A stretch of 64,000 nt of DNA from Polyangiaceae bacterium. GTDB lineage: Bacteria > Myxococcota_A > Polyangia > Polyangiales > Polyangiaceae. The notes below the pieces were generated by a model that saw nothing but the letters and a program-made list of their open reading frames with translations, was not told the DNA's origin and did no database searches. The translations under genes and the position numbers were made by a program. The stretch covers positions 1,029,501 through 1,093,500 of the forward strand of contig JAHBVX010000001.1 in NCBI GenBank assembly GCA_019637295.1, read 5' to 3'. Below are positions 1 through 64,000 of the stretch, one piece after another (positions within the stretch are counted from its first letter, which is position 1; each line of letters opens with the position of its first letter).

Positions 1-947
1 CGCTCAAGGCAGGCATCGGCCCCGCCGCTACCAAGAGTGCACCGGCCGTGTCCAAGCCGAGCGACGACAAGGCGAACCTCGACGATCTGATGGGGATGGG
101 TGGCGGCGGCACCAACGCGCTGTTCGGCCTGGCCCAGAATCAGTCTCTCCTGAGCGCGCCACCGCCGCCTCCGGAGCCGCCGCCGCGCCCAGCGTTCCCC
201 AGCGATCCGGCCCTGGGGGCCGCGGCGAGCATCGCCCCGGGCATGATGCCACCGGCTCGCAACAACAAGCTCGTCTTCGCGCTCGGCGGAGCGGTCGCGC
301 TGCTCTTGGTGGTGGTCGCGGTGTTGGCGCTCGCGTTCATGGGCGGCAAGGACGACGAGAAGGTGGCCAAGGCCGACTCCGGCGAGAAGAGCGGCAAGAA
401 GGACGACACCAAGAGCGGCGCCGCGGAGGCCGACGAGCCGAACAAGGAAGAACCGGCGAACAAGGAAGAAGCGACGAACAAGGACGAGCCGGCGAACAAG
501 GACGAGCCCGCCGCGACCGACTCCACGGTCAAGAAAGAGGTCAGCGAGGAAGACAAGAAGCGCTTCGCCGAGGCCCAGAAGAAGAAGGAAGAGGAGAAGA
601 CCGCCGCCGCTGCCGCCGGGACGACGACTGCCAAGACCGAGGCCGTGGCGAAGAAGGAAGAGCCATCGACTGGGGTGGCCTCCTTCAACAAGCAGGCTGC
701 CATCGCCGCGCTGAGTTCGGCAGCTTCCGCGGCGACCCGCTGCAAGCGCCCGGATGGGCCCACGGGCTCGGGTAAGGCCATCGTCACGTTCGCTCCGAGC
801 GGGCGCGTGACCAGCGCGAACATCACCGGCGGCTCCTTCGGCGGCTCGCCCGTGGGTGGCTGCATTTCCGGTGTGTTCCGCAGCGCGCGCGTGCCTGCGT
901 TCAGTGGAGACTCGGTCACGGTTTCCAAGGGCTTCAACATCCCCTGA
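1..947 (+). CDS. AgmX/PglI-like membrane-anchored protein, 5' partial
   Basis: The frame is open to the left edge, so the true start lies outside the window; the first in-window candidate start (GTG at 48) is probably internal. The visible part has a Pro-rich stretch, one strongly hydrophobic segment at about bases 265-345, a long Lys/Glu/Ala-rich linker with repeated NKEEPA/NKDEPA units, and a C-terminal module from about base 680 holding two cysteines (RCKRP and GGCISG) around a Gly-X-Val core. That module resembles the C-terminal AgmX/PglI or TonB-like domain common in myxobacteria. Proteins of this type often have an N-terminal zinc ribbon or GYF domain, which would be upstream here. The likely topology is one inner-membrane segment with the C-terminal domain in the periplasm. 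Gliding or envelope roles are inference only. Confidence 0.75.
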   Translation, partial: LKAGIGPAATKSAPAVSKPSDDKANLDDLMGMGGGGTNALFGLAQNQSLLSAPPPPPEPPPRPAFPSDPALGAAASIAPGMMPPARNNKLVFALGGAVALLLVVVAVLALAFMGGKDDEKVAKADSGEKSGKKDDTKSGAAEADEPNKEEPANKEEATNKDEPANKDEPAATDSTVKKEVSEEDKKRFAEAQKKKEEEKTAAAAAGTTTAKTEAVAKKEEPSTGVASFNKQAAIAALSSAASAATRCKRPDGPTGSGKAIVTFAPSGRVTSANITGGSFGGSPVGGCISGVFRSARVPAFSGDSVTVSKGFNIP

Positions 948-971
948 GCCCCGCACGGTGACGCACCGGCC

Positions 972-992
972 GGGCTGCGCTACGCGCAGCCC
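972..992. promoter_or_regulatory. Perfect hairpin abutting the SDR start codon
   Basis: GGGCTGCGC (972-980) and GCGCAGCCC (984-992) form a 9-bp perfect inverted repeat with a TAC loop. The ATG of the next gene begins at the following base, so the hairpin occupies the place where a ribosome binding site is expected. No T-tract follows, which argues against a classical intrinsic terminator for the upstream gene. Confidence 0.45.
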
Positions 993-1751
993 ATGCATGT
1001 GTGTGTCACCGGAGCGTCGGCGGGCATCGGCGAGGGGTTGGCGCGAGCCTTCGCAGCGAGAGGCGCGAGCCTCTCGCTGCTCGCGCGACGTAAAGAGCGA
1101 CTCGAGGTGCTGGCGGCAGAGCTCGGGGATGCCACCCTGGCGCTCGAGGCCGATCTCGTGGACCCGAAGCGGGCCGAGGCCAGCGTGGTGGCAGCAGAGG
1201 CAGCGCTCGGACCGATCGACGTGCTCGTCAACAACGCCGGAGTACAGATCGTGGCGGCCGCCGAGCGGACGGACCCGGACGCCGGCGAAGCGCTGCTGTC
1301 GCTCAACGTGGCCACACCGCTGCGGCTCATCCGCCACGTGCTGCCCGGCATGCTCGCGCGCAAGGGCGGCACGATCGTCAACGTCGCGTCGATGGCTGCG
1401 CTCTCTCCGGTCCCCGGGATGCTGTACTACAACGCATCCAAGGGCGGTCTCGCCAACGCGTCCGAGGCGCTCCGGGGTGAGCTGGCAGGCACCGGGGTCA
1501 ACGTCGTGACGGTGTACCCGGGCCCGGTGCACACCGACATGGGTGCGCGCGCGATCGTGCGCTACGAACAGACCCTCGCGGCGCGCCTCGCGCCCTGGGG
1601 AACGGTGGACGAGCTGTCGAAGCTCGTCGTCGCTGCGGTCGAGCGGGGCCGCGCGCGCGTCATCTACCCGCGCTCGTACGCGGCGTCGCTCCACTTCCCG
1701 AATCTCTCGCGCTGGTTGTCGCTCAAGCTGGCGCCCGCACTGCGCGACTGA
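993..1751 (+). CDS. SDR family NAD(P)-dependent oxidoreductase
   Basis: A classical short-chain dehydrogenase/reductase of 252 residues. Visible motifs are the Rossmann glycine motif TGASAGIG (residues 6-13), NNAG (80-83), the catalytic Ser at about 133 (VASM), and the YxxxK pair Tyr146/Lys150 in YYNASK. Length and motif order match cytosolic classical SDRs. The ATG is placed only five residues before the glycine motif, as usual, so this start is forced even though a perfect hairpin sits directly in front of it. The substrate cannot be predicted. The nearest downstream gene is a GNAT acetyltransferase 31 bp away on the same strand. Confidence 0.92.
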   Translation: MHVCVTGASAGIGEGLARAFAARGASLSLLARRKERLEVLAAELGDATLALEADLVDPKRAEASVVAAEAALGPIDVLVNNAGVQIVAAAERTDPDAGEALLSLNVATPLRLIRHVLPGMLARKGGTIVNVASMAALSPVPGMLYYNASKGGLANASEALRGELAGTGVNVVTVYPGPVHTDMGARAIVRYEQTLAARLAPWGTVDELSKLVVAAVERGRARVIYPRSYAASLHFPNLSRWLSLKLAPALRD

Positions 1752-1782
1752 CCTCGGGTGGCCGCCGGGCTAGGCTCGCGTC

Positions 1783-2268
1783 GTGGTCGTCATCCGCAGC
1801 TATCTACCCGGTCAGGACGAGGCTGCCTTGCGGCGCCTCTTCGTCCAGCTTCAGGACCATGAGCACGACTTGGTCGCGTGGGCGCCGACGGGGGAGCAGA
1901 TCGCCGACGACTACCTGCGCTTCATGCACGACCGCGTCGCGTTGCACGACGGGCTGCTGCTGATGGCAGAAGAGGACGGGCAGGTCGTCGGCTTCGCGTG
2001 TGTGCTGCGCCGGGTCGAGCGCGAAGAACCCGACGACCCCGAGTCCGACCACGCCTACTTGGCGGAGATCTCCGTGAGCCCGGAGCGACGCGGTCACGGC
2101 GTGGGTAGCGCCCTGCTCGATGCGGCGGAGCGTGCGGCCGCGGAGCGAGGCGCTCGGACAATCCGGCTGGTCGTCGTCGCCGCCAACGACGGCGCGCAGC
2201 GGGTGTACTCACGGCGCGGCTACGAGCGCAGCCACGTCGTGATGACGAAGCGCCTGTTGCGAGGCTAG
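1783..2268 (+). CDS. GNAT family N-acetyltransferase
   Basis: A 161-residue protein with the GNAT core: a beta strand and helix near the N-terminus, then motif A with ISVSPERRGHGVGSALL, where R-R-G-H-G-V-G matches the acetyl-CoA pyrophosphate loop (Q/R-x-x-G-x-G/A), followed by the AAERGARTIRLVV helix-strand and the NDGAQRVYSRRGYERS motif B typical of these enzymes. It starts with GTG. The 3' end overlaps by 4 bp the end of the convergent gene on the other strand. The acceptor substrate is unknown. Confidence 0.9.
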   Translation: MVVIRSYLPGQDEAALRRLFVQLQDHEHDLVAWAPTGEQIADDYLRFMHDRVALHDGLLLMAEEDGQVVGFACVLRRVEREEPDDPESDHAYLAEISVSPERRGHGVGSALLDAAERAAAERGARTIRLVVVAANDGAQRVYSRRGYERSHVVMTKRLLRG

Positions 2269-3212
2269 ATCGTCAAGATCGACTCGGGGCGGTGCAGCAC
2301 CAAGCCGAAGCGCAGGTACACGCTCGGATCGATGCTCTGCCCGTTCACGAAATGGAGCAGCGTGGCCGAGAGACCCGAGGGCACTGCCGCCAAGAGCCGC
2401 GCGCCCAGAGCCTCCGGGCTGTAGAATCGGCCGTGGTGCTGCCGGTAGTGCCAGGCGGCGCACAGCCGGGCGCCGTCGTCGTAGCTGGCCAGTTGCCCCG
2501 GCGGGACGATGCTGGGATCGAAGTAGACCCGATGCTCGTTGGCCATATAGAGCGGCAGGATCAGGCAGGCGCCGCGTGAGCCAAGGACACGATCCACCTC
2601 ACTCACGAACTCCACGTCCGAGCTGCCCGCGAAGTGTTCGAAGGAGCAGTGCAGCGCGAGCGCGTCGAAGAACCCGTCCGCGATCTGCGTCATGTTCTGC
2701 GCGTACCCGCCGATGATACGGCGGCTCAGGTCCGTCTCGTACAACAGGTCTTGTCGATACAGGTCGAGGGCGGGGTACTCCGCCCGGAGGGCGTGCTGGA
2801 TGGGGCTCTTGGCGGAGGCGACGTCACAGTAGCGGCGCGCTCGCGACAGGTCCATCAGCTCGAAGGTGAGCGCGTGTTCGAGAGCCTTCTCGCGGGCGGC
2901 GCCCACCTTGCGATAGTGGCGCGAGAAGCGCCGCCAGTAGTCGCGCGCACGCTGTCCGGCTTTGCCCGCGAGGTCGAGCTCGAGGGTTCGCAGGTTCGAG
3001 CGCCTGGATAAGGCCGCACACAGGCTGCGCCACAGCTCGTCCGGCGTGGCGCCGGTCGGCGTACCCACCGTGGGCGAGATGGCGCGCGGGGTCGCCCGTC
3101 GATGCCGCTCGAGCCCGCGACGAAACGCTAGCGTGTACAGCGGCTCCCGGAGCCAAGTGCTGGGCTCTTCCCAGGGCGTGGGCTCGGTCGTCGCGAGGGT
3201 CACCGAGGGCAC
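2265..3212 (-). CDS. SAM-methyltransferase-like protein, divergent
   Basis: A 315-residue protein I cannot assign firmly. The central part has FDALALHCSFEHFAG followed by VDRVLGSRGACLILPLY, which is the post-motif I and motif IV-VI pattern of Methyltransf_11 enzymes (loss of a clear GxGxG loop is noted; YETDLSRRIIGGYAQNM may be the region where it should lie). The N-terminal 110 residues are rich in Arg and helical. It is divergent from the methyltransferase starting at 3266, with only about 50 bp between the start codons, so the two may share a control region. It may act on a bound polyketide, lipid or sugar; this cannot be told from sequence. Confidence 0.6.
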   Translation of the reverse strand: MPSVTLATTEPTPWEEPSTWLREPLYTLAFRRGLERHRRATPRAISPTVGTPTGATPDELWRSLCAALSRRSNLRTLELDLAGKAGQRARDYWRRFSRHYRKVGAAREKALEHALTFELMDLSRARRYCDVASAKSPIQHALRAEYPALDLYRQDLLYETDLSRRIIGGYAQNMTQIADGFFDALALHCSFEHFAGSSDVEFVSEVDRVLGSRGACLILPLYMANEHRVYFDPSIVPPGQLASYDDGARLCAAWHYRQHHGRFYSPEALGARLLAAVPSGLSATLLHFVNGQSIDPSVYLRFGLVLHRPESILTI

Positions 3213-3265
3213 CTAGCAAGGGATCAGTAGCGGCGCAATCACGCGTTGAGCGCGATAGGTCGGCT

Positions 3266-3982
3266 ATGCTTCGAGCGCCGCTCATGGCCGCCGCCCCACC
3301 CCGCCCCTACTACGACCACGAGCCGGTCTATCGCGAGCTCCGCGAGCGTGGCGGTGAGGGCTGGGACGACCGGGCCGGCGCGCCCCCGAGCGACGACTCT
3401 TACCAGGGCCTGGACGAGCTGATCGCGGGGCCGTGGCTTCGGGGACGCGGCGCGCTCGCTGTCCTCGACGTTGGAACCGGCGGGGGTCAGGCGGCGCTTC
3501 GGCTCGCGCCGCTGGCGCGCCGCCTCGTGGGCGTGGATTACTCACCGAGCGCGATCGCGTTGGCGCGCAACAACGCGGCGGACGCGGGGGTGGCGGCGGA
3601 GTTCCGCGTGGCGGACGCCGCGAGCTTGGTCGAGCTCGACGCGGGCAGCTTCGATCTGGTGCTGGACAACCACATGCTCCACTGTCTGGTCGAGCCCGAG
3701 CACCGCGCCGCGTTCCTGCGCTCGGCGCGGAGGCTCCTGAGGCCAGCGGGGCTGCTCTTCTCCGAGACGATGAGCCGGCACGGCGAGCTCGACCTAACGG
3801 CCCTGGGCATCGACCCGCAAACGTTCGTCAGCGCGAGCGGAAGGCGCTTCTGGACGTCGCGTGAGAGCCTCAACGAGGAGCTTGCGCAGGCGGGCTTCAC
3901 GCTGCTCGAGCAGCGCTATCGCCCGCAGACCGACCGCCCGGCGGCCGGCGATCTGCTCTGGACGCTGGCCCAGCGCAGCTGA
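3266..3982 (+). CDS. Class I SAM-dependent methyltransferase
   Basis: A 238-residue protein with motif I VLDVGTGGGQAAL (about residues 66-78), acidic motif II VGVDYS, motif III AEFRVADAASL, motif IV FDLVLDNHMLHCL and the RLLRPAGLLFSE strand, all in the right order for a class I methyltransferase. Two in-frame starts are possible: ATG at 3266 and ATG at 3284 (MAAAPPRPYYDHEPVY). The second gives a more typical N-terminus. The substrate is unknown. It ends 19 bp before the convergent signal peptidase gene. Confidence 0.88.
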   Translation: MLRAPLMAAAPPRPYYDHEPVYRELRERGGEGWDDRAGAPPSDDSYQGLDELIAGPWLRGRGALAVLDVGTGGGQAALRLAPLARRLVGVDYSPSAIALARNNAADAGVAAEFRVADAASLVELDAGSFDLVLDNHMLHCLVEPEHRAAFLRSARRLLRPAGLLFSETMSRHGELDLTALGIDPQTFVSASGRRFWTSRESLNEELAQAGFTLLEQRYRPQTDRPAAGDLLWTLAQRS

Positions 3983-4001
3983 TGCTGCAGTGGCCGCCTG
4001 G

Positions 4002-4859
4002 TCAGCGGACCGTCGAGAACTCGATGCGCTCCGCGGCCAGCCAGCGACGCCACACCCGCCCCTTGATGGCGTCGACGGCGACCGTGCCATGGTGCCGGCT
4101 GTCGAAGGCGGACGAGCGCGCGTCGCCCAGCACGAAGACGTGCCCCTCGGGGACGCGAAGCCGCGCTGGCGTGGTCTCGGGCACCGGATCGATGGCGATG
4201 CGGTGCGAGCCGCCCAGCTCTTCTTCCAGTTCGTCGCCGCCGCAGGCGAAGGTCCCGGTACGCGTGAGCTTGGGCACGGCTCCGTTGACCTGCAGCCGCG
4301 CGCTCGCGTCGACGTCCACTTCGTCTCCGGCGATGGCCACGACCCGGTGCAGGAAGTCCGCGTCCAGGCCGCCCGCTGTGGCCCCCCGGTAGACGACTAC
4401 GTCGCCGCGCTCGGGCGCGGACAGGCGATAGGCGGTCTTGTCGATGAAGACGTGATCCCGCTCCCCCAGCGTCGGACACATCGAGCCGCCGGCGACCTTG
4501 TAGGCCTCGAGCGACAGCGAGCGCACCAAGAGCGCGATGACGATGGGCGCCACGAACCACACCAGCCCGACCGCGATCAACAGCTCGACGAGCCCTCGGC
4601 TCGCGTTGGGCTTTCGTTCCAAGCGGGCAGAGTCCCACGCGCACCCGGCGTACCACGCGAGCGTGACCATCCCGCAGAGCAGCAGTGCACCGAGCCAGAA
4701 CGCGGCCGCCAGGCTCCCGACCAGCCACACCGCGAACAGCGCCGCCAGCCACAACGCGCCACGCCGAGAGTGCCCGCGCACGGCGTGCCCCAGTCCGGGC
4801 GCGACCAGGGACACGCCGAGGGCGAGCCACGAGGGTGACGGCTTTGGGTCGTCCGACAT
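4002..4859 (-). CDS. lepB: Signal peptidase I with N-terminal membrane domain and variant active site
   Basis: A 285-residue protein that would cleave signal peptides at the periplasmic face of the inner membrane. Residues 11-70 form a Gly-containing multi-pass module (APGLGHAVRG then hydrophobic segments) not part of canonical LepB. A further membrane segment lies at about 90-115. The S26 core has GGSMCPTL with nucleophile Ser126 and the C-terminal box GDARSSAFDSRHHGTV (245-260). In box D, where bacterial enzymes have Lys-Arg-Val-Val, the sequence reads LHRVVAIAGDEV, so His171 replaces the catalytic lysine. Ser/His dyads are known from ER-type signal peptidases, but the GDxRxxxxDSR box here is of bacterial P-type. 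It is divergent from a lipoprotein gene 67 bp away. Confidence 0.87.
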   Translation of the reverse strand: MSDDPKPSPSWLALGVSLVAPGLGHAVRGHSRRGALWLAALFAVWLVGSLAAAFWLGALLLCGMVTLAWYAGCAWDSARLERKPNASRGLVELLIAVGLVWFVAPIVIALLVRSLSLEAYKVAGGSMCPTLGERDHVFIDKTAYRLSAPERGDVVVYRGATAGGLDADFLHRVVAIAGDEVDVDASARLQVNGAVPKLTRTGTFACGGDELEEELGGSHRIAIDPVPETTPARLRVPEGHVFVLGDARSSAFDSRHHGTVAVDAIKGRVWRRWLAAERIEFSTVR

Positions 4860-4926
4860 GGGGGGAGCCTACTGCACAATTTCTTTGCGGCCCGCGGCGG
4901 GTCGCTGTGGCACATTGCCCCGGGTG

Positions 4927-5538
4927 ATGCGTGCCGGAAAGACGTGGCTGGGCTGCCTGGGGCTAGCCGCGGCCCTGCTCGGTGTGGGTGGGTGTCAGGG
5001 CGACGCCGTCGGTTCCTACGGCGCGGACGCGCAGGCTGGCGCGGGCGGGGGGGCGGCGAGCGGAGGCAATACCTCCACCGGGGGCGCCGGCGCTACGTCC
5101 TTTGGGCCCGGCCCCCAAGGCGCGCTGCCGAGCGGGTACTGTTGCACTTCGCACGACCAGTGCCGGTATCGAAACTGCGCCGAGTTTGGCGGCGTGCGCA
5201 TGTGCAGCGACGAGTGCAATCATCACCCCGGCTGCAGCACCGGCCCCGGCATGATCTGCGGCAGCGACGGCTATTGTCAGCCAAGCGGCACGCCATCCTG
5301 CATTCCCGCACAAGAGTGGCCCCTCGGTGAGCGGCAGATCGGCGACTGCTGCCTGGCGACGGGCGATGGTGAATCCGGCAAGGAGTGCATCGGCAATCGC
5401 TGCGTGGCCTTCGGCGACCTCAGCAACCCCTACATTTGCACCCGGGCCTGCGACAAGCCCGCCGACTGCCCCGTCAAGTACCAGTGCAACCTCGCGGGGT
5501 TCTGTTCGCCGCTCGCGTCCCTGTACGACTGCGACTGA
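4927..5538 (+). CDS. Cys-rich lipoprotein with Gly-rich tether
   Basis: A 203-residue predicted lipoprotein. The signal peptide MRAGKTWLGCLGLAAALLGV ends in a VGGC lipobox, followed by a Gly/Ala/Ser/Thr tether and then about 16 cysteines in a compact region starting LPSGYCCTSHDQCRY. Paired patterns such as C-x4-C and CCxTxDxC suggest a disulfide-rich extracellular fold. The start at ATG 4927 (GTG at 4924 is adjacent) gives a clean signal peptide, while the frame is open further upstream without coding character. No known domain recognised. It is convergent with the kinase that ends 10 bp downstream. Confidence 0.82.
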   Translation: MRAGKTWLGCLGLAAALLGVGGCQGDAVGSYGADAQAGAGGGAASGGNTSTGGAGATSFGPGPQGALPSGYCCTSHDQCRYRNCAEFGGVRMCSDECNHHPGCSTGPGMICGSDGYCQPSGTPSCIPAQEWPLGERQIGDCCLATGDGESGKECIGNRCVAFGDLSNPYICTRACDKPADCPVKYQCNLAGFCSPLASLYDCD

Positions 5539-5547
5539 GATGCTCCC

Positions 5548-6546
5548 TCAGCCCCGCACGAGGCCTCGGATGTGGTTCTCGCGCTCGGCGATCACCGCGC
5601 CGACCCGCTCGTGCAAGAACTCGGAGACGTGCTTGCCACCGAGCGGCGTGCCGCTCGCTCTCAGCCACTCCTCGAGGGCCGCGCGCATCCGCAGCGCCGA
5701 CGGGTAGCGATGGGCCGGCGACAGCGCCATGGCGCGTAGCAGGATGCGCTCGAGCTCTGGCGGGTAGTCGGCGACCAGCTCGGAGGGTGGCCGGAAATCC
5801 CCGGCCAGCAAGCGTTCGATGGTGGCGTCCCAGCTGCCGGCGGAGAAGGGGCGCACTCCGGTCGTCACCTCGTACAGGCAGATCCCCAGGGTGAATACGT
5901 CGCTCAAGCGACTGATGCGACGGCCGGCGGCGTGCTCGGGCGCCATGTACGCGGCCTTGCCGTCCATCTTGGGAGGCAAGCTCTGCCCGTCAGCGCTGCG
6001 CTGGGCGCGGGCCACGCCGAAGTCCACGAGCTTGACGCCCCCGGTCACCGTCACGAGCAAGTTCTGTAGCGACACGTCGCAATGGACGAGGCGCAGCGCC
6101 CGACCGTGGTCGTCCTGCAGCTCGTGTGCCGCATGGAGCGCCGAGCAACAGTCTGCGAGAATGCGCGCTGCCATCCGCGGCTCGATGGGCTGTATCGGCG
6201 AGTCCCGGTGGGGCTTGAGAATGCGCGCCAGGCTCTCGCCGGTCACCCACTCCATGGCGATGTAGAGCACGCCGTGCTCGTCGCCGAGTCCAAACACGCG
6301 ACAGACCCCGCCGTGATCGACGCTCGACGCGTAGCGGGCCTCGTCCACGAACAGCGACTGAAAGCCGCGGTCCGCCGCCAGCTCGGGACGGATCGTCTTG
6401 AGCGCCACCACGCGCCCGTCGCGGCTGTCCCGCGCCGCCCACACCCGCGCCATGCCGCCTTGCGCGATGGCGCACAGCAGCACGTAAGGGCCGAGCTTCT
6501 GACCGGCGGTCAGCTCTTGGATGGGTTGGGCGGCGGCGCTGGTCAT
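5548..6546 (-). CDS. Ser/Thr protein kinase (HCD variant)
   Basis: A 332-residue eukaryote-like kinase. The Gly loop is IAQGGMARVW, the ATP lysine is in VVALKTI (Lys50), the catalytic loop reads LVHCDVSLQN (His155-Cys156-Asp157, Asn162) and the metal motif is VDFGVAR. Arg of the usual HRD is replaced by Cys, while the Asp and Asn are kept; myxobacterial kinases often read HRDVSPQN here, so only R to C and P to L differ. APE appears as MAPEHAAGRR. There is no membrane segment or C-terminal sensor, so it is probably cytosolic. I chose ATG 6546 (MTSAAAQPIQ); a TTG at 6600 would add 18 residues and would include a G7/C6 hairpin-forming tract at 6561-6582. It is divergent from hemL. Confidence 0.9.
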   Translation of the reverse strand: MTSAAAQPIQELTAGQKLGPYVLLCAIAQGGMARVWAARDSRDGRVVALKTIRPELAADRGFQSLFVDEARYASSVDHGGVCRVFGLGDEHGVLYIAMEWVTGESLARILKPHRDSPIQPIEPRMAARILADCCSALHAAHELQDDHGRALRLVHCDVSLQNLLVTVTGGVKLVDFGVARAQRSADGQSLPPKMDGKAAYMAPEHAAGRRISRLSDVFTLGICLYEVTTGVRPFSAGSWDATIERLLAGDFRPPSELVADYPPELERILLRAMALSPAHRYPSALRMRAALEEWLRASGTPLGGKHVSEFLHERVGAVIAERENHIRGLVRG

Positions 6547-6641
6547 CCCGCGTTCCCGTTCGGGGGGGCCGATCCTCCCCCCGCGGCGACCATCCGTCAA
6601 ACCTTGCTGCTTTGCTGATTCCGCCCGCGTCGATCGGGGTT

Positions 6642-7937
6642 ATGCCGCTCTGCATGACGCGATCCGAAGAGCTCATGTCCCGTGCAGAGCGTCTCCTCCC
6701 GGGAGGGGTCAATAGCCCCGTGCGCGCGTACCGCGCCGTCGGTGGACAGCCGCCGTTCATCGCGCGGGCAAGGGGCGCGAGGCTGTGGGACGCGGACGAG
6801 CGCGAATACATCGACTACGTCGGCTCCTGGGGCCCGGCCATCCTCGGTCACGCGGACCCTGAAGTCGTCGCTGCCGTCCAGGCTGCCGCCGCGCGCGGGC
6901 TCTCGTTCGGCGCGCCCACCGAGCAGGAGGTGACGTTCGCGGAGCAGATCCGGGACCGGTATCCGTCCATCGAAATGCTCCGCTGCGTGTCGAGCGGCAC
7001 CGAGGCGACGATGAGCGCGCTGCGAGTCGCACGCGGCTTCACGGGTCGCGACGTGATCGTGAAGTTCGACGGCTGCTATCACGGGCACTCGGACGCGCTG
7101 CTCGTCGCCGCCGGCAGCGGCGCGGCGACCTTCGGTAGCCCCGACTCGGCGGGTGTTCCCAGGTCCGTCGTGGCGAACACCGCGTCGCTCGGCTTCAACG
7201 ATCGCGACGCGCTCGGCGCCTTGTTCGCCGAGCACGGAGCGAACATCGCAGCCGTCATCGTCGAGCCGGTGGTGGGCAACATGGGCTGCGTGCCCCCCGA
7301 GCCCGGCTTCCTCGAGATGCTGCGAGAGCTCACCCGTGACCACGGCGCCTTGCTGATCTTCGATGAGGTCATGACCGGCAGCCGGCTCGCCCGCGGCGGC
7401 GCCCAGGGGCGGTTCGGGATCCTCCCGGATCTCACCTGCTTGGGGAAGGTCGTCGGCGGCGGACTGCCGCTCGCCGTGTACGGCGGCCGGCGGGACGTGA
7501 TGGAGCAGATCGCCCCGCTCGGCCCCGTGTACCAAGCCGGCACCCTGAGCGGCAACCCCGTCGCCGTGGCTGCGGGCACGAGCACCCTCGAGCAGCTCGA
7601 CTCGGGCTCCTACGCGACGCTGGAGCGACTCGGCGCGCGTCTCGAGGCTGGCCTCGAGCGCGCCATCGCGCACGCAGGCGTGGAGGCGACCGTGCAGCGC
7701 GTCGGGTCCATGCTCACGCTCTTCTTCCACCCCGGCCCGGTGCGGAGCTGGAGCGACGCCAAGGGCTGCGACCGCGAGCGGTTCGGCACCTTTCACCGCG
7801 CGCTGCTCGCCGGCGGCGTCTACTGGCCCGCGTCCCAGTTCGAGGCCGCCTTCATTTCGCTCGCTCACACGGACGCCGACATCGACCGCACCGTCGACGT
7901 CGCGCAGGGCGCCCTGGCTTCCGTGAGCCCACGCTGA
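6642..7937 (+). CDS. hemL: Glutamate-1-semialdehyde 2,1-aminomutase
   Basis: Converts glutamate-1-semialdehyde to 5-aminolevulinate in the C5 haem pathway, using PLP in the cytosol. Hallmarks: LLPGGVNSPVRAYRAVGG near the N-terminus, SSGTEATMSALR, DGCYHGHSDALL, FDEVMTGSRLARGG, and the PLP lysine in CLGKVVGGGLPLAVYGG (Lys269). The length of 431 residues matches the family. GSRL replaces the more usual GFRV after MTG. Start choice: ATG 6642 has a GGGG 2-5 bases ahead; ATG 6654 (MTRSEELMSRAERL) gives 427 residues and is equally plausible. It ends 2 bp from a convergent gene. Confidence 0.97.
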   Translation: MPLCMTRSEELMSRAERLLPGGVNSPVRAYRAVGGQPPFIARARGARLWDADEREYIDYVGSWGPAILGHADPEVVAAVQAAAARGLSFGAPTEQEVTFAEQIRDRYPSIEMLRCVSSGTEATMSALRVARGFTGRDVIVKFDGCYHGHSDALLVAAGSGAATFGSPDSAGVPRSVVANTASLGFNDRDALGALFAEHGANIAAVIVEPVVGNMGCVPPEPGFLEMLRELTRDHGALLIFDEVMTGSRLARGGAQGRFGILPDLTCLGKVVGGGLPLAVYGGRRDVMEQIAPLGPVYQAGTLSGNPVAVAAGTSTLEQLDSGSYATLERLGARLEAGLERAIAHAGVEATVQRVGSMLTLFFHPGPVRSWSDAKGCDRERFGTFHRALLAGGVYWPASQFEAAFISLAHTDADIDRTVDVAQGALASVSPR

Positions 7938-7939
7938 CG

Positions 7940-9043
7940 TCAGGGGAGCTTTGGCTCCTCCAGCGACTTGTTGCAGTCGAGCGCGCTCAAGAACTGCACG
8001 ATCGACTTGATCTCTTCGTCCGTCAGCTTCTTGTCCGTCAGCACCGGGGTCAGGTTCTTGTTCTTGAGCCCGCCAGCGGCCATCAGGCGCACGGCTTCTT
8101 CGAGCGACGCGACGGAGCCGTCGTGGAAGTACGGCGCGCTCTTGGCGACGTTGCGTAGGCTCGGGATCTTGAACGCCGCCCAGTCTCCGTCCTTCTTGGT
8201 GACGGCCTGACGCCCGACGTCCACGTCCTCTTCCTTCTTGTCCTTGGTGCCGAGGCCAGTGTTGAAGTAGACGCCCTCTTTCACGCTGAATGCGCTCGAG
8301 AAGAAGGGCGGGGTGTGGCACACGGTGCAGCCCCCTTTGCCCAGGAACAGCTCGAGGCCGGCCTTCTGTTGCTGGCTCAGCGCGGAATCGTCACCTTTGG
8401 CGTACTTGTCGTAGGCGGTGTCGTCGCACACCAGCGTCCGCTCGTAGGCGGCGATGGCCTTGACGATGGTGGCGGGGGTCACTCCCTCCTTCGGAAATAC
8501 CTCCCCGAACTGCTTCTTGTACTCGCTGATCTTCTCGATCTCGGCGGCCTTCTTGTCGAGGTTGTCCTTGCCCACGCCCATGTTGCCGCCAGCCCAGGCG
8601 GCGGTGGCTTGGTCCTCGAGAGACGCCGAGCGACCGTCCCAGTAGAACGCGCCCAGGTAGCCCACGTTCCAGATCACCGGGCTATGTCGCGGGAGCTGCT
8701 TGTTCAGCGCGCCGATCGCCTTCGGCTCCTTGCCGCCGTTGCCGTCCTCGTTCAGGTGGCAGGAGTAGCAGGAGCGTGAGCCGTCCGCGCTGAGTCGCTT
8801 GTCGAAGAACAGCTGGTGACCCAGGGCGACCTTGGCGTCCGTCTGCGGGTTGTCCTCTGGGATCGGCATTTTGCCGAGGTCGTGAGGCAGCTCCACCTTG
8901 GGCTTCACGTCCGTCGCCGCCTGAGTCGTCGTGGCGGGGGGTGGCGGCACCGCCTCGGGCTTCTTCTTGTCGTTACAAGCCGCGGCCCCACTAGCAGCAG
9001 CGATGCCGAGGGCGAGCGATGTCCAGCGAGCGTTCAAGGTCAT
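7940..9043 (-). CDS. Di-heme cytochrome c peroxidase (CcpA/MauG type), lipoprotein
   Basis: Would reduce hydrogen peroxide with electrons from c-type cytochromes in the periplasm. Two c-heme sites are visible: CYSCH (residues 92-96) and CTVCH (239-243), with the expected spacing. RHSPVIWNVGYLGAFYWDGRS and FKIPSLRNVAKSAPYFHDG are characteristic of the family. The N-terminal signal ends in GAAAC, so the mature protein is likely lipidated at Cys23, followed by a Lys/Pro/Ala linker. Length of 367 residues is normal. The Shine-Dalgarno AGGAGG lies only one base before the ATG, which is unusually close. Confidence 0.94.
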   Translation of the reverse strand: MTLNARWTSLALGIAAASGAAACNDKKKPEAVPPPPATTTQAATDVKPKVELPHDLGKMPIPEDNPQTDAKVALGHQLFFDKRLSADGSRSCYSCHLNEDGNGGKEPKAIGALNKQLPRHSPVIWNVGYLGAFYWDGRSASLEDQATAAWAGGNMGVGKDNLDKKAAEIEKISEYKKQFGEVFPKEGVTPATIVKAIAAYERTLVCDDTAYDKYAKGDDSALSQQQKAGLELFLGKGGCTVCHTPPFFSSAFSVKEGVYFNTGLGTKDKKEEDVDVGRQAVTKKDGDWAAFKIPSLRNVAKSAPYFHDGSVASLEEAVRLMAAGGLKNKNLTPVLTDKKLTDEEIKSIVQFLSALDCNKSLEEPKLP

Positions 9044-9166
9044 TCCTCCTACGGCCCCGGTCTAACCCGAGCGCCGCCGCGTCGCAAACGCACGGGCCGT
9101 CACCGCGTCTGACCAACAGGAATCAGACTGGCTCCGCCCTGCGGCGTCGCTGCCTCCCCCGCGCCG

Positions 9167-10609
9167 TCAGCGCCCGACGACGTAGTCGAGGCGAACGCGC
9201 GCCGCGCGCCAGCCGACGCGGGCATCGATGACCTCGAGGCGCGCCTGCGCGAGCTCCGTTTCCGCGTCTGCCAGCTCCACGGAGGTGAGGCGCCCTGCGC
9301 GAAACTGCTCGAGTCGTGCGCGGTACGCCTCGCGCGCGGCGAGCAGTCCCCGGTCCGCCACGCGACTCGCGTGATGGGCTTCGCGCAGCGCGCGCTCGGC
9401 GCGTACGACCTCGGTGCGAAGGGCGTCGCCCAGGCGCGCGCGCTCGAGCTCGACGGCTGCCCGGCGAGCGTCCAGGGCGGCGCTCGACGCCGACGCGAGC
9501 GGGAGATCGTTCGGCGTCCAGCTGAGCTGCGCTCCGACGTCCCAAGTAGCGCGCCACTCGTCGCGCTGGGGCATGACCCGCGGACTGGGGTTGGCGTAGT
9601 AGGCGTTGGCGAAGGCGTCGAGACGCGGCAGCCCGGCTCCCCGGGCGGCACGCGACTGGTTGGCGAGCGACGACGCCGTGCGCTCGAGCGCGCGGAGCTC
9701 TGGGCGCTTGCGGAGCGCCTCTGCGGTGAGCGCCGCCGCGCTCTCGGCTCCCGGGTTCGGCAGCGGCCGAAACGGATCGTCTCCGATCCGCAGGACGCCG
9801 CTCGGCTCGCGGAGCATCGTTCGAAGCTGCTGCTCGCTGACGTCGACCAGCGAGCGCGCGCGTTCGCGTGCCAGCTCCGCCCTCGCCACCCGCGCTCGAG
9901 CGGTCATGATGTCCGCGTCCACGGCGCGGTCGAGCTCCCGCAGCGTCTCCGCTGCGGAGAGGTGGCGCTCGGCCTGCTCGACTCCCTGGTCGGCGACGAT
10001 CTCGGCCAGCGTGGCGCGGACCCAGTCGTGGTACGCGAGCTGCCCCGAGGCGCTCGCTGCGCGCCGCCGCGCCGTCACCGTCAGCTCCGCCGCGGCGACT
10101 CCCTCACGCGCGGCGGTGTGACTCTGACCCGTGCGCAGCAGGTAGTCCGACAGCGGCACCACCACGCCTGCTTGCAGCACGTACTGGTCGAGGATGACCG
10201 GGAAAGAGAGGGCGGAGGCGGGCACGCCTACGAGGGGCGCTCCGGGCGGCAGGGGTCCCTCCCCCGCGGGAGTCGCGACGAGGTTGGCGCCATCGGGTCC
10301 GATTCGACCGCTGGGCAGGGGGGAGAGCCGCGTGTAGCGTGCGCCCACGGTCAGGCGCGGCAGGTAGCTCACGACGGCGCGCTCGAGCTCAGCCCGCGCG
10401 ACGTCGGACTCGCGCTGACCGAGGCGCACCTCGAGGCTCCGCTGCCCTGCGAGCCGCCCCGCCTCCTGCGCCGTGAGCCCGCCGGGTCGAGCGACGACGG
10501 CTCGTGCACGCACCTCGAAGGCGTCGACCTCGAGCGCCGAGGTCGGCTGGGCGAGGGCCAGACTCGAGAACGAAGACAGCAACAGGACGACGGCGACGCG
10601 GACACTCAT
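9167..10609 (-). CDS. TolC family outer membrane efflux channel
   Basis: A 480-residue protein with a cleavable signal (MSVRVAVVLLLSSFSSLALA) and the two long helical repeats typical of TolC/OprM proteins: REGVAAAELTVTARRR and the LARERARSLVDVSEQQLR half, then the second half ending with the LDYVVGR strand. It is the last gene of a five-gene operon and its ATG overlaps the TetR stop (ATGA). With the HlyD adaptor and the ABC exporter it would make a tripartite pump spanning the envelope. Confidence 0.9.
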   Translation of the reverse strand: MSVRVAVVLLLSSFSSLALAQPTSALEVDAFEVRARAVVARPGGLTAQEAGRLAGQRSLEVRLGQRESDVARAELERAVVSYLPRLTVGARYTRLSPLPSGRIGPDGANLVATPAGEGPLPPGAPLVGVPASALSFPVILDQYVLQAGVVVPLSDYLLRTGQSHTAAREGVAAAELTVTARRRAASASGQLAYHDWVRATLAEIVADQGVEQAERHLSAAETLRELDRAVDADIMTARARVARAELARERARSLVDVSEQQLRTMLREPSGVLRIGDDPFRPLPNPGAESAAALTAEALRKRPELRALERTASSLANQSRAARGAGLPRLDAFANAYYANPSPRVMPQRDEWRATWDVGAQLSWTPNDLPLASASSAALDARRAAVELERARLGDALRTEVVRAERALREAHHASRVADRGLLAAREAYRARLEQFRAGRLTSVELADAETELAQARLEVIDARVGWRAARVRLDYVVGR

Positions 10610-11226
10610 GATGACTCCTCCGGACGACGGGCGAGCCCGTTCATCACGATGCGCGCCAACTCCGTCGCCATCTGCTCACCGCCCGGGACGTCCCCGAACG
10701 GGAAGTGCTCCCCCGCGAACCGCCGCAGCATCTGCGGGGCCGTGCCGATGGCGAACGTGCTCATGACGAGCAGCGCGGGGTGGTGCTGGGTCGTGAGGCC
10801 GCCCTCCGCCATCCCGCTCGCGACGACCTCCGACAGCAGAGCCAGGTGTCCGCGCTTGAAGCGCTCGATCAACCGAGGGATCCGCTCACTGCTCGTCATG
10901 ACCTCGCGCAGGACCAGACGAAAGATGTCGAGCTCCTGTTCGGAGGCCTGACCAATGCGCACGAACAAGCGGCGCAGGCGCTCCTCGACCGGCGCCGCGA
11001 CGTCCACCGCGTCCCGCAGACCCTGAAGCATGGGCTCGTAGTGCTGCTCCACCACGGCCAAGAACAGATCGTCCTTGGTCGGGAAGTAGTAGTAGATCAT
11101 GCCAATGTTGGTGCGCGCGCGGCGCGCGATGGCGCGCAGGGATGCGCCGTCCACACCGCGAGCCAAGAACTCGTGCGCGGCTGCCTCCAGCAGGCGCGGT
11201 CGAATGTCGCTTCGGGGTCGACTCAT
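10606..11226 (-). CDS. TetR family transcriptional regulator
   Basis: A 206-residue TetR-type repressor. The N-terminal helix-turn-helix is clear: RLLEAAAHEFLARGVDG, then LRAIARRARTNIGMIYYYFP followed by TKDDLFLAVVEQHY. The C-terminal ligand-binding half is divergent, as usual. I start at ATG 11226 (MSRPRSDIRP); the longer upstream frame overlaps the permease and has no coding character. The start shares one base with the permease stop (TGATG), and the stop overlaps the tolC-like start. The regulator therefore sits inside the efflux operon it probably controls, comparable to the E. coli ybiH(cecR)-ybhGFSR arrangement. Confidence 0.92.
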   Translation of the reverse strand: MSRPRSDIRPRLLEAAAHEFLARGVDGASLRAIARRARTNIGMIYYYFPTKDDLFLAVVEQHYEPMLQGLRDAVDVAAPVEERLRRLFVRIGQASEQELDIFRLVLREVMTSSERIPRLIERFKRGHLALLSEVVASGMAEGGLTTQHHPALLVMSTFAIGTAPQMLRRFAGEHFPFGDVPGGEQMATELARIVMNGLARRPEESS

Positions 11227-12349
11227 CAGGCTAACCTCTTGGTGAAGCGCAGGGACGCCATGGTCACCAGCGTGAGCAAGATCCCCACCATCCACAGCAG
11301 TTCGCTCGACAAGTCGTGGAAGGTGGCATCCCGCAGCGTGATCCCCCGCACGATGCGCAGGAAGTGAGTCAGCGGCAGCATCTCGCTCAGCCACTGGGCG
11401 GCCCTGGGCATGGCCTCGAAGGGAAACATGAAGCCCGACAGCAGGATGTTGGGTAGCAAGAAGAAGAACGACATCTGCATCGCCTGCTGCTGCGTGCGTG
11501 CCAGGGTAGAGAAGACCAGACCAATGGCCAGGTTGGCCGCGATGAACACGGACGCCAGCGCGTACAGGAGGACGACGCTGCCCACGATCGGCACGTCGAA
11601 CACTACCCGACCCGCGAGCAGGATCAGCGTCATCTGCAGGTAGCCGATCACGATGTACGGCGCGATCTTGCCGATCATCAGCTCCACGTTGCGGATGGGC
11701 GATACGATGAGCTGCTCCAGCGTGCCGCGCTCGCGCTCCCGCGCGATGCCCATGGAGGTGAGCAACACCATCGTCATGGTCAGGATCACGCCGATCAACC
11801 CCGGCACGATGTACACGGCCGTGCGCAGGTCCGGGTTGTACCAGGTCGCGGTGGACAGCCCGATGGGCTCCGGTACCACCGCCTGTCCGCGCTGACTCAG
11901 CCGGGTCACCTGCAGCGCGGCCGAACGCGCGGCTACCATGGACGCGGCCGTGTTGGTGGCCGAGGCCACGGTCTGGGGATCCGAGCCGTCCACGATCAGC
12001 TGCACGGCGGTTGGCTTCCCGCGGGTCAGATCCGAGCCGTAGCGCGCGGGGATCACCACCGCCGCGCGCGCGTGGCCCGCCCGCAGGCTAGCCTCGACCT
12101 GCTCGTAGCTGCCGAGGCGACCAACGACGCGGTAGAAGCCGGTGACCTCGAGCCCGCGAACCAGGTCCCGCGAAGCCGCCGAGTGATCCTGATCGTAGAT
12201 GATCGTCGGGATGTTGCGCACGTCCGTGTTGATGGCGTAGCCAAAGAGCAACAGCTGCATCACGGGCAGCACCACCATCATGGCCAGCGTGAGCCGGTCG
12301 CGCCGCAGCTGCAGCAGCTCCTTGCGAGCGATCACCAAGGGCCTCAGGA

Positions 12350-12353
<4 letters not shown>
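11226..12353 (-). CDS. ABC-2 type transporter permease
   Basis: A 375-residue integral membrane protein of the YhhJ/YbhS kind. It has an N-terminal membrane segment (LTLAMMVVLPVMQLLLFGYA) followed by a large periplasmic loop (about residues 45-170) and then five hydrophobic segments in the C-terminal half. SPIRNVELMIGKIAPY is the typical conserved stretch after RERERGTLEQL. Only one permease is encoded in the operon, whereas YbhSR-type systems have two, so it probably works as a homodimer. It starts with GTG and overlaps the ATPase stop by 4 bp. Confidence 0.92.
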
Positions 12354-13284
<931 letters not shown>

Positions 13285-13288
<4 letters not shown>

Positions 13289-14247
13289 GGGGACTCCGCC
13301 AGCAACGTGGCGAAGGCGGGGACCCCCGCGCTGAGTCGTTGCTCGGGGTCGACGATCTTGAGGCGCACCCGCACGACCAGGTTCGGTCGCTCGCGCTCGC
13401 TGAACGAGTAGCGGGGCGTGAACTCCGTGGTGCGGGAGACATGCTCCACGACCGCAGGGAAGATTTCGGGCGTGGCGTCCACGCGGATTTCTGCCGTCCG
13501 CCCGACGCGCACGCCGTCGAGCCTGCCGATGGGCACGAAGACGTCGGCGTAGGGATGTGTGAGGTCGCCGAGGGTGACGACTGGCGCGGCCGCGTTGACG
13601 ATCTCGCCGGGCAGCACGTGCACGTCGAGCACTGTCGCGGCCAGCGGGGCCTCGAGCCGGTGGCGACGGAGCTTCTCGTCGTGCAGGTCCACCGTGAGGG
13701 CTGCCGCCTTCGCGCGGGAGGTGGCCACGTCCCGCTCGGAAGGCCGGGCGCCTCGGCTCAGCGCCTTGGCCTGCTCGTCCAGGGAGCGGCGTTCGGCGGC
13801 GGCGGCCGAGAGCGCGCTCTCGAGGTCGTCGACCGCCGCGCGGGTGCTCACGCCGCGCTCGGCGAGCTGGCGCTCACGCTCCAGGGTCCGCCGGAGCTGC
13901 TCCTCCCGGGACTTGGCCGCGGCTGCGCGCGCCCGGGCCGCCCGGATCTCCTCGCTTCGGGTGCCGCTCTCCACGACCGAGACCTGGGCCTGGGCGACGT
14001 CGGCCTCAGCCGCGCGGATCGCCCGCTGAGACGACTCGAGGGACTGCTCGAGGGCGGCCAGCAGCTGGCCCTGGGTCACCCGATCGCCCCGCTGGACCCG
14101 AACCGACGCGACCTTTCCCGGCAGCTCGAAGGCCAGCGTGCGCTCTTCCAGCTCGACGACGCCCTGTAGGGGCTCCGGACCGCCCTGGGGCGCGGAGCAG
14201 CCCATCAACCCCAGGAAAAGTAGCGAAACGAGATAATTACTTCTCAT
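13285..14247 (-). CDS. HlyD family efflux adaptor, lipoprotein
   Basis: The 320-residue periplasmic adaptor of the pump and the first gene of the operon. The N-terminus MRSNYLVSLLFLGLMGCSAP has an LMGC lipobox. It is followed by a half-lipoyl motif (GKVASVRVQRGDRVTQGQ), a long coiled-coil hairpin rich in Ala, Arg and Glu (about residues 70-180) and a second half-lipoyl with APLAATVLDVHVLPGEIV, then a barrel domain. Arrangement matches YbhG. The upstream region is AT-rich, unlike the surroundings, and holds a candidate operator. Confidence 0.92.
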
Positions 14248-14263
14248 TCGACTGATAATGAAG
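14242..14263. promoter_or_regulatory. Candidate operator at the efflux operon start
   Basis: The start region of the adaptor gene contains an imperfect inverted repeat read on the minus strand as TTCATT-N8-AATGAGAA, with 5-bp perfect inner arms (TCATT and AATGA). It covers the start codon. TetR-family operators are usually longer palindromes, so this is only a candidate; the local AT-richness supports a promoter nearby. Confidence 0.3.
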
Positions 14264-14430
14264 CAGCCGCGGCCATTGTCAAGGCATCGGGCTCAGGAAT
14301 CGAGCGTGGCGACACGGGCTACGCCCGCGGCCCCAGCGCCCGGACTCCTTCACGTGCGGCGCCGACCCAGGAACGGGTCAGCGCATGGCTGCCGTGAGCC
14401 GGCACGCCCCGGCCAGGTGGCTCGGCGAGG

Positions 14431-15364
14431 TCAGTTGAACAGCGGTCCGGCCTCGCAGATGTACGGCCGCGTGTTGCTCGCTCCGCTGTCTTCCCACGCT
14501 CCACTGGCAGCGAAGCGCACTCCTTGCGCGCCACCACCGCCGCCGCAGTTGGGTTGCCCCGGTACCCAGTTGGTGTACGGGGTCGGCTCGTTGGTGACCC
14601 AGCTGTACGCCCCGGCGTTGCAGGGGCCGCTCGGGATCGTGCGGCGCAGCCCGATCCAGGGCTCACCCGTAGTGAGCGCGCGCGCGAAGGTGTTCTCTTG
14701 CGCGGAGTGAATCGTCACCAGGTAGCCGCCAGCGGTCTCACATGCCGTGGTGGCGGTCGCGTAATTGGCGGCCGTGGTGACGGCCCAGTAGCAGTGGGTC
14801 TGACCCTGCACGGTGAAGCTCTGCGCGTTGTTCGGGAAGGTGCTGCAGTCGAGCCCCGTCGCGCCGCCGGTGCCACCGGTCGCGCCGCCGGTGCCGCCGG
14901 TCGCGCCACCGGTGCCGCCGGTCGCGCCGCCGGTGCCGCCGGTCGCGCCACCGGTGCCGGTCGCGCCGCCGGTACCACCAGTCGCGCCGCCGGGTGCCCG
15001 CCGGCGCCGCCAGGTGCTCGCCGGTCCCCACCAGTGCCGCCGGGTCGCCGCCGGATTGCCGCCGGTCGCGCCGCCGGTGCCGCCGGTCGCGCCGCCAGTG
15101 CCGCCGCGATCGCGCCGCCCCGCTCCGGCATACCGCCCATGCCCACCGACGCCGCCGGTGCCTGGTCGCGCCGCCGGTGCCGCCGGTCGCGCCGCCGGTG
15201 CCGCCGGTCGCGCCCGTCCCGCCGCTCCCTCCGGTCGTTCCGCCACCGATGCCCGCCGAGCCGCCGGCGGAGGCGTCGTCCGGGGCGAAGGAGAAATCAT
15301 CGTAGTCGTTGGTACAACCCACCAACAAGGCAGCAACGACCCAGAGCGCGCGACCTGTCCGCAT
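14431..15364 (-). pseudogene. C-type lectin-domain lipoprotein, frameshifted in its Gly-rich linker
   Basis: The 5' part (from ATG 15364) encodes a good lipoprotein signal, MRTGRALWVVAALLVGC, then NDYDDFSF and a Gly-rich tether. The 3' part encodes a C-type lectin domain: CSTFPNNAQSFTVQGQTHCYW, ACETAGGYLVTIHSAQEN, EPWIGLRR, YTNWVPGQPNC, ASGAWEDS and RPYICEAG. The two parts lie in different frames. The linker is a tandem 21-bp repeat coding GGTGGAT. One copy near 15160 lacks 2 bases relative to its neighbours and puts the rest out of frame; at least one further out-of-frame tract at about 15005-15055 is bracketed by compensating shifts. Either this is a real broken gene, or the repeat was misread in sequencing or assembly. 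Both ends look well conserved. Confidence 0.7.
14855..15230 (-). repeat. 21-bp tandem repeats coding Gly/Thr/Ala heptads
   Basis: About a dozen intact or degenerate copies of a 21-bp unit coding Gly-Gly-Thr-Gly-Gly-Ala-Thr on the minus strand. A few copies differ by small indels that change the reading frame. It forms the linker between lipobox and lectin domain. Confidence 0.8.
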
Positions 15365-15485
15365 GGTGCGATTGTGCCAGAAACGCACGCCGGTCGCTAC
15401 ATTCCCTAGCGAGACGGTCTCGTCCCCGGGCGGAATGCCTCGAGGGATCGGGTCGGCGCGAGGCTCCGCGTGGTAAAAGGCGGAC

Positions 15486-15950
15486 ATGGCGGACCTGGTG
15501 GGCAGCAGCGAGCCTCGCGGACCCGACTCGGCCGGCCCCCTCGCGGACCCGTCCGTGACCCAGTACGAGTTCTCTCAGAGCGAGAACCTGATCATCGGCC
15601 AGTGCGCTCACCGTGCCCGGATCTTCGGGATCCTGTGCGCGGTGAGCGGCGCCATGCAGCTCCTCGCCGCGCTCGGGGCGGCGTTCGGATCCGTAGAGCT
15701 CTCCACCCTGCTGTTCCTGGTGCCCTCGGGTTGCTTCAACGTCCTGCTCGGGATCCTGCTCACTCGCGCGAGCACCGCGCTTTCCAAGGTCGTGTCCACG
15801 ACGGGGCAGGACATCACCCTGCTGATGGAGGCGCTCGGCCAGCTCAGCCGCGCGTTCGTCGTCCAGATCGCGGCGGCCATCCTGTTCATGCTCGTGCTCG
15901 TGAGCGTCTCGGTAGCCATGCTGATGATGTCCAAGGTGCTCGCGAGCTGA
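15486..15950 (+). CDS. Small multi-pass membrane protein, unknown
   Basis: A 154-residue protein. A polar N-terminus of about 40 residues is followed by a hydrophobic pair (IFGILCAVSGAMQLLAALGAAFG and LLFLVPSGCFNVLLGILLT) and a last segment (AAAILFMLVLVSVSVAMLMM). The stretch between the second and third, STALSKVVSTTGQDITLLMEAL, is amphipathic and polar. I recognise no family. It is divergent from the lectin lipoprotein with about 120 bp between starts. Confidence 0.72.
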   Translation: MADLVGSSEPRGPDSAGPLADPSVTQYEFSQSENLIIGQCAHRARIFGILCAVSGAMQLLAALGAAFGSVELSTLLFLVPSGCFNVLLGILLTRASTALSKVVSTTGQDITLLMEALGQLSRAFVVQIAAAILFMLVLVSVSVAMLMMSKVLAS

Positions 15951-16015
15951 CCGCGCGGCGGGCGCGCCGGCCGGTCGCGCTTGACTCACGGTCGGGTCGC
16001 GGACAGCTTTCGTCC

Positions 16016-16927
16016 ATGGCGTGGCGCATGGGTCTCGTGGTCCTCCTGAGCGTCGGTCTGGGCGCGTGCAGCGCCAACTCCGGGGGCGACTCTGGCGCGG
16101 GCGGGAGCACGGGTACCGGCGCGAGCGGCGGTACGGGCGCGAGCAGCGGCACGGGCGGCGGGGGCATCGGCGTCGGTGGCTCGATCGGCGTGGACGCGGG
16201 CACGGGCGGGGACGGCGCCGTCGAGGTGTGCCAGGAGAGCGTGGACGTGGTCTTCGTGATGGACGTGTCCACGTCCATGGGGCCGTTCCTGTCCAAGCTG
16301 GCCAGCGAGATCGAGGCCGTCGATCAGGCGGCGCAGGCGCTCGGCTTGCCCTCGCCCCCGCGCTACGGCCTGGTGGTGTTCGTGGACGACGTGCTGTTCA
16401 TGAACGGGAAGCAAGCGTACTCGAGCGTGGCGGCGCTCAAGGCGGACTTTCAGACCTGGAGCTCGTTCACCGCGAGCAACCAGCAAGTGGCCGGAGGCAA
16501 TCAGAACAACACCTGGCCGGAGAACAGCCTGGACGCCCTCTACACCGCCGCCGTGGACTTCCCGTGGCGTCCGAGCGGTACGGTGCAGCGCCTCATCATC
16601 CACACCACGGACGACACTTTTTGGCAGGGGCCGGGGACGCAGAACGGCGTGAGCATTCAGCACAACTACGGCCAGGTTCTGCAAGCGCTGCAGCAGAACG
16701 AGGTTCGGCTGTTCAGCTTCGCGTCGAAGCTTGGAGGCTCCTGCAAGTGTCTGGACGTCTCGGCGGGTTGGTTCGGCCCGTACCTCGCCTCGCCCGCGCT
16801 GCCGAGCGCCACGGGCGGCGGCGTGTTCGAGATCCAGCAAATCACGTCCGGGCAGGTGTCGCTCAGCGCCAGCATCCAAGGCGCAGTCGAGGGCAGCCTC
16901 TGCGAACCCTATCCCACGCCGCGCTGA
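16016..16927 (+). CDS. VWA-domain lipoprotein with Gly-rich tether
   Basis: A 303-residue predicted lipoprotein: [18 protein letters not shown] signal, then a Gly/Ser/Thr tether of about 50 residues, then a von Willebrand factor A domain. The MIDAS is well formed: [12 protein letters not shown] (DxSxS), and TTDDTF as the later metal-site strand. [11 protein letters not shown] and the flanking helices fit the VWA fold. Several Cys late in the domain (SCKC, LCEPY) may form disulfides. A metal-dependent ligand-binding role at the cell surface is expected; the ligand is unknown. msrB follows after a single base and is probably co-transcribed. Confidence 0.85.
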
Positions 16928-16928
16928 C

Positions 16929-17342
16929 ATGACCAAGATCGACAAACCCGACGAAGACTGGAAGCGGGAGCTGACGCCCGAGCAGTACGAGATCACCCGC
17001 AAGAAGGGCACCGAGCGCGCGTTCACGGGCCGCTACTGGAACGAGAAGGCGAAGGGCACCTATCGCTGCGCGTGCTGCGGGCTGCCGCTGTTCGACTCGG
17101 ACACCAAGTACGAGTCGGGCAGCGGGTGGCCGAGCTTCTGGCAGCCCCTGTCCGACGACGCGGTGGAGACCGACGAAGATCGCTCCTTCGGCATGCGTCG
17201 CGTGGAGGTGAAGTGCGCCCGCTGCGAGGCGCATCTGGGGCATGTGTTCGACGACGGCCCGCGCCCGACAGGGCTGCGCTACTGCATCAACTCGGCGTCG
17301 CTGTCGCTCACGGCAGAGTCGGGCGAACCTGACGAGGAGTGA
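16929..17342 (+). CDS. msrB: Peptide-methionine (R)-S-oxide reductase
   Basis: Repairs the R epimer of methionine sulfoxide. The 137-residue protein has the Zn-binding pairs CACC (Cys47/Cys50) and CARC (Cys96/Cys99), the GSGWPSFW motif, [10 protein letters not shown] and the catalytic RYCINSASL with Cys119. It has no signal peptide, so it should act in the cytosol. The start at ATG 16929 gives [19 protein letters not shown], which matches MsrB N-termini; the upstream frame overlaps the VWA gene and is non-coding. Confidence 0.96.
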
Positions 17343-17344
17343 GC

Positions 17345-20300
17345 TCAGCCCGCCAGCCGCCGCGAGCGCTCGCTCGACGCAGAGCGCCAAGCCTCGATGC
17401 GCAGCCGTGCGTGCTCCGGCAGCGGTAGCCTCGAGAGCCGCGCCAGCAGGTGCGGGGTGTGGTCACCCGCGCGGCTTCGCGCTCCGAACACGTCCGCTGC
17501 CGCCTCGAGGGACTCGAAGGCCTTGTCGGCTTCTCCCTGTGCCCACTCCAGCCACGCTCGCGTGAGCAAGAAGTGCTGTCGCGGTTCGGCTTCCTGGATC
17601 TGATACGCCGCCGCTCGCTCCAGTAGCTGGGCTGCGCCATCAACGTCGCGACGCGCGAGCGCGACCTGCGCGAGCAGCACCGTCGCCTCGAGCAGGCCCC
17701 AGGGATCGCCCATCTGGGTGTAGATCTCCAGGGCGCGGGTGGCGTGTAGCTCACCCATGTCCAGATCGTCCGTGTCGATACCGACCATGGCCAGCAGCCG
17801 CTCGGACCCCGCTTGGCCGCGAGGATTGCGCAGTGGCTCGAAGGCGCCGAGCGCGTCCTTGGCGCCGACCTCAGCGCTGTGAAAGTTCATCATGCGATGC
17901 TCCACGTGAGCCAGCGACACGTCCGCCTGCGCGATGCCCAGGCGATAGCCCGCTCGCTCGAACTCGGAGCGTGCCTCGAGGGTCAGCCGCTGGGCGCGCT
18001 CCGTCACACCCTCGGAGTGCTCGAGCCAGGAGAGGAGCAAGAGGCACTGCCCTCGGCCGAGGGGTTGTGACAGCAGGGCGAAGTGGGACTCGCCGGCGGT
18101 GACGACCTCGCGCGCTCGCTCGTAGTTGCCGAGCAAGTACTCGATCTCACCGAGCACGGCTTCGCACTGCGCCTGGCCGAGAACGTGTCCGAGTCGCGTG
18201 AAGATTTCGTGCGCCGCCTCCACCAGCGCGACTCCCTCGGCGCTGGTCCCCCGTTCGCTCGAGAGGTGGCCGAGCAACCGCAGGGTCTGCGCCAGGTTCT
18301 CTTCGTCACCCAGCTCCTCGAAGCGCTCGCGCGCGATTTCGGCGTGGGTCGTCGCCTCGTCCGCTCGCCCGAGATGCCTCAGGGCCTCGGCCTGCCAGCG
18401 ATGCTTGAGCGCCAGGGAGCGACCCTGTAGGTGCCCCTTGAGCAGCTCCAGATCGCCCAGGGTGGCCAGGGGTTCGCGAGCGCCGAGCCAAGCCGTGTCG
18501 AGGAAGGCGAACAGCAGCGCGGCGGCCCCGTCGGGCTCGCTGGCGTAGAGCAGATTGGCGACCCGTTGCCGCACGATTCGCCGGGTCGCCGAGGCTGGGT
18601 GGTGCACCAAGGCATCCGCCGCTGCCACGAAGATGGCCTTCGCGTCGGGTCGCGCCATCAAGCTGCTGAGCAAGTGTTCCTGCAGCAGCGCGTGGGGCCA
18701 CTGGTAGCGTCCGGAGCCGCGAGGCAGGATGATCTCGGCGTTCTGCAGGCTGACGATGGCGTCGTCGGCGGGCAGACCCAAGACCGTGAGCAGGGTGTGC
18801 AATGAGCCGCGCCGGATGTCCGCACCTAGCGTGGCCACCGCGTAGGCCGCCAGGCGATGCTGCTCGGGCATGGCGGAGACGCGACTGTCCCACAGCTCCG
18901 CGGTCGTCTGCGGCCTGACGCTGAGCACGTCGTCCGGGACTCGGTACACGCCGCTCGAGATCTTCATGTTCCCAGCGAGCGCCCAGGCGTGCAGCTGTTG
19001 CAGAGCGAACAGCGGATTGCCGCGGCTGCGGCGGGCTGCTTCTTGGACCGCGGCGTCCTCCAGGGGCAGCGAGGCGCGGAGCAACGACGCGGTGGTCTCC
19101 GCATCCATGCTCTTCACGTCCACCACGATGCCGTTCATCTCTTCCCGCAGCGCTCGGAGTCGCTCGGCCGCCGGTGTGCCGAGCTGCACGTCCTCGGAGC
19201 GCACGGTGGCCACGATCACGATGCGTTGGTCCGGCTCCTCACGGTGGATGCGCAGCAGGCCGTCGAAGGTCGTCTCGCTGGCGTGGTGCAGGTCGTCCAT
19301 GAAGAACAAGAGGGGCCGCCCGCGGGCGATTCGGCGGAGCGTGTAGCGAATCACCAAGCGCCGAGTCTCGAGGGTGTCCAGGGTGAAGCGGATCCCGGTT
19401 GGACCGACGGGCTTGTCGGCGGGCAGCGGCCGGATCCACTCGGCAGCGCCGGCCACCCAGGCGCGCCCGTTCTTGTCGTCGGTCCCGACCTTCCAGCGTG
19501 AGAGCAGGCTCTTCTCGATCGTGTCCCGCTCCGCACGCTCGAAGTTGAAGTACTGGGTCACGCCGCCGAGCATGCCGTCGAGGGGGCTCCGGATCGGGCG
19601 GTAGCGCGCGCGCAGCGGGATGATCGTGCCCTCTTCGTGCACCACCTCGCACAGCCACTCGGCGATGCGGCTCTTACCCACGCCCGCGGGGCCGACCAGG
19701 ATCACGAGGCGGTGGGGGGCGCCCACGCTCTCGATCACTTCGTCGCAGGCCTCGCGCAGCGTGCGCTTGACGTCGTCCCGGCCGACCAACGGACTCTGGC
19801 GGATGCTCAGCAGGCCCGTCGATCGTTGCTGTGCGGGACGCAGCTCCGGCGCGGACCCGCGCGGTCCCCCGGTCTGGCGCGTCGTGGGCGCGGCGGGTCG
19901 GTCGTAGCGCGGTAGCTTGGGGAACACATAGGCCGCGGGGTTCGTGTCTGGGCTCGGACGCCACTGTGCCCAGACGCCGCGTGCCTCCGCCGCGAACTCC
20001 CAGCGATCCCACGGTCGCTTGGCGAGCAGGCGATGGGCCGCGGCGCCGACGCCCGGCGGCGCGGCGATCGCCAGCTTGAGCTCGGGGATCTTGTCGAACG
20101 CGTGAAGGCGCAGGAGCTCCTTCGGATCCCCCGTGAAGACGCTGCGTCCGGAGAGCAGCTTGTACAAGATGCAGCCAAGCGCATACAGGTCCGTCGCGCC
20201 GCAGACGTGGTGCATCTCGTGCTGGATTTGCTCCGGCGCCATGTAGCCGGGGGTGCCGGCCCCGGCGTGGGGCGCGAACTCCAGCGCTTTGGCGCCGTCG

Positions 20301-21061
20301 AGCCGCTCATCGTGGGGGTCTTGCTTCAGCCAGGCCAGGCCGAAGTCCAGGATGTGAACCTTGGGCGGCTCCCCTGGGACTTCCTCCACCAACACGTTGG
20401 ATGGCTTCAAGTCCCCGTGGATGATGCCGCGCGCGTGTGCGTGGGCCAGCGCGCCCAGGATCTGATCGACCACCGACCAGATCAGCTCGAACTGATTGGG
20501 GACCTGCGACAGATCGTGCAGCGAGATACCGTCCGCCAGATCCATCGCCAGGTACGGCGTGCCATCAGCAAGCTGCCCGAAGTCGCGTGCTCGCACGATG
20601 CAGGGATGGTCGAGAGCCGCCAGCGCGCGGGCCTCCTTGTAGAACCACATCACGTACTCCGCCGCGAGCTTGCTCTCCGGCGGAATCACGCGCTTGAGCG
20701 CGACCTGCTGATCCGTGGCCAGGTCCCGACAGCGGTAGACGATGCCCATGCCGCCCTCGCCGATGACCGCCTCCACCTCGTAGCGGTCCGCGAGGATGTG
20801 ACCCGGGAGGACGGCGGATGGCGTGGTCACCGGCGCGAGCTCCGGCGCCGAGACGCTCAAGATGGACCCCTCTTTGAGCGAGGCTGCGCTGGGGATGCTC
20901 GGCGGCGCGCTGTCGTCGTCCTCCGCCTCGGGGGCCGCGGGCATCCCGCTCAGTCGCGACGCGGCGCGGCTGCGTGCGCCCGCGTCCGAGCCGCCGGCGT
21001 CTGCCGGGTCGGGGGGCGGGCTGCTGGGCGCCGTCAGAGGTTTTTGATCCCCGTTGGCCAT
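17345..21061 (-). CDS. Kinase-ATPase-TPR signalling protein (HGD kinase)
   Basis: A 1238-residue multidomain protein. Residues 90-380: Ser/Thr kinase with Gly loop GEGGMGIVY, Lys123 in ALKRVI, catalytic loop HGDLKPSN (His215-Gly216-Asp217; Gly in place of Arg) and ILDFGLA. Residues 424-700: AAA-type ATPase with SPLVGRDD, Walker A GPAGVGKS (457-464) and Walker B LLFFMDDLHHAS. Then about 500 residues of Ala/Leu/Glu-rich helical repeats (TPR-like, for example VALVEAAHEIFTRLGHVLGQAQC). The layout matches the predicted-ATPase or LuxR-like STK proteins of myxobacteria. No membrane segment. I start at ATG 21061 (MANGDQKPLT); ATG 21151 would add 30 residues without recognisable features. It is divergent from glyA. 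Confidence 0.9.
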   Translation of the reverse strand: MANGDQKPLTAPSSPPPDPADAGGSDAGARSRAASRLSGMPAAPEAEDDDSAPPSIPSAASLKEGSILSVSAPELAPVTTPSAVLPGHILADRYEVEAVIGEGGMGIVYRCRDLATDQQVALKRVIPPESKLAAEYVMWFYKEARALAALDHPCIVRARDFGQLADGTPYLAMDLADGISLHDLSQVPNQFELIWSVVDQILGALAHAHARGIIHGDLKPSNVLVEEVPGEPPKVHILDFGLAWLKQDPHDERLDGAKALEFAPHAGAGTPGYMAPEQIQHEMHHVCGATDLYALGCILYKLLSGRSVFTGDPKELLRLHAFDKIPELKLAIAAPPGVGAAAHRLLAKRPWDRWEFAAEARGVWAQWRPSPDTNPAAYVFPKLPRYDRPAAPTTRQTGGPRGSAPELRPAQQRSTGLLSIRQSPLVGRDDVKRTLREACDEVIESVGAPHRLVILVGPAGVGKSRIAEWLCEVVHEEGTIIPLRARYRPIRSPLDGMLGGVTQYFNFERAERDTIEKSLLSRWKVGTDDKNGRAWVAGAAEWIRPLPADKPVGPTGIRFTLDTLETRRLVIRYTLRRIARGRPLLFFMDDLHHASETTFDGLLRIHREEPDQRIVIVATVRSEDVQLGTPAAERLRALREEMNGIVVDVKSMDAETTASLLRASLPLEDAAVQEAARRSRGNPLFALQQLHAWALAGNMKISSGVYRVPDDVLSVRPQTTAELWDSRVSAMPEQHRLAAYAVATLGADIRRGSLHTLLTVLGLPADDAIVSLQNAEIILPRGSGRYQWPHALLQEHLLSSLMARPDAKAIFVAAADALVHHPASATRRIVRQRVANLLYASEPDGAAALLFAFLDTAWLGAREPLATLGDLELLKGHLQGRSLALKHRWQAEALRHLGRADEATTHAEIARERFEELGDEENLAQTLRLLGHLSSERGTSAEGVALVEAAHEIFTRLGHVLGQAQCEAVLGEIEYLLGNYERAREVVTAGESHFALLSQPLGRGQCLLLLSWLEHSEGVTERAQRLTLEARSEFERAGYRLGIAQADVSLAHVEHRMMNFHSAEVGAKDALGAFEPLRNPRGQAGSERLLAMVGIDTDDLDMGELHATRALEIYTQMGDPWGLLEATVLLAQVALARRDVDGAAQLLERAAAYQIQEAEPRQHFLLTRAWLEWAQGEADKAFESLEAAADVFGARSRAGDHTPHLLARLSRLPLPEHARLRIEAWRSASSERSRRLAG

Positions 21062-21283
21062 GGGCGGCGCGAGTGTAGTCCGAGCCCCGACCGCGTCGAG
21101 AGCTGGAGCCGGAAAGCCAAGTCTACCCGATTTCATCAATGGTTGTCTCATCTTGAAGGCAGCGCGCCCAGCCCGAGGTCCGCCCCACCGAACGGCGAAC
21201 CCCCGAGGGCCCCGAGATCTGCCCCGAGCCCCGGCGAAGGTCGTCAGCGCTGCCGAGCTGCGTTAAGACCCGGCCAACATCCC

Positions 21284-22546
21284 ATGGCTACTTTGCACGA
21301 CCCGCCGCTCGCCCAGCGTGACCCCGAGATCGCCCGCCTGATCGCCGCCGAGGAGCTGCGCGAGACGGTCAAGCTCCGGCTCATCCCGAGTGAGAACTAC
21401 GTGTCCCGCGCGGTGCTCGAAGCGTCCGGCTCGGTGCTCACGAACAAGTACTCGGAGGGCTACGCCGGCAAGCGATACTACGAGGGTCAGCAGATCATCG
21501 ACCAGGTGGAGGAGCTGGCCTGCGCGCGGCTCAAGACTCTGTTCGGCGCCGACCACGTGAACGTGCAGCCCTATAGCGGCAGTCCCGCGAACCTGGCGGT
21601 CTATCTTGCGTTCTGTCAGCCTGGGGATCCCATCATGGGGCTCGGGCTGCCCGCCGGTGGGCACCTCACGCACGGCTGGAACGTGAGCATCACCGGCAAG
21701 TACTTCCAGAGCCACGCCTACGGCGTACGTCGGGACGACCACCGCATCGACTTCGACCAGGTGCGGAGCCTGGCGCGGGAGCACAAGCCGAAGATCATGT
21801 GGTGCGGAACCACGGCGTACCCGCGCATCATCGAGTTCGACAAGTTCCGAGAGATCGCGGACGAGGTGGGCGCGATCCTGTGCGCTGACATTGCGCACAT
21901 CTCCGGGCTGGTCGCCGCCGGAGTCCACCCTTCGCCGATCGGCATCGCCAAGGTGGTCACCAGCACGACCCACAAGACCCTGAGGGGACCGCGCGGCGGC
22001 ATGATCCTGTGCGACGCTGAGCACGCCAAGGCCATCGATCGCGCGGTCTTCCCCGGGCTGCAGGGCGGGCCGCACAACCACACGACCGCGGGCATCGCCG
22101 TGGCTGCGCTCGAAGCGCAGCAGCCGGCCTTCGAAGCCTACGCTCGCGCCGTCGTGGACAACGCCAAGGTGCTGGGCGAGGCGCTGCTCGCCAAGGGGGT
22201 CAGCTTGGTCACCGGCGGCACGGACAACCACCTCTTGCTGCTCGACCTCACGCCCAAGAACATCCCGGGCAAGGTCGCCGCCCAGGCGCTGGATCGCGCG
22301 GGCATCGTCGCCAACTACAACTCGATCCCGTTCGATCCCCGTAAGCCCTTCGATCCCTCGGGGCTTCGCATCGGCACGCCCGCCATCACCAGCCGCGGGA
22401 TGGGGGCGGACGAGATGCGCCGCCTCGCCGACTGGATGGATCAGGTCCTGTGCGCACCCGACGATCCGGCCACCATCACGCGAGTCGCGGGCGAGGTGGA
22501 GCAACTCTGCCGGCAGTTCCCCCCGCCGGGGATCCCCCAGCGCTGA
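21284..22546 (+). CDS. glyA: Serine hydroxymethyltransferase
   Basis: Interconverts serine and glycine while charging tetrahydrofolate with a one-carbon unit; PLP-dependent, cytosolic. The 420-residue protein shows LIPSENYVS, KYSEGYAGKRYYEG, VNVQPYSGSPANLAVY, HISGLVAAG, and the PLP lysine in TSTTHKTLRGPRGG. Length and motif order match bacterial GlyA. The start at ATG 21284 gives the usual short N-terminus. The 223 bp ahead of it contain no gene, only the divergent promoter region shared with the large kinase, with an AT-rich island at about 21120-21160. Confidence 0.97.
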   Translation: MATLHDPPLAQRDPEIARLIAAEELRETVKLRLIPSENYVSRAVLEASGSVLTNKYSEGYAGKRYYEGQQIIDQVEELACARLKTLFGADHVNVQPYSGSPANLAVYLAFCQPGDPIMGLGLPAGGHLTHGWNVSITGKYFQSHAYGVRRDDHRIDFDQVRSLAREHKPKIMWCGTTAYPRIIEFDKFREIADEVGAILCADIAHISGLVAAGVHPSPIGIAKVVTSTTHKTLRGPRGGMILCDAEHAKAIDRAVFPGLQGGPHNHTTAGIAVAALEAQQPAFEAYARAVVDNAKVLGEALLAKGVSLVTGGTDNHLLLLDLTPKNIPGKVAAQALDRAGIVANYNSIPFDPRKPFDPSGLRIGTPAITSRGMGADEMRRLADWMDQVLCAPDDPATITRVAGEVEQLCRQFPPPGIPQR

Positions 22547-22560
22547 GCGCCGGGGGTTTC
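22533..22560 (+). terminator. Weak candidate terminator after glyA
   Basis: CCCCC (22534-22538) and GGGGG (22552-22556) enclose a nearly self-complementary core that overlaps the glyA stop; only three T follow. It could attenuate read-through into the TerB-like gene 46 bp downstream. Confidence 0.3.
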
Positions 22561-22592
22561 CTCCCGGCTGCATTGCCTCTAGTCTGGCCGGT

Positions 22593-23075
22593 ATGGCAAC
22601 TCGACTTCCAGCGAGCGCGTTCTTGGCGATCACGGCGGTGGCGTGGGCGGATGGCCGCATGCGAAAGGAGGAGGTCGCCGGGCTCATGCGGGCGGCCCGC
22701 GCGTGCGGCGTCGACGGCGAAGAACTCTCGCGGGTGGAGCGCGCGGCCGCCGAGGGCATCCAGCTCGAAGACGTGGACATCGCCGAGATGAACCGCTGGG
22801 AGCGCGCGCTGACCTTCGCGTTCGCCAATTGGCTCGCGAAGCTCGACGGGGTCGTCAACGCGGCCGAGCTGGCCACGCTGCGTGTGCTGGGTGAGCGGCT
22901 CGAACTCGAGCCACCGCGCCAGCAAGCGGCGCGCTCCGCGGTGTTCGACATCGCGGCGCAGCCCGAGGGCCATCGGCCGGAGCGCTTCGACTTCGCGCTG
23001 CTCGAGGAGAAGCTCGCGGAGAAGCTGCCCGGCTCCTTCCGGGAGTCCCTCATCCCGCCCGAGCGAAAGCCCTGA
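22593..23075 (+). CDS. TerB-like helical protein
   Basis: A 160-residue all-helical protein. AVAWADGRMRKEEVAGLMRA and the second WLAKLDGVVNAAELATLRVLG resemble the paired acidic metal-binding motifs of TerB/DUF533 proteins. There is no signal peptide. Family members are linked to tellurite resistance and stress signalling, but tellurite resistance genes are absent here, so the role is open. It follows glyA and is convergent with the PP2C gene. A longer TerB-like domain occurs in the M48 peptidase at 50-52 kb. Confidence 0.7.
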   Translation: MATRLPASAFLAITAVAWADGRMRKEEVAGLMRAARACGVDGEELSRVERAAAEGIQLEDVDIAEMNRWERALTFAFANWLAKLDGVVNAAELATLRVLGERLELEPPRQQAARSAVFDIAAQPEGHRPERFDFALLEEKLAEKLPGSFRESLIPPERKP

Positions 23076-23185
23076 GCCCCGACCGACGAGCGTACGCAGT
23101 CGACGACTCCCCGTGTCCGTCGAGCTCGTGGGGGACGCTTTCCTTGTCGGTCCGGCGCGGAAACGGCGCGGCGCGCACGACCCCG

Positions 23186-24082
23186 TTAGTCGCCCTTCAG
23201 GACTCGGGCGACCAGCACGGTGACGTTGTCCGTCGCGCCGCGGTCGAGCGTCATCTGCACGAAGCGCTCACAGGCAGCGCTGGCGTCGGCCGCGTCGCGG
23301 AGCACCCCGGTGATCTCGTCGTCTTCCACGTGTTTGTTCAGTCCGTCGGTGCAGAGCAAGATGGTGTCGCCGAGCTCCAGCGGCATCTTGTGTACCTCCG
23401 GGACCAGCTCGTCCTCGCTGGTGCCCAGCGCGTTCCATAGGATGTGATGCAGGGGCGAGCTGGCCTCCAGCGGGGCAAACCCCTGTGCGCGCATCTGCTC
23501 GGCCACGGTGTGATCCGTCGTCAGCCGCGCCAAGAGGCCGTTGCGCAAGATGTAGCAGCGGCTGTCGCCGACGTGGGCAACGTACATGCGCGGCCATAGC
23601 AGGTAGGCCATGGTGAGCGTCGTGCCCATGTTGGGCGTCCCTCCCGGGAGCACGGCCGCCTCCCGGACCTCGAGGTTGCTGGTGGCCAGCGCGGTGGACA
23701 GCTGCTGGCGCACGCCCGGCAGCGACGCCCGCGGCGACTGCTCCAGGGATTGTGCGTGTCTGGCCGCCCAGGGCATCACGCTCGAGACGTAGTCCGCGAT
23801 GGCTCTGATCGCCACGCGGCTCGCCACGTCTCCGCCGCCCTGTCCTCCCATGCCGTCCGCGACCACGAGCAGCCTGCCGGCCGAGCCACCCGCCAGCCAG
23901 TGGAGCTCGGACTCGGGCAGGCTCGACTGCTGAACCTCCAGCGAGCGGCTGAGCTCGGCGATCAAGAAGGCGTCCTCGTTCGCTTTGCGAACCAGTCCGC
24001 GATCCGTCAGCCCGCACGCGATCACTTTCGCGGACTCGGTGGCCATCACGGCATCCGGCGGAACGGTGGGTAGCTCGTCCAT
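23186..24082 (-). CDS. PP2C-type protein phosphatase
   Basis: A 298-residue metal-dependent Ser/Thr phosphatase. Motifs: LTDRGLVRKANEDAFLI, LLVVADGMGGQGGGDVAS (metal-binding Asp and Gly), TTLTMAYLL, VAHVGDSRCYILRNGLLARLTTDH, LLCTDGLNKHV and ATDNVTVLVAR. All the acidic metal ligands appear present. It has no membrane segment and is next to two kinase genes, so it probably reverses their phosphorylation. The start at ATG 24082 is chosen because the upstream frame loses coding character. Confidence 0.95.
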   Translation of the reverse strand: MDELPTVPPDAVMATESAKVIACGLTDRGLVRKANEDAFLIAELSRSLEVQQSSLPESELHWLAGGSAGRLLVVADGMGGQGGGDVASRVAIRAIADYVSSVMPWAARHAQSLEQSPRASLPGVRQQLSTALATSNLEVREAAVLPGGTPNMGTTLTMAYLLWPRMYVAHVGDSRCYILRNGLLARLTTDHTVAEQMRAQGFAPLEASSPLHHILWNALGTSEDELVPEVHKMPLELGDTILLCTDGLNKHVEDDEITGVLRDAADASAACERFVQMTLDRGATDNVTVLVARVLKGD

Positions 24083-24200
24083 CGTGGGGAGTATCGCCCA
24101 TTGTCGGTCAATTGAGCCTCGCGGGAAAGGGGGACTCGGCGTCAAGGGCCCGGGGGAAACTAGCGTGTCGCGAGACCCCCCGCTGCGCCGGGACCCTTGG

Positions 24201-25898
<1,698 letters not shown>

Positions 25899-25967
25899 GG
25901 TTGGCCCGCAGCCTACCAGGGAAGGGCGCGGAACCGGGCCAAACACTTCGCCTCGGCTCGCTCCGGC

Positions 25968-26354
25968 TCAGCCGCAGCGGCCCGACTTGCAGCGGTCCCC
26001 GCACTCGGCGGCAGAGCACAGGCACACCTCGGCGTGCAGCGTGCTCTGCTGGCACTCTGGGCGGTTCGGATTGGCGAGGCAGCCCTTGCACGCGAGGTCT
26101 GCCAGGCACGCCGTCAGCTGTCCGCCGCATTCGTCTTGAGCGCACTCGCGACAGTCGAGGTTTGCAGCGCCCGCGGTCCCCGCCGCGCCCGCGCTTCCGC
26201 TGCTGCCGGCGGCTCCCCCGCTTCCGCCGGCGCCCGACCCGCCGGCGGCGCCTCCGCTGCCGCCCCCGAGGTTCCCGTCGTCATCGCTTCCGCAGGCCGC
26301 CAAACCCAGCCCGCAAACCCAGACCATCAACGCAAGAGCTCTGGAAGTCATCAT
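25968..26354 (-). CDS. Small Cys-rich lipoprotein with Gly/Ser tether
   Basis: A 128-residue predicted lipoprotein. MMTSRALALMVWVCGLGLAAC is the signal with an LAAC lipobox, followed by a roughly 45-residue Gly/Ser/Ala tether and then ten or more cysteines in about 60 residues, starting DCRECAQDECGG. The cysteine spacing (C-x2-C, C-x4-C) suggests a small disulfide-stabilised extracellular domain. No family recognised. Two ATG codons in tandem begin the gene. Confidence 0.75.
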   Translation of the reverse strand: MMTSRALALMVWVCGLGLAACGSDDDGNLGGGSGGAAGGSGAGGSGGAAGSSGSAGAAGTAGAANLDCRECAQDECGGQLTACLADLACKGCLANPNRPECQQSTLHAEVCLCSAAECGDRCKSGRCG

Positions 26355-26491
26355 TGCGCTCGTTCTCGCAAGACACGCGCCAAGCGCGAACCGCTCAAAG
26401 CGCGGCGCACCTGCGTCACGAGCGACGCAGGTGCCCTCGGTCGAGCACCGAGTCGCGCGTCGCCGCCGACGCGGCGCGAGTTCGAGCCTCG

Positions 26492-27346
26492 TCAGCCGAG
26501 GTACCCGGCGACGTCGCCTACCGACGCTCGGCGCGCCGGATCGGTGCGGAGCAGAGCGCTGCACAAGGCGTCCAGCTCTCGCGGGACGTCGGGCAGGAGC
26601 AGGCTCGGTGGCGGCGCCCCCACCGTGCGCTTGCGAAGCAGCACCTCCTGAGCGTTGCCCGCGAACGGGGACTCGCCGGTCAGCGCGCGGAACAAGAGCA
26701 CCCCGAGCGCGTAGGCGTCCCACGCCGCGTGGGGCGCGTCGTGGGATACCTGCTCTGGGGCCATGCTCGTCACGCAGGCGGTCCGTGCCGATGGCGAAAC
26801 CGGCTGACCGCTGAAGCACACGTGGTCATAGTCGATGAGCACCACTCGCCCCGCGCACACCAGCACGTTGTCCGCCCTCACGTCGCGATGGACCAGCCCA
26901 TTGCGGTGGAGCTCGCCGAGGGCGCCAGCGAGCTGCGGGAGACTCCGGCGCAAGCGGTCGTAGCCCCGGGGCCCGGGGCTCGTGAAGCGACTGCGTCCGG
27001 GCGCCTGCACCGTCTGGCCGAAGGCCAGCGGCAGCGAGCGGCTCGGCTCGCGTTCGTCAGGCGCCGGCTCGCTGTGGCCCCGCACGAAGCTGACGAGGTC
27101 GCAGCCTTCGCACAGCTCCAGAACGACGTAGCGAGGTGACCCCGACAGCGAGAGTTCGTGGACCTGCATCAAGTTCGGATGCCGAAGCGAGAGCAGTGCG
27201 GGCCATGCGTTGGGCGCCACCCAGCCGTCGTCGTGGAGCAGCTTGATGGCGACCGAAGTCCCGCTGGGACTCTGCGCGCGATGGACCGTGCCCGTGGCGC
27301 CACCGCCCAGGCGCTCAGCGAGCAGGTAGCCGCCGAGCACGCTCAT
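26492..27346 (-). CDS. Atypical Ser/Thr kinase (DYD variant)
   Basis: A 284-residue kinase domain without any other domain. Gly loop GGGATGTVH, ATP lysine in VAIKLL (Lys35), catalytic loop VHRDVRADN (His153-Arg154-Asp155, Asn160), but the metal motif is IDYDHV (Asp172-Tyr-Asp) in place of DFG. APE appears as MAPEQVSHD. Asp155, Asn160 and Asp172 are kept, so catalysis is possible but likely altered. The ATG overlaps the astB stop (ATGA), so translation is coupled to the arginine-catabolic gene upstream. This pairing is unusual and may be the point of interest of this operon. Confidence 0.85.
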   Translation of the reverse strand: MSVLGGYLLAERLGGGATGTVHRAQSPSGTSVAIKLLHDDGWVAPNAWPALLSLRHPNLMQVHELSLSGSPRYVVLELCEGCDLVSFVRGHSEPAPDEREPSRSLPLAFGQTVQAPGRSRFTSPGPRGYDRLRRSLPQLAGALGELHRNGLVHRDVRADNVLVCAGRVVLIDYDHVCFSGQPVSPSARTACVTSMAPEQVSHDAPHAAWDAYALGVLLFRALTGESPFAGNAQEVLLRKRTVGAPPPSLLLPDVPRELDALCSALLRTDPARRASVGDVAGYLG

Positions 27347-28665
27347 GGCGAGCGCTGAAAGTCGTACACCGCGCCGAGCCCCAAGAGCCCGGTCAGCTCG
27401 TCGAGCGCGTCCAAGCTCTCGCGGTAGAGGGCGGGGTCGGCGAGATCCGTCACCCTCATCCGGTCCCGGTAGTGTCTCTCCACCCAGGACTGAAGCGCGG
27501 ACAGGCGCGCGTCGTTCAGCACCACGTCGCTCGCGAGTCCTGCGAGCTCCGCCTCCGTCAGCTCTAGCCTCAGGCGCAGGCAGGCAGGTCCGCCGCCGTT
27601 CTTCATCGAGCCGCTCACCCCGACGAACGCGATCTCCCGAGCCAGCTCGCACTCCTCGCGGGCTCGCTGCAAGAACGCGTGGGCCGCCGCGCAGTCGCGG
27701 CTCTCTTCCGGGGCCACGATGACCAGCGCACCGTCGGTGGTCCTGACCAGCTCCGAGTTGAAGGCGTAGCTGCTCACCGCATCCCGAAGCGACAGCTCCT
27801 GCGAACGCGCGAGCACGACGCTGAGCTCGGCGCCCAGTCGCTGCGACAGCGACCCGGCGAAGGCATCGACGTCGACGAAGGCGGCCTCGTGTAGGAGCAG
27901 GACGCTCCCGTTGCCGACGGCGAGCACGTCGCTGTGAAACGCTCCGGCGTCGATACCTTCGGGTGCCTGCTGCCACAACAGGAGCCGCGACGGCTCGAGC
28001 AGCCCCATGCGCGCCACGGCGGCGCTCGCCTCGAGGGTCTGCCGAGCCGAGTGTCGTGACGGCTTGGCTGCGTCGCCAAGCGCGCTCCGGCCCCAACCGA
28101 ACACGTGAATCCGGGCGCGGCTCGAGTGCAGCAGCAGGTGGTTGGCCGCGCCCTCGTCACTGAAGTGGGCAGCCGCTGGCAGCGGCGGGTGCACGGCGTA
28201 CAGGGTCGCGTCCTGGAATATGGCCGAGAGTACCCGCTCGGTCGTCTCTGCTTCGAACGAACGATGGGACTGAGCCACGAGGTTCGCGACCACCAAGTGC
28301 AGCCGCCCGTCGCGCGAGTCGCAGGATGGAATCACCGTTGCGGCGTTGGCCGCCCACATGGAGGATGCGCTGCTCACCAGCGTGAGCAGGCCGGGCTCCT
28401 GCGCAGCGCGCTCGATCACGCGCTCGTCCGAGCCTTCGAACCCCAACCTGCGCAGCACCTGCACCGCGGGGCGAGGCTGCGGGGGAAGTACACCTCGAGT
28501 CGTTCCCAGTGCCAGCATGTGGCGGAGCTTGGTCAACCCCTCGAGCGCGGCGCGCTTCGGGTTGGACACTTCGCCCGCGTGGCGCTGCGCCGCGAGGTTG
28601 CCGCTCGCGAGCCCTGCGTGCGTGTGGGTGGGACCAACCAAGCCGTCGAGGCACAGCTCCGGCAC
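27343..28665 (-). CDS. astB: N-succinylarginine dihydrolase
   Basis: Hydrolyses N2-succinylarginine to succinylornithine, ammonia and CO2 in the arginine succinyltransferase pathway. The 440-residue protein has the family motifs DGLVGPTHTHAGL, SSMWAANAATVIPS, HFSDEGAANH, the catalytic histidine region FHSDVLAVGNG and the nucleophile in SMKNGGGPACLRLR (Cys362). Length matches E. coli AstB (447). No astA, C, D or E is near. It lies between a DUF4202 gene and an atypical kinase gene with a 3-bp gap and a 4-bp overlap, so a regulated operon is likely. Confidence 0.93.
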   Translation of the reverse strand: MPELCLDGLVGPTHTHAGLASGNLAAQRHAGEVSNPKRAALEGLTKLRHMLALGTTRGVLPPQPRPAVQVLRRLGFEGSDERVIERAAQEPGLLTLVSSASSMWAANAATVIPSCDSRDGRLHLVVANLVAQSHRSFEAETTERVLSAIFQDATLYAVHPPLPAAAHFSDEGAANHLLLHSSRARIHVFGWGRSALGDAAKPSRHSARQTLEASAAVARMGLLEPSRLLLWQQAPEGIDAGAFHSDVLAVGNGSVLLLHEAAFVDVDAFAGSLSQRLGAELSVVLARSQELSLRDAVSSYAFNSELVRTTDGALVIVAPEESRDCAAAHAFLQRAREECELAREIAFVGVSGSMKNGGGPACLRLRLELTEAELAGLASDVVLNDARLSALQSWVERHYRDRMRVTDLADPALYRESLDALDELTGLLGLGAVYDFQRSP

Positions 28666-28668
28666 TGG

Positions 28669-29262
28669 CTAGCCCTCGCTCGCCAACGCCCGGTCGAGGA
28701 GCGCGCCGAGGGCCGGTGGCAAACTCGCCTTCAGCGCCAGCGCGTGCTCTTGCCCGCGCTCGCTCATCTTCTTCCAGGTGCTGAGCAGGATGTGCACGAC
28801 CTTGTCCTCGTCGTGCTTGGCCGCGAAGACGGCGAGCTCGCGCTCGAGAAAGCTCAGGCACAACGCGTCTTCCATGGTCTGCACGTCGGGGTACTGCTTG
28901 ATCCCCTGCTTGAGGATGATGCGGCGCACTTCCGCCATGACGCGCTTGTCGTAGCCGGCCCGCGCCAGCACTTGCTCCGCTTCGCTGGCGTGGAAGCGCG
29001 CTGCTGCCTTGCGCCACTCCAGGTAGCCGGTGCGACCCTCCGGGAAGTCGTCCCGAGGAATACGGAAGCGCATCAGGTGCTGCGCGCGCGCGGCGAGGCG
29101 CAGCGCCTCGGACGCCTCTGGATCGAGGCGCTCCACCCAGCCGCTCAGCCACTCGGCGTGTACCAGCTGCCGCGGCCGACGCTGGCCCTCTACCAGCACC
29201 GTCGTCGGGTCCTCGGCGTTGAGCCGGTCCAGCTCGCGGATCGCGGTCTCGAACGACGACAC
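28669..29262 (-). CDS. DUF4202 domain protein
   Basis: A 197-residue helical protein matching DUF4202 by its opening (AIRELDRLNAEDPTTVLVEGQ), the LAARAQHLMRFRIPRDDFPEGRTGYLEWR middle section and the C-terminal LERELAVFAAKHDEDKVVHIL. The conserved His and acidic positions recall HD-like metal sites, but I cannot prove this. There is no signal or membrane segment. It is the first gene of an operon with astB and a kinase, and is divergent from recN. Function is unknown. Confidence 0.85.
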   Translation of the reverse strand: MSSFETAIRELDRLNAEDPTTVLVEGQRRPRQLVHAEWLSGWVERLDPEASEALRLAARAQHLMRFRIPRDDFPEGRTGYLEWRKAAARFHASEAEQVLARAGYDKRVMAEVRRIILKQGIKQYPDVQTMEDALCLSFLERELAVFAAKHDEDKVVHILLSTWKKMSERGQEHALALKASLPPALGALLDRALASEG

Positions 29263-29365
29263 GGCAGGGAGCGTAGGAGCCCCGCAGGAATACTCAAGGC
29301 GTTCCGCGCCCCCATTTGCAAATTCCTAGCAATTACGAGTAAATAGCTACGGACACTGGCTTGAT

Positions 29366-29390
29366 GTTCAGTAATTGAGTATTACTGAAC
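29366..29390. promoter_or_regulatory. Perfect inverted repeat before recN, candidate SOS operator
   Basis: GTTCAGTAAT (29366-29375), 5-bp spacer TGAGT, and ATTACTGAAC (29381-29390) form a perfect 10-bp inverted repeat that ends two bases before the recN ATG. The GTTCAG core resembles the LexA-binding core I recall for Myxococcus. recN is an SOS gene in many bacteria, so a LexA-type site is the best guess. An AT-rich promoter-like stretch lies just upstream (29312-29345). Confidence 0.55.
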
Positions 29391-29392
29391 GC

Positions 29393-31156
29393 ATGATCTC
29401 GTATTTGAGGATCCGCGGTCTGGCCCTCGCCTCCGACCTCACCCTCGAGCTCGGCGCCGGCCTGACCGTGCTCACCGGAGAGACCGGCGCCGGCAAGTCG
29501 CTGATCGTGGACGCGCTGACGTTGCTGCGCGGAGCGCGCGGGCGCGCGGACTTGGTTCGAGCGGGGGAGACTCAGGCCATCATCGACGCGCAGCTCGATC
29601 TGTCTGGAGCGGTGCTGCACCGCGCGGAGGAGTCACTGCAAGCACACGGGCTCCCGAGCGGTGACGCGGCCGCGTTGGTGCTGCAGCGCGTGGTCATGCG
29701 TAGTGGGCGGGGTCGCTGTTTGGTGCAAGGGCAGCTGGTGCCCAGAGCTGCCGCCGCCGAGCTGGGCTCGGGCATCATCGACGTGTGCAGTCAGCACGAG
29801 CACCACTCGCTGACGGCGGTTGGGCGGCACGGGGAGTTGCTCGACGCCTATGCTGGCCTCGAGGGGAGCGTGACGGCCTACTCGCAGGTCTGGCACGCGC
29901 TACGCGACGCGGAGCATGACCTCGGCCAAGCGAGCACGCTCGCCGCGCAGGCCGCGAGTCGCGAAGAGCTGCTCCGGCATCAGCTCGACGAGCTAGTCGA
30001 GCTGGACCCGCAGCCAGGCGAGTACGCCGCGCTCGCAGCGCGGCTCGAGCTGCTCCAGAGCGCGGCGCACTGGCAGAGCTTCGCCGCGGACGCGCGACAC
30101 ACGCTGTACGACTCGGACGACTCCATCGCCGATCGGCTGACTCGGCTGGCACGCACCGCCGAGAGCGGCGCGAGCCAGTCCGAGCGCCTCGTCGAGCTCG
30201 GTCGCGAGCTCGACGCCGCGCGCGTGTCCGTCGTCGAGGCCGCGCGTCACGCCAGCAGGCTGGCGGAGGACGTGGAGCTCGAGCCCGGCGAACTCGAGCG
30301 TGTGCAGGCTCGGGTGAACGCCATCGAGCGCGTAGCGGAGAAGCACCGGCTCGCGCCCGAGTGTCTGCCGGAGCGCTGGGCCCAGCTCGGCGCGGAGCTC
30401 GACGGCATGTCGGGCGTGACGGGCCGCATCGCCGAGCTGGCGGAGCGAGTCGCCGAGCTCGACTCGCGGGCCCGCGGGCTGGCCGCGGAGCTGTCGGAGC
30501 AGCGCCAGCGCGCACGCCAGCGGCTCGTCCGAGACTTGGAGCGCGAGCTGTCGGAGCTGTACATGCCCAGCGCGCGGCTCGACGCGCACATCGAGACCGA
30601 CACCACTCGTCTGGGGCCTCGGGGTTTCGATCGCGTGGAGCTGTCGTTCTCCGCCAATCGCGGCGAGCCGTTGGCGCCGCTGGTTCGTGTCGCCTCGGGC
30701 GGTGAGCTGTCGCGGGTGCTCTTGGCGCTGAAGAGCGTACTGGCGTCCTCCGACGCCGTCTCCACGTACGTCTTCGACGAGGTGGATGCGGGCGTCAGCG
30801 GCGCCGTCGCCGAGTCGATCGGTCACAGGCTCGCCCGCGCGGCGCTTGCGCGTCAGGTCATTTGCGTCACGCACTTGCCGCAGATCGCGGCGTTCGCCGA
30901 CGTGCACCTGCGGGTCGAGAAGGTCCAAGACGCTGGGCGCACGATCACGCGGGTGAGCCGCCTCGACCCGTCCGAGCGCATCGAGGAGCTCGCGGGCCTC
31001 CTCGGGGGTGCCCGGATCACCCAGAGCGCGCGGGCCCATGCTCGCGAGCTGCTCGAGGCCGCCCAGCAGCGGGGCGCCGCGCGTCTGGCCACGGTCGTTC
31101 GGCTGGTGCCGGAGGGGGGCAAGCGCCGCGGCGCGCGCACCCGGCGGGCGGGTTGA
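29393..31156 (+). CDS. recN: DNA repair protein RecN
   Basis: An SMC-like ATPase acting on DNA double-strand break ends. The 587-residue protein has Walker A TGETGAGKS (28-36), a long coiled-coil middle section rich in Glu, Arg and Ala, and the C-terminal signature VASGGELSRVLLALK, Walker B TYVFDEVDAGVSG and QVICVTHLPQIAAFAD. Length and order match RecN. I start at ATG 29393 (MISYLRIRGLAL), 2 bases after a perfect inverted repeat, rather than at the TTG 18 bp upstream, which would fall within it. It ends 4 bp before the convergent glsA. Confidence 0.96.
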   Translation: MISYLRIRGLALASDLTLELGAGLTVLTGETGAGKSLIVDALTLLRGARGRADLVRAGETQAIIDAQLDLSGAVLHRAEESLQAHGLPSGDAAALVLQRVVMRSGRGRCLVQGQLVPRAAAAELGSGIIDVCSQHEHHSLTAVGRHGELLDAYAGLEGSVTAYSQVWHALRDAEHDLGQASTLAAQAASREELLRHQLDELVELDPQPGEYAALAARLELLQSAAHWQSFAADARHTLYDSDDSIADRLTRLARTAESGASQSERLVELGRELDAARVSVVEAARHASRLAEDVELEPGELERVQARVNAIERVAEKHRLAPECLPERWAQLGAELDGMSGVTGRIAELAERVAELDSRARGLAAELSEQRQRARQRLVRDLERELSELYMPSARLDAHIETDTTRLGPRGFDRVELSFSANRGEPLAPLVRVASGGELSRVLLALKSVLASSDAVSTYVFDEVDAGVSGAVAESIGHRLARAALARQVICVTHLPQIAAFADVHLRVEKVQDAGRTITRVSRLDPSERIEELAGLLGGARITQSARAHARELLEAAQQRGAARLATVVRLVPEGGKRRGARTRRAG

Positions 31157-31160
31157 CGCC

Positions 31161-32099
31161 TCAGCGGAGCGGTAGCGCGAAGTGCCAGCCCAGGGCCCGG
31201 GAGAGCTGACCGAGCACCACGTGGCCGCGCACGCTGCCGCCGCGCGCGTTCACCCGCGGGCTCGAAACGGCGATACCCGCGCGCCCCGGGGCGACGGCGA
31301 CGATCACGCCGCTGACGCCGCTCTTCGCGGGTAGCCCCGTCGCGACCATGTGGGCGCCGGACTCGTCGTACATGCCGCAGGTCGCCATCAGCGAGACGAC
31401 CTGCGCGACCGTGTCGCTTCGCAGGACTCGCTCGCGACTGCCGGGCAGGAGGCCGCCGGACGCGAGCAGCGCGGGCAAGAGCGCGGCGTGCTGCACGCGA
31501 GTGAAGAGCGAGCAGAGGGAGAAGTAGATCTCGAGCGTGTCGTCCACGCTGCCGCGGAGCACGCCATTGTGTTTCAGGAAGTACGCGATGGAGCGGTTGC
31601 GATCCCCGGTGGCGCGCTCCGAGTCGAGCACGGTCTCGTCGAGCGCGACCCGGGTACCGTACAGGCGCGCTGCCCAGCGCTGGATCCAGCTCAAGCGATC
31701 CTCGAGGGTTCCAGCGAGCTGTCCGCACAGCGCGATGGCGCCCGAGTTGACCAGCGGGTTGGCGGGGCCGGGTCCGTGGGTCTCGAGCCGGGCCACCGAG
31801 GCGAAGCTCGCGCCCGTCGGCTCCTTGCCCACGACCCGGAAGACTGCGTCCGGCCCGAGCTCCTCGAGCAGCCCGATCAAGACCACGAGCTTGGCGGAGC
31901 TCTGCAACGTGAACTCGTGGCTGTCCGCGTCTCCCGCGACGCACAGCTCGCCAGAGGCTGAGCGAACCGCCGCGCTCGTCTTCTCCAGGTCTACGTTCGC
32001 CAGCTCGGGGATGTACGTCGCGGGCTCGCCCTCGGCGCTGAGGCGCGCGTGCGCCACGGCCTCGTCCAGCGCGGTCTGGATCTCGCTCTGATGCGTCAT
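31161..32099 (-). CDS. glsA: Glutaminase
   Basis: Hydrolyses glutamine to glutamate and ammonia in the cytosol. A serine-dependent glutaminase of 312 residues: YIPELANVDLEKTS, the SxxK nucleophile region FTLQSSAKLVVL, NPLVNSGAIALC, SEIxxxxR-type ERATGDRNRSIAYFL, YFSLCSLFT, and GLPAKSGVSGVI near the end. All the main motifs are present. Start at ATG 32099; a terminator of the upstream gene (same strand) sits 37 bp before it. Confidence 0.95.
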   Translation of the reverse strand: MTHQSEIQTALDEAVAHARLSAEGEPATYIPELANVDLEKTSAAVRSASGELCVAGDADSHEFTLQSSAKLVVLIGLLEELGPDAVFRVVGKEPTGASFASVARLETHGPGPANPLVNSGAIALCGQLAGTLEDRLSWIQRWAARLYGTRVALDETVLDSERATGDRNRSIAYFLKHNGVLRGSVDDTLEIYFSLCSLFTRVQHAALLPALLASGGLLPGSRERVLRSDTVAQVVSLMATCGMYDESGAHMVATGLPAKSGVSGVIVAVAPGRAGIAVSSPRVNARGGSVRGHVVLGQLSRALGWHFALPLR

Positions 32100-32135
32100 G
32101 GTCGCATCAGAGGAGCGACTCGCGGCGAGCGCACG

Positions 32136-32170
32136 AAAAAAAGACAGGGTGGTCCGAAGACCACCCTGTC
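32136..32170 (-). terminator. Strong intrinsic terminator with UUCG loop
   Basis: On the minus strand a perfect 12-bp stem (GACAGGGTGGTC / GACCACCCTGTC) with a TTCG loop is directly followed by a run of seven T. It ends the lipoprotein transcript from 32193-33083 and lies upstream of glsA. Confidence 0.92.
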
Positions 32171-32192
32171 CTGTCACGGGAGGCGGTGTCGT

Positions 32193-33083
32193 TCAAAAGG
32201 CCGTGGCCGGTGGTTCGGCGAACTGCCCGGGGAAGGGATCGGCGTTGCGGCGGCGATTCACCTCTTCGTCGGTCCAGGGGAAACGGGAGCCGCGCTCCTG
32301 GAAGAACGCCACGCCGATGACGCCCACGTTGCGGTCATCGCCCTTCTGGGCGGCATAGGAGCCACGGACCGAGCCGAAGCGGAAGGCGGCGACAGTGTCG
32401 CTGCTGCGGCGGAAGCCGTCGATCTCCACGGTAGAGAACGGGGCGACGATGTAGCCGCGGTTCGCGAAGGTTCCTCGCCGACCGTTGATGACGTCGAGGC
32501 CGTCGACGGTGGCCACGGCTTCGAAGCGCCCCCCGGTGTTGTTCTTGATCTGGATGATGTAGCGCTGGTTGTGCTCGCCAATCACGTGGGTGGTGCCCCC
32601 GGAGGTGAAGCCCTCGAGCGGTCGGCCGGAGCTGTCGAGCAGTCGAACCGTGAGCGCGCCGTTCGACAGCCGCGCGGAGCCGTCGCTGAAGGAGCTGATA
32701 CCGTCTCGGCGGGCCATCGCCTGGACCCCGGTCCGGTCGTTGTAGAAGAGCTTGGTGACCGCGAAGGGGGTCTGAGCCTCGCGGAAGAAGGGGGAGCTGC
32801 TCACCCGGCTCTCGCGGTTCTCGCCCCACTGGGTGCCGAGCCCGGGGCGGCTGTCCGCGTCCGTCGAGCGCTCCTGCTGAGCCTGCGGGCTGGCGGCGCC
32901 CGCGGAATCCTCGGCAGGTGCCTCGGCCTCGCCGCCGTAGCCGGGCCCGTACTCCGCAGGCGCGGTGCCCGGCGCGGAGCTCGCCTCGGGGGACTTCGCC
33001 ATGCCCGGGTGCGAAGCGCTGCCGGTGCAGCCCACCGCGAAAAGCCCAATCATTCCAGCAATCGTCGCAAGCTTCGTGTTCAT
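32193..33083 (-). CDS. Predicted lipoprotein, unknown family
   Basis: A 296-residue protein. MNTKLATIAGMIGLFAVGCTG is a lipoprotein signal; then a Pro/Ala/Gly/Glu-rich region (to about 75) with GLGTQWGENRESRVSSSPF, and a C-terminal domain of about 190 residues with beta-rich character (GALTVRLLDSSGRPLEGF, HNQRYIIQIKNNTG, FEAVATVDGLDVINGRRG). I know this GLGTxWGE type only as an uncharacterised family. A strong SD (GGAGGA) six bases before the ATG and a perfect intrinsic terminator suggest it is well expressed on its own. Confidence 0.8.
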   Translation of the reverse strand: MNTKLATIAGMIGLFAVGCTGSASHPGMAKSPEASSAPGTAPAEYGPGYGGEAEAPAEDSAGAASPQAQQERSTDADSRPGLGTQWGENRESRVSSSPFFREAQTPFAVTKLFYNDRTGVQAMARRDGISSFSDGSARLSNGALTVRLLDSSGRPLEGFTSGGTTHVIGEHNQRYIIQIKNNTGGRFEAVATVDGLDVINGRRGTFANRGYIVAPFSTVEIDGFRRSSDTVAAFRFGSVRGSYAAQKGDDRNVGVIGVAFFQERGSRFPWTDEEVNRRRNADPFPGQFAEPPATAF

Positions 33084-33161
33084 GGTCCGTCCTCCGTGTC
33101 GTGCCCTGAGACAACGAGCCCACCCACGGCGGCTTACAGCCCCGTCACGAAATCACGAGAG

Positions 33162-33989
33162 TCAGCCGATTCGCCCGGCGTGGGTGTAGACCCGAAACCC
33201 GTCCTGACGGGAGAAGCCGACCAGCGTCACGCCGAGCCTCTCGGCGGTCCCCACCGCCAGTGAGCTCGGCGCGGAGACGGCCACCACCAGGGGGATCTTC
33301 GCGCAGCACGCCTTGTGTACGATTTCGAAGCTGGCGCGCCCGCTGACGAACAACGCCAGGGAGGAGGCGGGGAGCAGACCGTCGAGCAGGAGGCGTCCGA
33401 TCACCTTGTCCACCGCGTTGTGCCGGCCAACGTCCTCGCGAACCACGGCGAAGCCCGCTGGGGTCGCCGCCGCCGCGGCGTGCACGCCGCCGGTGCTGCG
33501 GAACACGGTCTGCCAGTCCCTCAGGTCGGACGAGAGGCGCAGGATGGCCTCCCGAGGAAAGCACAGCTCGCTCTCGACCACGCCACGCGCCTCGAGCAGC
33601 GAATCGATGGAGCGACGACCGCACACGCCGCACGCGCTCGTGGTGAGCGAGCTGCGGCGCTGGTCGTCATCGATCGACAGCGACACGCCGGCTGCCGGGG
33701 TCACGTCGATCACGTTGCCACGGGAGTCCTCATCGCCGCGGCTGCAGTGGGTCACCGTGCCCAGGTCCCCCACGCCGTCGATCACACCCTCTGCGAACAG
33801 GAGGCCGGCCGCGAGCTCCACGTCGTGACCGGGGGTGCGCAGCGTCACGCCCAGGGTGTCGCCACAAACCCGGATCTCGAGCGGCTCCTCGATCGCGACG
33901 CCAGCCGACTCCTCGCAACGGTTCCCGTCCGTGTCCACCCGCAGGGTATCGACCACCGCGCAGCCCGCGCGCAGCGCGTCCCGGGTCAT
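33162..33989 (-). CDS. fdhD: Formate dehydrogenase sulfur carrier FdhD
   Basis: Transfers sulfur from the IscS desulfurase to the molybdenum cofactor of formate dehydrogenase. The 275-residue protein has EEPLEIRV, TPGHDVELAAGLLFAEGVI, the redox pair TSACGVCGR (Cys120/Cys123) and the C-terminal VSGRASFEIVHKACCAKIP and QDGFRVYTH. No formate dehydrogenase gene is in the window. It is the last gene of an overlapping run behind dapE and a lipoprotein gene (ATGA overlap at the start). Confidence 0.96.
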   Translation of the reverse strand: MTRDALRAGCAVVDTLRVDTDGNRCEESAGVAIEEPLEIRVCGDTLGVTLRTPGHDVELAAGLLFAEGVIDGVGDLGTVTHCSRGDEDSRGNVIDVTPAAGVSLSIDDDQRRSSLTTSACGVCGRRSIDSLLEARGVVESELCFPREAILRLSSDLRDWQTVFRSTGGVHAAAAATPAGFAVVREDVGRHNAVDKVIGRLLLDGLLPASSLALFVSGRASFEIVHKACCAKIPLVVAVSAPSSLAVGTAERLGVTLVGFSRQDGFRVYTHAGRIG

Positions 33990-34552
33990 GGTGCAGCAGC
34001 GGCGAGCTCGCCGTCGGCGGTGGCGTCCACGTGTCCACTACGGATGGGGCTCGTGACGTAGATGCGGAAGCGCACGTCCACCTCGTGGGGCAGGTTCCGA
34101 CGTAGCAGCACGTGACTGGGCTTGCCGTGCTTGGCATCCACCGCCATCACCGCACGCTTCACCAGCTCCGGGATGCGATCGATGCGCGCCTCGGACAGTG
34201 GAAACAGGTTGTCCTCCAGGGTGCCGCTGCCTTGCAGGCGTACGGGGCGCGGCGGCTCGAGCTTGTCGTGCCGGTAGACGTACTGCAGCACGCGGGCCTC
34301 GTTGTGCGGATCGCGCGCCTGAAGCACGACTCGGTCGGGATGCACGTCTAGCTCGAGCGCGGCGATCTCCTTGCCCAGCTCGCTCTCGATCGCCGTCAGC
34401 GCGCGCGCCAAGGCCGTAGCCTCGAGCAGGGAGGCTGACAGCGGAACCGGCGCCGAAGCATCGGCGACAGGCTCGGCGCGACCCAGCGTGTCACAGCCCG
34501 CGAGCGCGAGGGTAGCCACCAGCGTGGCCAGCCGCCGGGTGGCTCGGGTCAC
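33986..34552 (-). CDS. Lipoprotein with Asp at +2, likely inner-membrane retained
   Basis: A 188-residue protein. VTRATRRLATLVATLALAGC is a lipoprotein signal; the residue after the lipidated Cys is Asp (C-D-T), the classical inner-membrane retention signal in enterobacteria. The body is an alpha/beta domain with SELGKEIAALELDVHPDRVVLQARDP, then DELVK-like and a conserved-looking C-terminal RFRIYVTSPIRSG. No family recognised. GTG start overlaps the dapE stop and the stop overlaps fdhD. Confidence 0.72.
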   Translation of the reverse strand: MTRATRRLATLVATLALAGCDTLGRAEPVADASAPVPLSASLLEATALARALTAIESELGKEIAALELDVHPDRVVLQARDPHNEARVLQYVYRHDKLEPPRPVRLQGSGTLEDNLFPLSEARIDRIPELVKRAVMAVDAKHGKPSHVLLRRNLPHEVDVRFRIYVTSPIRSGHVDATADGELAAAAP

Positions 34553-35607
34553 CGCGCTCCGATCCGCTCGAGCCACGTCCACAGGATCCGCCGGCCGACC
34601 TCGAGCTGATCGACGGACGTCCACTCGTTGCGCTGGTGAGCCTGAGCCTGGACCCCGGGGCCAAAATTGACCGCCGCGATGCCGAGCGCCGCGAAGCGAG
34701 CGACGTCCGTCCACGCTTGCTTGGGCTCCACCGCCAGCACGCCGCTCTCCGCGAGCGACTGCACCAGGGGGTGCTCGCGCAGCGGAGGCGCCGCGGGGCT
34801 CTTGTCCGTGAACACCACCTCGGGCTCGGGGCCGAACAGCTCGGTCATCTCCCGCAGCACGACGTCGAGGCTTCGGTCCGGACCGAAGCGTCGATTGACG
34901 TTCAGCTCGAAGGTGTCCGGGATCACGTTGCGACCGCGACCGCCGGAGGCGAGGGTGGCCGACGTCACGTTGGCCCACTCGAGGCCATCCACCGTGACCC
35001 GCTCCGGCTCGAGAGCGGCCAGCCGGGTGAGCAGGCCCGCGGCTTTGTGGATGGCGTTGTCGCCCTGCCACGGGCGCGCGCTGTGCGCCGTGCGCCCCGC
35101 GAAGCGTACGGTAGCGTGCACCGAGCCTCCACACCCGAGCTGTAGCTTGTTGTCGCTGGGCTCGAGCGCGACTGCGAACTCCACTCGGCGGAGCTCGTCG
35201 TCCTGCTCGAGCACTGGCCCGAGCTCGTTCTCCGCGTAAGGTCCCTCTTCTCGCGCATAGAAAACCAAGGTCAGGTCTACGGCGGGTCGCTCCGTGGCGT
35301 GGGCGAGGGCGAGCATGAGCGCCAGCCCGCTCTTCATGTCCGCAGCGCCGGGGCCGTACAGGCGATCCCCCTCGATGCGCACCGGGCCGTCATGCACCGT
35401 GCGAACGACGTCGAGGTGACCCACCAGCGCGACCCGAGGCCCGCCGCTGCCGCGCACGAGCGGCACCACGATCGAGTCCCCGTAGCGGCGAATGGGAGCC
35501 GCCAGGGGAAGTGCGGAGACGCGCTCCTCGACGCGATCGCACAGCTCTTGCTCCTCTCCGATCGGAGAGGCAACCTCGCACAGCCACCTGAGCGTTTCCG
35601 CCAGCAT
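34549..35607 (-). CDS. dapE: Succinyl-diaminopimelate desuccinylase
   Basis: Removes succinate from N-succinyl-LL-2,6-diaminopimelate in lysine and peptidoglycan precursor synthesis. An M20 metallopeptidase of 352 residues: the metal ligand motif in VALVGHLDVV, GPGAADMKSGLALML, the catalytic REEGPYAENELGPVL, ALEPSDNKLQLGCGGSVH and FAGRTAHSARPW, and a final histidine in QAQAHQRNEW. This is the type seen in actinobacteria and myxobacteria. It starts at ATG 35607, five bases after dapD. Confidence 0.94.
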   Translation of the reverse strand: MLAETLRWLCEVASPIGEEQELCDRVEERVSALPLAAPIRRYGDSIVVPLVRGSGGPRVALVGHLDVVRTVHDGPVRIEGDRLYGPGAADMKSGLALMLALAHATERPAVDLTLVFYAREEGPYAENELGPVLEQDDELRRVEFAVALEPSDNKLQLGCGGSVHATVRFAGRTAHSARPWQGDNAIHKAAGLLTRLAALEPERVTVDGLEWANVTSATLASGGRGRNVIPDTFELNVNRRFGPDRSLDVVLREMTELFGPEPEVVFTDKSPAAPPLREHPLVQSLAESGVLAVEPKQAWTDVARFAALGIAAVNFGPGVQAQAHQRNEWTSVDQLEVGRRILWTWLERIGAR

Positions 35608-35612
35608 CTCGT

Positions 35613-36437
35613 TCAAACCGCGACCTGGAAGTCGCGCAGCGCGGCGTTCAGGCTGGTCTTCTTGTCCGTGCTCTCCCGCCGCTGCCCGATGATGAGCGCG
35701 CACGGGACCTGAAACTCTCCCGCGGGGAACTGCTTGCTCCGCATGCCCGGGATGACCACGCTGCGCGCTGGCACGCGCCCGCGGTACTCCTTGGGCTCGG
35801 TGCCGGTCACGTCCAAGATGGCGGTGGACGCGGTGAGGGTCACGCCGGCGCCAATCACGGCCTCGGCTTCCACCAGCACGCCTTCGACGATGATGGCGCG
35901 CGAGCCGATGAAGCAGCCGTCCTCCACGATCACGGGCTGCGCGCCCGGGGGCTCGAGCACCCCGCCGATGCCAACGCCCCCGGACAGATGACAGTCTCGC
36001 CCGATCTGTGCGCAGGAGCCGACGGTGGCCCAGGTGTCCACCATCGAGCCCCCGCCCACGTACGCGCCGATGTTGACGTAGCCCGGCATCACGATAGCGC
36101 CACGCTCGACGAACGCCCCGTAGCGGATCGTGCCGGGGGGCACGACGCGCACGCCCGCGTCCGCGAGGCCTCGCTTGAGCGGGATCTTGTCGAAGAACTC
36201 GATGGGCCCGGCGTGACTGAGCTCCATCTTGGCGACGCCGAAGTACAAGAGTACGGCCTGCTTGACCCAGGCGTGCGTGAGCCAGTCCCCCGGGGCTCGT
36301 CGCGTGGCCACGCGCAGCGCGCCGCGATCGAGCCGGGCGATGGTCTCCAGCACCGCCTCCCGGTTGCGCGACTCGCCGAGCAGCGCGCGATCCGCCCAAG
36401 TGGCTTCGATGATGGCCTGTAGCTCCGCGTCGGTCAT
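35613..36437 (-). CDS. dapD: Tetrahydrodipicolinate N-succinyltransferase
   Basis: Acylates tetrahydrodipicolinate with succinyl-CoA, the step before transamination in the succinylase DAP route. The 274-residue length equals E. coli DapD. After an N-terminal helical domain, a left-handed beta-helix of hexapeptide repeats runs from about residue 85, with YVNIGAYVGGGSMVDTWATVGSCAQIGRD and VGIGGVLEPPGAQPV, VEDGCFIGSRAIIVEGVLVEAEAVIGAG. The start ATG 36437 gives MTDAELQAIIEATW. dapE follows after 5 bp. Confidence 0.96.
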   Translation of the reverse strand: MTDAELQAIIEATWADRALLGESRNREAVLETIARLDRGALRVATRRAPGDWLTHAWVKQAVLLYFGVAKMELSHAGPIEFFDKIPLKRGLADAGVRVVPPGTIRYGAFVERGAIVMPGYVNIGAYVGGGSMVDTWATVGSCAQIGRDCHLSGGVGIGGVLEPPGAQPVIVEDGCFIGSRAIIVEGVLVEAEAVIGAGVTLTASTAILDVTGTEPKEYRGRVPARSVVIPGMRSKQFPAGEFQVPCALIIGQRRESTDKKTSLNAALRDFQVAV

Positions 36438-36504
36438 GGCTGGGGCATAGCGGGAGGGCTGCGCCGTCGCAAGCGGTCGCAGCGCCCGCACGGCGAAGTG
36501 TCCG

Positions 36505-37314
36505 TCAGCTGCTCCAAGAGAGGCGCGCCACGGCCGCCTCGTCGTCCCACTCGAAGCGGCCATCGACCATGTCGAGCGCCGCCGTCAGGACCGCCAGCGT
36601 CGGCTCGATCAACGCAGGCACCGCGAGCGCTGCCGGCGTGCCCTCGCGCGGCTTGGTGTCGAGGGTGACGCTGGGCGCGTCCTCGCCCGGCGCCACCAGC
36701 AGCTGCAGGCGTGCACCCGGGCGCCGTCCGGCGAGCAGAGCCGCGGCGAAGCCCAGTGCTCGGAACACGACGCTCGGGTTGACCAGCACCTGGTTCGGAG
36801 CTTCGGGGAGCACGACGGTCACCTCCAGCCGTCGCGCGTGCGCGACGCGCTCCTCCTTCTTGGTGGCCTCGCGGATCAGCTCGGAGAGGTCGACCCGCAG
36901 TGACGCACCCCAGGCCGCTTCGGCCAACAGCTCCACCAGGCCGCGGGCGGCCTCGAGATCCGCCGCCGTCCGCCGGACGACGGACTCGAGCCGCAGCCGA
37001 TTCTTGGCGTACATGGGCTTGGGCACCGCCGAGGTCAGCGCGCGGTCGAGCTCCTGCACGCGGGGGGTGATGAAGTCCGCGAGGAGCTTGCTCGACTCCC
37101 GCGCAGGCAGGGCGTCCAGGATCTCCCGCGCGGATCGCGTGATGGTCGCGCAAGAGGCGTGCACCGCGGGGAGCACCGAGGACACCGCGCGGGGACCGAC
37201 CCGCATGCTCGAGAGCAGCTGCTCGAGGTTGCGCAGGCTACCCATGGCGTCCCGCAGCGAGCCGCGCGCGAGCGCGATTCGACGCGGATCGACAGTCGAC
37301 ATGGTCGAGCCCAT
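36505..37314 (-). CDS. Sensor-kinase-like protein without clear catalytic motifs
   Basis: A 269-residue protein. The first 130 residues are helical, like a dimerisation region. Residues 140-200 (LRVDLSELIREATKK, RRLEVTVVLPEAPNQVLVNPSVVFRALGFAAAL) recall the N-box region of GHKL ATPases, but I find no G1/G2 boxes and no phospho-His motif. No membrane segment. The function is unclear; a degenerate histidine-kinase-like protein is only one option. It lies 13 bp after ndk and upstream of dapD. Confidence 0.65.
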   Translation of the reverse strand: MGSTMSTVDPRRIALARGSLRDAMGSLRNLEQLLSSMRVGPRAVSSVLPAVHASCATITRSAREILDALPARESSKLLADFITPRVQELDRALTSAVPKPMYAKNRLRLESVVRRTAADLEAARGLVELLAEAAWGASLRVDLSELIREATKKEERVAHARRLEVTVVLPEAPNQVLVNPSVVFRALGFAAALLAGRRPGARLQLLVAPGEDAPSVTLDTKPREGTPAALAVPALIEPTLAVLTAALDMVDGRFEWDDEAAVARLSWSS

Positions 37315-37327
37315 GGGGAGGGGGGAG

Positions 37328-37747
37328 TCAGAGCAGCTCGTGACCCGCGAAGAAGTAGCCGCACTCCTTGGCGCCGTTCTCTTCCGAGTCCGAGCCGTGG
37401 ACCGCGTTCTCGCCCACGTTGCTGCCGTACAGCTTACGGATCGTGCCGTCCGCCGCCTTCGCGGGATCCGTGGCGCCGATCACGTCCCGGTAGTGCTGCA
37501 CGGCGTTGTCCCGTTCGAGCGCGACCACCACGACCGGGCCGCGCGTCATGAACGTGCACAGCTCGTCGAAGAAGGGCCGTTCCCGGTGGACGGCGTAGAA
37601 GCCCTCTGCGGCGTCGCGGGTGAGGCGGGTCTGCTTCAGCGCGAGGACCCGGAAGCCCTCGTCGAGCAGTCGCTGCAGGATGTGCCCTTGGACGCGCTTC
37701 TCGACGGCGTCGGGCTTGACGATGCAGAGGGTTCGCTGATTGGCCAT
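37328..37747 (-). CDS. ndk: Nucleoside diphosphate kinase
   Basis: Transfers the gamma-phosphate of ATP to NDPs through a phospho-histidine. The 139-residue protein has KPDAVEKRVQGHIL, RERPFFDEL, RGPVVVVALERDNAV, and the active-site NAVHGSDS with His117. Length and motif order are standard. It is followed after 13 bp by the sensor-kinase-like gene and lies near sucCD, which also handles nucleotide phosphates. Confidence 0.97.
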   Translation of the reverse strand: MANQRTLCIVKPDAVEKRVQGHILQRLLDEGFRVLALKQTRLTRDAAEGFYAVHRERPFFDELCTFMTRGPVVVVALERDNAVQHYRDVIGATDPAKAADGTIRKLYGSNVGENAVHGSDSEENGAKECGYFFAGHELL

Positions 37748-37891
37748 GATTTCACCGAAGCTGGAAGAAGCCCCCTGCGCGCGGGTCTCTTACGGCATGA
37801 GGCTGCCAAAATCAAACGAATTACAACACTTGCGCCAGAAGCTCCGAGCGCCTCCCGCGTCCAGCAGTCCGCTCCCGGCGGAAGCCGCGGC

Positions 37892-38785
37892 TCAGAGCAT
37901 GCTCTTGAGCGTGACGCCCATTTCCGACGGAGTCGGCGCGACCTTCACCCCGGCTGCCTCGAGCGCGGCGATCTTGTCGGCCGCCGTGCCCTTGCCGCCG
38001 CTGATGATGGCGCCCGCGTGGCCCATGCGCTTGCCGGGCGGGGCCGTCGTGCCCGCGATGAAGCCAGCCACGGGCTTCTTCATGCGCGTCTTGATGTAGT
38101 CGGCCGCACGCTCCTCGGCGTTGCCGCCGATCTCGCCCATCATCATGACCGCGTAGGTGTCCGGATCGTCGTTGAAGAGCGACAGCACGTCGACGAAGTC
38201 GAGCCCACCGACGGGATCTCCGCCGATGCCGATGCAGGTGGACTGCCCGAGCCCGAGCGCCGTGAGCTGCCCGACCGCCTCGTAGGTGAGCGTGCCCGAG
38301 CGGCTGACCACGCCGATCTTGCCCACCTTGTGGATGTGTCCCGGCATGATGCCGATCTTGCATGCGCCCGGGGTGATGATCCCCGGACAGTTGGGGCCGA
38401 TGAGCCGGGTCTTGCGCCCGGCGAGCGCGCGGCGCGTGCGGATCATGTCCATGACCGGGATGCCCTCGGTGATGCACACGACCAGATCGCACCCCGCGTC
38501 CGCCGCTTCGAGGATGGCGTCTGCGGCGCCGAGGGCGGGGACGAAGATGCAGCTCACCGTCGCCCCGGTCTGCTTCACGGCCTCCGTGACGGTGTCGAAC
38601 ACCGGCACGTTCACCGGCTTGTCACCGGGGCCGGGAGCGCTGAAGGTCTCTCCGCCGCGACCCGGCGTACAGCCGGCCACGATCTGGGTTCCGTACGCGA
38701 TGCACTGCGCAGCGTGAAACTTGCCAGCAGAGCCGGTGATGCCCTGAACGACGACGCGAGTGTCTTTGCCTACCAGGATTGCCAT
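37892..38785 (-). CDS. sucD: Succinyl-CoA synthetase alpha subunit
   Basis: TCA-cycle substrate-level phosphorylation with SucC. The 297-residue subunit has the Rossmann loop [38 protein letters not shown], the [12 protein letters not shown] region, EIGGNAEE and the phosphohistidine segment [14 protein letters not shown]. Start ATG 38785 follows sucC by 11 bp. The GG-rich C-terminus is intact. Confidence 0.97.
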
Positions 38786-38796
38786 CTGTCGTCTCC

Positions 38797-39993
38797 TCAG
38801 CCGCGGATCGCCGCGACGATCTTCTGCGCCCCGTCTGCCATGGTGTCCGCCGGCTGAATCGCCAGCCCGCTGTTCTGCAAGAGCGCCTTGCCCTGCTCGA
38901 CGTTCGTGCCTTCGAGGCGCACGACCAGCGGCACCTTCAGGCCAAGCTCCTTGGTCGCGGCGATCACGCCCTCGGCGATCACGTCGCACTTCATGATGCC
39001 GCCGAAGATGTTCACGAAGATGCCCTTCACCTTGGGGCTCGACAGGATCATCTTGAAGGCGCGGGTGACCTGCTCCTTGGTGGCGCCGCCGCCCACGTCC
39101 AGGAAGTTCGCCGGCTGGCCGCCGTAGTGCTGGATGATGTCCATGGTGGACATGGCCAGGCCCGCCCCGTTGACCAGACAGCCGATGTCGCCGTCGAGGG
39201 AGACGTAGGAGAGCCCGGCCGCTTTGGCTTCGAGCTCGACCGGATCTTCTTCGTCCACGTCTCGCAGCTCCGCCCAGCCCGGGTGACGATCCGCCGCGTT
39301 GTCGTCGAAGTTGATCTTCGAGTCGAGGGCGACGACATCACCTTGCTTGGTGACGATGAGCGGGTTGACCTCACACAGCGAGCAGTCTTCCTTCTCGAAC
39401 AGCTCGCACAGGCGCGTCACGATCGACACGAACTGCTTGAGGGTCTTCTTTGGGTCCGGGCTGCCGTCGGTGATGCGGAGGCCGAAGGCGAGCTCGCGAG
39501 CTTGATACGCGCCGAGACCGATCACCGGATCGATGTACTTGGTGAGGATCTTCTCCGGAGTCTCCTCGGCCACCTTCTCGATCTCGACGCCACCCTCGGT
39601 CGACGCCATCAGCGCGATGCGCCGCGTCTCGCGGTCCACGACCATGCCGAGGTACAGCTCCCGAGCGATGTCGAGCCCCTGCTCGATGTACAGCCGGCGA
39701 ACCTGTTGCCCTTCGGGACCCGTCTGGTGCGTGACCAGCTGCATGCCGAGCAGTTTGCCCGCGACGTCCTTGACCGCGGAGGGTCCGTCCTTGACGACCT
39801 TGACGCCGCCGCCCTTGCCGCGACCGCCCGCGTGAATCTGCGCCTTGACCACGACCACCGGCGCCTTCGTCTCCGCGAGCAGCTGCTCGGCGGCCTTCTG
39901 CGCCTCCTCCGCGGTGAAGGCCACGACGCCCTTCGGAACGGGGATGCCGTACTTGGCGAAAATCTGCTTGCCCTGATACTCGTGAATCTTCAT
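38797..39993 (-). CDS. sucC: Succinyl-CoA synthetase beta subunit (ADP/GDP-forming)
   Basis: ATP-grasp subunit of the synthetase. The 398 residues start [20 protein letters not shown], with [20 protein letters not shown], the E-V-N-P-L metal site [31 protein letters not shown] and [11 protein letters not shown]-type [12 protein letters not shown]. All key features present. First gene of the sucC-sucD pair. The 118 bp ahead of it hold no gene. Confidence 0.97.
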
Positions 39994-40092
39994 GGACTGC
40001 TCCGGCTAGGCTGCCTGCGGACCCGAGGACGGGGCACTGCTCGTAGATCAGGCCCGAGCGCGAAGCAACGGGCCCGACGCCCGCGCTGCCAG

Positions 40093-40110
40093 GCCGCCCG
40101 CCCGGGCGGC
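40093..40110 (-). other. GC-rich hairpin after the cNMP-binding gene
   Basis: GCCGCCC (40093-40099) and GGGCGGC (40104-40110) pair with a 4-base loop directly after the stop codon of the gene at 40112-40975. No T-run follows on the minus strand, so a terminator role is only suggestive. Confidence 0.3.
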
Positions 40111-40111
40111 G

Positions 40112-40975
40112 TCAGAGCACGACGTCGAGCATCTGCAGGCGGGTCAGGTGGTCGTCGAGGACGCGGGCGTACTCGTCGATGAGCAGGTCGAGTTCGATCA
40201 CCGCGTGCCCCGCGATCACGGTCTCGATGGTGCCGCTGAAGGGGAGCTCCGCGTCGGAGAACACGAGCACGCCGCTGAACGCCGAGCCGGGCTCGGGTGC
40301 GCCGTCCACCTCGAAGCGGATCGACTCGCGCGAGAGGGAGTTGACCTCCTTCAGGCGACCGTCGTCCAGCCGCACGTGCGTCGGCAGCAGGCGGCTTGGC
40401 TCGACCAGGTAGCGCCCCTTCTTGTTCTGCTCGATCAAGCCCTCGAGCTCGTCGAACAGCTGCTTGTGCAGGGGCGTGTCCTCGCCCTCGAGCAGCGCGT
40501 CCCGCATGCGCTTCATCGCCTTCTGGGTGATGATGATGTTGCCTCGCATCTCCGCGATGCGCTGCTGGTCGCGGCGGAGCTTGTCCGCCACCATCGTGAG
40601 CAGGTTGTAGTGAAGCGGGAAGGCGACGTCGCCGTGGCGCTCGCAGAAGTCCATCAAGCCCACGATGCTGATGGAGAGCACCGTGCTCGGCGCGCGCGTC
40701 ACCGCGGTCAGGCGGCGGGGCAGACGCGTGATGGCGCCGAGCTCGCCGACCGGGGCGATGGGGCGGAGGCGGAAGCGCTCGCCGGACTCGTCCTCCAGGG
40801 CGACCTCGCCCTGGGCGAGGATCAGGAAGCGGTCTGGGACTTGCCCGGCGCGGAACAGCGTCTCTCCCTCCGGGACGTCTCGAGGCTCGAAGGCCCGCAC
40901 CAGCTCGCTCAGGTGGTCGTCGGTGATGTTCGCGAACAGCGGGATCTTTCGCAGCTCGGCGGGCGAGATCGACAT
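40112..40975 (-). CDS. Cyclic-nucleotide-binding-like regulator
   Basis: A 287-residue protein with an N-terminal CRP/FNR-like ligand-binding barrel (LRKIPLFANITDDHLSELVRAF, GETLFRAGQVPDRFLILAQGEVAL, PVGELGAITRLPRRLTAVTRA), then a long helix (about 120-190) and a C-terminal beta domain of about 100 residues (TPLHKQLFDEL then LLPTHVRLDDGRLKEV, FSGVLVFSDAELPFSG). No helix-turn-helix is evident, so it is not a typical CRP transcription factor. It may bind a nucleotide second messenger, or the C-terminal domain may be PilZ-like. Start at ATG 40975. The preceding hairpin is likely in its leader. Confidence 0.75.
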   Translation of the reverse strand: MSISPAELRKIPLFANITDDHLSELVRAFEPRDVPEGETLFRAGQVPDRFLILAQGEVALEDESGERFRLRPIAPVGELGAITRLPRRLTAVTRAPSTVLSISIVGLMDFCERHGDVAFPLHYNLLTMVADKLRRDQQRIAEMRGNIIITQKAMKRMRDALLEGEDTPLHKQLFDELEGLIEQNKKGRYLVEPSRLLPTHVRLDDGRLKEVNSLSRESIRFEVDGAPEPGSAFSGVLVFSDAELPFSGTIETVIAGHAVIELDLLIDEYARVLDDHLTRLQMLDVVL

Positions 40976-40999
40976 GGTGGTGGCCTCCCAGGGGCAGCG

Positions 41000-41018
41000 C
41001 GCCTCGAAGCTCGAGGCG
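41000..41018. other. Perfect 8-bp inverted repeat in the cNMP gene leader
   Basis: CGCCTCGA (41000-41007) and TCGAGGCG (41011-41018) pair across an AGC loop. It lies about 25 bp before the start of the cNMP-binding gene and directly downstream of a candidate -10 element, so a mRNA from that promoter would begin with this hairpin. Confidence 0.4.
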
Positions 41019-41027
41019 GGGCCGGCG

Positions 41028-41033
41028 AGTATA
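41028..41033 (-). promoter_or_regulatory. Candidate -10 element for the cNMP-binding gene
   Basis: TATACT on the minus strand, one mismatch from TATAAT, about 53 bp before the start codon. No convincing -35 hexamer is seen at 16-18 bp upstream. Confidence 0.35.
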
Positions 41034-41078
41034 GCGCGAACCCGACGTTGGGTCGTGCGTTTCGGCGGCCGCTCCCGG

Positions 41079-42941
41079 TCAGCAGCCGTGCACGCGCCAC
41101 TCGTAGATCGACGGATTGGGGGCTCCGGACGAATACGCGCCGAAGATGCGCAGCCGGGTCGTCGAGACCGTCCCCGGGAAGGTGTAGTTCCAGTCGCCGG
41201 TCTGGCCGGTCACGGTGCCGATCGTCACCCAGGTGCTGCCCGTCCAGTACTGCACGGTGCCGCCAGCGAGCTGCCGGCCCGCGCACGCGACGCCGGTGTC
41301 CACCCAGATCCGCCCGATGGTCTGGGGGGTGGACCACGTGTACTCGAACCAGCCCGAGCCCGGCGAGGTGCCCGCGTCGATCCAGCAGTAGTTGCCGGTG
41401 GAGCAGCTGGCCTCGAGCAGCCCATCGTTCAGGCGGTTGGGGCCGTAACCGAGTGAGTTCTGACCGCCGCCGCTGGTCGTCGGCGTGGCGCTCGTCGCGA
41501 GGTTCGTGTTCGGGTTGCAGGTCGTGATGCACGAGCCGCTCTGACACACTTGGCCGCCACCGCACGAGATGTTGCACCCGCCGCAGTGGCTGGTGTTGTT
41601 GCTCAGGTTCACGCACGAGCCGCCGCAGTTCGTCGTGCCGCCGCCGCATACCAGCGTGCAGCTGCCGCCCTGGCACACGTGGCCGGACGGGCAGGAGTTG
41701 TTGCAGGCGCCGCAGTGGCCGTTGTCCGTGGAGGTGTTGACGCACTGGTTGCCGCACTTGGTGGTGCCACCCGAGCACACCAGGGTGCAGGTGCCGGAGA
41801 TGCAGCTGTAGCCCGACGAGCAGTTGTTGCCGCACTGGCCGCAGTTGGCCGGATCGTTGCTGGTGTCGACGCACTGATCGCTGCAGTTGGTGGTGCCGCC
41901 GGAGCAGACCAGGGTGCAGGTGCCGCTCACGCACTGCTTGCCCGCGGAGCAGGCGTTGCTGCAGCTGCCGCAGTGTACCGGGTCGGACGAGAGGTTCGCG
42001 CACTTGTTGCCGCACTTGGTGAGGCCGCCGGAGCACACCAGGGTGCACTGGCCGCCCTGGCAGGTCTCGCCGGTCGGGCAGCTGCTGCCGCAGGAGCCGC
42101 AGTTGTTGGGGTCCACCGTAGTGTCCACGCACTTGTTGGCGCAGTTGGTGGTGCCGCCCGCGCACTGCACGCCGCAGCTACCCGCGCTGCACACCTGACC
42201 ACCCGGACAGGCGTTGCCGCAGGAGCCGCAGTTGGCGGGATCGACGGAGTTGTCCACGCACTTGCCGCTGCAGTTGGTGGTGCCGCCCAAGCAGCTGAGC
42301 GCGCACTGCCCGACGCTGCACACCTCGCCCGCGCCGATGGCGCAGGTGTTGTCGCACGCTCCGCAGTGGTTCGGATCGCCCGTCAAATCCACGCACTTGC
42401 CGCCACATTCGGTGAGCCCACCCGAACACTGCGCGCCGCACGCGCCCTGGGAGCAGAACTCTCCGATGCCGCAGATGTTGCCGCAAGTGCCGCAGTTGGC
42501 GACGTCCGTCCCGGTGTCGACGCAGGCGCCGCCGCACTGGGTCAATCCTCCGCTGCAGGCCGAGCCGCACTGCCCCTGGGAGCACACTTGCCCGGGCAAG
42601 CACGTCTTGCTGCAGTCGCCGCAGTTGTTCTTGTCCACGTCGAGATCGACGCACACCGAGCCGCACTGCACCGCGGAGCCGAAGCAGCTCGCGCCGCAGA
42701 TGCCCTGGGCGCAGGACTGGCTCAGGGGGCAGGCCTTGCCGCAGCCACCGCAGTGGTCCGGGTTGTTGAACAGGTTGGCGCACTCGCCGTTGCAGTTGGT
42801 CATGCCGTTGCCGCAGGCCACGGCGCCACCGTCGCCACCAGTGCCACCCGGGCCGCTGCCCGACGAGCTGGAACACGCGAGCACGAAGAAAGCGGGCACC
42901 AGCGCCAGAGCCAAGACGAGGCGCACTACAGATCGCGTCAT
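41079..42941 (-). CDS. Lipoprotein with ten Cys-rich repeats and a C-terminal discoidin-like domain
   Basis: A 620-residue predicted surface lipoprotein. Signal MTRSVVRLVLALALVPAFFV with an LACS lipobox, a short Gly-rich tether, then ten tandem repeats of 43 residues (one of 45), each with 8 Cys at fixed positions and a D-P-x-x-C-G-x-C-x-x-x-C core (residues 43-474). Residues 475-620 form an F5/8 type C-like domain: NLATSATPTTSGGGQN, RLNDGLLEASCSTGNYCWIDAG, GWFEYTWSTPQTIGRIWVD, TTRLRIFGAYSSG, ending YEWRVHGC. The Cys repeat looks like the Stig1-like repeats of myxobacteria, often mis-annotated as tryptophan synthase alpha. A carbohydrate- or surface-binding function is likely. Confidence 0.88.
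   Translation of the reverse strand: MTRSVVRLVLALALVPAFFVLACSSSSGSGPGGTGGDGGAVACGNGMTNCNGECANLFNNPDHCGGCGKACPLSQSCAQGICGASCFGSAVQCGSVCVDLDVDKNNCGDCSKTCLPGQVCSQGQCGSACSGGLTQCGGACVDTGTDVANCGTCGNICGIGEFCSQGACGAQCSGGLTECGGKCVDLTGDPNHCGACDNTCAIGAGEVCSVGQCALSCLGGTTNCSGKCVDNSVDPANCGSCGNACPGGQVCSAGSCGVQCAGGTTNCANKCVDTTVDPNNCGSCGSSCPTGETCQGGQCTLVCSGGLTKCGNKCANLSSDPVHCGSCSNACSAGKQCVSGTCTLVCSGGTTNCSDQCVDTSNDPANCGQCGNNCSSGYSCISGTCTLVCSGGTTKCGNQCVNTSTDNGHCGACNNSCPSGHVCQGGSCTLVCGGGTTNCGGSCVNLSNNTSHCGGCNISCGGGQVCQSGSCITTCNPNTNLATSATPTTSGGGQNSLGYGPNRLNDGLLEASCSTGNYCWIDAGTSPGSGWFEYTWSTPQTIGRIWVDTGVACAGRQLAGGTVQYWTGSTWVTIGTVTGQTGDWNYTFPGTVSTTRLRIFGAYSSGAPNPSIYEWRVHGC
41520..42815 (-). repeat. Ten tandem 129-bp repeats coding a Cys-rich module
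   Basis: Nine units of 43 codons and one of 45. Within each unit, Cys falls at positions 1, 8, 12, 22, 25, 29, 35 and 40. Adjacent units differ at many codons, so the repeat is old or under selection rather than a recent duplication. Confidence 0.9.
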
Positions 42942-43062
42942 GCTAGGAGAGTAGCGCGTCTTTGGGGCTGGCGACCCCAAGATCGGCGCGACCTCTGGGT
43001 AGGCGGCTATGCGCGCATGTGGGTGTTGATCGGTAACGGGCGCTGAAGTAGCTCCCAGAGTG

Positions 43063-44163
43063 ATGTCGATCGCGACTCGTGAAGTCACCCTCACCCTTCC
43101 GGGCGCCCAGGACTTGCGCGCGGTCATCGATTTGCCCGAGGGCCCCGTCGAGGCAGTGGCGCTCTTCGCTCACTGCCTGGCCTGCGCGGGCGAGAGCGTG
43201 GCGCCCCTGCGGGTGGGTCGCGCGCTGGCGGACGAGGGCTTCGTGGTGCTGCGCGTCGACGTCCCAGGCCTCGCCGACCCGCGGCCCGATGCCAGCGCGG
43301 TGCGGTCGCGCGCCGACGCGCTGCTCGCGGGCGCGGCGCTGCTCCGCGCCGAGTACCGCGCCCCCGAGCTGCTCATCGGTCACGGAGACGGCGCCGCCGC
43401 GCTGCTGGTGGCCGCGGGCGCGCTGCCCGAGCGGCGCGCGCTGGTGACCATCGGCGCGCCCCTGGACCACGTCGAGCAGCTGGCGTCGGTGCCGCTGTCC
43501 TCCCTCGGCACGCCGGTGCTCGTGCTGCATTCCCCCACGGACGAGGTCGTGGGCATCGACCACGCGCGGCGACTCTTCGAGGCGGTCAAGCACCCGAAGA
43601 GCTTCGTGTCGCTCGATGGCGCCGACCATCGCCTGCTCGCACGTCGCGACGCCGTCTTCGTCGCGCGGCTGATCGCGTCGTGGGCGGCGCGCTACGTCGT
43701 CGCCGCGCCCGAGGAACCTCCACCGTCGCACGAGGCCCACCGGGTCGTCGTCGCGGAGACCCACGAGGGCCAGTTCACCCAGAGTCTGCTGCTCGGGCAG
43801 CACCGCTTCCGGGCGGACGAGCCCGTGGCGCTCGGCGGTCAGGGCAACGGCCCCTCGCCCTACGAGCTCTTGCTGGGCGCGCTGGGCGCGTGCACGTCGA
43901 TGACGCTGCGGATGTACGCCAACATGAAGAAGCTCGCGCTGTCTGGCGTTCGCGTCGAGCTGCGTCACCAGAAGATCTACGCACAGGACTGCGCGGACTG
44001 CGAGACGAGGGAGGGGAAGATCGACGTGATCGAGCGCGTCATCGAGCTCGAGGGAGAGCTGAGCCCGGAGCAACGCCAGCGGCTGCTCGAGATCGCCAAC
44101 AAGTGCCCGGTGCACAAGACGCTGCTCTCGGAAGTGAAGATCAGCTCGCGACTGGCCGACTGA
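43063..44163 (+). CDS. Alpha/beta hydrolase-OsmC fusion, hydrolase Ser lost
   Basis: A 366-residue two-domain protein. Residues 1-210 are an alpha/beta hydrolase: ALFAHCLACAGESVAPLRV, VVLRVDVPGL, then the nucleophile elbow reads IGHGDGAAAL, with Gly108 where the catalytic Ser of GxSxG is expected; Asp160 and His189 regions (SPTDEV, DGADHRL) remain. Residues 225-366 are an OsmC/YhfA domain: RADEPVALGGQGNGPSPYELLLGALGAC with Cys277 and KCPVHKTL with Cys348, both peroxidatic cysteines present. Peroxide reduction by the OsmC part is plausible; the hydrolase part is probably a binding module. Start at ATG 43063. Confidence 0.88.
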   Translation: MSIATREVTLTLPGAQDLRAVIDLPEGPVEAVALFAHCLACAGESVAPLRVGRALADEGFVVLRVDVPGLADPRPDASAVRSRADALLAGAALLRAEYRAPELLIGHGDGAAALLVAAGALPERRALVTIGAPLDHVEQLASVPLSSLGTPVLVLHSPTDEVVGIDHARRLFEAVKHPKSFVSLDGADHRLLARRDAVFVARLIASWAARYVVAAPEEPPPSHEAHRVVVAETHEGQFTQSLLLGQHRFRADEPVALGGQGNGPSPYELLLGALGACTSMTLRMYANMKKLALSGVRVELRHQKIYAQDCADCETREGKIDVIERVIELEGELSPEQRQRLLEIANKCPVHKTLLSEVKISSRLAD

Positions 44164-44164
44164 C

Positions 44165-44590
44165 ATGGCCAGTCGCGGCAAGCCCTATCGGACGCTACGC
44201 GTGGACGGCTGGGAGATCCTCGTTGGACGCGGCGACGAGGAGAACGAACACCTGACCTTCGGGGTCGCCCAGCCGCGGGACCTGTGGCTGCACGCAGGCG
44301 GGGGAACGCCGGGCAGCCACGTGGTGATCCGCAATCCAAGCGGCGGCGAGGTGCCGCGGCAGATCGTGCAGCGCGCCGCCGAGCTTGCCGCGTGGCACTC
44401 CAAAGCGCGCAGCGCGAAGCTGGTCGAGGTGCACGTCTGCCGCGCGGCGGACGTGAGCAAGCCCCGAGGCGCCAAGCGCGGCACCGTCAGCATCAAGAGG
44501 GAGAAGCGCGTGAAGGTTCGCCCGGAAGGCGCGCGGCAGGTCGAAATGTCGGGTGAGGCGGACTCGGAGCGCGACGAGGTCGCGGGCTAG
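44165..44590 (+). CDS. NFACT-R domain protein, stand-alone
   Basis: A 141-residue protein matching the NFACT RNA-binding domain (DUF814): GWEILVGRGDEENEHLTF, RDLWLHAGGGTPGSHVVIRN, EVPRQIVQRAAELAAWHSKARSAKLVEVHVC and GTVSIKREKRVKVRPE. In RqcH/Tae2 it follows an NFACT-N domain; here it is alone. A role in ribosome or RNA quality control is likely by family, with no experimental basis for this gene. It starts one base after the OsmC fusion stop. Confidence 0.9.
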   Translation: MASRGKPYRTLRVDGWEILVGRGDEENEHLTFGVAQPRDLWLHAGGGTPGSHVVIRNPSGGEVPRQIVQRAAELAAWHSKARSAKLVEVHVCRAADVSKPRGAKRGTVSIKREKRVKVRPEGARQVEMSGEADSERDEVAG

Positions 44591-44629
44591 GCTCGACTCG
44601 TGCAAGGCTCGGCACGGTCAGAGCACGAC

Positions 44630-46294
44630 TCAACCCGGCACGAGCTTCAACATCTGCAGCACCGGCTTCATGATGCCGCCGAGGCCTTCGCCCACGATGG
44701 CGCCCACGGCGATGGTCGTCAGCGTGAGAGCCCGCACCTTGAGCCCACGACCGAGCACGCCGAAGAGCAGCACGCCACCGAGGAAGAAGCCGAGGTCGTA
44801 GGCGATGGGCAGCACCAGGCCGAGGCCGAGGCCGATGGACGAGGGCATGAAGCGCTCGAGCTTGGGCCGGCTCTCGAGCAGCACGTACACGACGCCGATG
44901 GCGCCTGCGATCAGCATGGACTGCATGGCCCCGGCGGGCATGGGCGTGGAGCCGTCGAAGATCAGCGCTGTCGCCGCCCACATCTTGGCCACCGGGGCCG
45001 GCAAGCCTTCGCCTTCGAGCGACAGCCGGTGCGCGATCTTCGAGAACACCCAGGCGCTCACGAACGCGCAGGGCAGGATGGTGAGCGTCTGGGTCCAGAA
45101 CTGCCAGCGCGCCGGGACTCCCAGCCAGCGACCGTAGGCCATGTCGCCGGTCAGGTTGCCGGCCTGAGCGCCGCTGCCCGCGACGAAGCCCGCGCCCGCG
45201 AGGTTCTGCGCCGTGGACGAGCCACCCGCGGCAGCGGTGACGCCCTGCAACAGCACACCCATCACCCGCGCCGGGTTGAAGGCGGTCTGCGCGGCGGCGC
45301 GCGTGGCGATCACGTTCTGGATGAAGCCGCCGACCACGATCAGGATCAGGATCAGGAGCACGTTCAGGCCCATGACCAGCGTGCCGAACGCGGTGGCGGT
45401 GCCCAGCGCCACGACGCACAGCGCGGCCAGCACCTTCGCCGACACGACCGGCGCCTCCGCCGCGACGGTGGTCTTGGCCGCGGGGCGGAGCAAGGACCTC
45501 ATCGAGTCGACGATCACGCGCCAGTGAATGGCCATGCTCGTCAGACCCGTCGCCACCAGAAACCCGATGCCAGGCCACACGTAGCGATGCGGCGCCGCCG
45601 GCACCGGCGTGTGCGGAGCCATGATCAAGAGCACGATCGCGCCGAACAAGAAACCAACACAAGTGCGAAACCCCATCAGGTAGGCGCCGCCGATGGCGAA
45701 CGGCGACCAGGCGATGGACGCGCCGAAGGCCGCGAGTCCGAACAGCGGAAGGTCCGACGCATACGGGAAGACGCCGAAGCCGCCGTCCTTGTTGCCCACC
45801 ACCCAGATGATGCAGAGCAGCGAGCTGACGAGCAGGTAGATGGGCTGCTTCGGATCGCCGCGATCGACGAGCGCGCGGATGACGCTCTCCACCGCCTTCG
45901 AGCCCGGCCAGGGCAGGTTCTCCCGCATCACGAGCAGCTCGCGTAGTGGCACCACGAACATCAGGCCCACCAGGCTGGTCACGACGGCGAAGCCCGTCAT
46001 CTCCCACAGCGTGTAGGGCGTACCGGTCATCACCTGCGCTGCGTAGAAATTGCTGATGAACCCGAGGCTGCCTCCGGCGCTGCCCATCGTCGCTACGATC
46101 ACCATCTCCGTGGACGTGATCTTCTTGCGGGACAAGAAGAACGTCGCGAAGAAGAACAGCGCGGCGATGGTCGGACCCTCCTCGATCACACCGAAGGACA
46201 GGGTCAGGTACGAGTTGACGCCGCACAGCAGGACCGCCAGCACGAAGCCGGCGACCACCGCGCGGATGGAGATGCGTTCGGCCGGGGCGCTCAC
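44630..46294 (-). CDS. OPT family oligopeptide/metal transporter
   Basis: A 554-residue multi-pass membrane protein. SYLTLSFGVIEEGPTIAALFFFATF is the typical start of the family, followed by TSTEMVIVATMGSAGGSLGFISNF, NLPWPGSKAVESV, and AGAVAAGGSSTAQNLAGAGFVAGS-like in VTAAAGGSSTAQNLAGAGF. About 14 hydrophobic segments. It probably imports small peptides or siderophore-metal complexes by proton coupling. I chose GTG 46294; upstream start candidates would run into the region divergent to the small membrane gene. Confidence 0.9.
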   Translation of the reverse strand: MSAPAERISIRAVVAGFVLAVLLCGVNSYLTLSFGVIEEGPTIAALFFFATFFLSRKKITSTEMVIVATMGSAGGSLGFISNFYAAQVMTGTPYTLWEMTGFAVVTSLVGLMFVVPLRELLVMRENLPWPGSKAVESVIRALVDRGDPKQPIYLLVSSLLCIIWVVGNKDGGFGVFPYASDLPLFGLAAFGASIAWSPFAIGGAYLMGFRTCVGFLFGAIVLLIMAPHTPVPAAPHRYVWPGIGFLVATGLTSMAIHWRVIVDSMRSLLRPAAKTTVAAEAPVVSAKVLAALCVVALGTATAFGTLVMGLNVLLILILIVVGGFIQNVIATRAAAQTAFNPARVMGVLLQGVTAAAGGSSTAQNLAGAGFVAGSGAQAGNLTGDMAYGRWLGVPARWQFWTQTLTILPCAFVSAWVFSKIAHRLSLEGEGLPAPVAKMWAATALIFDGSTPMPAGAMQSMLIAGAIGVVYVLLESRPKLERFMPSSIGLGLGLVLPIAYDLGFFLGGVLLFGVLGRGLKVRALTLTTIAVGAIVGEGLGGIMKPVLQMLKLVPG

Positions 46295-46414
46295 GGGGGC
46301 GGACGGTACTCCCCCTGCCGTGGCGGAATCGAGCCCCGCCGTGAAATAAGCGGGCTGGTCTGCGCGAAAGACCAAGCGTCGGGGACGAATCCCCGCTCGG
46401 AGGAGCGCACGAAA

Positions 46415-46687
46415 ATGTTCGAGCTGTCGTCGAGTCAGTCCCTGGATGGGGTGGATCTGGTGGCCATCCTCTTGTCGGTGTTCGCGCCCGGGATCGGGCA
46501 CGTGATCCTGGGTCAGAAGCTCAAGGGAATCGTGATCTTGGCGCTCGTGGTCGCGTCCTGCGGCGTGGGCTACCTGATCAGCGCCATCATCGCCCTCGAC
46601 GCCTACTGCGTCGCCCGCGCGCGCAAGGTGCGCCAGGTCGGCGACTGGGAGCTGTTCCCGGAGAGCAGCCAGAGCCTCGGCCTGTGA
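46415..46687 (+). CDS. Small two-segment membrane protein
   Basis: A 90-residue protein: polar N-terminus, VAILLSVFAPGIGHVILGQKL then GIVILALVVASCGVGYLISAIIALDAYCVA, and a basic C-terminus. The APGIGHVILGQKLKG motif is very similar to APGLGHAVRGHSRRG in the N-terminal extension of the signal peptidase at 4002-4859. The family is DUF5683/TM2-like at best. It may assist in membrane protein assembly. Confidence 0.72.
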   Translation: MFELSSSQSLDGVDLVAILLSVFAPGIGHVILGQKLKGIVILALVVASCGVGYLISAIIALDAYCVARARKVRQVGDWELFPESSQSLGL

Positions 46688-46725
46688 GCGTGCGAGGGGG
46701 CGGGGGCAGGTGCTATCCTCGTCGG

Positions 46726-47376
46726 GTGGGAAATCCGAGACGACTGGTAGGCGCAGGCGCGCTCGCGCTCATCTTGCTCCTGGCGTGTGGCGGCGAGGAC
46801 TTCTCCTCGGCCGGCAGCGGCGGCAGCGCGACAGGCGGTAGCGGCGGTAGCTCGCTCGGCGGCAGCGGGGGTGGAGTGCTGGGCGGCAGCGGCGGTGTCG
46901 CCACCGGTGGCGAGGCGGGCAGCACTGGCGGTGCGTCGTCCGGCGGCGGAGCCGGTGAAGCTGGCAGCTCGACAGGTGGCAGCGGTGGTAGCGGCGGCAA
47001 AGGTGGCAGCGGCGCGGCCGGAGGCGGCAGCGGCGGCAGCGCGACTGGAGGCAGCGGCGGCAGCGGCGCGACTGGAGGCAGCGGCGGCAGCGGCGCGACT
47101 GGTGGTAGCCCAGGAGGGGGTGGCAGTGGGGGTGGCAGCGGTGGCAACACCGGCGGAACCGGCGGAGCGCCGCCCGAGTGCACCACTGCGGCGCAATGCA
47201 AGCTGTACTCGAGCAGCTGCCCCTGCGTTTGCATCCCGCTGCCCGTGAACCATCCGGATCCACCCTGCACCGGCCCGACGGAGAACTGCGTCGCCGATCC
47301 CTGCCTCGGCATGATCCCGTTCTGCAGCAGCGGCCAGTGCTCGATGAAGGCCGCCATCGTCGACGCAGGGATCTGA
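46726..47376 (+). CDS. Gly/Ser-tethered lipoprotein with short Cys-rich tail
   Basis: A 216-residue predicted lipoprotein. The signal VGNPRRLVGAGALALILLLAC, an LLAC lipobox, then about 125 residues of Gly-Gly-Ser type tether, then a C-terminal 60-residue segment with nine cysteines (CTTAAQCKLYSSSCPCVCIPLP onwards). GTG start at 46726, since the upstream GTG at 46684 adds a non-signal-like basic stretch. The head domain is unknown. It belongs to a set of seven Gly-tethered lipoproteins in this window. Confidence 0.78.
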   Translation: MGNPRRLVGAGALALILLLACGGEDFSSAGSGGSATGGSGGSSLGGSGGGVLGGSGGVATGGEAGSTGGASSGGGAGEAGSSTGGSGGSGGKGGSGAAGGGSGGSATGGSGGSGATGGSGGSGATGGSPGGGGSGGGSGGNTGGTGGAPPECTTAAQCKLYSSSCPCVCIPLPVNHPDPPCTGPTENCVADPCLGMIPFCSSGQCSMKAAIVDAGI

Positions 47377-47433
47377 GCCGGGCCGAGATCGGCGTTGGCT
47401 AGACGGCCGGCCTGGGCTACCTTGCGAGGGAGG

Positions 47434-47976
47434 ATGCGGTTCGAACGCTCAGCGCTGGGGGTGTTCTTCACGTTGGCCCTCGCCATGGGTTGTGGGTCCG
47501 ACGCGGACACGGCGCCGGGAGGCAAGGCGGGGAGCGGCGGTGCGGACGCGGGCACGGGGGCGAGCGGCGGCGTTGGTGGTGGCGCTGCCGGTGCGGGTGG
47601 CACGGGCGCGGGCGGCAGCGGCGGCTCGGCGGGCGCGGGCGGCAGCGGCGGCTCGGCGGGCGCGGGCGGGGCGGCGGCTCGGCGGGCGCTGGCGGGGCGC
47701 AGAGGTGGGCGGGAGCGCGGGCGCGGGCGGCAGCGGCGGCGCTGGCGTAACGGCGGCGCTGGCGGGAGCGCGGGCGCTGGCGGCAGCGGCGGCGCTGGCG
47801 GGAGCGGTGGCTCTGCGACGAGCGCGCCCCTCGGCGCGACCGTCAGCGGCGGCGTCGTGATGAAGAGCGAGAACTATCGCGCGGTGGTCACCCTGGGCGA
47901 GGGGCCCGGCGGCAACCGCGTGCTGAAATCACCGAGCTACCGCTTCAACGGCGGCTTGGTGGGCGCGGCGCACTGA
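47434..47976 (+). CDS. Gly-tethered lipoprotein with compensated frame slips in the tether
   Basis: A 180-residue protein. MRFERSALGVFFTLALAMGC is the signal. The tether is Gly/Ala/Ser-rich, but between about 47671 and 47748 the residues become RRALAGRRGGRERGRGR, while adjacent frames read GGSAGAGG-like sequence over the same bases. This is what three small indels that cancel out would give. The C-terminus, LGATVSGGVVMKSENYRAVV, then LKSPSYRFNGGLVGAAH, is clean and in the original frame. The gene precedes the collagen-like gene by 24 bp and may be its partner. Confidence 0.72.
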   Translation: MRFERSALGVFFTLALAMGCGSDADTAPGGKAGSGGADAGTGASGGVGGGAAGAGGTGAGGSGGSAGAGGSGGSAGAGGAAARRALAGRRGGRERGRGRQRRRWRNGGAGGSAGAGGSGGAGGSGGSATSAPLGATVSGGVVMKSENYRAVVTLGEGPGGNRVLKSPSYRFNGGLVGAAH

Positions 47977-48000
47977 GTCTGCGGTGGACGGAGATGAAGC

Positions 48001-49116
48001 ATGGCACGTAAGCTCGGACTACTCGGGACCTCGGCGGCGGTGGCGGCGCTCGTCACCGCGCTCAGCGCGTCGGCGGCGGTGCCGAACCGCTTCACGCAGC
48101 AGGGGCGCCTGTTCGATACGCAAGGCAGTCCGGTGACGGGCTCGGTGCAGATCAAGTTCTCAGTCTACGACGCGAGCGTCGGTGGCGTGGCGCTGTGGAC
48201 CGAGACGCAGACCGTCACCCTCGACGAGGGCTTCTTCTCCGCGCGCATCGGCGAGGTCGCGCCGTTCCCCTCCAGTCTGTTCGATGGCTCCACGCGCTAC
48301 CTCGGTATGCAGGTAGGAACGGACTCGGAGATGACGCCGCGCCAGCCGCTGATCAGCGTGCCCTACGCGCTCATGGCCAACAACGCCGTGGGTGACATCA
48401 CGCCGACCAGCGTCACGGTCAACGGCACTCAGGTCATCAGCTCGAGCGGCGCCTGGGTCGGGCCGAGCTCGGGCCTCGTCGGTCCCACGGGCCCAGCCGG
48501 CCCGGCGGGACCGACCGGCGCGGCGGGCCCACCAGGCCCGAGCGGACCGGCTGGTGCGACGGGGCCCGCGGGAGCTCAGGGTCCTGCAGGCGCGCAGGGT
48601 CCCGCCGGGCCCGCCGGAGCCGCGGGTGCCCAGGGCCCCGCGGGGCCGCAGGGCCCACCGGGTTCGCAAGGGCCGACGGGTCCTCAGGGACCCCAAGGCG
48701 CCCAAGGCGCGCAGGGCGTACAGGGGAGTCAAGGCGCCCAAGGTCCGGCCGGTCCCCAGGGCCCGCCGGGGCCGACGAGCATCGCGGCGTGTCCGAGCGG
48801 GTTCACCACCGTCAACCTCACACGGTCGACGCTGTGCATCTTCAACGACGTCTTCACCAACACGTGGCCGCAGTCCCAGGTCGACTGCTACGCGTTGTTC
48901 GCGGGCTCCCAGCTCTGCACTCAAGAGCAGGCACGTCGCGCGTGCGCGCAGGGCGGAGTCACACTGGCATCGTCGCGCTGGCTGCGCGATCGGGTCGGCG
49001 ACGACACCGCGCTGGTCACCAACGGCACCAACTGCGCGAACTTCGACGGGACCGCCAACGCGAATACCGGAAGTGCTGGCGGGGCGTACTGCTGCCTCGA
49101 GTGGATGAAGTACTGA
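48001..49116 (+). CDS. Secreted collagen-like protein
   Basis: A 371-residue protein with a cleavable signal ([25 protein letters not shown]). Residues 27-130: a beta domain ([36 protein letters not shown]) seen in several surface and tail-like proteins. Residues 161-259: 33 uninterrupted Gly-X-Y triplets with no charged residue (Pro, Ala, Gln, Ser and Thr only), able to form a collagen triple helix. Residues 260-371: a Cys-rich C-terminal domain ([35 protein letters not shown]). No hydroxylation is assumed. A trimeric surface or matrix fibre is the natural reading. Confidence 0.88.
48481..48777 (+). repeat. 33 Gly-X-Y triplets (collagen-like)
   Basis: A continuous run of 33 codon triplets starting with Gly, with Pro or Ala at most X positions and Ala, Gln, Pro or Thr at Y. 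No interruption occurs. Confidence 0.92.
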
Positions 49117-49125
49117 CGCTGGCGC

Positions 49126-49608
49126 ATGGGTGAGGACTCTCGGCTGACCTTGCCCATCTCCATCGTGCTGGCTGGCGCGCTGATCGGCGCAGGTTTGTAT
49201 TTCGGTCTGCGCCAGCGAGCCGCTGCGCCCACGGCGCCGGTCGGGTTCGGCCCCGCGGCGTCCAGCGCGGCTCCGGTGCTGCTGCTGCCCGACGCACCGC
49301 CTGCCCGTAGCTCGCTCCAAAGCGCCATCGCGGCGCAGGTCGGCGCCCAACTCGAGAAGGACCGCGCGCGTATCGTCCAGCGATGCTGGCGCCCGTCCGT
49401 GGCGGCTGCTCAGCAGCCTTCCACCGTCACGTTGCCGTTGCGGTTCGCCTTCAACGCGGATGGCACGCAGCACCATCATGGCGTAGGGCAGCCGTCGTCT
49501 CCGCTGCGCCAGGACGTTGCCGACTGCGTGCGTGCGATGAAGCTGACGTACCGCGTCGAGCCCCCCGGGGACCTTGCGGGCGCGCAGATCGAACTAATGC
49601 TGCCTTGA
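49126..49608 (+). CDS. Membrane-anchored AgmX/TonB-like C-terminal domain protein
   Basis: A 160-residue protein: one N-terminal membrane segment (LPISIVLAGALIGAGLYFGL), an Ala/Pro linker and a C-terminal module with RCWRPSVAA then VTLPLRFAFNADGTQHHHGV and DVADCVRAMKLTYRVE. The two cysteines and the beta strand between resemble the modules at 680-944 and 55510-55800. Function unknown; it starts 10 bp after the collagen-like gene and may be co-transcribed. Confidence 0.75.
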   Translation: MGEDSRLTLPISIVLAGALIGAGLYFGLRQRAAAPTAPVGFGPAASSAAPVLLLPDAPPARSSLQSAIAAQVGAQLEKDRARIVQRCWRPSVAAAQQPSTVTLPLRFAFNADGTQHHHGVGQPSSPLRQDVADCVRAMKLTYRVEPPGDLAGAQIELMLP

Positions 49609-49644
49609 TGGGTCGGCTTCGATAGTCGTTGCCCCCGCCCCGGC

Positions 49645-50469
49645 ATGCGAGTACCCCCTGGCGCCGTGCCGAGGTGGATTACTGCGGCGGCCGCCGTTGC
49701 CCTCGCCTCGTCGTTCGGTCGCGTGGCCGAGGGGCAGTCGCCAGACGACGAGCAGCGCTACTCCGTCTGGCAGTCCGACGAGCACACGCTGTTCGTCGCC
49801 AGCGCGAGCGATGTGGGCGTGATCTACGGCCGACCCCACGTGACCTTGGGTTACGGCGCGCCGTTCTGGCACTTCGTTGGGGTGGACGCCTTCGCCATCG
49901 CGACCAACGAGTTTGCCGCCGCGTACGTGGGCTGGCGCGCCAATCTGCCGTTCTTGGACGTGCAGATGGGGTATCGCGCGACCCAGCCCTACGATCGCCG
50001 CGAGCTGCCGGTGAAGGACAGCTACGTTGCGGACGATCTGCCTCGCCGGGATGGAGACGAGAACGCCACCTACGGCGCCGTGGAGCTCGAGGTCACGCCG
50101 CTGGCGCCGGTGCCAGGCGGGGTGGCGTTCGCGGAGCTGCACCCCATCTGGGTGACGGCGCCCAGGGATACGCGGCTGTTCGAGGAGGTGACGCGCACGG
50201 TCTACGTCGCGCCGTTCCTGATGCGCGCGCGGCTGGGCTACATCTACGACCTGGATCGGGTGAAGGCGGGCGCCATGGTCGAGCACGTCGTGCTGCCCGG
50301 CCGCCCGAAGGACGTGACCCGCGTCGGACCTCTGGTGCTGGTGTCGCTGGCGGAGCGTCTCGAGGGCTTGTTCACCACCACGGTCGTGGTGCGCAGTCCG
50401 GACTCCCTGGGGTTCTCCGGAGTGTACGGCTTTCTTGGCTTGCGCATGCGCTTCGCGCAGCGCTTCTGA
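49645..50469 (+). CDS. Predicted outer-membrane protein, unknown
   Basis: A 274-residue secreted protein with signal (MRVPPGAVPRWITAAAAVALASSFGRVAEG). The body alternates aromatic and polar residues in many short strands (VIYGRPHVTLGYGAPFWHFVGV, RARLGYIYDLDRVKAGAMVE, FLGLRMRFAQRF) and ends with Phe, as outer-membrane beta-barrels do. No family recognised. It is convergent with the M48 peptidase gene, 8 bp away. Confidence 0.72.
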   Translation: MRVPPGAVPRWITAAAAVALASSFGRVAEGQSPDDEQRYSVWQSDEHTLFVASASDVGVIYGRPHVTLGYGAPFWHFVGVDAFAIATNEFAAAYVGWRANLPFLDVQMGYRATQPYDRRELPVKDSYVADDLPRRDGDENATYGAVELEVTPLAPVPGGVAFAELHPIWVTAPRDTRLFEEVTRTVYVAPFLMRARLGYIYDLDRVKAGAMVEHVVLPGRPKDVTRVGPLVLVSLAERLEGLFTTTVVVRSPDSLGFSGVYGFLGLRMRFAQRF

Positions 50470-50477
50470 CCCAAGGC

Positions 50478-51770
50478 TCAGTCCAGCGTCGCGAAGGTGC
50501 GGGCGACGGCTCGCTCGACCAAGTCCACGCTCACCCCGAGCCGCTCCGCCGAGTCCAGGATCACGGCGACCTCGGCGTCGTGCAGCTCGCGGTCGGCCAG
50601 AGCAACGACCACCAGATCTTCAATCAGGCGCCCGCGACGATTGAGGCTCAGCTTCAACGCCAGGGTGTGACACAGCTCGGCGAGGCGGGCTTCGTGCCCC
50701 TCCGCGTCCAGCGCCAAGAGCTGCTCTTTCGCCTGCGTCACCCCGCGTTTGCCTACCAGCTTGCCGAGGGCCTCCCGCTCGCCTCGCTGAACGGTGCCGT
50801 CCGCGAGCGCCACCTTCATGCCCGCGAGCGCCAGGAACTCCTTCACGACGGGCGCGGAGTCGGACTCGTCGTGCAAGAACGTCGGGTCCATCAGCTTCAC
50901 GATGGCGCCCACCTCGCGCTCGAGCTCCTTCTCGGACAGTAGCGAGCCGCTGCGCCCGAGCAGCCGGTGAAACCCCGCGGAGCTGCCTCGGCGACCCAGC
51001 AGCTCGTGATACGTCTCCGAGCGGGCGAACAGGTCGAGAGCCTTGACGCGTAGCGGACCGTACGGATGCGTGGACAGCCAGTCGGAGGCGTCGCTCTCGA
51101 GGCCTTCGGCGTGGACCGCCGTGTACTGCTCGGCTTGGAGCTCGGCGTGACGCAGGTAGCTCGCGCCGGACAGCCCGCTCGTCAGCTTGAAGAACGCGCG
51201 CACGGCGGCGTCGTAGTCGTCCGCGCACAATAGCCCGACCCGATCCGCCGTCAGCTCGGCGTAGCGGCACCAGGCGCACAGCCGCACCAGGTGAATGGGG
51301 GCCACCTCGTCGTCCTCGGCCAACACCGCGGGCGACAGTCGGAAGTGATCGAAGAGCACGTGGCCCAGCTCGTGCCCGAGCACGAAGCGGAGCTCGGTGG
51401 CGTCGAAGCGCTCCAGCGCCTCGCTCGTGAGCCCGAGCAGCACCGGGCCGGAGCTGGAGCGTGCGACGAAAGCGTTGATGTCTCGTGACGACACGCAGTA
51501 GAGCTCGATCTCGCCCTGCAAGGCGAGCGTGCGGCGCACCTGAGCGAGCGCCGCGAAGGGCTCGGGCGCCATCTCGGGGGTGAGCCGCAGCGCAGACAAC
51601 AGCAGCGTGCGACGCGCCGCGAGGGTCTCCTCGCCGTCGTGCCTCTCGCTCAGCTTGCGGAAGCGCGAGTCCTTCATCAGCGCGTTTCGCATCGCGACCT
51701 CGCCGTCGAACACGATGCGCTCGAGCGGTAGGCGCGTCGTCAGCCCCGAGCGCCGCTGTCCCTCTGCCAT
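50478..51770 (-). CDS. M48-like metallopeptidase with TerB-like tail
   Basis: A 430-residue protein with HELGH at residues 133-137 (FVLGHELGHVLFDH) and a third ligand Glu172 in YAELTADRVGLL, the M48 layout. No membrane segment is seen. From about residue 280 a helical domain with ALADGTVQRGEREALGKLV resembles TerB, with its acidic metal loop. The coupling of a Zn peptidase to a TerB domain is uncommon to my knowledge. Start at ATG 51770 (MAEGQRRSGL); the longer upstream frame is basic and non-typical. Confidence 0.85.
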   Translation of the reverse strand: MAEGQRRSGLTTRLPLERIVFDGEVAMRNALMKDSRFRKLSERHDGEETLAARRTLLLSALRLTPEMAPEPFAALAQVRRTLALQGEIELYCVSSRDINAFVARSSSGPVLLGLTSEALERFDATELRFVLGHELGHVLFDHFRLSPAVLAEDDEVAPIHLVRLCAWCRYAELTADRVGLLCADDYDAAVRAFFKLTSGLSGASYLRHAELQAEQYTAVHAEGLESDASDWLSTHPYGPLRVKALDLFARSETYHELLGRRGSSAGFHRLLGRSGSLLSEKELEREVGAIVKLMDPTFLHDESDSAPVVKEFLALAGMKVALADGTVQRGEREALGKLVGKRGVTQAKEQLLALDAEGHEARLAELCHTLALKLSLNRRGRLIEDLVVVALADRELHDAEVAVILDSAERLGVSVDLVERAVARTFATLD

Positions 51771-51892
51771 GCGCGTGAGAGTGCCTGCGGCGGCCGGGAG
51801 GGTCAACGCGGGTTCGCCGGGTTTCGAGGCGTGGCAGCCGAGAAATGCGAGGGTTGCTTGTAGGCGGCCCCCGGGGCGCGGATACTTGTGCG

Positions 51893-53215
51893 ATGCCGCC
51901 CGCCGACCCGTCCGCGGTTCCGGCCCCGGGAGAGATCCTCGGCGGAAAGTACCGCGTCGAACAGCTCGTGGGGTCCGGCGGCATGGGCGCCGTCGTGACC
52001 GCGATTCAGCTCGATCTCGGGCGGCGGGTCGCGCTCAAGATCATGCCGCCCCGCGCCGCCGAGCACCCGCCCGCTGTCGAGCGGTTCCTGCGCGAGGCCC
52101 GCGCCGCGAGCGCGATCCAGAGCGACCACGTCGTGCGCGTGTTCGAGGTCGCGCGCACCGAACGGGGCATCCCCTTCTTGGTCATGGAGTACCTGCCGGG
52201 GGTCACGCTGGATCAGGTGATCCGTTCCCGCGGCGCGCTGACACCAGCAGAGGCCATCGAGTACGTCCTGCAGACCTGCCTCGCGCTCTCGGAGTGTCAC
52301 GCGATCGGCATCGTGCATCGGGATCTCAAGCCCGAGAACATCATGGTGCTGCAGCGCCCGGGTCAGGTCGGCGTGGTGAAGGTCCTGGACTTCGGGATCT
52401 CCAAGAGCGACTGGTTGTCCCTCGACTCGAGCTTCACCCCGAACCTCACCTCGACCACGGACGTGTTCGGCACGCCCACGCACATGTCCCCGGAGCAGGT
52501 GCGTAGCTCCAAGAGCGTGGATCATCGCGCGGACATCTGGGCGCTCGGCGTGGTGCTGTACGAGGCGCTCACCGGCGCGCCGCCCTTCATGGCGGAGACG
52601 CTGCCGGCGCTCTCGGCCATGATCGTGAGCGAGGAACCCGTCGCTCCGTCGGTGCGCCGTCCCGACTTGCCGCGCGCGCTGTCCGACGTGGTGCTCGCGT
52701 GCCTGGCCAAGCGTCCGTCGGATCGACCCCAGTCCGTCGCTGAGCTGGCCGAGCGGCTGGCACCCTTCGCCAGCGCGGCGAGCGGCCAACACGTCGAGCG
52801 CATCCGCGCCGTGGTTGGCGCCGCGCCCAGCGCCGCCGTGACGGGCAGAAGGCCGGCCGGGACCGACACGAGCTCGTCCTGGGGTACCACCCAGCGCCGC
52901 CGGCCGCGCTCTCAACGCTCCGTGATGTTCGGGGTGTTCGGCGGCGTCGTCGCGTTCGCCGCGGTGCTCGTCGCGTTGCTCGCGCTGAGACGCAGCGAGC
53001 CGTCGGTCGTGGGGGTCGAGCCCACTGCTGTGGCTGAACCCTCCCTCCCCGCCCGAGCCGTGTCCCCGGCGGCCGCCGAGCAGACCTCGGAGCCGCTGCC
53101 TGCGCCAGCGCCCACCGAGGACGCCGGGCTCGCGCCGCCGCCATCACCTCCCTCGACCACACCCGTCACCAAAGGCACAGGCAAGCGTCGTGATCCGCTC
53201 TCGGACCGCTTCTGA
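51893..53215 (+). CDS. Ser/Thr protein kinase, membrane-anchored
   Basis: A 440-residue kinase. Gly loop GSGGMGAVV, Lys49 in VALKIM, HRDLKPEN (142-149), LDFGIS (Asp166), MSPEQVRSS and a C-terminal kinase lobe to about 280. A linker with Arg leads to one membrane segment (about 345-365, FGVFGGVVAFAAVLVALLA), then a short periplasmic Pro/Ala tail. All catalytic residues are present. Start at ATG 51893. Its 3' end overlaps the next gene by 26 bp, which suggests a single transcript. Confidence 0.93.
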   Translation: MPPADPSAVPAPGEILGGKYRVEQLVGSGGMGAVVTAIQLDLGRRVALKIMPPRAAEHPPAVERFLREARAASAIQSDHVVRVFEVARTERGIPFLVMEYLPGVTLDQVIRSRGALTPAEAIEYVLQTCLALSECHAIGIVHRDLKPENIMVLQRPGQVGVVKVLDFGISKSDWLSLDSSFTPNLTSTTDVFGTPTHMSPEQVRSSKSVDHRADIWALGVVLYEALTGAPPFMAETLPALSAMIVSEEPVAPSVRRPDLPRALSDVVLACLAKRPSDRPQSVAELAERLAPFASAASGQHVERIRAVVGAAPSAAVTGRRPAGTDTSSSWGTTQRRRPRSQRSVMFGVFGGVVAFAAVLVALLALRRSEPSVVGVEPTAVAEPSLPARAVSPAAAEQTSEPLPAPAPTEDAGLAPPPSPPSTTPVTKGTGKRRDPLSDRF

Positions 53216-54209
53216 GCTCCACCGCCTTGGCGCTGCGCTGCTGCTCGGCGGCGCGCTCCTCGGCGTGGTGGGCGAGTCGGTGGCGCAGGTCTCTGCGCAG
53301 GATCGCACCACCGCGGATGCGTTGTTCGGGGAGGCCAAGAAGCTGATGGATCGCAAGCTCTACGAGCAAGCGTGTCCCAAGTTCGAGGAGAGCTATCGGC
53401 TCGATCCGCTCGCCGGCACGCTGCTCAACCTCGCGGTGTGCCACGCTCGCCAAGGCAAGACCGCCACCGCCTGGGCGGAGTTCCAAGAAGCGCGGGAGCT
53501 CGCGCGCGTTGGCGGACGCGCGGATCGAGTTCGGCTCGCGGACCGCGAGATCAAGAAGCTCGAGCCGCGGTTGTCGCGGCTCACCATCGACGTGCCCGCC
53601 GCCGCGCGGGTGGACGGGCTGGTCGTCGAGCGTGACGGCGGGCGCGTGGGGCAGGCCGCGTGGGGCACCGCCGTGCCGGTCGACCCCGGGCTGGTGCGGG
53701 TCGTGATGCGCGCTCCGGGCCACCAGGAGCGCTCCGTCGAGGTCGAGGTCGCCGAGGCCGAGCAGAAGTCCGTCTCGCTCGAGGCCCTCGAGGCGCTGCC
53801 GGCGGCGCCGCCGGAGGTCGTCCGAGACCCGGAGCCCGCTCCTCCTGTCGCCGCGGTCTCCTCCAGCGGGCAACGCACCCTGGGCTACGTGCTGGGCGGC
53901 GTTGGCGTCGTTGGCGTCGGGGTAGGCACGTACTTCGGGCTGCGCGCGATCTCGAAGGAGAAGCAGAGCGACGAGCGCTGTACCGACGCCGGATGCGACC
54001 AACGTGGGCTCGATCTGTCGTCCGAAGCGAGCACCGCCGCCACGATCTCGAATGTGGGCTTCGCCATTGGCGCTGTCGGTGTCGCCGCCGGCGCCTACTT
54101 CCTCGTCACCGCCTCGAGCTCTCCGACGGAGACGCGGGCGCGTTCGCCGCGGCTGACGGCGGGCGTTGGCAAGCAGGGCGCATCGGTCGTAGTACAGGGG
54201 GCATGGTGA
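53190..54209 (+). CDS. TPR-PEGA-like periplasmic protein
   Basis: A 339-residue protein with a signal (LHRLGAALLLGGALLGVVGESVAQ), TPR-like helices (DALFGEAKKLMDRKLYEQACPKFEESYRLDP, then GTLLNLAVCHARQGKTATAW), a PEGA-like beta module (SRLTIDVPAAARVDGLVVERDGG) and two late hydrophobic segments (VLGGVGVVGVGVGTYFGLRA and ISNVGFAIGAVGVAAGAYFLV). It follows a kinase and precedes a lipoprotein, with overlaps of 26 and 7 bp. This kinase-TPR pairing recurs in myxobacteria. It starts with GTG inside the kinase gene. Confidence 0.85.
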   Translation: MIRSRTASELHRLGAALLLGGALLGVVGESVAQVSAQDRTTADALFGEAKKLMDRKLYEQACPKFEESYRLDPLAGTLLNLAVCHARQGKTATAWAEFQEARELARVGGRADRVRLADREIKKLEPRLSRLTIDVPAAARVDGLVVERDGGRVGQAAWGTAVPVDPGLVRVVMRAPGHQERSVEVEVAEAEQKSVSLEALEALPAAPPEVVRDPEPAPPVAAVSSSGQRTLGYVLGGVGVVGVGVGTYFGLRAISKEKQSDERCTDAGCDQRGLDLSSEASTAATISNVGFAIGAVGVAAGAYFLVTASSSPTETRARSPRLTAGVGKQGASVVVQGAW

Positions 54210-55432
54210 GGCGCGGAGTCGGACTGGCGCTGTGCGGGTGCGCGTCGCTCTGGGCGTGTCACCAGCTCGCAGGCATCGACGACGACAAGACGCTCGTGAC
54301 GGTCCCCGGCGACGCCGGCCAGGATGCCTCGCTCGACGACTCGGGTTGGGACTCGGGCGCGCCCCCCACGGGTTGGGATCCCAGGCCGCCACCCCGGCCG
54401 GCAGGCGCCGCGGCTCCCTCGGGCAAGGGTGTTCGTCGCTACTTCGCCGCGCGCAAGATCTATCTGGGCTCCGTCAGCCCCAGTACCCAGGCCGCGGACT
54501 CCAGCGGCTGGCGCAGCATCGGCCACGCCATCGACGGCGAGGACACCACGGTCGCGATCATCAACTCGCAGACCTCACAGGTGTGCAACCGACCGGGCGG
54601 CAGCTCGCCGGACTTGCTGGCGGACGGTGACGACGCGAGAGACAACGTGGCCGGGCGCTTGCTCGGCTACGGCGCGCAGATCCTGAGCTTCTCCTTCGAG
54701 GTGGATCTGCACAAGGATCTCGAGGTCGGCCGCCGAGCCACCTACATCTTGATGCTCGAGGACTTGGACCCCGGGGCGGACGATCCCTACGTCCGCGGCG
54801 CCCTGTTCATCAGCGTGGCGAGGAACCTACAGCTCGAGAGCCCACCCTTGTGGAACGGCTCGGACCAGTTCTGGCTCGATGCCACCACCGTCATCATCGA
54901 TCAGGACGCTGCCGCGCCCGACGCGGGCGGCGCCGACGCGGGTGCGGTGGATGGTGGCGACGCCGCTCCGCCCAAAATCGCGTATCAACCGCGTTACGTT
55001 TTCGAGAACGGCTACGTGAAGAACAACATTTGGGTCAGCGGGGATTTCGGAAAATCGCCGCTCACGCTGCCGCTCTACACCTTCGATCCCGAGAACCTGA
55101 TCGACGCCGAGACGGTCACGCTGGTGGTGGAGCTCTCGCCCAATCGCGACAAGGCGCCGCGCTCCATGCTCAGCGCCGTGGTGCGACAGGACAAGCTCCA
55201 GACCCAGTTCCTGCCCATCGCCGAGCGCCTGGTCAACTGCAACGCCACCACCGCGTCGCTGCTGATGGGCTTCGTGAGCAGCAGCATGGACCTGGCCAAC
55301 GCGCCGCCCACCTTCGAGCAGCCTGGCTCCACCTGCGACGCCGCCAGCATCGGCTTCGCCTTCGACTGGGAGCTGGTGGCCGAGCCCGCCGGGCCGGCCT
55401 TCGTGCCACCCGCTCCGGGCTGCGGCGGTTGA
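54203..55432 (+). CDS. Large predicted lipoprotein with DAG-rich segment
   Basis: A 409-residue protein. MVRRGVGLALCGCASLWACH looks like a lipoprotein signal with LWAC. A Pro/Asp-rich stretch follows, then a beta-rich domain (KIYLGSVSPSTQAA, SFSFEVDLHKDLEVGRRATYIL, GALFISVARNLQLE), an Asp/Ala/Gly-rich linker (DAAAPDAGGADAGAVDGGD) and a second domain to the end with five Cys. No family recognised. The start at ATG 54203 overlaps the TPR-PEGA gene. Confidence 0.75.
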   Translation: MVRRGVGLALCGCASLWACHQLAGIDDDKTLVTVPGDAGQDASLDDSGWDSGAPPTGWDPRPPPRPAGAAAPSGKGVRRYFAARKIYLGSVSPSTQAADSSGWRSIGHAIDGEDTTVAIINSQTSQVCNRPGGSSPDLLADGDDARDNVAGRLLGYGAQILSFSFEVDLHKDLEVGRRATYILMLEDLDPGADDPYVRGALFISVARNLQLESPPLWNGSDQFWLDATTVIIDQDAAAPDAGGADAGAVDGGDAAPPKIAYQPRYVFENGYVKNNIWVSGDFGKSPLTLPLYTFDPENLIDAETVTLVVELSPNRDKAPRSMLSAVVRQDKLQTQFLPIAERLVNCNATTASLLMGFVSSSMDLANAPPTFEQPGSTCDAASIGFAFDWELVAEPAGPAFVPPAPGCGG

Positions 55433-55506
55433 GACCACGAGAGTCTTGCGAGGAGCCATCCGCGTGTGCTCGGCCCCCCGCAGCCTGTGGGTAGCGGCTC
55501 GCACTC

Positions 55507-56169
55507 TCAGCGAGCGGGCGTGAGCGTCAGCGCGATGGACGCGCGCACGGTGACGCCCCCTTCGGGCTTGGGCATGGTCACGCCGTTGATGACGTTCGCG
55601 ACGCAGCGGATGACCTCGGTGTCTGGCACGTCTGCGCGGGTAGTCGTCTTCACCTTGCCGCTCGGATCGATCACCAGCGATGCGTGCACGGTGCCGCTCA
55701 GGCTGGGGTTTCGCGCGAGGCCCCGCGAATAGCACTCGCGAAACAGCGGGAGGCGTTGCCGGAGCACGCGCTGGATGACCTCTTTCCGCAGTCCCTCGCT
55801 GCTCTGGACGGGACCGAAGCGAATGGTCACCGGTTGGGGGCGAGACAGCAGGCTGTGGCGCAGGGACGGCTCGACGGGCGCGCCGTCGTCCGTCGCCTGC
55901 ACCGGCAGCCCGTCGAGCTTCTGGTTTCCCAGCAACAGCGCGAACGCTGCGGCCTCGCGCTCGCTGGCCGCTGCGTTGGTTGGGGGCGGCGCGGGAGCGG
56001 GGGAGGGCACGACCGCCGCGTCCGGACCGGTGGCGGTCGCCGGGGGCTCGACCGGCACGCTCGCGGAGGCAGGTGGCGCGCGTGCAGGCTCGCTGGCCGC
56101 GCGCTCCTCGCTCTTCGCGCAGGCCGTCACCAGCGCCGCCGCCGCCACCAGCGCTACCAACCGGCTCAC
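55507..56169 (-). CDS. AgmX/TonB-like lipoprotein
   Basis: A 220-residue predicted lipoprotein. VSRLVALVAAAALVTACAKS is the signal with a VTAC lipobox, followed by a Pro/Ala linker and a module with FRECYSRGLARNPSLSGTVHASLVIDPSGKV, then DTEVIRCVANVINGVTMP. The Cys and beta strand pattern matches AgmX/PglI C-terminal domains. GTG start overlaps the DUF2330 gene stop by 4 bp, so it is expressed with it. Confidence 0.82.
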   Translation of the reverse strand: MSRLVALVAAAALVTACAKSEERAASEPARAPPASASVPVEPPATATGPDAAVVPSPAPAPPPTNAAASEREAAAFALLLGNQKLDGLPVQATDDGAPVEPSLRHSLLSRPQPVTIRFGPVQSSEGLRKEVIQRVLRQRLPLFRECYSRGLARNPSLSGTVHASLVIDPSGKVKTTTRADVPDTEVIRCVANVINGVTMPKPEGGVTVRASIALTLTPAR

Positions 56170-57209
56170 GGAGCGCCTCCGGTCAGGGACGGATCGAGGA
56201 TGGGCAAGAGCGACGCCAGCTGCTCGCGGGTCACGGAATCCGGCTGCTCGGGCAGGAACAGAACGTCGCCGAAGCCTTGGCGCGAGCGCTTCTGATCGAT
56301 GAACGTCTGCAGCACCAGCTCCCCCTCGGGCAGCAGCGTGGCGTCCTTGTCGAGCGCGCGGGTCAGGCCATCGCGCGGGGCGCGGTACTGCTGACCCGCT
56401 TGCAGCGGGCGGACCCAAGTTCGCTTCCCCTCGCTCTGCCGCAGCGCGACCGGGACCGTGGGCGCTCTGGAGACGAGCCACAGCTCGAGCATGCGCGGCT
56501 CGGTGCGCGTGACCCCCTGCGGCAGGTTGGGCTCGAAGTAGGGGTAGTACGCTCGCGGTGTGTCAAAGCTGATGCGCACCGTCTCCGACTGCAGGTTGCC
56601 TGGGGCCGACGGGTTCTTGGGTTTGTCTCCGGGCTCGTAGCGCATGGCCACGTAGTAGAACTTCATCTTCACGTAGTGAGCGAGCCAGGGGTCTGTCTCC
56701 GTCGAGCTGACCAGGCCGTTCTTCTTCAGCCACTGCCCGAGGGCCGTCTCGTCGCTGGCCGACAGCACGAAGGCGGTGAAGCTGCCGATGCGCTTCTGCT
56801 CGAGCACGGTCACGCCGGCGCCCCTGCCAAACCCCTGTCCGGTGCCCGCGCCGCGCCCGAAGCCGATGCTGCCCAGGCCTATCCCGGTCTCGAAGCGGAA
56901 CTCGCGCCGCAGGCTCTCGAAGGGGCTGTGCTCCACCTTGGCGACGGTGGGGCGGGTCGGCGTGGGCACGACGAAGCCGAAGGGCTCGGCCGCGGCACGG
57001 AACGCCACCTCACGGATGAAATGCTGGTGGCGCTTCTCGGCGTCGAACACGATCAGCGTCTGCTCGTAGGACAAGCTCGGCCGCTGCGGACCGCTCAGCG
57101 TCTTACGCGAGAAGAAGCCACCGCACGCCTGCGCGGGAGGGGGAGCTGCCAGCGCGACGCCGAGCAAGGCGCCGAGCGCGAACACCAGCGAGCGGAGCCA
57201 GCCGACCAT
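56166..57209 (-). CDS. DUF2330 domain protein
   Basis: A 347-residue secreted protein: MVGWLRSLVFALGALLGVAL signal to AQACGGFF, then the conserved DUF2330 features LSYEQTLIVFDAEKRHQHFIREVAFRAAAEPFGFVVPTPTRP, SFTAFVLSASDETALGQWLKKNG, YVAMRYEPGD and SFDTPRAYYPYFEP. The function of the family is unknown; many members are in myxobacteria. A Gly-rich loop (GIGLGSIGFGRGAGTGQGFG) lies at about residues 110-130. It is followed by an AgmX-like lipoprotein gene with overlap. Confidence 0.88.
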   Translation of the reverse strand: MVGWLRSLVFALGALLGVALAAPPPAQACGGFFSRKTLSGPQRPSLSYEQTLIVFDAEKRHQHFIREVAFRAAAEPFGFVVPTPTRPTVAKVEHSPFESLRREFRFETGIGLGSIGFGRGAGTGQGFGRGAGVTVLEQKRIGSFTAFVLSASDETALGQWLKKNGLVSSTETDPWLAHYVKMKFYYVAMRYEPGDKPKNPSAPGNLQSETVRISFDTPRAYYPYFEPNLPQGVTRTEPRMLELWLVSRAPTVPVALRQSEGKRTWVRPLQAGQQYRAPRDGLTRALDKDATLLPEGELVLQTFIDQKRSRQGFGDVLFLPEQPDSVTREQLASLLPILDPSLTGGAP

Positions 57210-57230
57210 GCTGCGACCATACCACGGACC

Positions 57231-57917
57231 TCACTCCGCGCGCTCGGCCGGAGGGAACGACGGATTGACGCGACGCACCTCACCGAGTGGGGCGCGCTCC
57301 CCCCCATAGGCGTGGCCCGGGTAGAGCACGAGGTGGTCTGGAAGCGTCGCGAGCCGCTGGGTCAGCGTTCGCCGCATCTCGTCGGCGTCCCCTCCGGGCA
57401 GGTCGACGCGACCGCAGCCCTGCAGGAACAGCGTGTCACCAGCGATGAGCGCATCGGCGACCCGAAAACACGACGAGCCCGGCGTGTGTCCGGGCGTGTG
57501 CAGCCACTCGATGCTGACGCCGCCCACGGTGACGCGGTCGCCGGAGTCGTGCAGCTGCAGGTCGCTCTTCGAGATGCCGGTCACCATGCGCAGCCCGTCG
57601 GCCTCCAGCCGATGCGCGTGCACCCGGCAGCCTTGCGCCTCGAGCAGCTCGGGTAGGCCCTGCACGCCGAAGCCGAACAGCCCGCCTCCCACGTGGTCCG
57701 GGTGATAGTGCGTGGCGAAGGCGCCCACGAGCGACATGTCGTCCGCCGCGGCGACCTCGAGGATGCCTGCCACGTCCCACGCCGGGTCCACGGCGATGCA
57801 CTCTCCGCTGTCCCGGTCTCCGACCAGATAGACGAAGTTCTGCATCTGCCGGCCGATGGTGCTCGACTGGCCCACGTCGCGTCCAACGAGCAGCTGCCGG
57901 AGATAGAGGGTCGCCAC
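57231..57917 (-). CDS. MBL-fold metallo-hydrolase
   Basis: A 228-residue cytosolic metallo-beta-lactamase-fold hydrolase. FATHYHPDHVGGGL gives the HxHxDH metal site, WLHTPGHTPGSSCF another His, DALIAGDTLFL the bridging Asp, and LVLYPGHAYGG the last His. The pattern is of the glyoxalase II / persulfide dioxygenase type. Typical length. It is divergent from the phosphodiester glycosidase gene, with a 10-bp direct repeat between them. Confidence 0.92.
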   Translation of the reverse strand: MATLYLRQLLVGRDVGQSSTIGRQMQNFVYLVGDRDSGECIAVDPAWDVAGILEVAAADDMSLVGAFATHYHPDHVGGGLFGFGVQGLPELLEAQGCRVHAHRLEADGLRMVTGISKSDLQLHDSGDRVTVGGVSIEWLHTPGHTPGSSCFRVADALIAGDTLFLQGCGRVDLPGGDADEMRRTLTQRLATLPDHLVLYPGHAYGGERAPLGEVRRVNPSFPPAERAE

Positions 57918-57943
57918 CCGGCGAGCAAAGCATGCTGCCGCTC

Positions 57944-57966
57944 ATGCGCAATCCGGATGCGCAATC
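57944..57966. promoter_or_regulatory. Direct repeat in the divergent promoter region
   Basis: ATGCGCAATC occurs twice (57944-57953 and 57957-57966), separated by CGG, a 13-bp spacing. It lies between the start codons of two divergent genes, and may be a two-site protein binding element. Confidence 0.4.
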
Positions 57967-58074
57967 TGCCAACCTCGGGTTTGCGGGGCGGGCCCGGTGA
58001 GGGCCCCGCGCGCCACAATCAGGCCATGGTCGCGAGCCAGCGCGCCAGGCACGCTGCTTGAATGGGGGCAGGTG

Positions 58075-59844
58075 ATGCGAGGCCCCCCCCGCCTGCTGGC
58101 CGCGGCCATCCTGGCCAGCTCCGTCGCGAGCGCCGCCGTGAGCGACCCCCACCCCGGAGTGCGGCTCGTGAACAACGGCTCCACCGCGATGGTCGTCGCC
58201 GACTTGTGCGCGCCCGGGCTCTCGGTGCGCGCTACCAGGTACTCCGAGCGCAACAAGACGGCGTCGGGCTGGGCCCAGTCCGTGGACGCAGAGGTCGCCA
58301 TCAACGCGGACTTCTTCGACTTCCCGGGGTGGTCCTTCGTGGTGGGTCGGGCACGGGGCGCCGGGGAAGACTGGCCAGCGGACAAACAGCTCAAGGAGGT
58401 GCGTAGCTACTGGCAGTTCGGCGTGCGCCAGGCCGGGCTGGTCCCGAACGCCGCCTCCGAGCCGGGCTTCCTGATCACGGAGATCGTCGGCGGACACAAC
58501 ATCCTGATCGAGAACGGGGCCGGGAAGGGGCCCCTGTACGACGGGGACGCGGTGCTTCAGGGCGCGCACCGACGCACGGCCGTCGGTATCAGCGCCGACC
58601 GCCGCTACCTGTATTTGTTCGTGAGCAACACGCCCCTCAACGGCGACGGCATCGTGTGGAACATGGTCACGCACCAGGGTGAGGCCGCCGCGCCTCCCAT
58701 CGCCTGGGCGACGAACATGGATGGTGGCGGCTCGTCGCAGCTGTACGTCAAGGGGCTCGGCTCCGTGATCTCGAGCACGCGACCGGTCAACAATCATCTG
58801 GGCATCTTCGCGAAGGGGACGGGGACGTCGTGGCACTGCAACCGCGCGCCGGAGGGCTGGCTCGACTCGGTGGACGCGAGCGCCGTGGTTGGCTGGGCGA
58901 GGGACGTCGACGTGCCCGCGAGCGCCATCGACGTCCACGTATACTGGGGTGGTCCGGCGCTCTCGGGCGCACCCGCCAGCGTGCTCCCCGCGAACCGGCA
59001 CCGCGAGGATCTGTGCACGGCCATCGGCTCTTGCAGTCACGGCTTCTTGGGTGCGGTGCCGCTCTCCCTGCTCGACGGGCAGCCCCACGCGGTGCACGGC
59101 TACGGCATCGACGACGCGGGACTCGACAATCGCGAGCTGTCCGGCAGCCCCCAGACCTTGCAGGCGCTGGCCGCGGTGCCCGACGGCGTGCGCCGCCACG
59201 TGACCGACCCGGACAGCTACGCCGCGTGGCAGTTCGACGATTTCTGGCAGCGCCTGCCGCTGACGGACGCGCAGGTCGAGGCGCTTCCCACCGGCACACC
59301 GCTGCCCCAGACTCCCACGCTGGTGCAGGCGGACGATGGTTCGCCCGAGGTGTACGTGCTCGATGGCGACGCGCTGCGGCACGTGCCCGCTCCGTCCGTG
59401 ATGTCCGCGTGGCGCTTCGCGTTCGATCAGGTCGAGCCCAGAAGCGCGGCCGAGCTCGCCGCGCTCGACAAGGGTCCCCCGTGGCGGGCGAGCCCCGTGC
59501 TGGTGCGACGCGGAGAGGGCGCGGTCTACCTCATCGACACGGAAGCGGAGCCACTCGGCGCGCCCCCGAGCGGCGGCTCGGGAGGCGGACCGCCGGTGTC
59601 GGGTCAAGGCGGCAGCAGCAGCACGTCCCGCCTGCGCTCGCAGGGTGACGAGAGCAGCTGCTCGCTGCACCCCCGGCCTAGTCGCGGCGGCGAGGGCGTG
59701 CCGTGGCTGGCGCTGGCGGCTGCGCTGTGGCTGCGGCCTCGAAGACCGCCGCGCGCCCGGCGGCCCGCGCTCGCCGAGCTCGTCGCCGTCATCTGCGAGC
59801 ACGCCGCGCGCCTGCGCCGTACGGTGGCGCGCAGCAAGCGCTGA
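58075..59844 (+). CDS. Phosphodiester glycosidase-family protein with MYXO-CTERM-like tail
   Basis: A 589-residue secreted protein. Signal MRGPPRLLAAAILASSVASA. An NAGPA/phosphodiester glycosidase domain: VAINADFFDFPGWSFVVG, TAVGISADRRYLYLFVSN, IAWATNMDGGGSSQLYVKG (the catalytic GGxSS-type segment). A GWA domain: GWLDSVDASAVVGWARDVDV, CTAIGSCSHGFLGAVPLSLLDGQPHAVHGYGID. Further on, repeats PEVYVLDGDALRHV and GAVYLIDTEAE. Near the end SSCSLHPRPSRGGEGV is followed by a hydrophobic WLALAAALWL and an Arg cluster, like the MYXO-CTERM signal. About 30 residues follow the cluster, which is unusual. Start at ATG 58075. Confidence 0.86.
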   Translation: MRGPPRLLAAAILASSVASAAVSDPHPGVRLVNNGSTAMVVADLCAPGLSVRATRYSERNKTASGWAQSVDAEVAINADFFDFPGWSFVVGRARGAGEDWPADKQLKEVRSYWQFGVRQAGLVPNAASEPGFLITEIVGGHNILIENGAGKGPLYDGDAVLQGAHRRTAVGISADRRYLYLFVSNTPLNGDGIVWNMVTHQGEAAAPPIAWATNMDGGGSSQLYVKGLGSVISSTRPVNNHLGIFAKGTGTSWHCNRAPEGWLDSVDASAVVGWARDVDVPASAIDVHVYWGGPALSGAPASVLPANRHREDLCTAIGSCSHGFLGAVPLSLLDGQPHAVHGYGIDDAGLDNRELSGSPQTLQALAAVPDGVRRHVTDPDSYAAWQFDDFWQRLPLTDAQVEALPTGTPLPQTPTLVQADDGSPEVYVLDGDALRHVPAPSVMSAWRFAFDQVEPRSAAELAALDKGPPWRASPVLVRRGEGAVYLIDTEAEPLGAPPSGGSGGGPPVSGQGGSSSTSRLRSQGDESSCSLHPRPSRGGEGVPWLALAAALWLRPRRPPRARRPALAELVAVICEHAARLRRTVARSKR

Positions 59845-59854
59845 CGCGAGCTGG

Positions 59855-60718
59855 TCACGGTAGCAGCCTGGCGACGACGTGATACGCGATCGTGCCATGG
59901 ACGAACAGGCAGAGCAGAGGCAGCACGAGCGGGGTCACGGGTGAGGTGGCGGCTGTGAGGCGCCCCGAGGCGTCGAGGGTGAGCAGTCCCGGAACCGCGT
60001 CGAGCAAGACAGCACGCTCCGGCCGGACTGGGTCGACGAACGCGACGTGATCGCGCTCGCCGACCAGCGTCTCGGCTTCCTCGGTCTCGGTAGTGACGCT
60101 GACCCGGGTCGGCTCGTCGCGATAGCCCGGGCCAGTCTGCCGTGGATCCGGGAAGGAGAACTTCACCGCGCGCCGGCCTTCGCTGGCCTCGACGGTCGCC
60201 AGGGTCGCGGCCCCGCTGCGGAGGAGCCGCAGCACTTGGACGCGTGCGGTCAGCTTGACCAGCGCTGCGCCGAGCGCTGCGAGCGGCAACATCAAGAAGA
60301 GCAGCGAGTCGGCGCCCGACGGGCGCCGGGCGAGCCCCGCGACGCGGGACACCTCGGGCCGCGCGACCAAGTGCTCGACCTTCACGGCGTCGCCTGGCTG
60401 CAGACGGTTGGCGTCGTATCGAGCATAGGAGAGCCCGTTCAGCTCGAGCTCGCCCACCGTGTACCGGTAGCGCACCACGGCCAGCATCCGCCGATCCGTC
60501 TGCTGGGCACGGACGTCGGTCACCAGGCCGTCGCTGGTCCGGGTCGGGCCGCGAAACTCCGCCCAGGTAGCGGCCTCCGAGCGCAGGAAGAAGATCCACC
60601 CGACGCCGAACCCCACCAAGACGCCCAACCACGCCAGCTGCATCAGCGTTCCGCGTAGGAGCACGTTGATGCCCACGCTAGCGGGCACGCGGCGAGGAGG
60701 AGGGGGCGGGGTCGGCAT
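59855..60718 (-). CDS. DUF3592-like membrane protein
   Basis: A 287-residue membrane protein. N-terminal segment LAWLGVLVGFGVGWIFFL, then an extracytoplasmic region with VVRYRYTVGELELNGLSYARYDA and GDAVKVEHLVARPEVSRVAG (DUF3592-type), then LLFLMLPLAALGAALVKL, a second repeat-like soluble part, and TPLVLPLLCLFVHGTIAYHVVARL at the end. Function unknown. The upstream gene on this strand, the lipoprotein at 60746-61429, ends 27 bp before its start. Confidence 0.78.
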   Translation of the reverse strand: MPTPPPPPRRVPASVGINVLLRGTLMQLAWLGVLVGFGVGWIFFLRSEAATWAEFRGPTRTSDGLVTDVRAQQTDRRMLAVVRYRYTVGELELNGLSYARYDANRLQPGDAVKVEHLVARPEVSRVAGLARRPSGADSLLFLMLPLAALGAALVKLTARVQVLRLLRSGAATLATVEASEGRRAVKFSFPDPRQTGPGYRDEPTRVSVTTETEEAETLVGERDHVAFVDPVRPERAVLLDAVPGLLTLDASGRLTAATSPVTPLVLPLLCLFVHGTIAYHVVARLLP

Positions 60719-60745
60719 CGAGCACCAGGCTGGATCGGCGGCGCC

Positions 60746-61429
60746 TCAGATCGTCCACTGGTCGTGGATCACGCCGACGAGTCGCCAGCCGTCCTCGACC
60801 GACTCGAACACGAAGCGGACGCTCTGCCAGTCCATGCCGTCGTACTTCGGATCGCTGCCGGGGTGATGCAGCTCGATGAAGCGAGCGCCCGGGTACCGCT
60901 CCGCGAGGTTACTGGGGGTGTTGCCGCTCCCGAGCTGGCGATCGACTCCGACCTGGGCGCGGCTCGGGTCCGGGATCGCGACGAAGCGGTCGAAGTACTG
61001 GCTGAAGGTGTACCGGATGGGGTGACCCGAGCCATCGTAGCTGCCCCAGGTTCGTACCTTGGGCTGGGTCGCCGCGCTGCGGATCTCGTCCGCGCTCAGG
61101 GTGACGTCTCCCTCGCTCACGAAGGCATACGGCGAGAACCGCACGCCCTTCGTCGGGTGCGCGTGGTCGGCCAGGCCGGCGAGGTCTCGCTCCGCGAGCA
61201 TCCGACGCAGCAGCGGGACCAGCCGCTCGAAGCTGGAGCCCTCCGGCGCCCGCGGCGCTCGCGAGACCGGGCTGGGCGGCGCGGCGGTCGGGACGGGCTC
61301 GCGCTGCTCGGGGTCTTCCGCCGGGCCCCCGGGCGCAGAGCCTTGCGCCGGCGAGTGCGGCGGCAGGGGCGCGAGCGGTCCGAGGCAGGCCGTGAGCGCG
61401 AGCGCGACGCAGAACGGGAGTCGCCTCAC
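60746..61429 (-). CDS. Lipoprotein, unknown
   Basis: A 227-residue predicted lipoprotein. VRRLPFCVALALTACLGPLA is the signal with an LTAC lipobox; a Pro-rich linker follows; then an alpha/beta domain (VPLLRRMLAERDLAGLADHAHPTKGVRFSPYAFVS, IRSAATQPKVRTWGSYDGSG, YFDRFVAIPDP, EDGWRLVGVIHDQWTI). The ending with a Trp-Thr-Ile strand and the general layout are NTF2-like. GTG start overlaps hutU stop by 4 bp. Confidence 0.75.
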   Translation of the reverse strand: MRRLPFCVALALTACLGPLAPLPPHSPAQGSAPGGPAEDPEQREPVPTAAPPSPVSRAPRAPEGSSFERLVPLLRRMLAERDLAGLADHAHPTKGVRFSPYAFVSEGDVTLSADEIRSAATQPKVRTWGSYDGSGHPIRYTFSQYFDRFVAIPDPSRAQVGVDRQLGSGNTPSNLAERYPGARFIELHHPGSDPKYDGMDWQSVRFVFESVEDGWRLVGVIHDQWTI

Positions 61430-63456
61430 TCGGGCGACTCCCCGAGCGCGCGCTCGAGCAGCTCCGGATCGCACGCCTCGGGCAGCGTCACCCGCAGCCG
61501 TGGCTCCCGAGCCATGGCGCGCTCCGTGGCGAACACGGCGCCTTCGTTGCGTGCCCACGCCCGGCGCGCGACGCCGTTGCCGACGTCCCAGGCGAGCATG
61601 GAGTCCGCGCGCTCCGCGGCGTTCGGCGAGCCATCGAGCACCAGGCCGAAGCCGCCGTTGATGACCTCGCCGAAGCCCACGCCGCCCCCGTTGTGCAGGC
61701 TGACCCAGGTGGCTCCGCGAAACGCGTCACCCACGAAGTTGTGAACGGCCATGTCTGCGCAGAAGCGCGAGCCATCACGGATGTTGGCGGTCTCGCGCCA
61801 AGGTGAGTCCGTGCCCGAGGTGTCGTGGTGATCGCGCCCGAGAACGACGGGCCCGCTGAGCTCCCCGCTGGCGATGGCGGCGTTGAAGCGGGCGGCGATG
61901 GCGCGCCGGCCCTCCGCGTCCGCATACAGGATGCGGGCCTGAGAGCCGACGACCAGCGCGTTGGCCTCGGCTCGTTCGATCCAGAGCAGGTTGTCGCGCA
62001 GCTGCTGGCGGGTCTGCTCCGGCGCACGCGCCTCGAGCTCGCTCAGCACCTCGCGCGCCAGACGATCGGAGGTGCGAAGATCCGTCGGATCCCCCGAGCA
62101 GCACACCCAGCGGAACGGTCCGAAGCCGTAGTCGAAGCACAGCGGTCCCATGATGTCCTCGACGTAGGACGGGTAGCGAAACTGGCCCGCCGCGTCGTGG
62201 ACGTTCGCGCCCGCGCGCCCGGCCTCCACCAAGAACGCGTTGCCGTAGTCCCAGAAGTGCATGCCGCGGTCGGCGAGCAGGTTGATCGCGTCCACGTGTC
62301 GGCGAAGCGACGCCTGGACGGCCCGACGAAAGCCGTCCGGGTCCTTGGTCAAGGACTCCCGGGCGCGGTCGAGCTCGAGGCCCGCGGGAATGTAGCCGCC
62401 GCCGAACGGATTGTGGAGCGAGGTCTGATCCGAGCCGAGCTCGATGGGGACGTCGTGCTTGCAGAAGTGCTCCCAGAGATCGACCACGTTGCCCACGTAG
62501 CCGAGGCTCACGGCCTCTTTCGCTCGCCTGGCGCGCTCGATGCGCGAGAGCAAGCGGTCGAGATCGCTCTCGACCTCCATCAGCCAGCCCTGCTCGTGGC
62601 GCTTCTTGACCGCCGCCGGGTTGACCTCCGCGATCACCCCCACCGCGCCCGCGATCACGGCCGCTTTTGCCTGCGCTCCGCTCATGCCTCCGAGCCCGCT
62701 CGAGACGAAGACCCGCCCGCCTAGGCCCCCATCGCTCGCGCCCAGGTACTGACGAGCCGCGCCGAGCAGCGTGATGGTCGTGCCATGCACGATGCCTTGC
62801 GGGCCGATGTACATGAAGCTACCGGCGGTCATCTGGCCGTAAGACGTGACGCCGAGCGCGGTCAACTTCTCCAAGTCCTCGCGGGAGGAGTAGTTCGGGA
62901 TCACCATGCCGTTCGTCACCACCACCCGCGGTGCGTTGCGCGATGACGGAAACAGCCCCAGCGGGTGCCCGGAGTACAGGACGAGGGTCTGCTCGCTCGT
63001 CATCTCCGCGAGGTACTTCATGGCCAGGCGGTACTGCAGCCAGTTCTGGAACACCGCGCCGTTGCCGCCGTAGGTGATGAGCTCGTAGGGATACTGCGCG
63101 ACGGCGGGATCCAGGTTGTTCTGGATCATCAACATGATCGCGGCAGCGTCGCGACAGCGCGCCGGATAGGCGTCGATGTCGCGCGCGAACATGTCGTAGT
63201 GCGGACGAAAGCGGTGACCGTAGATCTTGCCGAACCGTCGGAGCTCGTCCGCGAGCTCGCCCGCGAGGGGCTCGTGCCAGTGCCGCGGCAAGTAGCGAAG
63301 GGCGTTGGCCAGCGCCAGGCGCCGCTCGGCCCGGGTCAGCGCGGGGCTGCGCGGCGGCGCGCGGTCGACGCCCTCGCGGTACGGAGGCGGGTTCGGCAGC
63401 GCAGCCGGGATGCCTTCGAGCAGCTGCCGGTGGAAGTCGCGCTCGCCGTCGCTCAT
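61426..63456 (-). CDS. hutU: Urocanate hydratase, eukaryote-length type
   Basis: Converts urocanate to imidazolone propionate in histidine degradation; NAD-dependent, cytosolic. Hallmarks: PYELITYGGNGAVFQNW, VVTNGMVIPNYSSREDLEK, GGRVFVSSGLGGMSGAQAKA, VVLGRDHHDTSGTDSPWRETANI, FRWVCCSGDPTDL with the catalytic Cys, and VSLHNGGGVGFGEVINGGFGLVLDG. At 676 residues it is longer than common bacterial HutU (about 555) and matches the vertebrate-length enzyme. The N-terminal extension of about 110 residues includes LRYLPRHWHEPLAGELADELRRF. No hutH, I or G is near. Confidence 0.96.
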   Translation of the reverse strand: MSDGERDFHRQLLEGIPAALPNPPPYREGVDRAPPRSPALTRAERRLALANALRYLPRHWHEPLAGELADELRRFGKIYGHRFRPHYDMFARDIDAYPARCRDAAAIMLMIQNNLDPAVAQYPYELITYGGNGAVFQNWLQYRLAMKYLAEMTSEQTLVLYSGHPLGLFPSSRNAPRVVVTNGMVIPNYSSREDLEKLTALGVTSYGQMTAGSFMYIGPQGIVHGTTITLLGAARQYLGASDGGLGGRVFVSSGLGGMSGAQAKAAVIAGAVGVIAEVNPAAVKKRHEQGWLMEVESDLDRLLSRIERARRAKEAVSLGYVGNVVDLWEHFCKHDVPIELGSDQTSLHNPFGGGYIPAGLELDRARESLTKDPDGFRRAVQASLRRHVDAINLLADRGMHFWDYGNAFLVEAGRAGANVHDAAGQFRYPSYVEDIMGPLCFDYGFGPFRWVCCSGDPTDLRTSDRLAREVLSELEARAPEQTRQQLRDNLLWIERAEANALVVGSQARILYADAEGRRAIAARFNAAIASGELSGPVVLGRDHHDTSGTDSPWRETANIRDGSRFCADMAVHNFVGDAFRGATWVSLHNGGGVGFGEVINGGFGLVLDGSPNAAERADSMLAWDVGNGVARRAWARNEGAVFATERAMAREPRLRVTLPEACDPELLERALGESPE

Positions 63457-63573
63457 GGGGCCCTCCTAGCGCGCTCCGGCGGCGGGGTCTAATGGCGCGA
63501 CTATGGGAAATCAAAGCGGAAACGAGGCGGCTTTGCGGACCGCGCGGATGGATGCCATCTTCGGGGCCGCACG

Positions 63574-64000
63574 ATGCGTTGGCTATCGCACATCGTGGTG
63601 CTCGTGGCGCTCTGCGTCGCAGCCCCCGCCTGGGCCCAGACCCAGGCCAAGTCGGTCCGCCACACGGTGAAGCGGGGCGAGACGCTGTCCTCCATCGCCG
63701 CGCAGTACGGCACCAACGTGGCGTCCATCTGTCGCTGGAACGGCATCAAGCCCACGGTGGTGCTCGCCCCGGGCCGGAAGATCGGCGTGCCCTTGCCGCC
63801 CGGGGCCAGGCCCCCGGTCGCGCCCGGGTCCAAGGCAGGCACCCAGCCAGCCGCGTCCGCGGGTGGATCGTGGAGCGACTACATCCAGACCCCCAAGCGC
63901 CCGGGGTACCTGACCCTCAAGAGCTACACCCAGTCTTGGGAAGGGCACGTCGTCACGCGCTCCGGCAAGATCCTGCCGGCAGCCCAGCGCGGCGTCGAGA
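63574..64000 (+). CDS. LysM-domain secreted protein, 3' partial
   Basis: Runs off the right edge. MRWLSHIVVLVALCVAAPAW is a signal peptide ending AWAQ. Then a LysM domain (HTVKRGETLSSIAAQYGTNVASICRWN, APGRKIGVPLPPG), a Pro/Ala linker and the start of a domain with YIQTPKRPGYLTLKSYTQSW, which resembles DUF882-type peptidases. It likely binds peptidoglycan; the enzymatic part is out of the window. ATG 63574 is the only in-frame start giving a signal peptide. Confidence 0.82.
   Translation, partial: MRWLSHIVVLVALCVAAPAWAQTQAKSVRHTVKRGETLSSIAAQYGTNVASICRWNGIKPTVVLAPGRKIGVPLPPGARPPVAPGSKAGTQPAASAGGSWSDYIQTPKRPGYLTLKSYTQSWEGHVVTRSGKILPAAQRGVE

Follow-up and report, generated by a model that had tools for sequence, protein, structure and literature searches.

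A conserved astB-kinase gene pair and a probably relocated DUF4202 gene in a Polyangiaceae genome

Three genes on the minus strand of a Polyangiaceae genome, encoding a DUF4202 protein, an AstB homologue and a small protein kinase, follow one another so closely that one may ask whether their products work together or whether the run came about in some other way. We addressed this question in a window of 64,000 nucleotides, the whole stretch of DNA that was analysed (GenBank assembly GCA_019637295.1, contig JAHBVX010000001.1, positions 1,029,501 to 1,093,500), and in other genomes. Below, G000 is the genome of the window, other G-numbers are other genomes, L-numbers are loci, and family and phylum are those of the window's genome.

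Layout of the locus and distribution of its genes

Gene calls and Pfam matches confirmed what a sequence-only reading had described, namely a 3-bp gap between DUF4202 and astB followed by a 4-bp ATGA overlap between astB and the kinase gene (Table 1). A GAGGG, read by eye, stands 7 bases before the GTG start of astB. Between recN and DUF4202 we noticed by eye a perfect inverted repeat (29366-29390; 10-base arms, 5-base spacer), which lies 3 bases ahead of the likely recN ATG (29393) and resembles an SOS-type operator. A 10-kb section of the window (17345-27346) holds three genes for protein kinases together with one for a PP2C phosphatase.

Table 1. Features of the DUF4202-astB-kinase locus, in positions of the window
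Feature	Position	Strand	Description
glyA, serine hydroxymethyltransferase	21284..22534	+	tblastn extent; near astB in 7 genomes, 4 family genera
Short Hanks-type protein kinase, kinase domain only	26492..27346	-	284 aa; Pkinase 88.4 bits (cut-off 31.7)
astB, N-succinylarginine dihydrolase homologue	27343..28665	-	440 aa, GTG start; Pfam AstB 532.8 bits (cut-off 27)
Gap between DUF4202 stop and astB start	28666..28668	-	3 bp; putative junction of two once-separate blocks
DUF4202 (PF13875)	28669..29262	-	197 aa, GTG start; Pfam 209 bits (cut-off 35.1); predicted HD-like all-helical fold; family elsewhere linked to nitrite/nitrate metabolism
c1	32193..33083	-	near DUF4202 in 9 genomes, 5 family genera; lipoprotein-like by eye; no Pfam match
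fdhD	33162..33989	-	near c1-DUF4202 block in G000, G242, G102, G254

DUF4202 was found in 38, AstB in 31 and both in 13 of 235 genomes sampled across the phylum. Among 108 genomes of the family, DUF4202 occurred in 35, of which 19 had matches that we read from the scores as strong, and AstB in 36; both occurred in 15 when the 16 genomes with weak DUF4202 matches were left out. Because G000 and G102 are in both samples, 26 distinct genomes carry both genes. The two are neighbours in only two of these, G000 and G242, the one congener found, and both genomes have the full order DUF4202-astB-kinase. In the other 24, AstB was absent from the fetched DUF4202 flanks and DUF4202 from the fetched AstB flanks (1.5 kb in most cases, with one side shorter at six loci; 12 of the 24 read over longer stretches). 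A scan of a species-genome collection returned at least 576 relatives of DUF4202, and the 80 best loci, an uneven sample because they were picked by similarity to one query, held no AstB in their flanks, which reached up to 8 kb. The proposal that DUF4202 is a conserved or general partner of AstB was thus rejected; the gene order itself recurs, but within one genus.

At the level of whole genomes, the two genes nevertheless occur together more often than expected, with kinship ignored in all of the following tests. AstB was present in 15 of the 19 family genomes with strong DUF4202 matches (6.3 expected, p = 9e-6) and in 13 of the 38 DUF4202 genomes of the phylum sample (5.0 expected, p = 2e-4); by genus, the co-occurrence held in 9 of 10 genera (p = 4e-4, from a table filled by hand). 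With weak matches included, 16 family genomes had both, against 11.7 expected (p = 0.048). AstB and NirB likewise co-occurred above expectation (16 versus 10.0, p = 0.007), and so did DUF4202 and NirB in the family, both for strong matches (11 of 19 versus 5.3, p = 0.002) and for all matches (20 of 35 versus 9.7, p = 5e-6). A true tie between DUF4202 and AstB may lie behind these figures.

Synteny of the two blocks

In G242 the order fdhD-c1-(recN)-DUF4202-astB-kinase-PP2C-glyA is the same as in the window, and the spacing between DUF4202 and astB is 351 bp as against 3 bp. Comparison with other genomes resolved this stretch into two separately conserved blocks, c1-DUF4202 and astB(-kinase)-glyA, which are joined in the window's genus. 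Besides the window and G242, c1 lies near DUF4202 in G102, G254, G259, G292, G293, G294 and G296; with the first two counted in, this makes 8 of the 15 long DUF4202 loci that were read, plus a short locus in the case of G294. Counted in the same way, glyA lies near astB in 7 of 22 long AstB loci, the five besides the window and G242 being those of G102, G071, G248, G051 and G111. As the remaining long loci lack the respective neighbour, neither link holds throughout. In G254 the two blocks fall on different contigs, as they do in G102, an assembly of five contigs, where the two in question measure 3.2 and 2.5 Mb. Directly after DUF4202, G102 carries c13 and a NirA-like siroheme reductase gene, at the place that astB holds in the window's genus, and the same two genes lie about 4 kb or less from DUF4202 in G259, G293 and G296. 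This is most simply read as the result of a rearrangement that the ancestor of the window's genus underwent, with a break just after DUF4202; on this comparison, DUF4202 probably came next to astB and the kinase gene through genome rearrangement.

The c13 genes encode a family of about 200 aa (L138:5020-5613, L132:9226-9834 and relatives), which accompanied the NirA-like reductase in each of the 10 phylum genomes where that reductase was seen. One member gave no Pfam match and two members gave no NCBIfam match.

The link between astB and the kinase gene has a wider distribution. We surveyed the downstream side of 56 astB loci, with flanks of mostly 1.5 kb and less than 900 bp downstream in 4 of them; G289 from the family and G047 from outside had no usable AstB locus and were left out. 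A kinase orthologue stood directly downstream of astB on the same strand in 5 of 35 family genomes (G000, G242, G051, G254 and G249), which represent three genera, and in none of 21 genomes outside the family. The orthologues in G242, G254 and G051 are about 38-42% identical to the window kinase. The astB stop and the kinase start overlap by 4 bp in three of the five (ATGA in G000, GTGA in G254 and G051); a ten-codon reading frame with ATGA at both ends bridges the two genes in G242 (L124:9790-9830), and G249 showed no clear overlap. Since position and overlap are kept in few genomes, the pair is conserved within a small clade. The distribution indicates that this pair is older than the three-gene order.

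The kinase is atypical in reading HRD and DYD, with DYD in place of DFG, as the sequence-only reading had noted. This is no hallmark of the group: all of the orthologues examined differ from the window copy at this motif, with DYG in G242, G254 and G051 and DFG in G249, so that the glycine is missing only in G000. Sequence and alignment indicate that the catalytic Lys, the HRD Asp and the metal-binding Asp are kept. In the gammaproteobacterial loci L197 and L201 (8001-10700), the gene after DUF4202 is of SirB type, as named by Pfam on the L197 copy, and then comes a gene of 527-530 aa resembling the window kinase.

AstB and DUF4202 in their wider context

We then considered whether AstB could serve a canonical Ast pathway in G000. 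Residues 3-439 align to 1ynf, the solved chain of E. coli AstB, at about 47% identity, and the catalytic residues Glu171, His244 and Cys362 are kept. The protein passes the NCBI subfamily model NF009789 (539.7 versus a cut-off of 452) and falls below the equivalog cut-off of TIGR03241 (501.7 versus 538.3 bits). The genome holds a single AstB, a single DUF4202 and a single AstA homologue. It had been claimed that AstA, AstC, AstD and AstE are missing here, which holds for the astB neighbourhood among the genes given names there; an astA elsewhere, which the earlier reading had suggested looking for, was found in divergent form on another contig (G000:C25:206937-207947; L003, L004; PF04958, 306.2 bits). 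This homologue lies under both NCBI cut-offs, that of the AOST subfamily (TIGR03243; 207.1 versus 284.35) and that of the AstA equivalog (TIGR03244; 181.6 versus 391). No ast gene was seen beside it; its neighbours encode a peptide-release factor, an acyl-CoA ligase-like protein (by eye), a class II tRNA synthetase, an FtsX-type transporter and an AAA ATPase. None of 11 AstD matches reached the equivalog cut-off (best 255.6 versus 579.3 bits), and the AstE hybrid domain, present in 2 of 108 family genomes, was not found in G000, where the AstE catalytic domain gave two weak matches (52.3 and 50.4 bits). A complete ast cluster elsewhere in the genome was thus rejected for the three genes searched, AstA, AstD and AstE, and by the same searches the canonical pathway looks incomplete.

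AstA homologues are found in 83 of the 108 family genomes and accompany AstB in 34 of the 36 genomes that have it. As 49 of the 83 carry a divergent AstA but no AstB, these homologues may serve another role. In G253, astB and the AstA homologue are 1.5 kb apart, with an apparent astD between them (by eye). A literature search found nothing on succinylarginine in myxobacteria, and the sole match for succinylarginine dihydrolase plus Myxococc concerned Caulobacter.

For DUF4202, a literature search found nothing that names DUF4202 or PF13875, and nothing for nirD, HD domain, nitrite reductase and unknown function combined. Its predicted structure (pLDDT 97.0, pTM 0.91) resembles the HD-superfamily chain 2pq7 (VIA Z 12.9, rmsd 3.9, 155 residues aligned). 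Foldseek gave a best E of 0.04 and no match at E 0.001 or better. Sequence relatives among solved structures were rejected as not credible, with none at E 1 in one search and a best E of 0.36 in another. The invariant residues include Q61-H62, R65, R70, W83-R84, H91, E131-D132 and C135, and no HD dipeptide appears among the invariant columns of 26 and 41 sequences.

Among the best 80 loci, 52 are from Bacteroidota as counted from record titles, and a nitrate or nitrite reductase match was found in 39 of these, against 2 of the 28 others. The tblastn counts were 38 loci for NirB, 37 for NirD and 40 for NasA, and they overlap because NasA and NirB have a domain in common; no more than 40 of the 80 loci had any of the three. 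Full-length clustering placed a NirB group in 36 loci and a NirD group in 31, and in 32 loci the end of NirD lies within 400 bp of DUF4202. Recurrent neighbours, named by Pfam on one representative each and more finely by eye, are a PilJ-type sensor kinase, a NarL-type regulator, an MFS (NarK-like) transporter and CobA. Within the phylum, 9 of 48 DUF4202 loci, belonging to families f1, f18, f22, f29 and f33, carry a NirA-like gene (8 loci) or a NirB gene (1 locus), in most cases no more than 1.5 kb away.

Five of 23 plasmid records with DUF4202 were also looked at, one of which, from Halomonas, carried no annotation. On the Hymenobacter volaticus plasmid, DUF4202 adjoins cobA and a nitrate reductase follows two genes on; on that of Roseibium aggregatum it is flanked by a Crp/Fnr regulator gene on one side and nor-type genes on the other, and a nitrite reductase lies at a distance of 6 kb. 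The Terrarubrum and Pseudoalteromonas plasmid neighbourhoods showed no nitrite or nitrate reductase link. A Crp/Fnr-like gene, recognised by eye, precedes DUF4202 in the gammaproteobacterial loci L178, L197, L201 and L206. From the model and these neighbourhoods, we read DUF4202 as an HD-like protein of nitrite/N-oxide metabolism with a putative function. In the window, no nitrite reductase stands beside it, and G000 has no NirB above cut-off (8 of 26 candidates scored), so DUF4202 may do something else there.

A composite locus and its relation to known systems

Taken together, these results favour, with a probability of roughly 0.6, a composite locus in which a relocated DUF4202 block has been joined to a conserved astB-kinase pair. 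The older unit would be astB followed by a small Ser/Thr-type kinase gene, translated through the stop/start overlap within a conserved glyA neighbourhood, and a rearrangement in the window's genus, the direction of which is our reading of the synteny, would have brought the c1-DUF4202 block, in the same orientation, to the place immediately upstream of it. The AstB reaction releases two ammonia and CO2 from N2-succinylarginine; here the substrate is most likely this compound or a close acyl-arginine, supplied by the divergent AstA whose gene lies on another contig. The kinase would be produced in step with AstB and most likely tunes either AstB or the use of arginine. DUF4202 has a predicted HD-like fold and belongs to a family that serves nitrite/nitrate metabolism elsewhere; here no reductase gene stands next to it, and its joint transcription with astB is probably only a secondary effect.

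A true three-part module, with DUF4202 acting on an Ast intermediate as an HD-like hydrolase, for instance in place of AstE, and with the kinase regulating the pair, would account for the co-occurrence of DUF4202 and AstB, the compact same-strand layout and the rarity of the AstE hybrid domain in the family. It is very unlikely, given that the two genes adjoin in one genus only, with a 351-bp gap in the congener, that AstB was missing from all of the best 80 of at least 576 outside DUF4202 relatives, whose family is tied to nitrite and nitrate reductases instead, and that G000 has weak AstE catalytic-domain matches of its own. We consider it unlikely, too, that the kinase is a chance neighbour with no functional tie to AstB. 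The local crowding of kinase and phosphatase genes and the 30 of 35 examined family genomes with no such kinase beside astB would fit this, but position and strand are kept in three genera despite the low identity of the kinases, and the 4-bp overlap is kept in three of five.

It also seems doubtful that AstB has changed its substrate to arginine itself or to a different acyl-arginine: its score under the equivalog cut-off, the far lower scores of the AstA homologue and the failure to find AstD above cut-off or the AstE hybrid domain point that way, whereas the identity to E. coli AstB, the retained catalytic residues, the NF009789 score and the company of an AstA homologue in nearly all AstB genomes of the family point to the original reaction. 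The composite reading keeps one part of what had been proposed from the sequence: since the coupling of astB to the kinase is kept, in three genera, and the Ast pathway looks incomplete, AstB may be used in a regulated or modified way. Nor was that proposal refuted on its own terms, an order confined to this genome together with a complete ast cluster elsewhere: the order was found in one congener as well, and no complete ast cluster came to light in the searches for AstA, AstD and AstE. The original observation was right, the three-way partnership mostly not. A bolder and quite improbable extension would make astB-kinase a phospho-controlled arginine-ammonia switch and DUF4202 an unrecognised HD-like component of nitrite/N-oxide metabolism, the joined operon tying organic to inorganic nitrogen.

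These findings offer, for an unstudied family that is seen beside NirBD, NirA-like and nor-type genes, a role that can be tested, together with a predicted fold and a few invariant residues; they provide a conserved case of a catabolic enzyme gene overlapping a small kinase gene, and they suggest that a tight three-gene run can stem from rearrangement and not from long-standing partnership.

Compared with known systems, AstB resembles that of the Ast pathway (PF04996; 1ynf) in its full length, its Glu, His and Cys and an AstA homologue in the same genome, and differs in being coupled to a kinase and in standing apart from other ast genes, in a genome where AstD stayed below the equivalog cut-off and the AstE hybrid domain was not found. 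The kinase resembles Hanks-type kinases (PF00069) in its glycine-rich loop, VAIK lysine, HRD Asp and Asn, and first Asp of the DFG position, all read by eye; it differs in consisting of the kinase domain only, in the DYD of G000 and in a C-helix Glu that was not evident by eye. The predicted fold of DUF4202 is like that of HD-superfamily hydrolases (YpgQ 5dqv, 2pq7 and Mesh1 3nr1), whose motif is H...HD...D, whereas DUF4202 has Q61-H62, H91 and E131-D132 in its place. Finally, the window copy belongs to the same family as the DUF4202 proteins of Bacteroidota nirBD clusters and keeps all of their invariant residues, but it stands apart from any adjoining nitrite reductase, in a genome with no NirB above cut-off, and adjoins astB instead.
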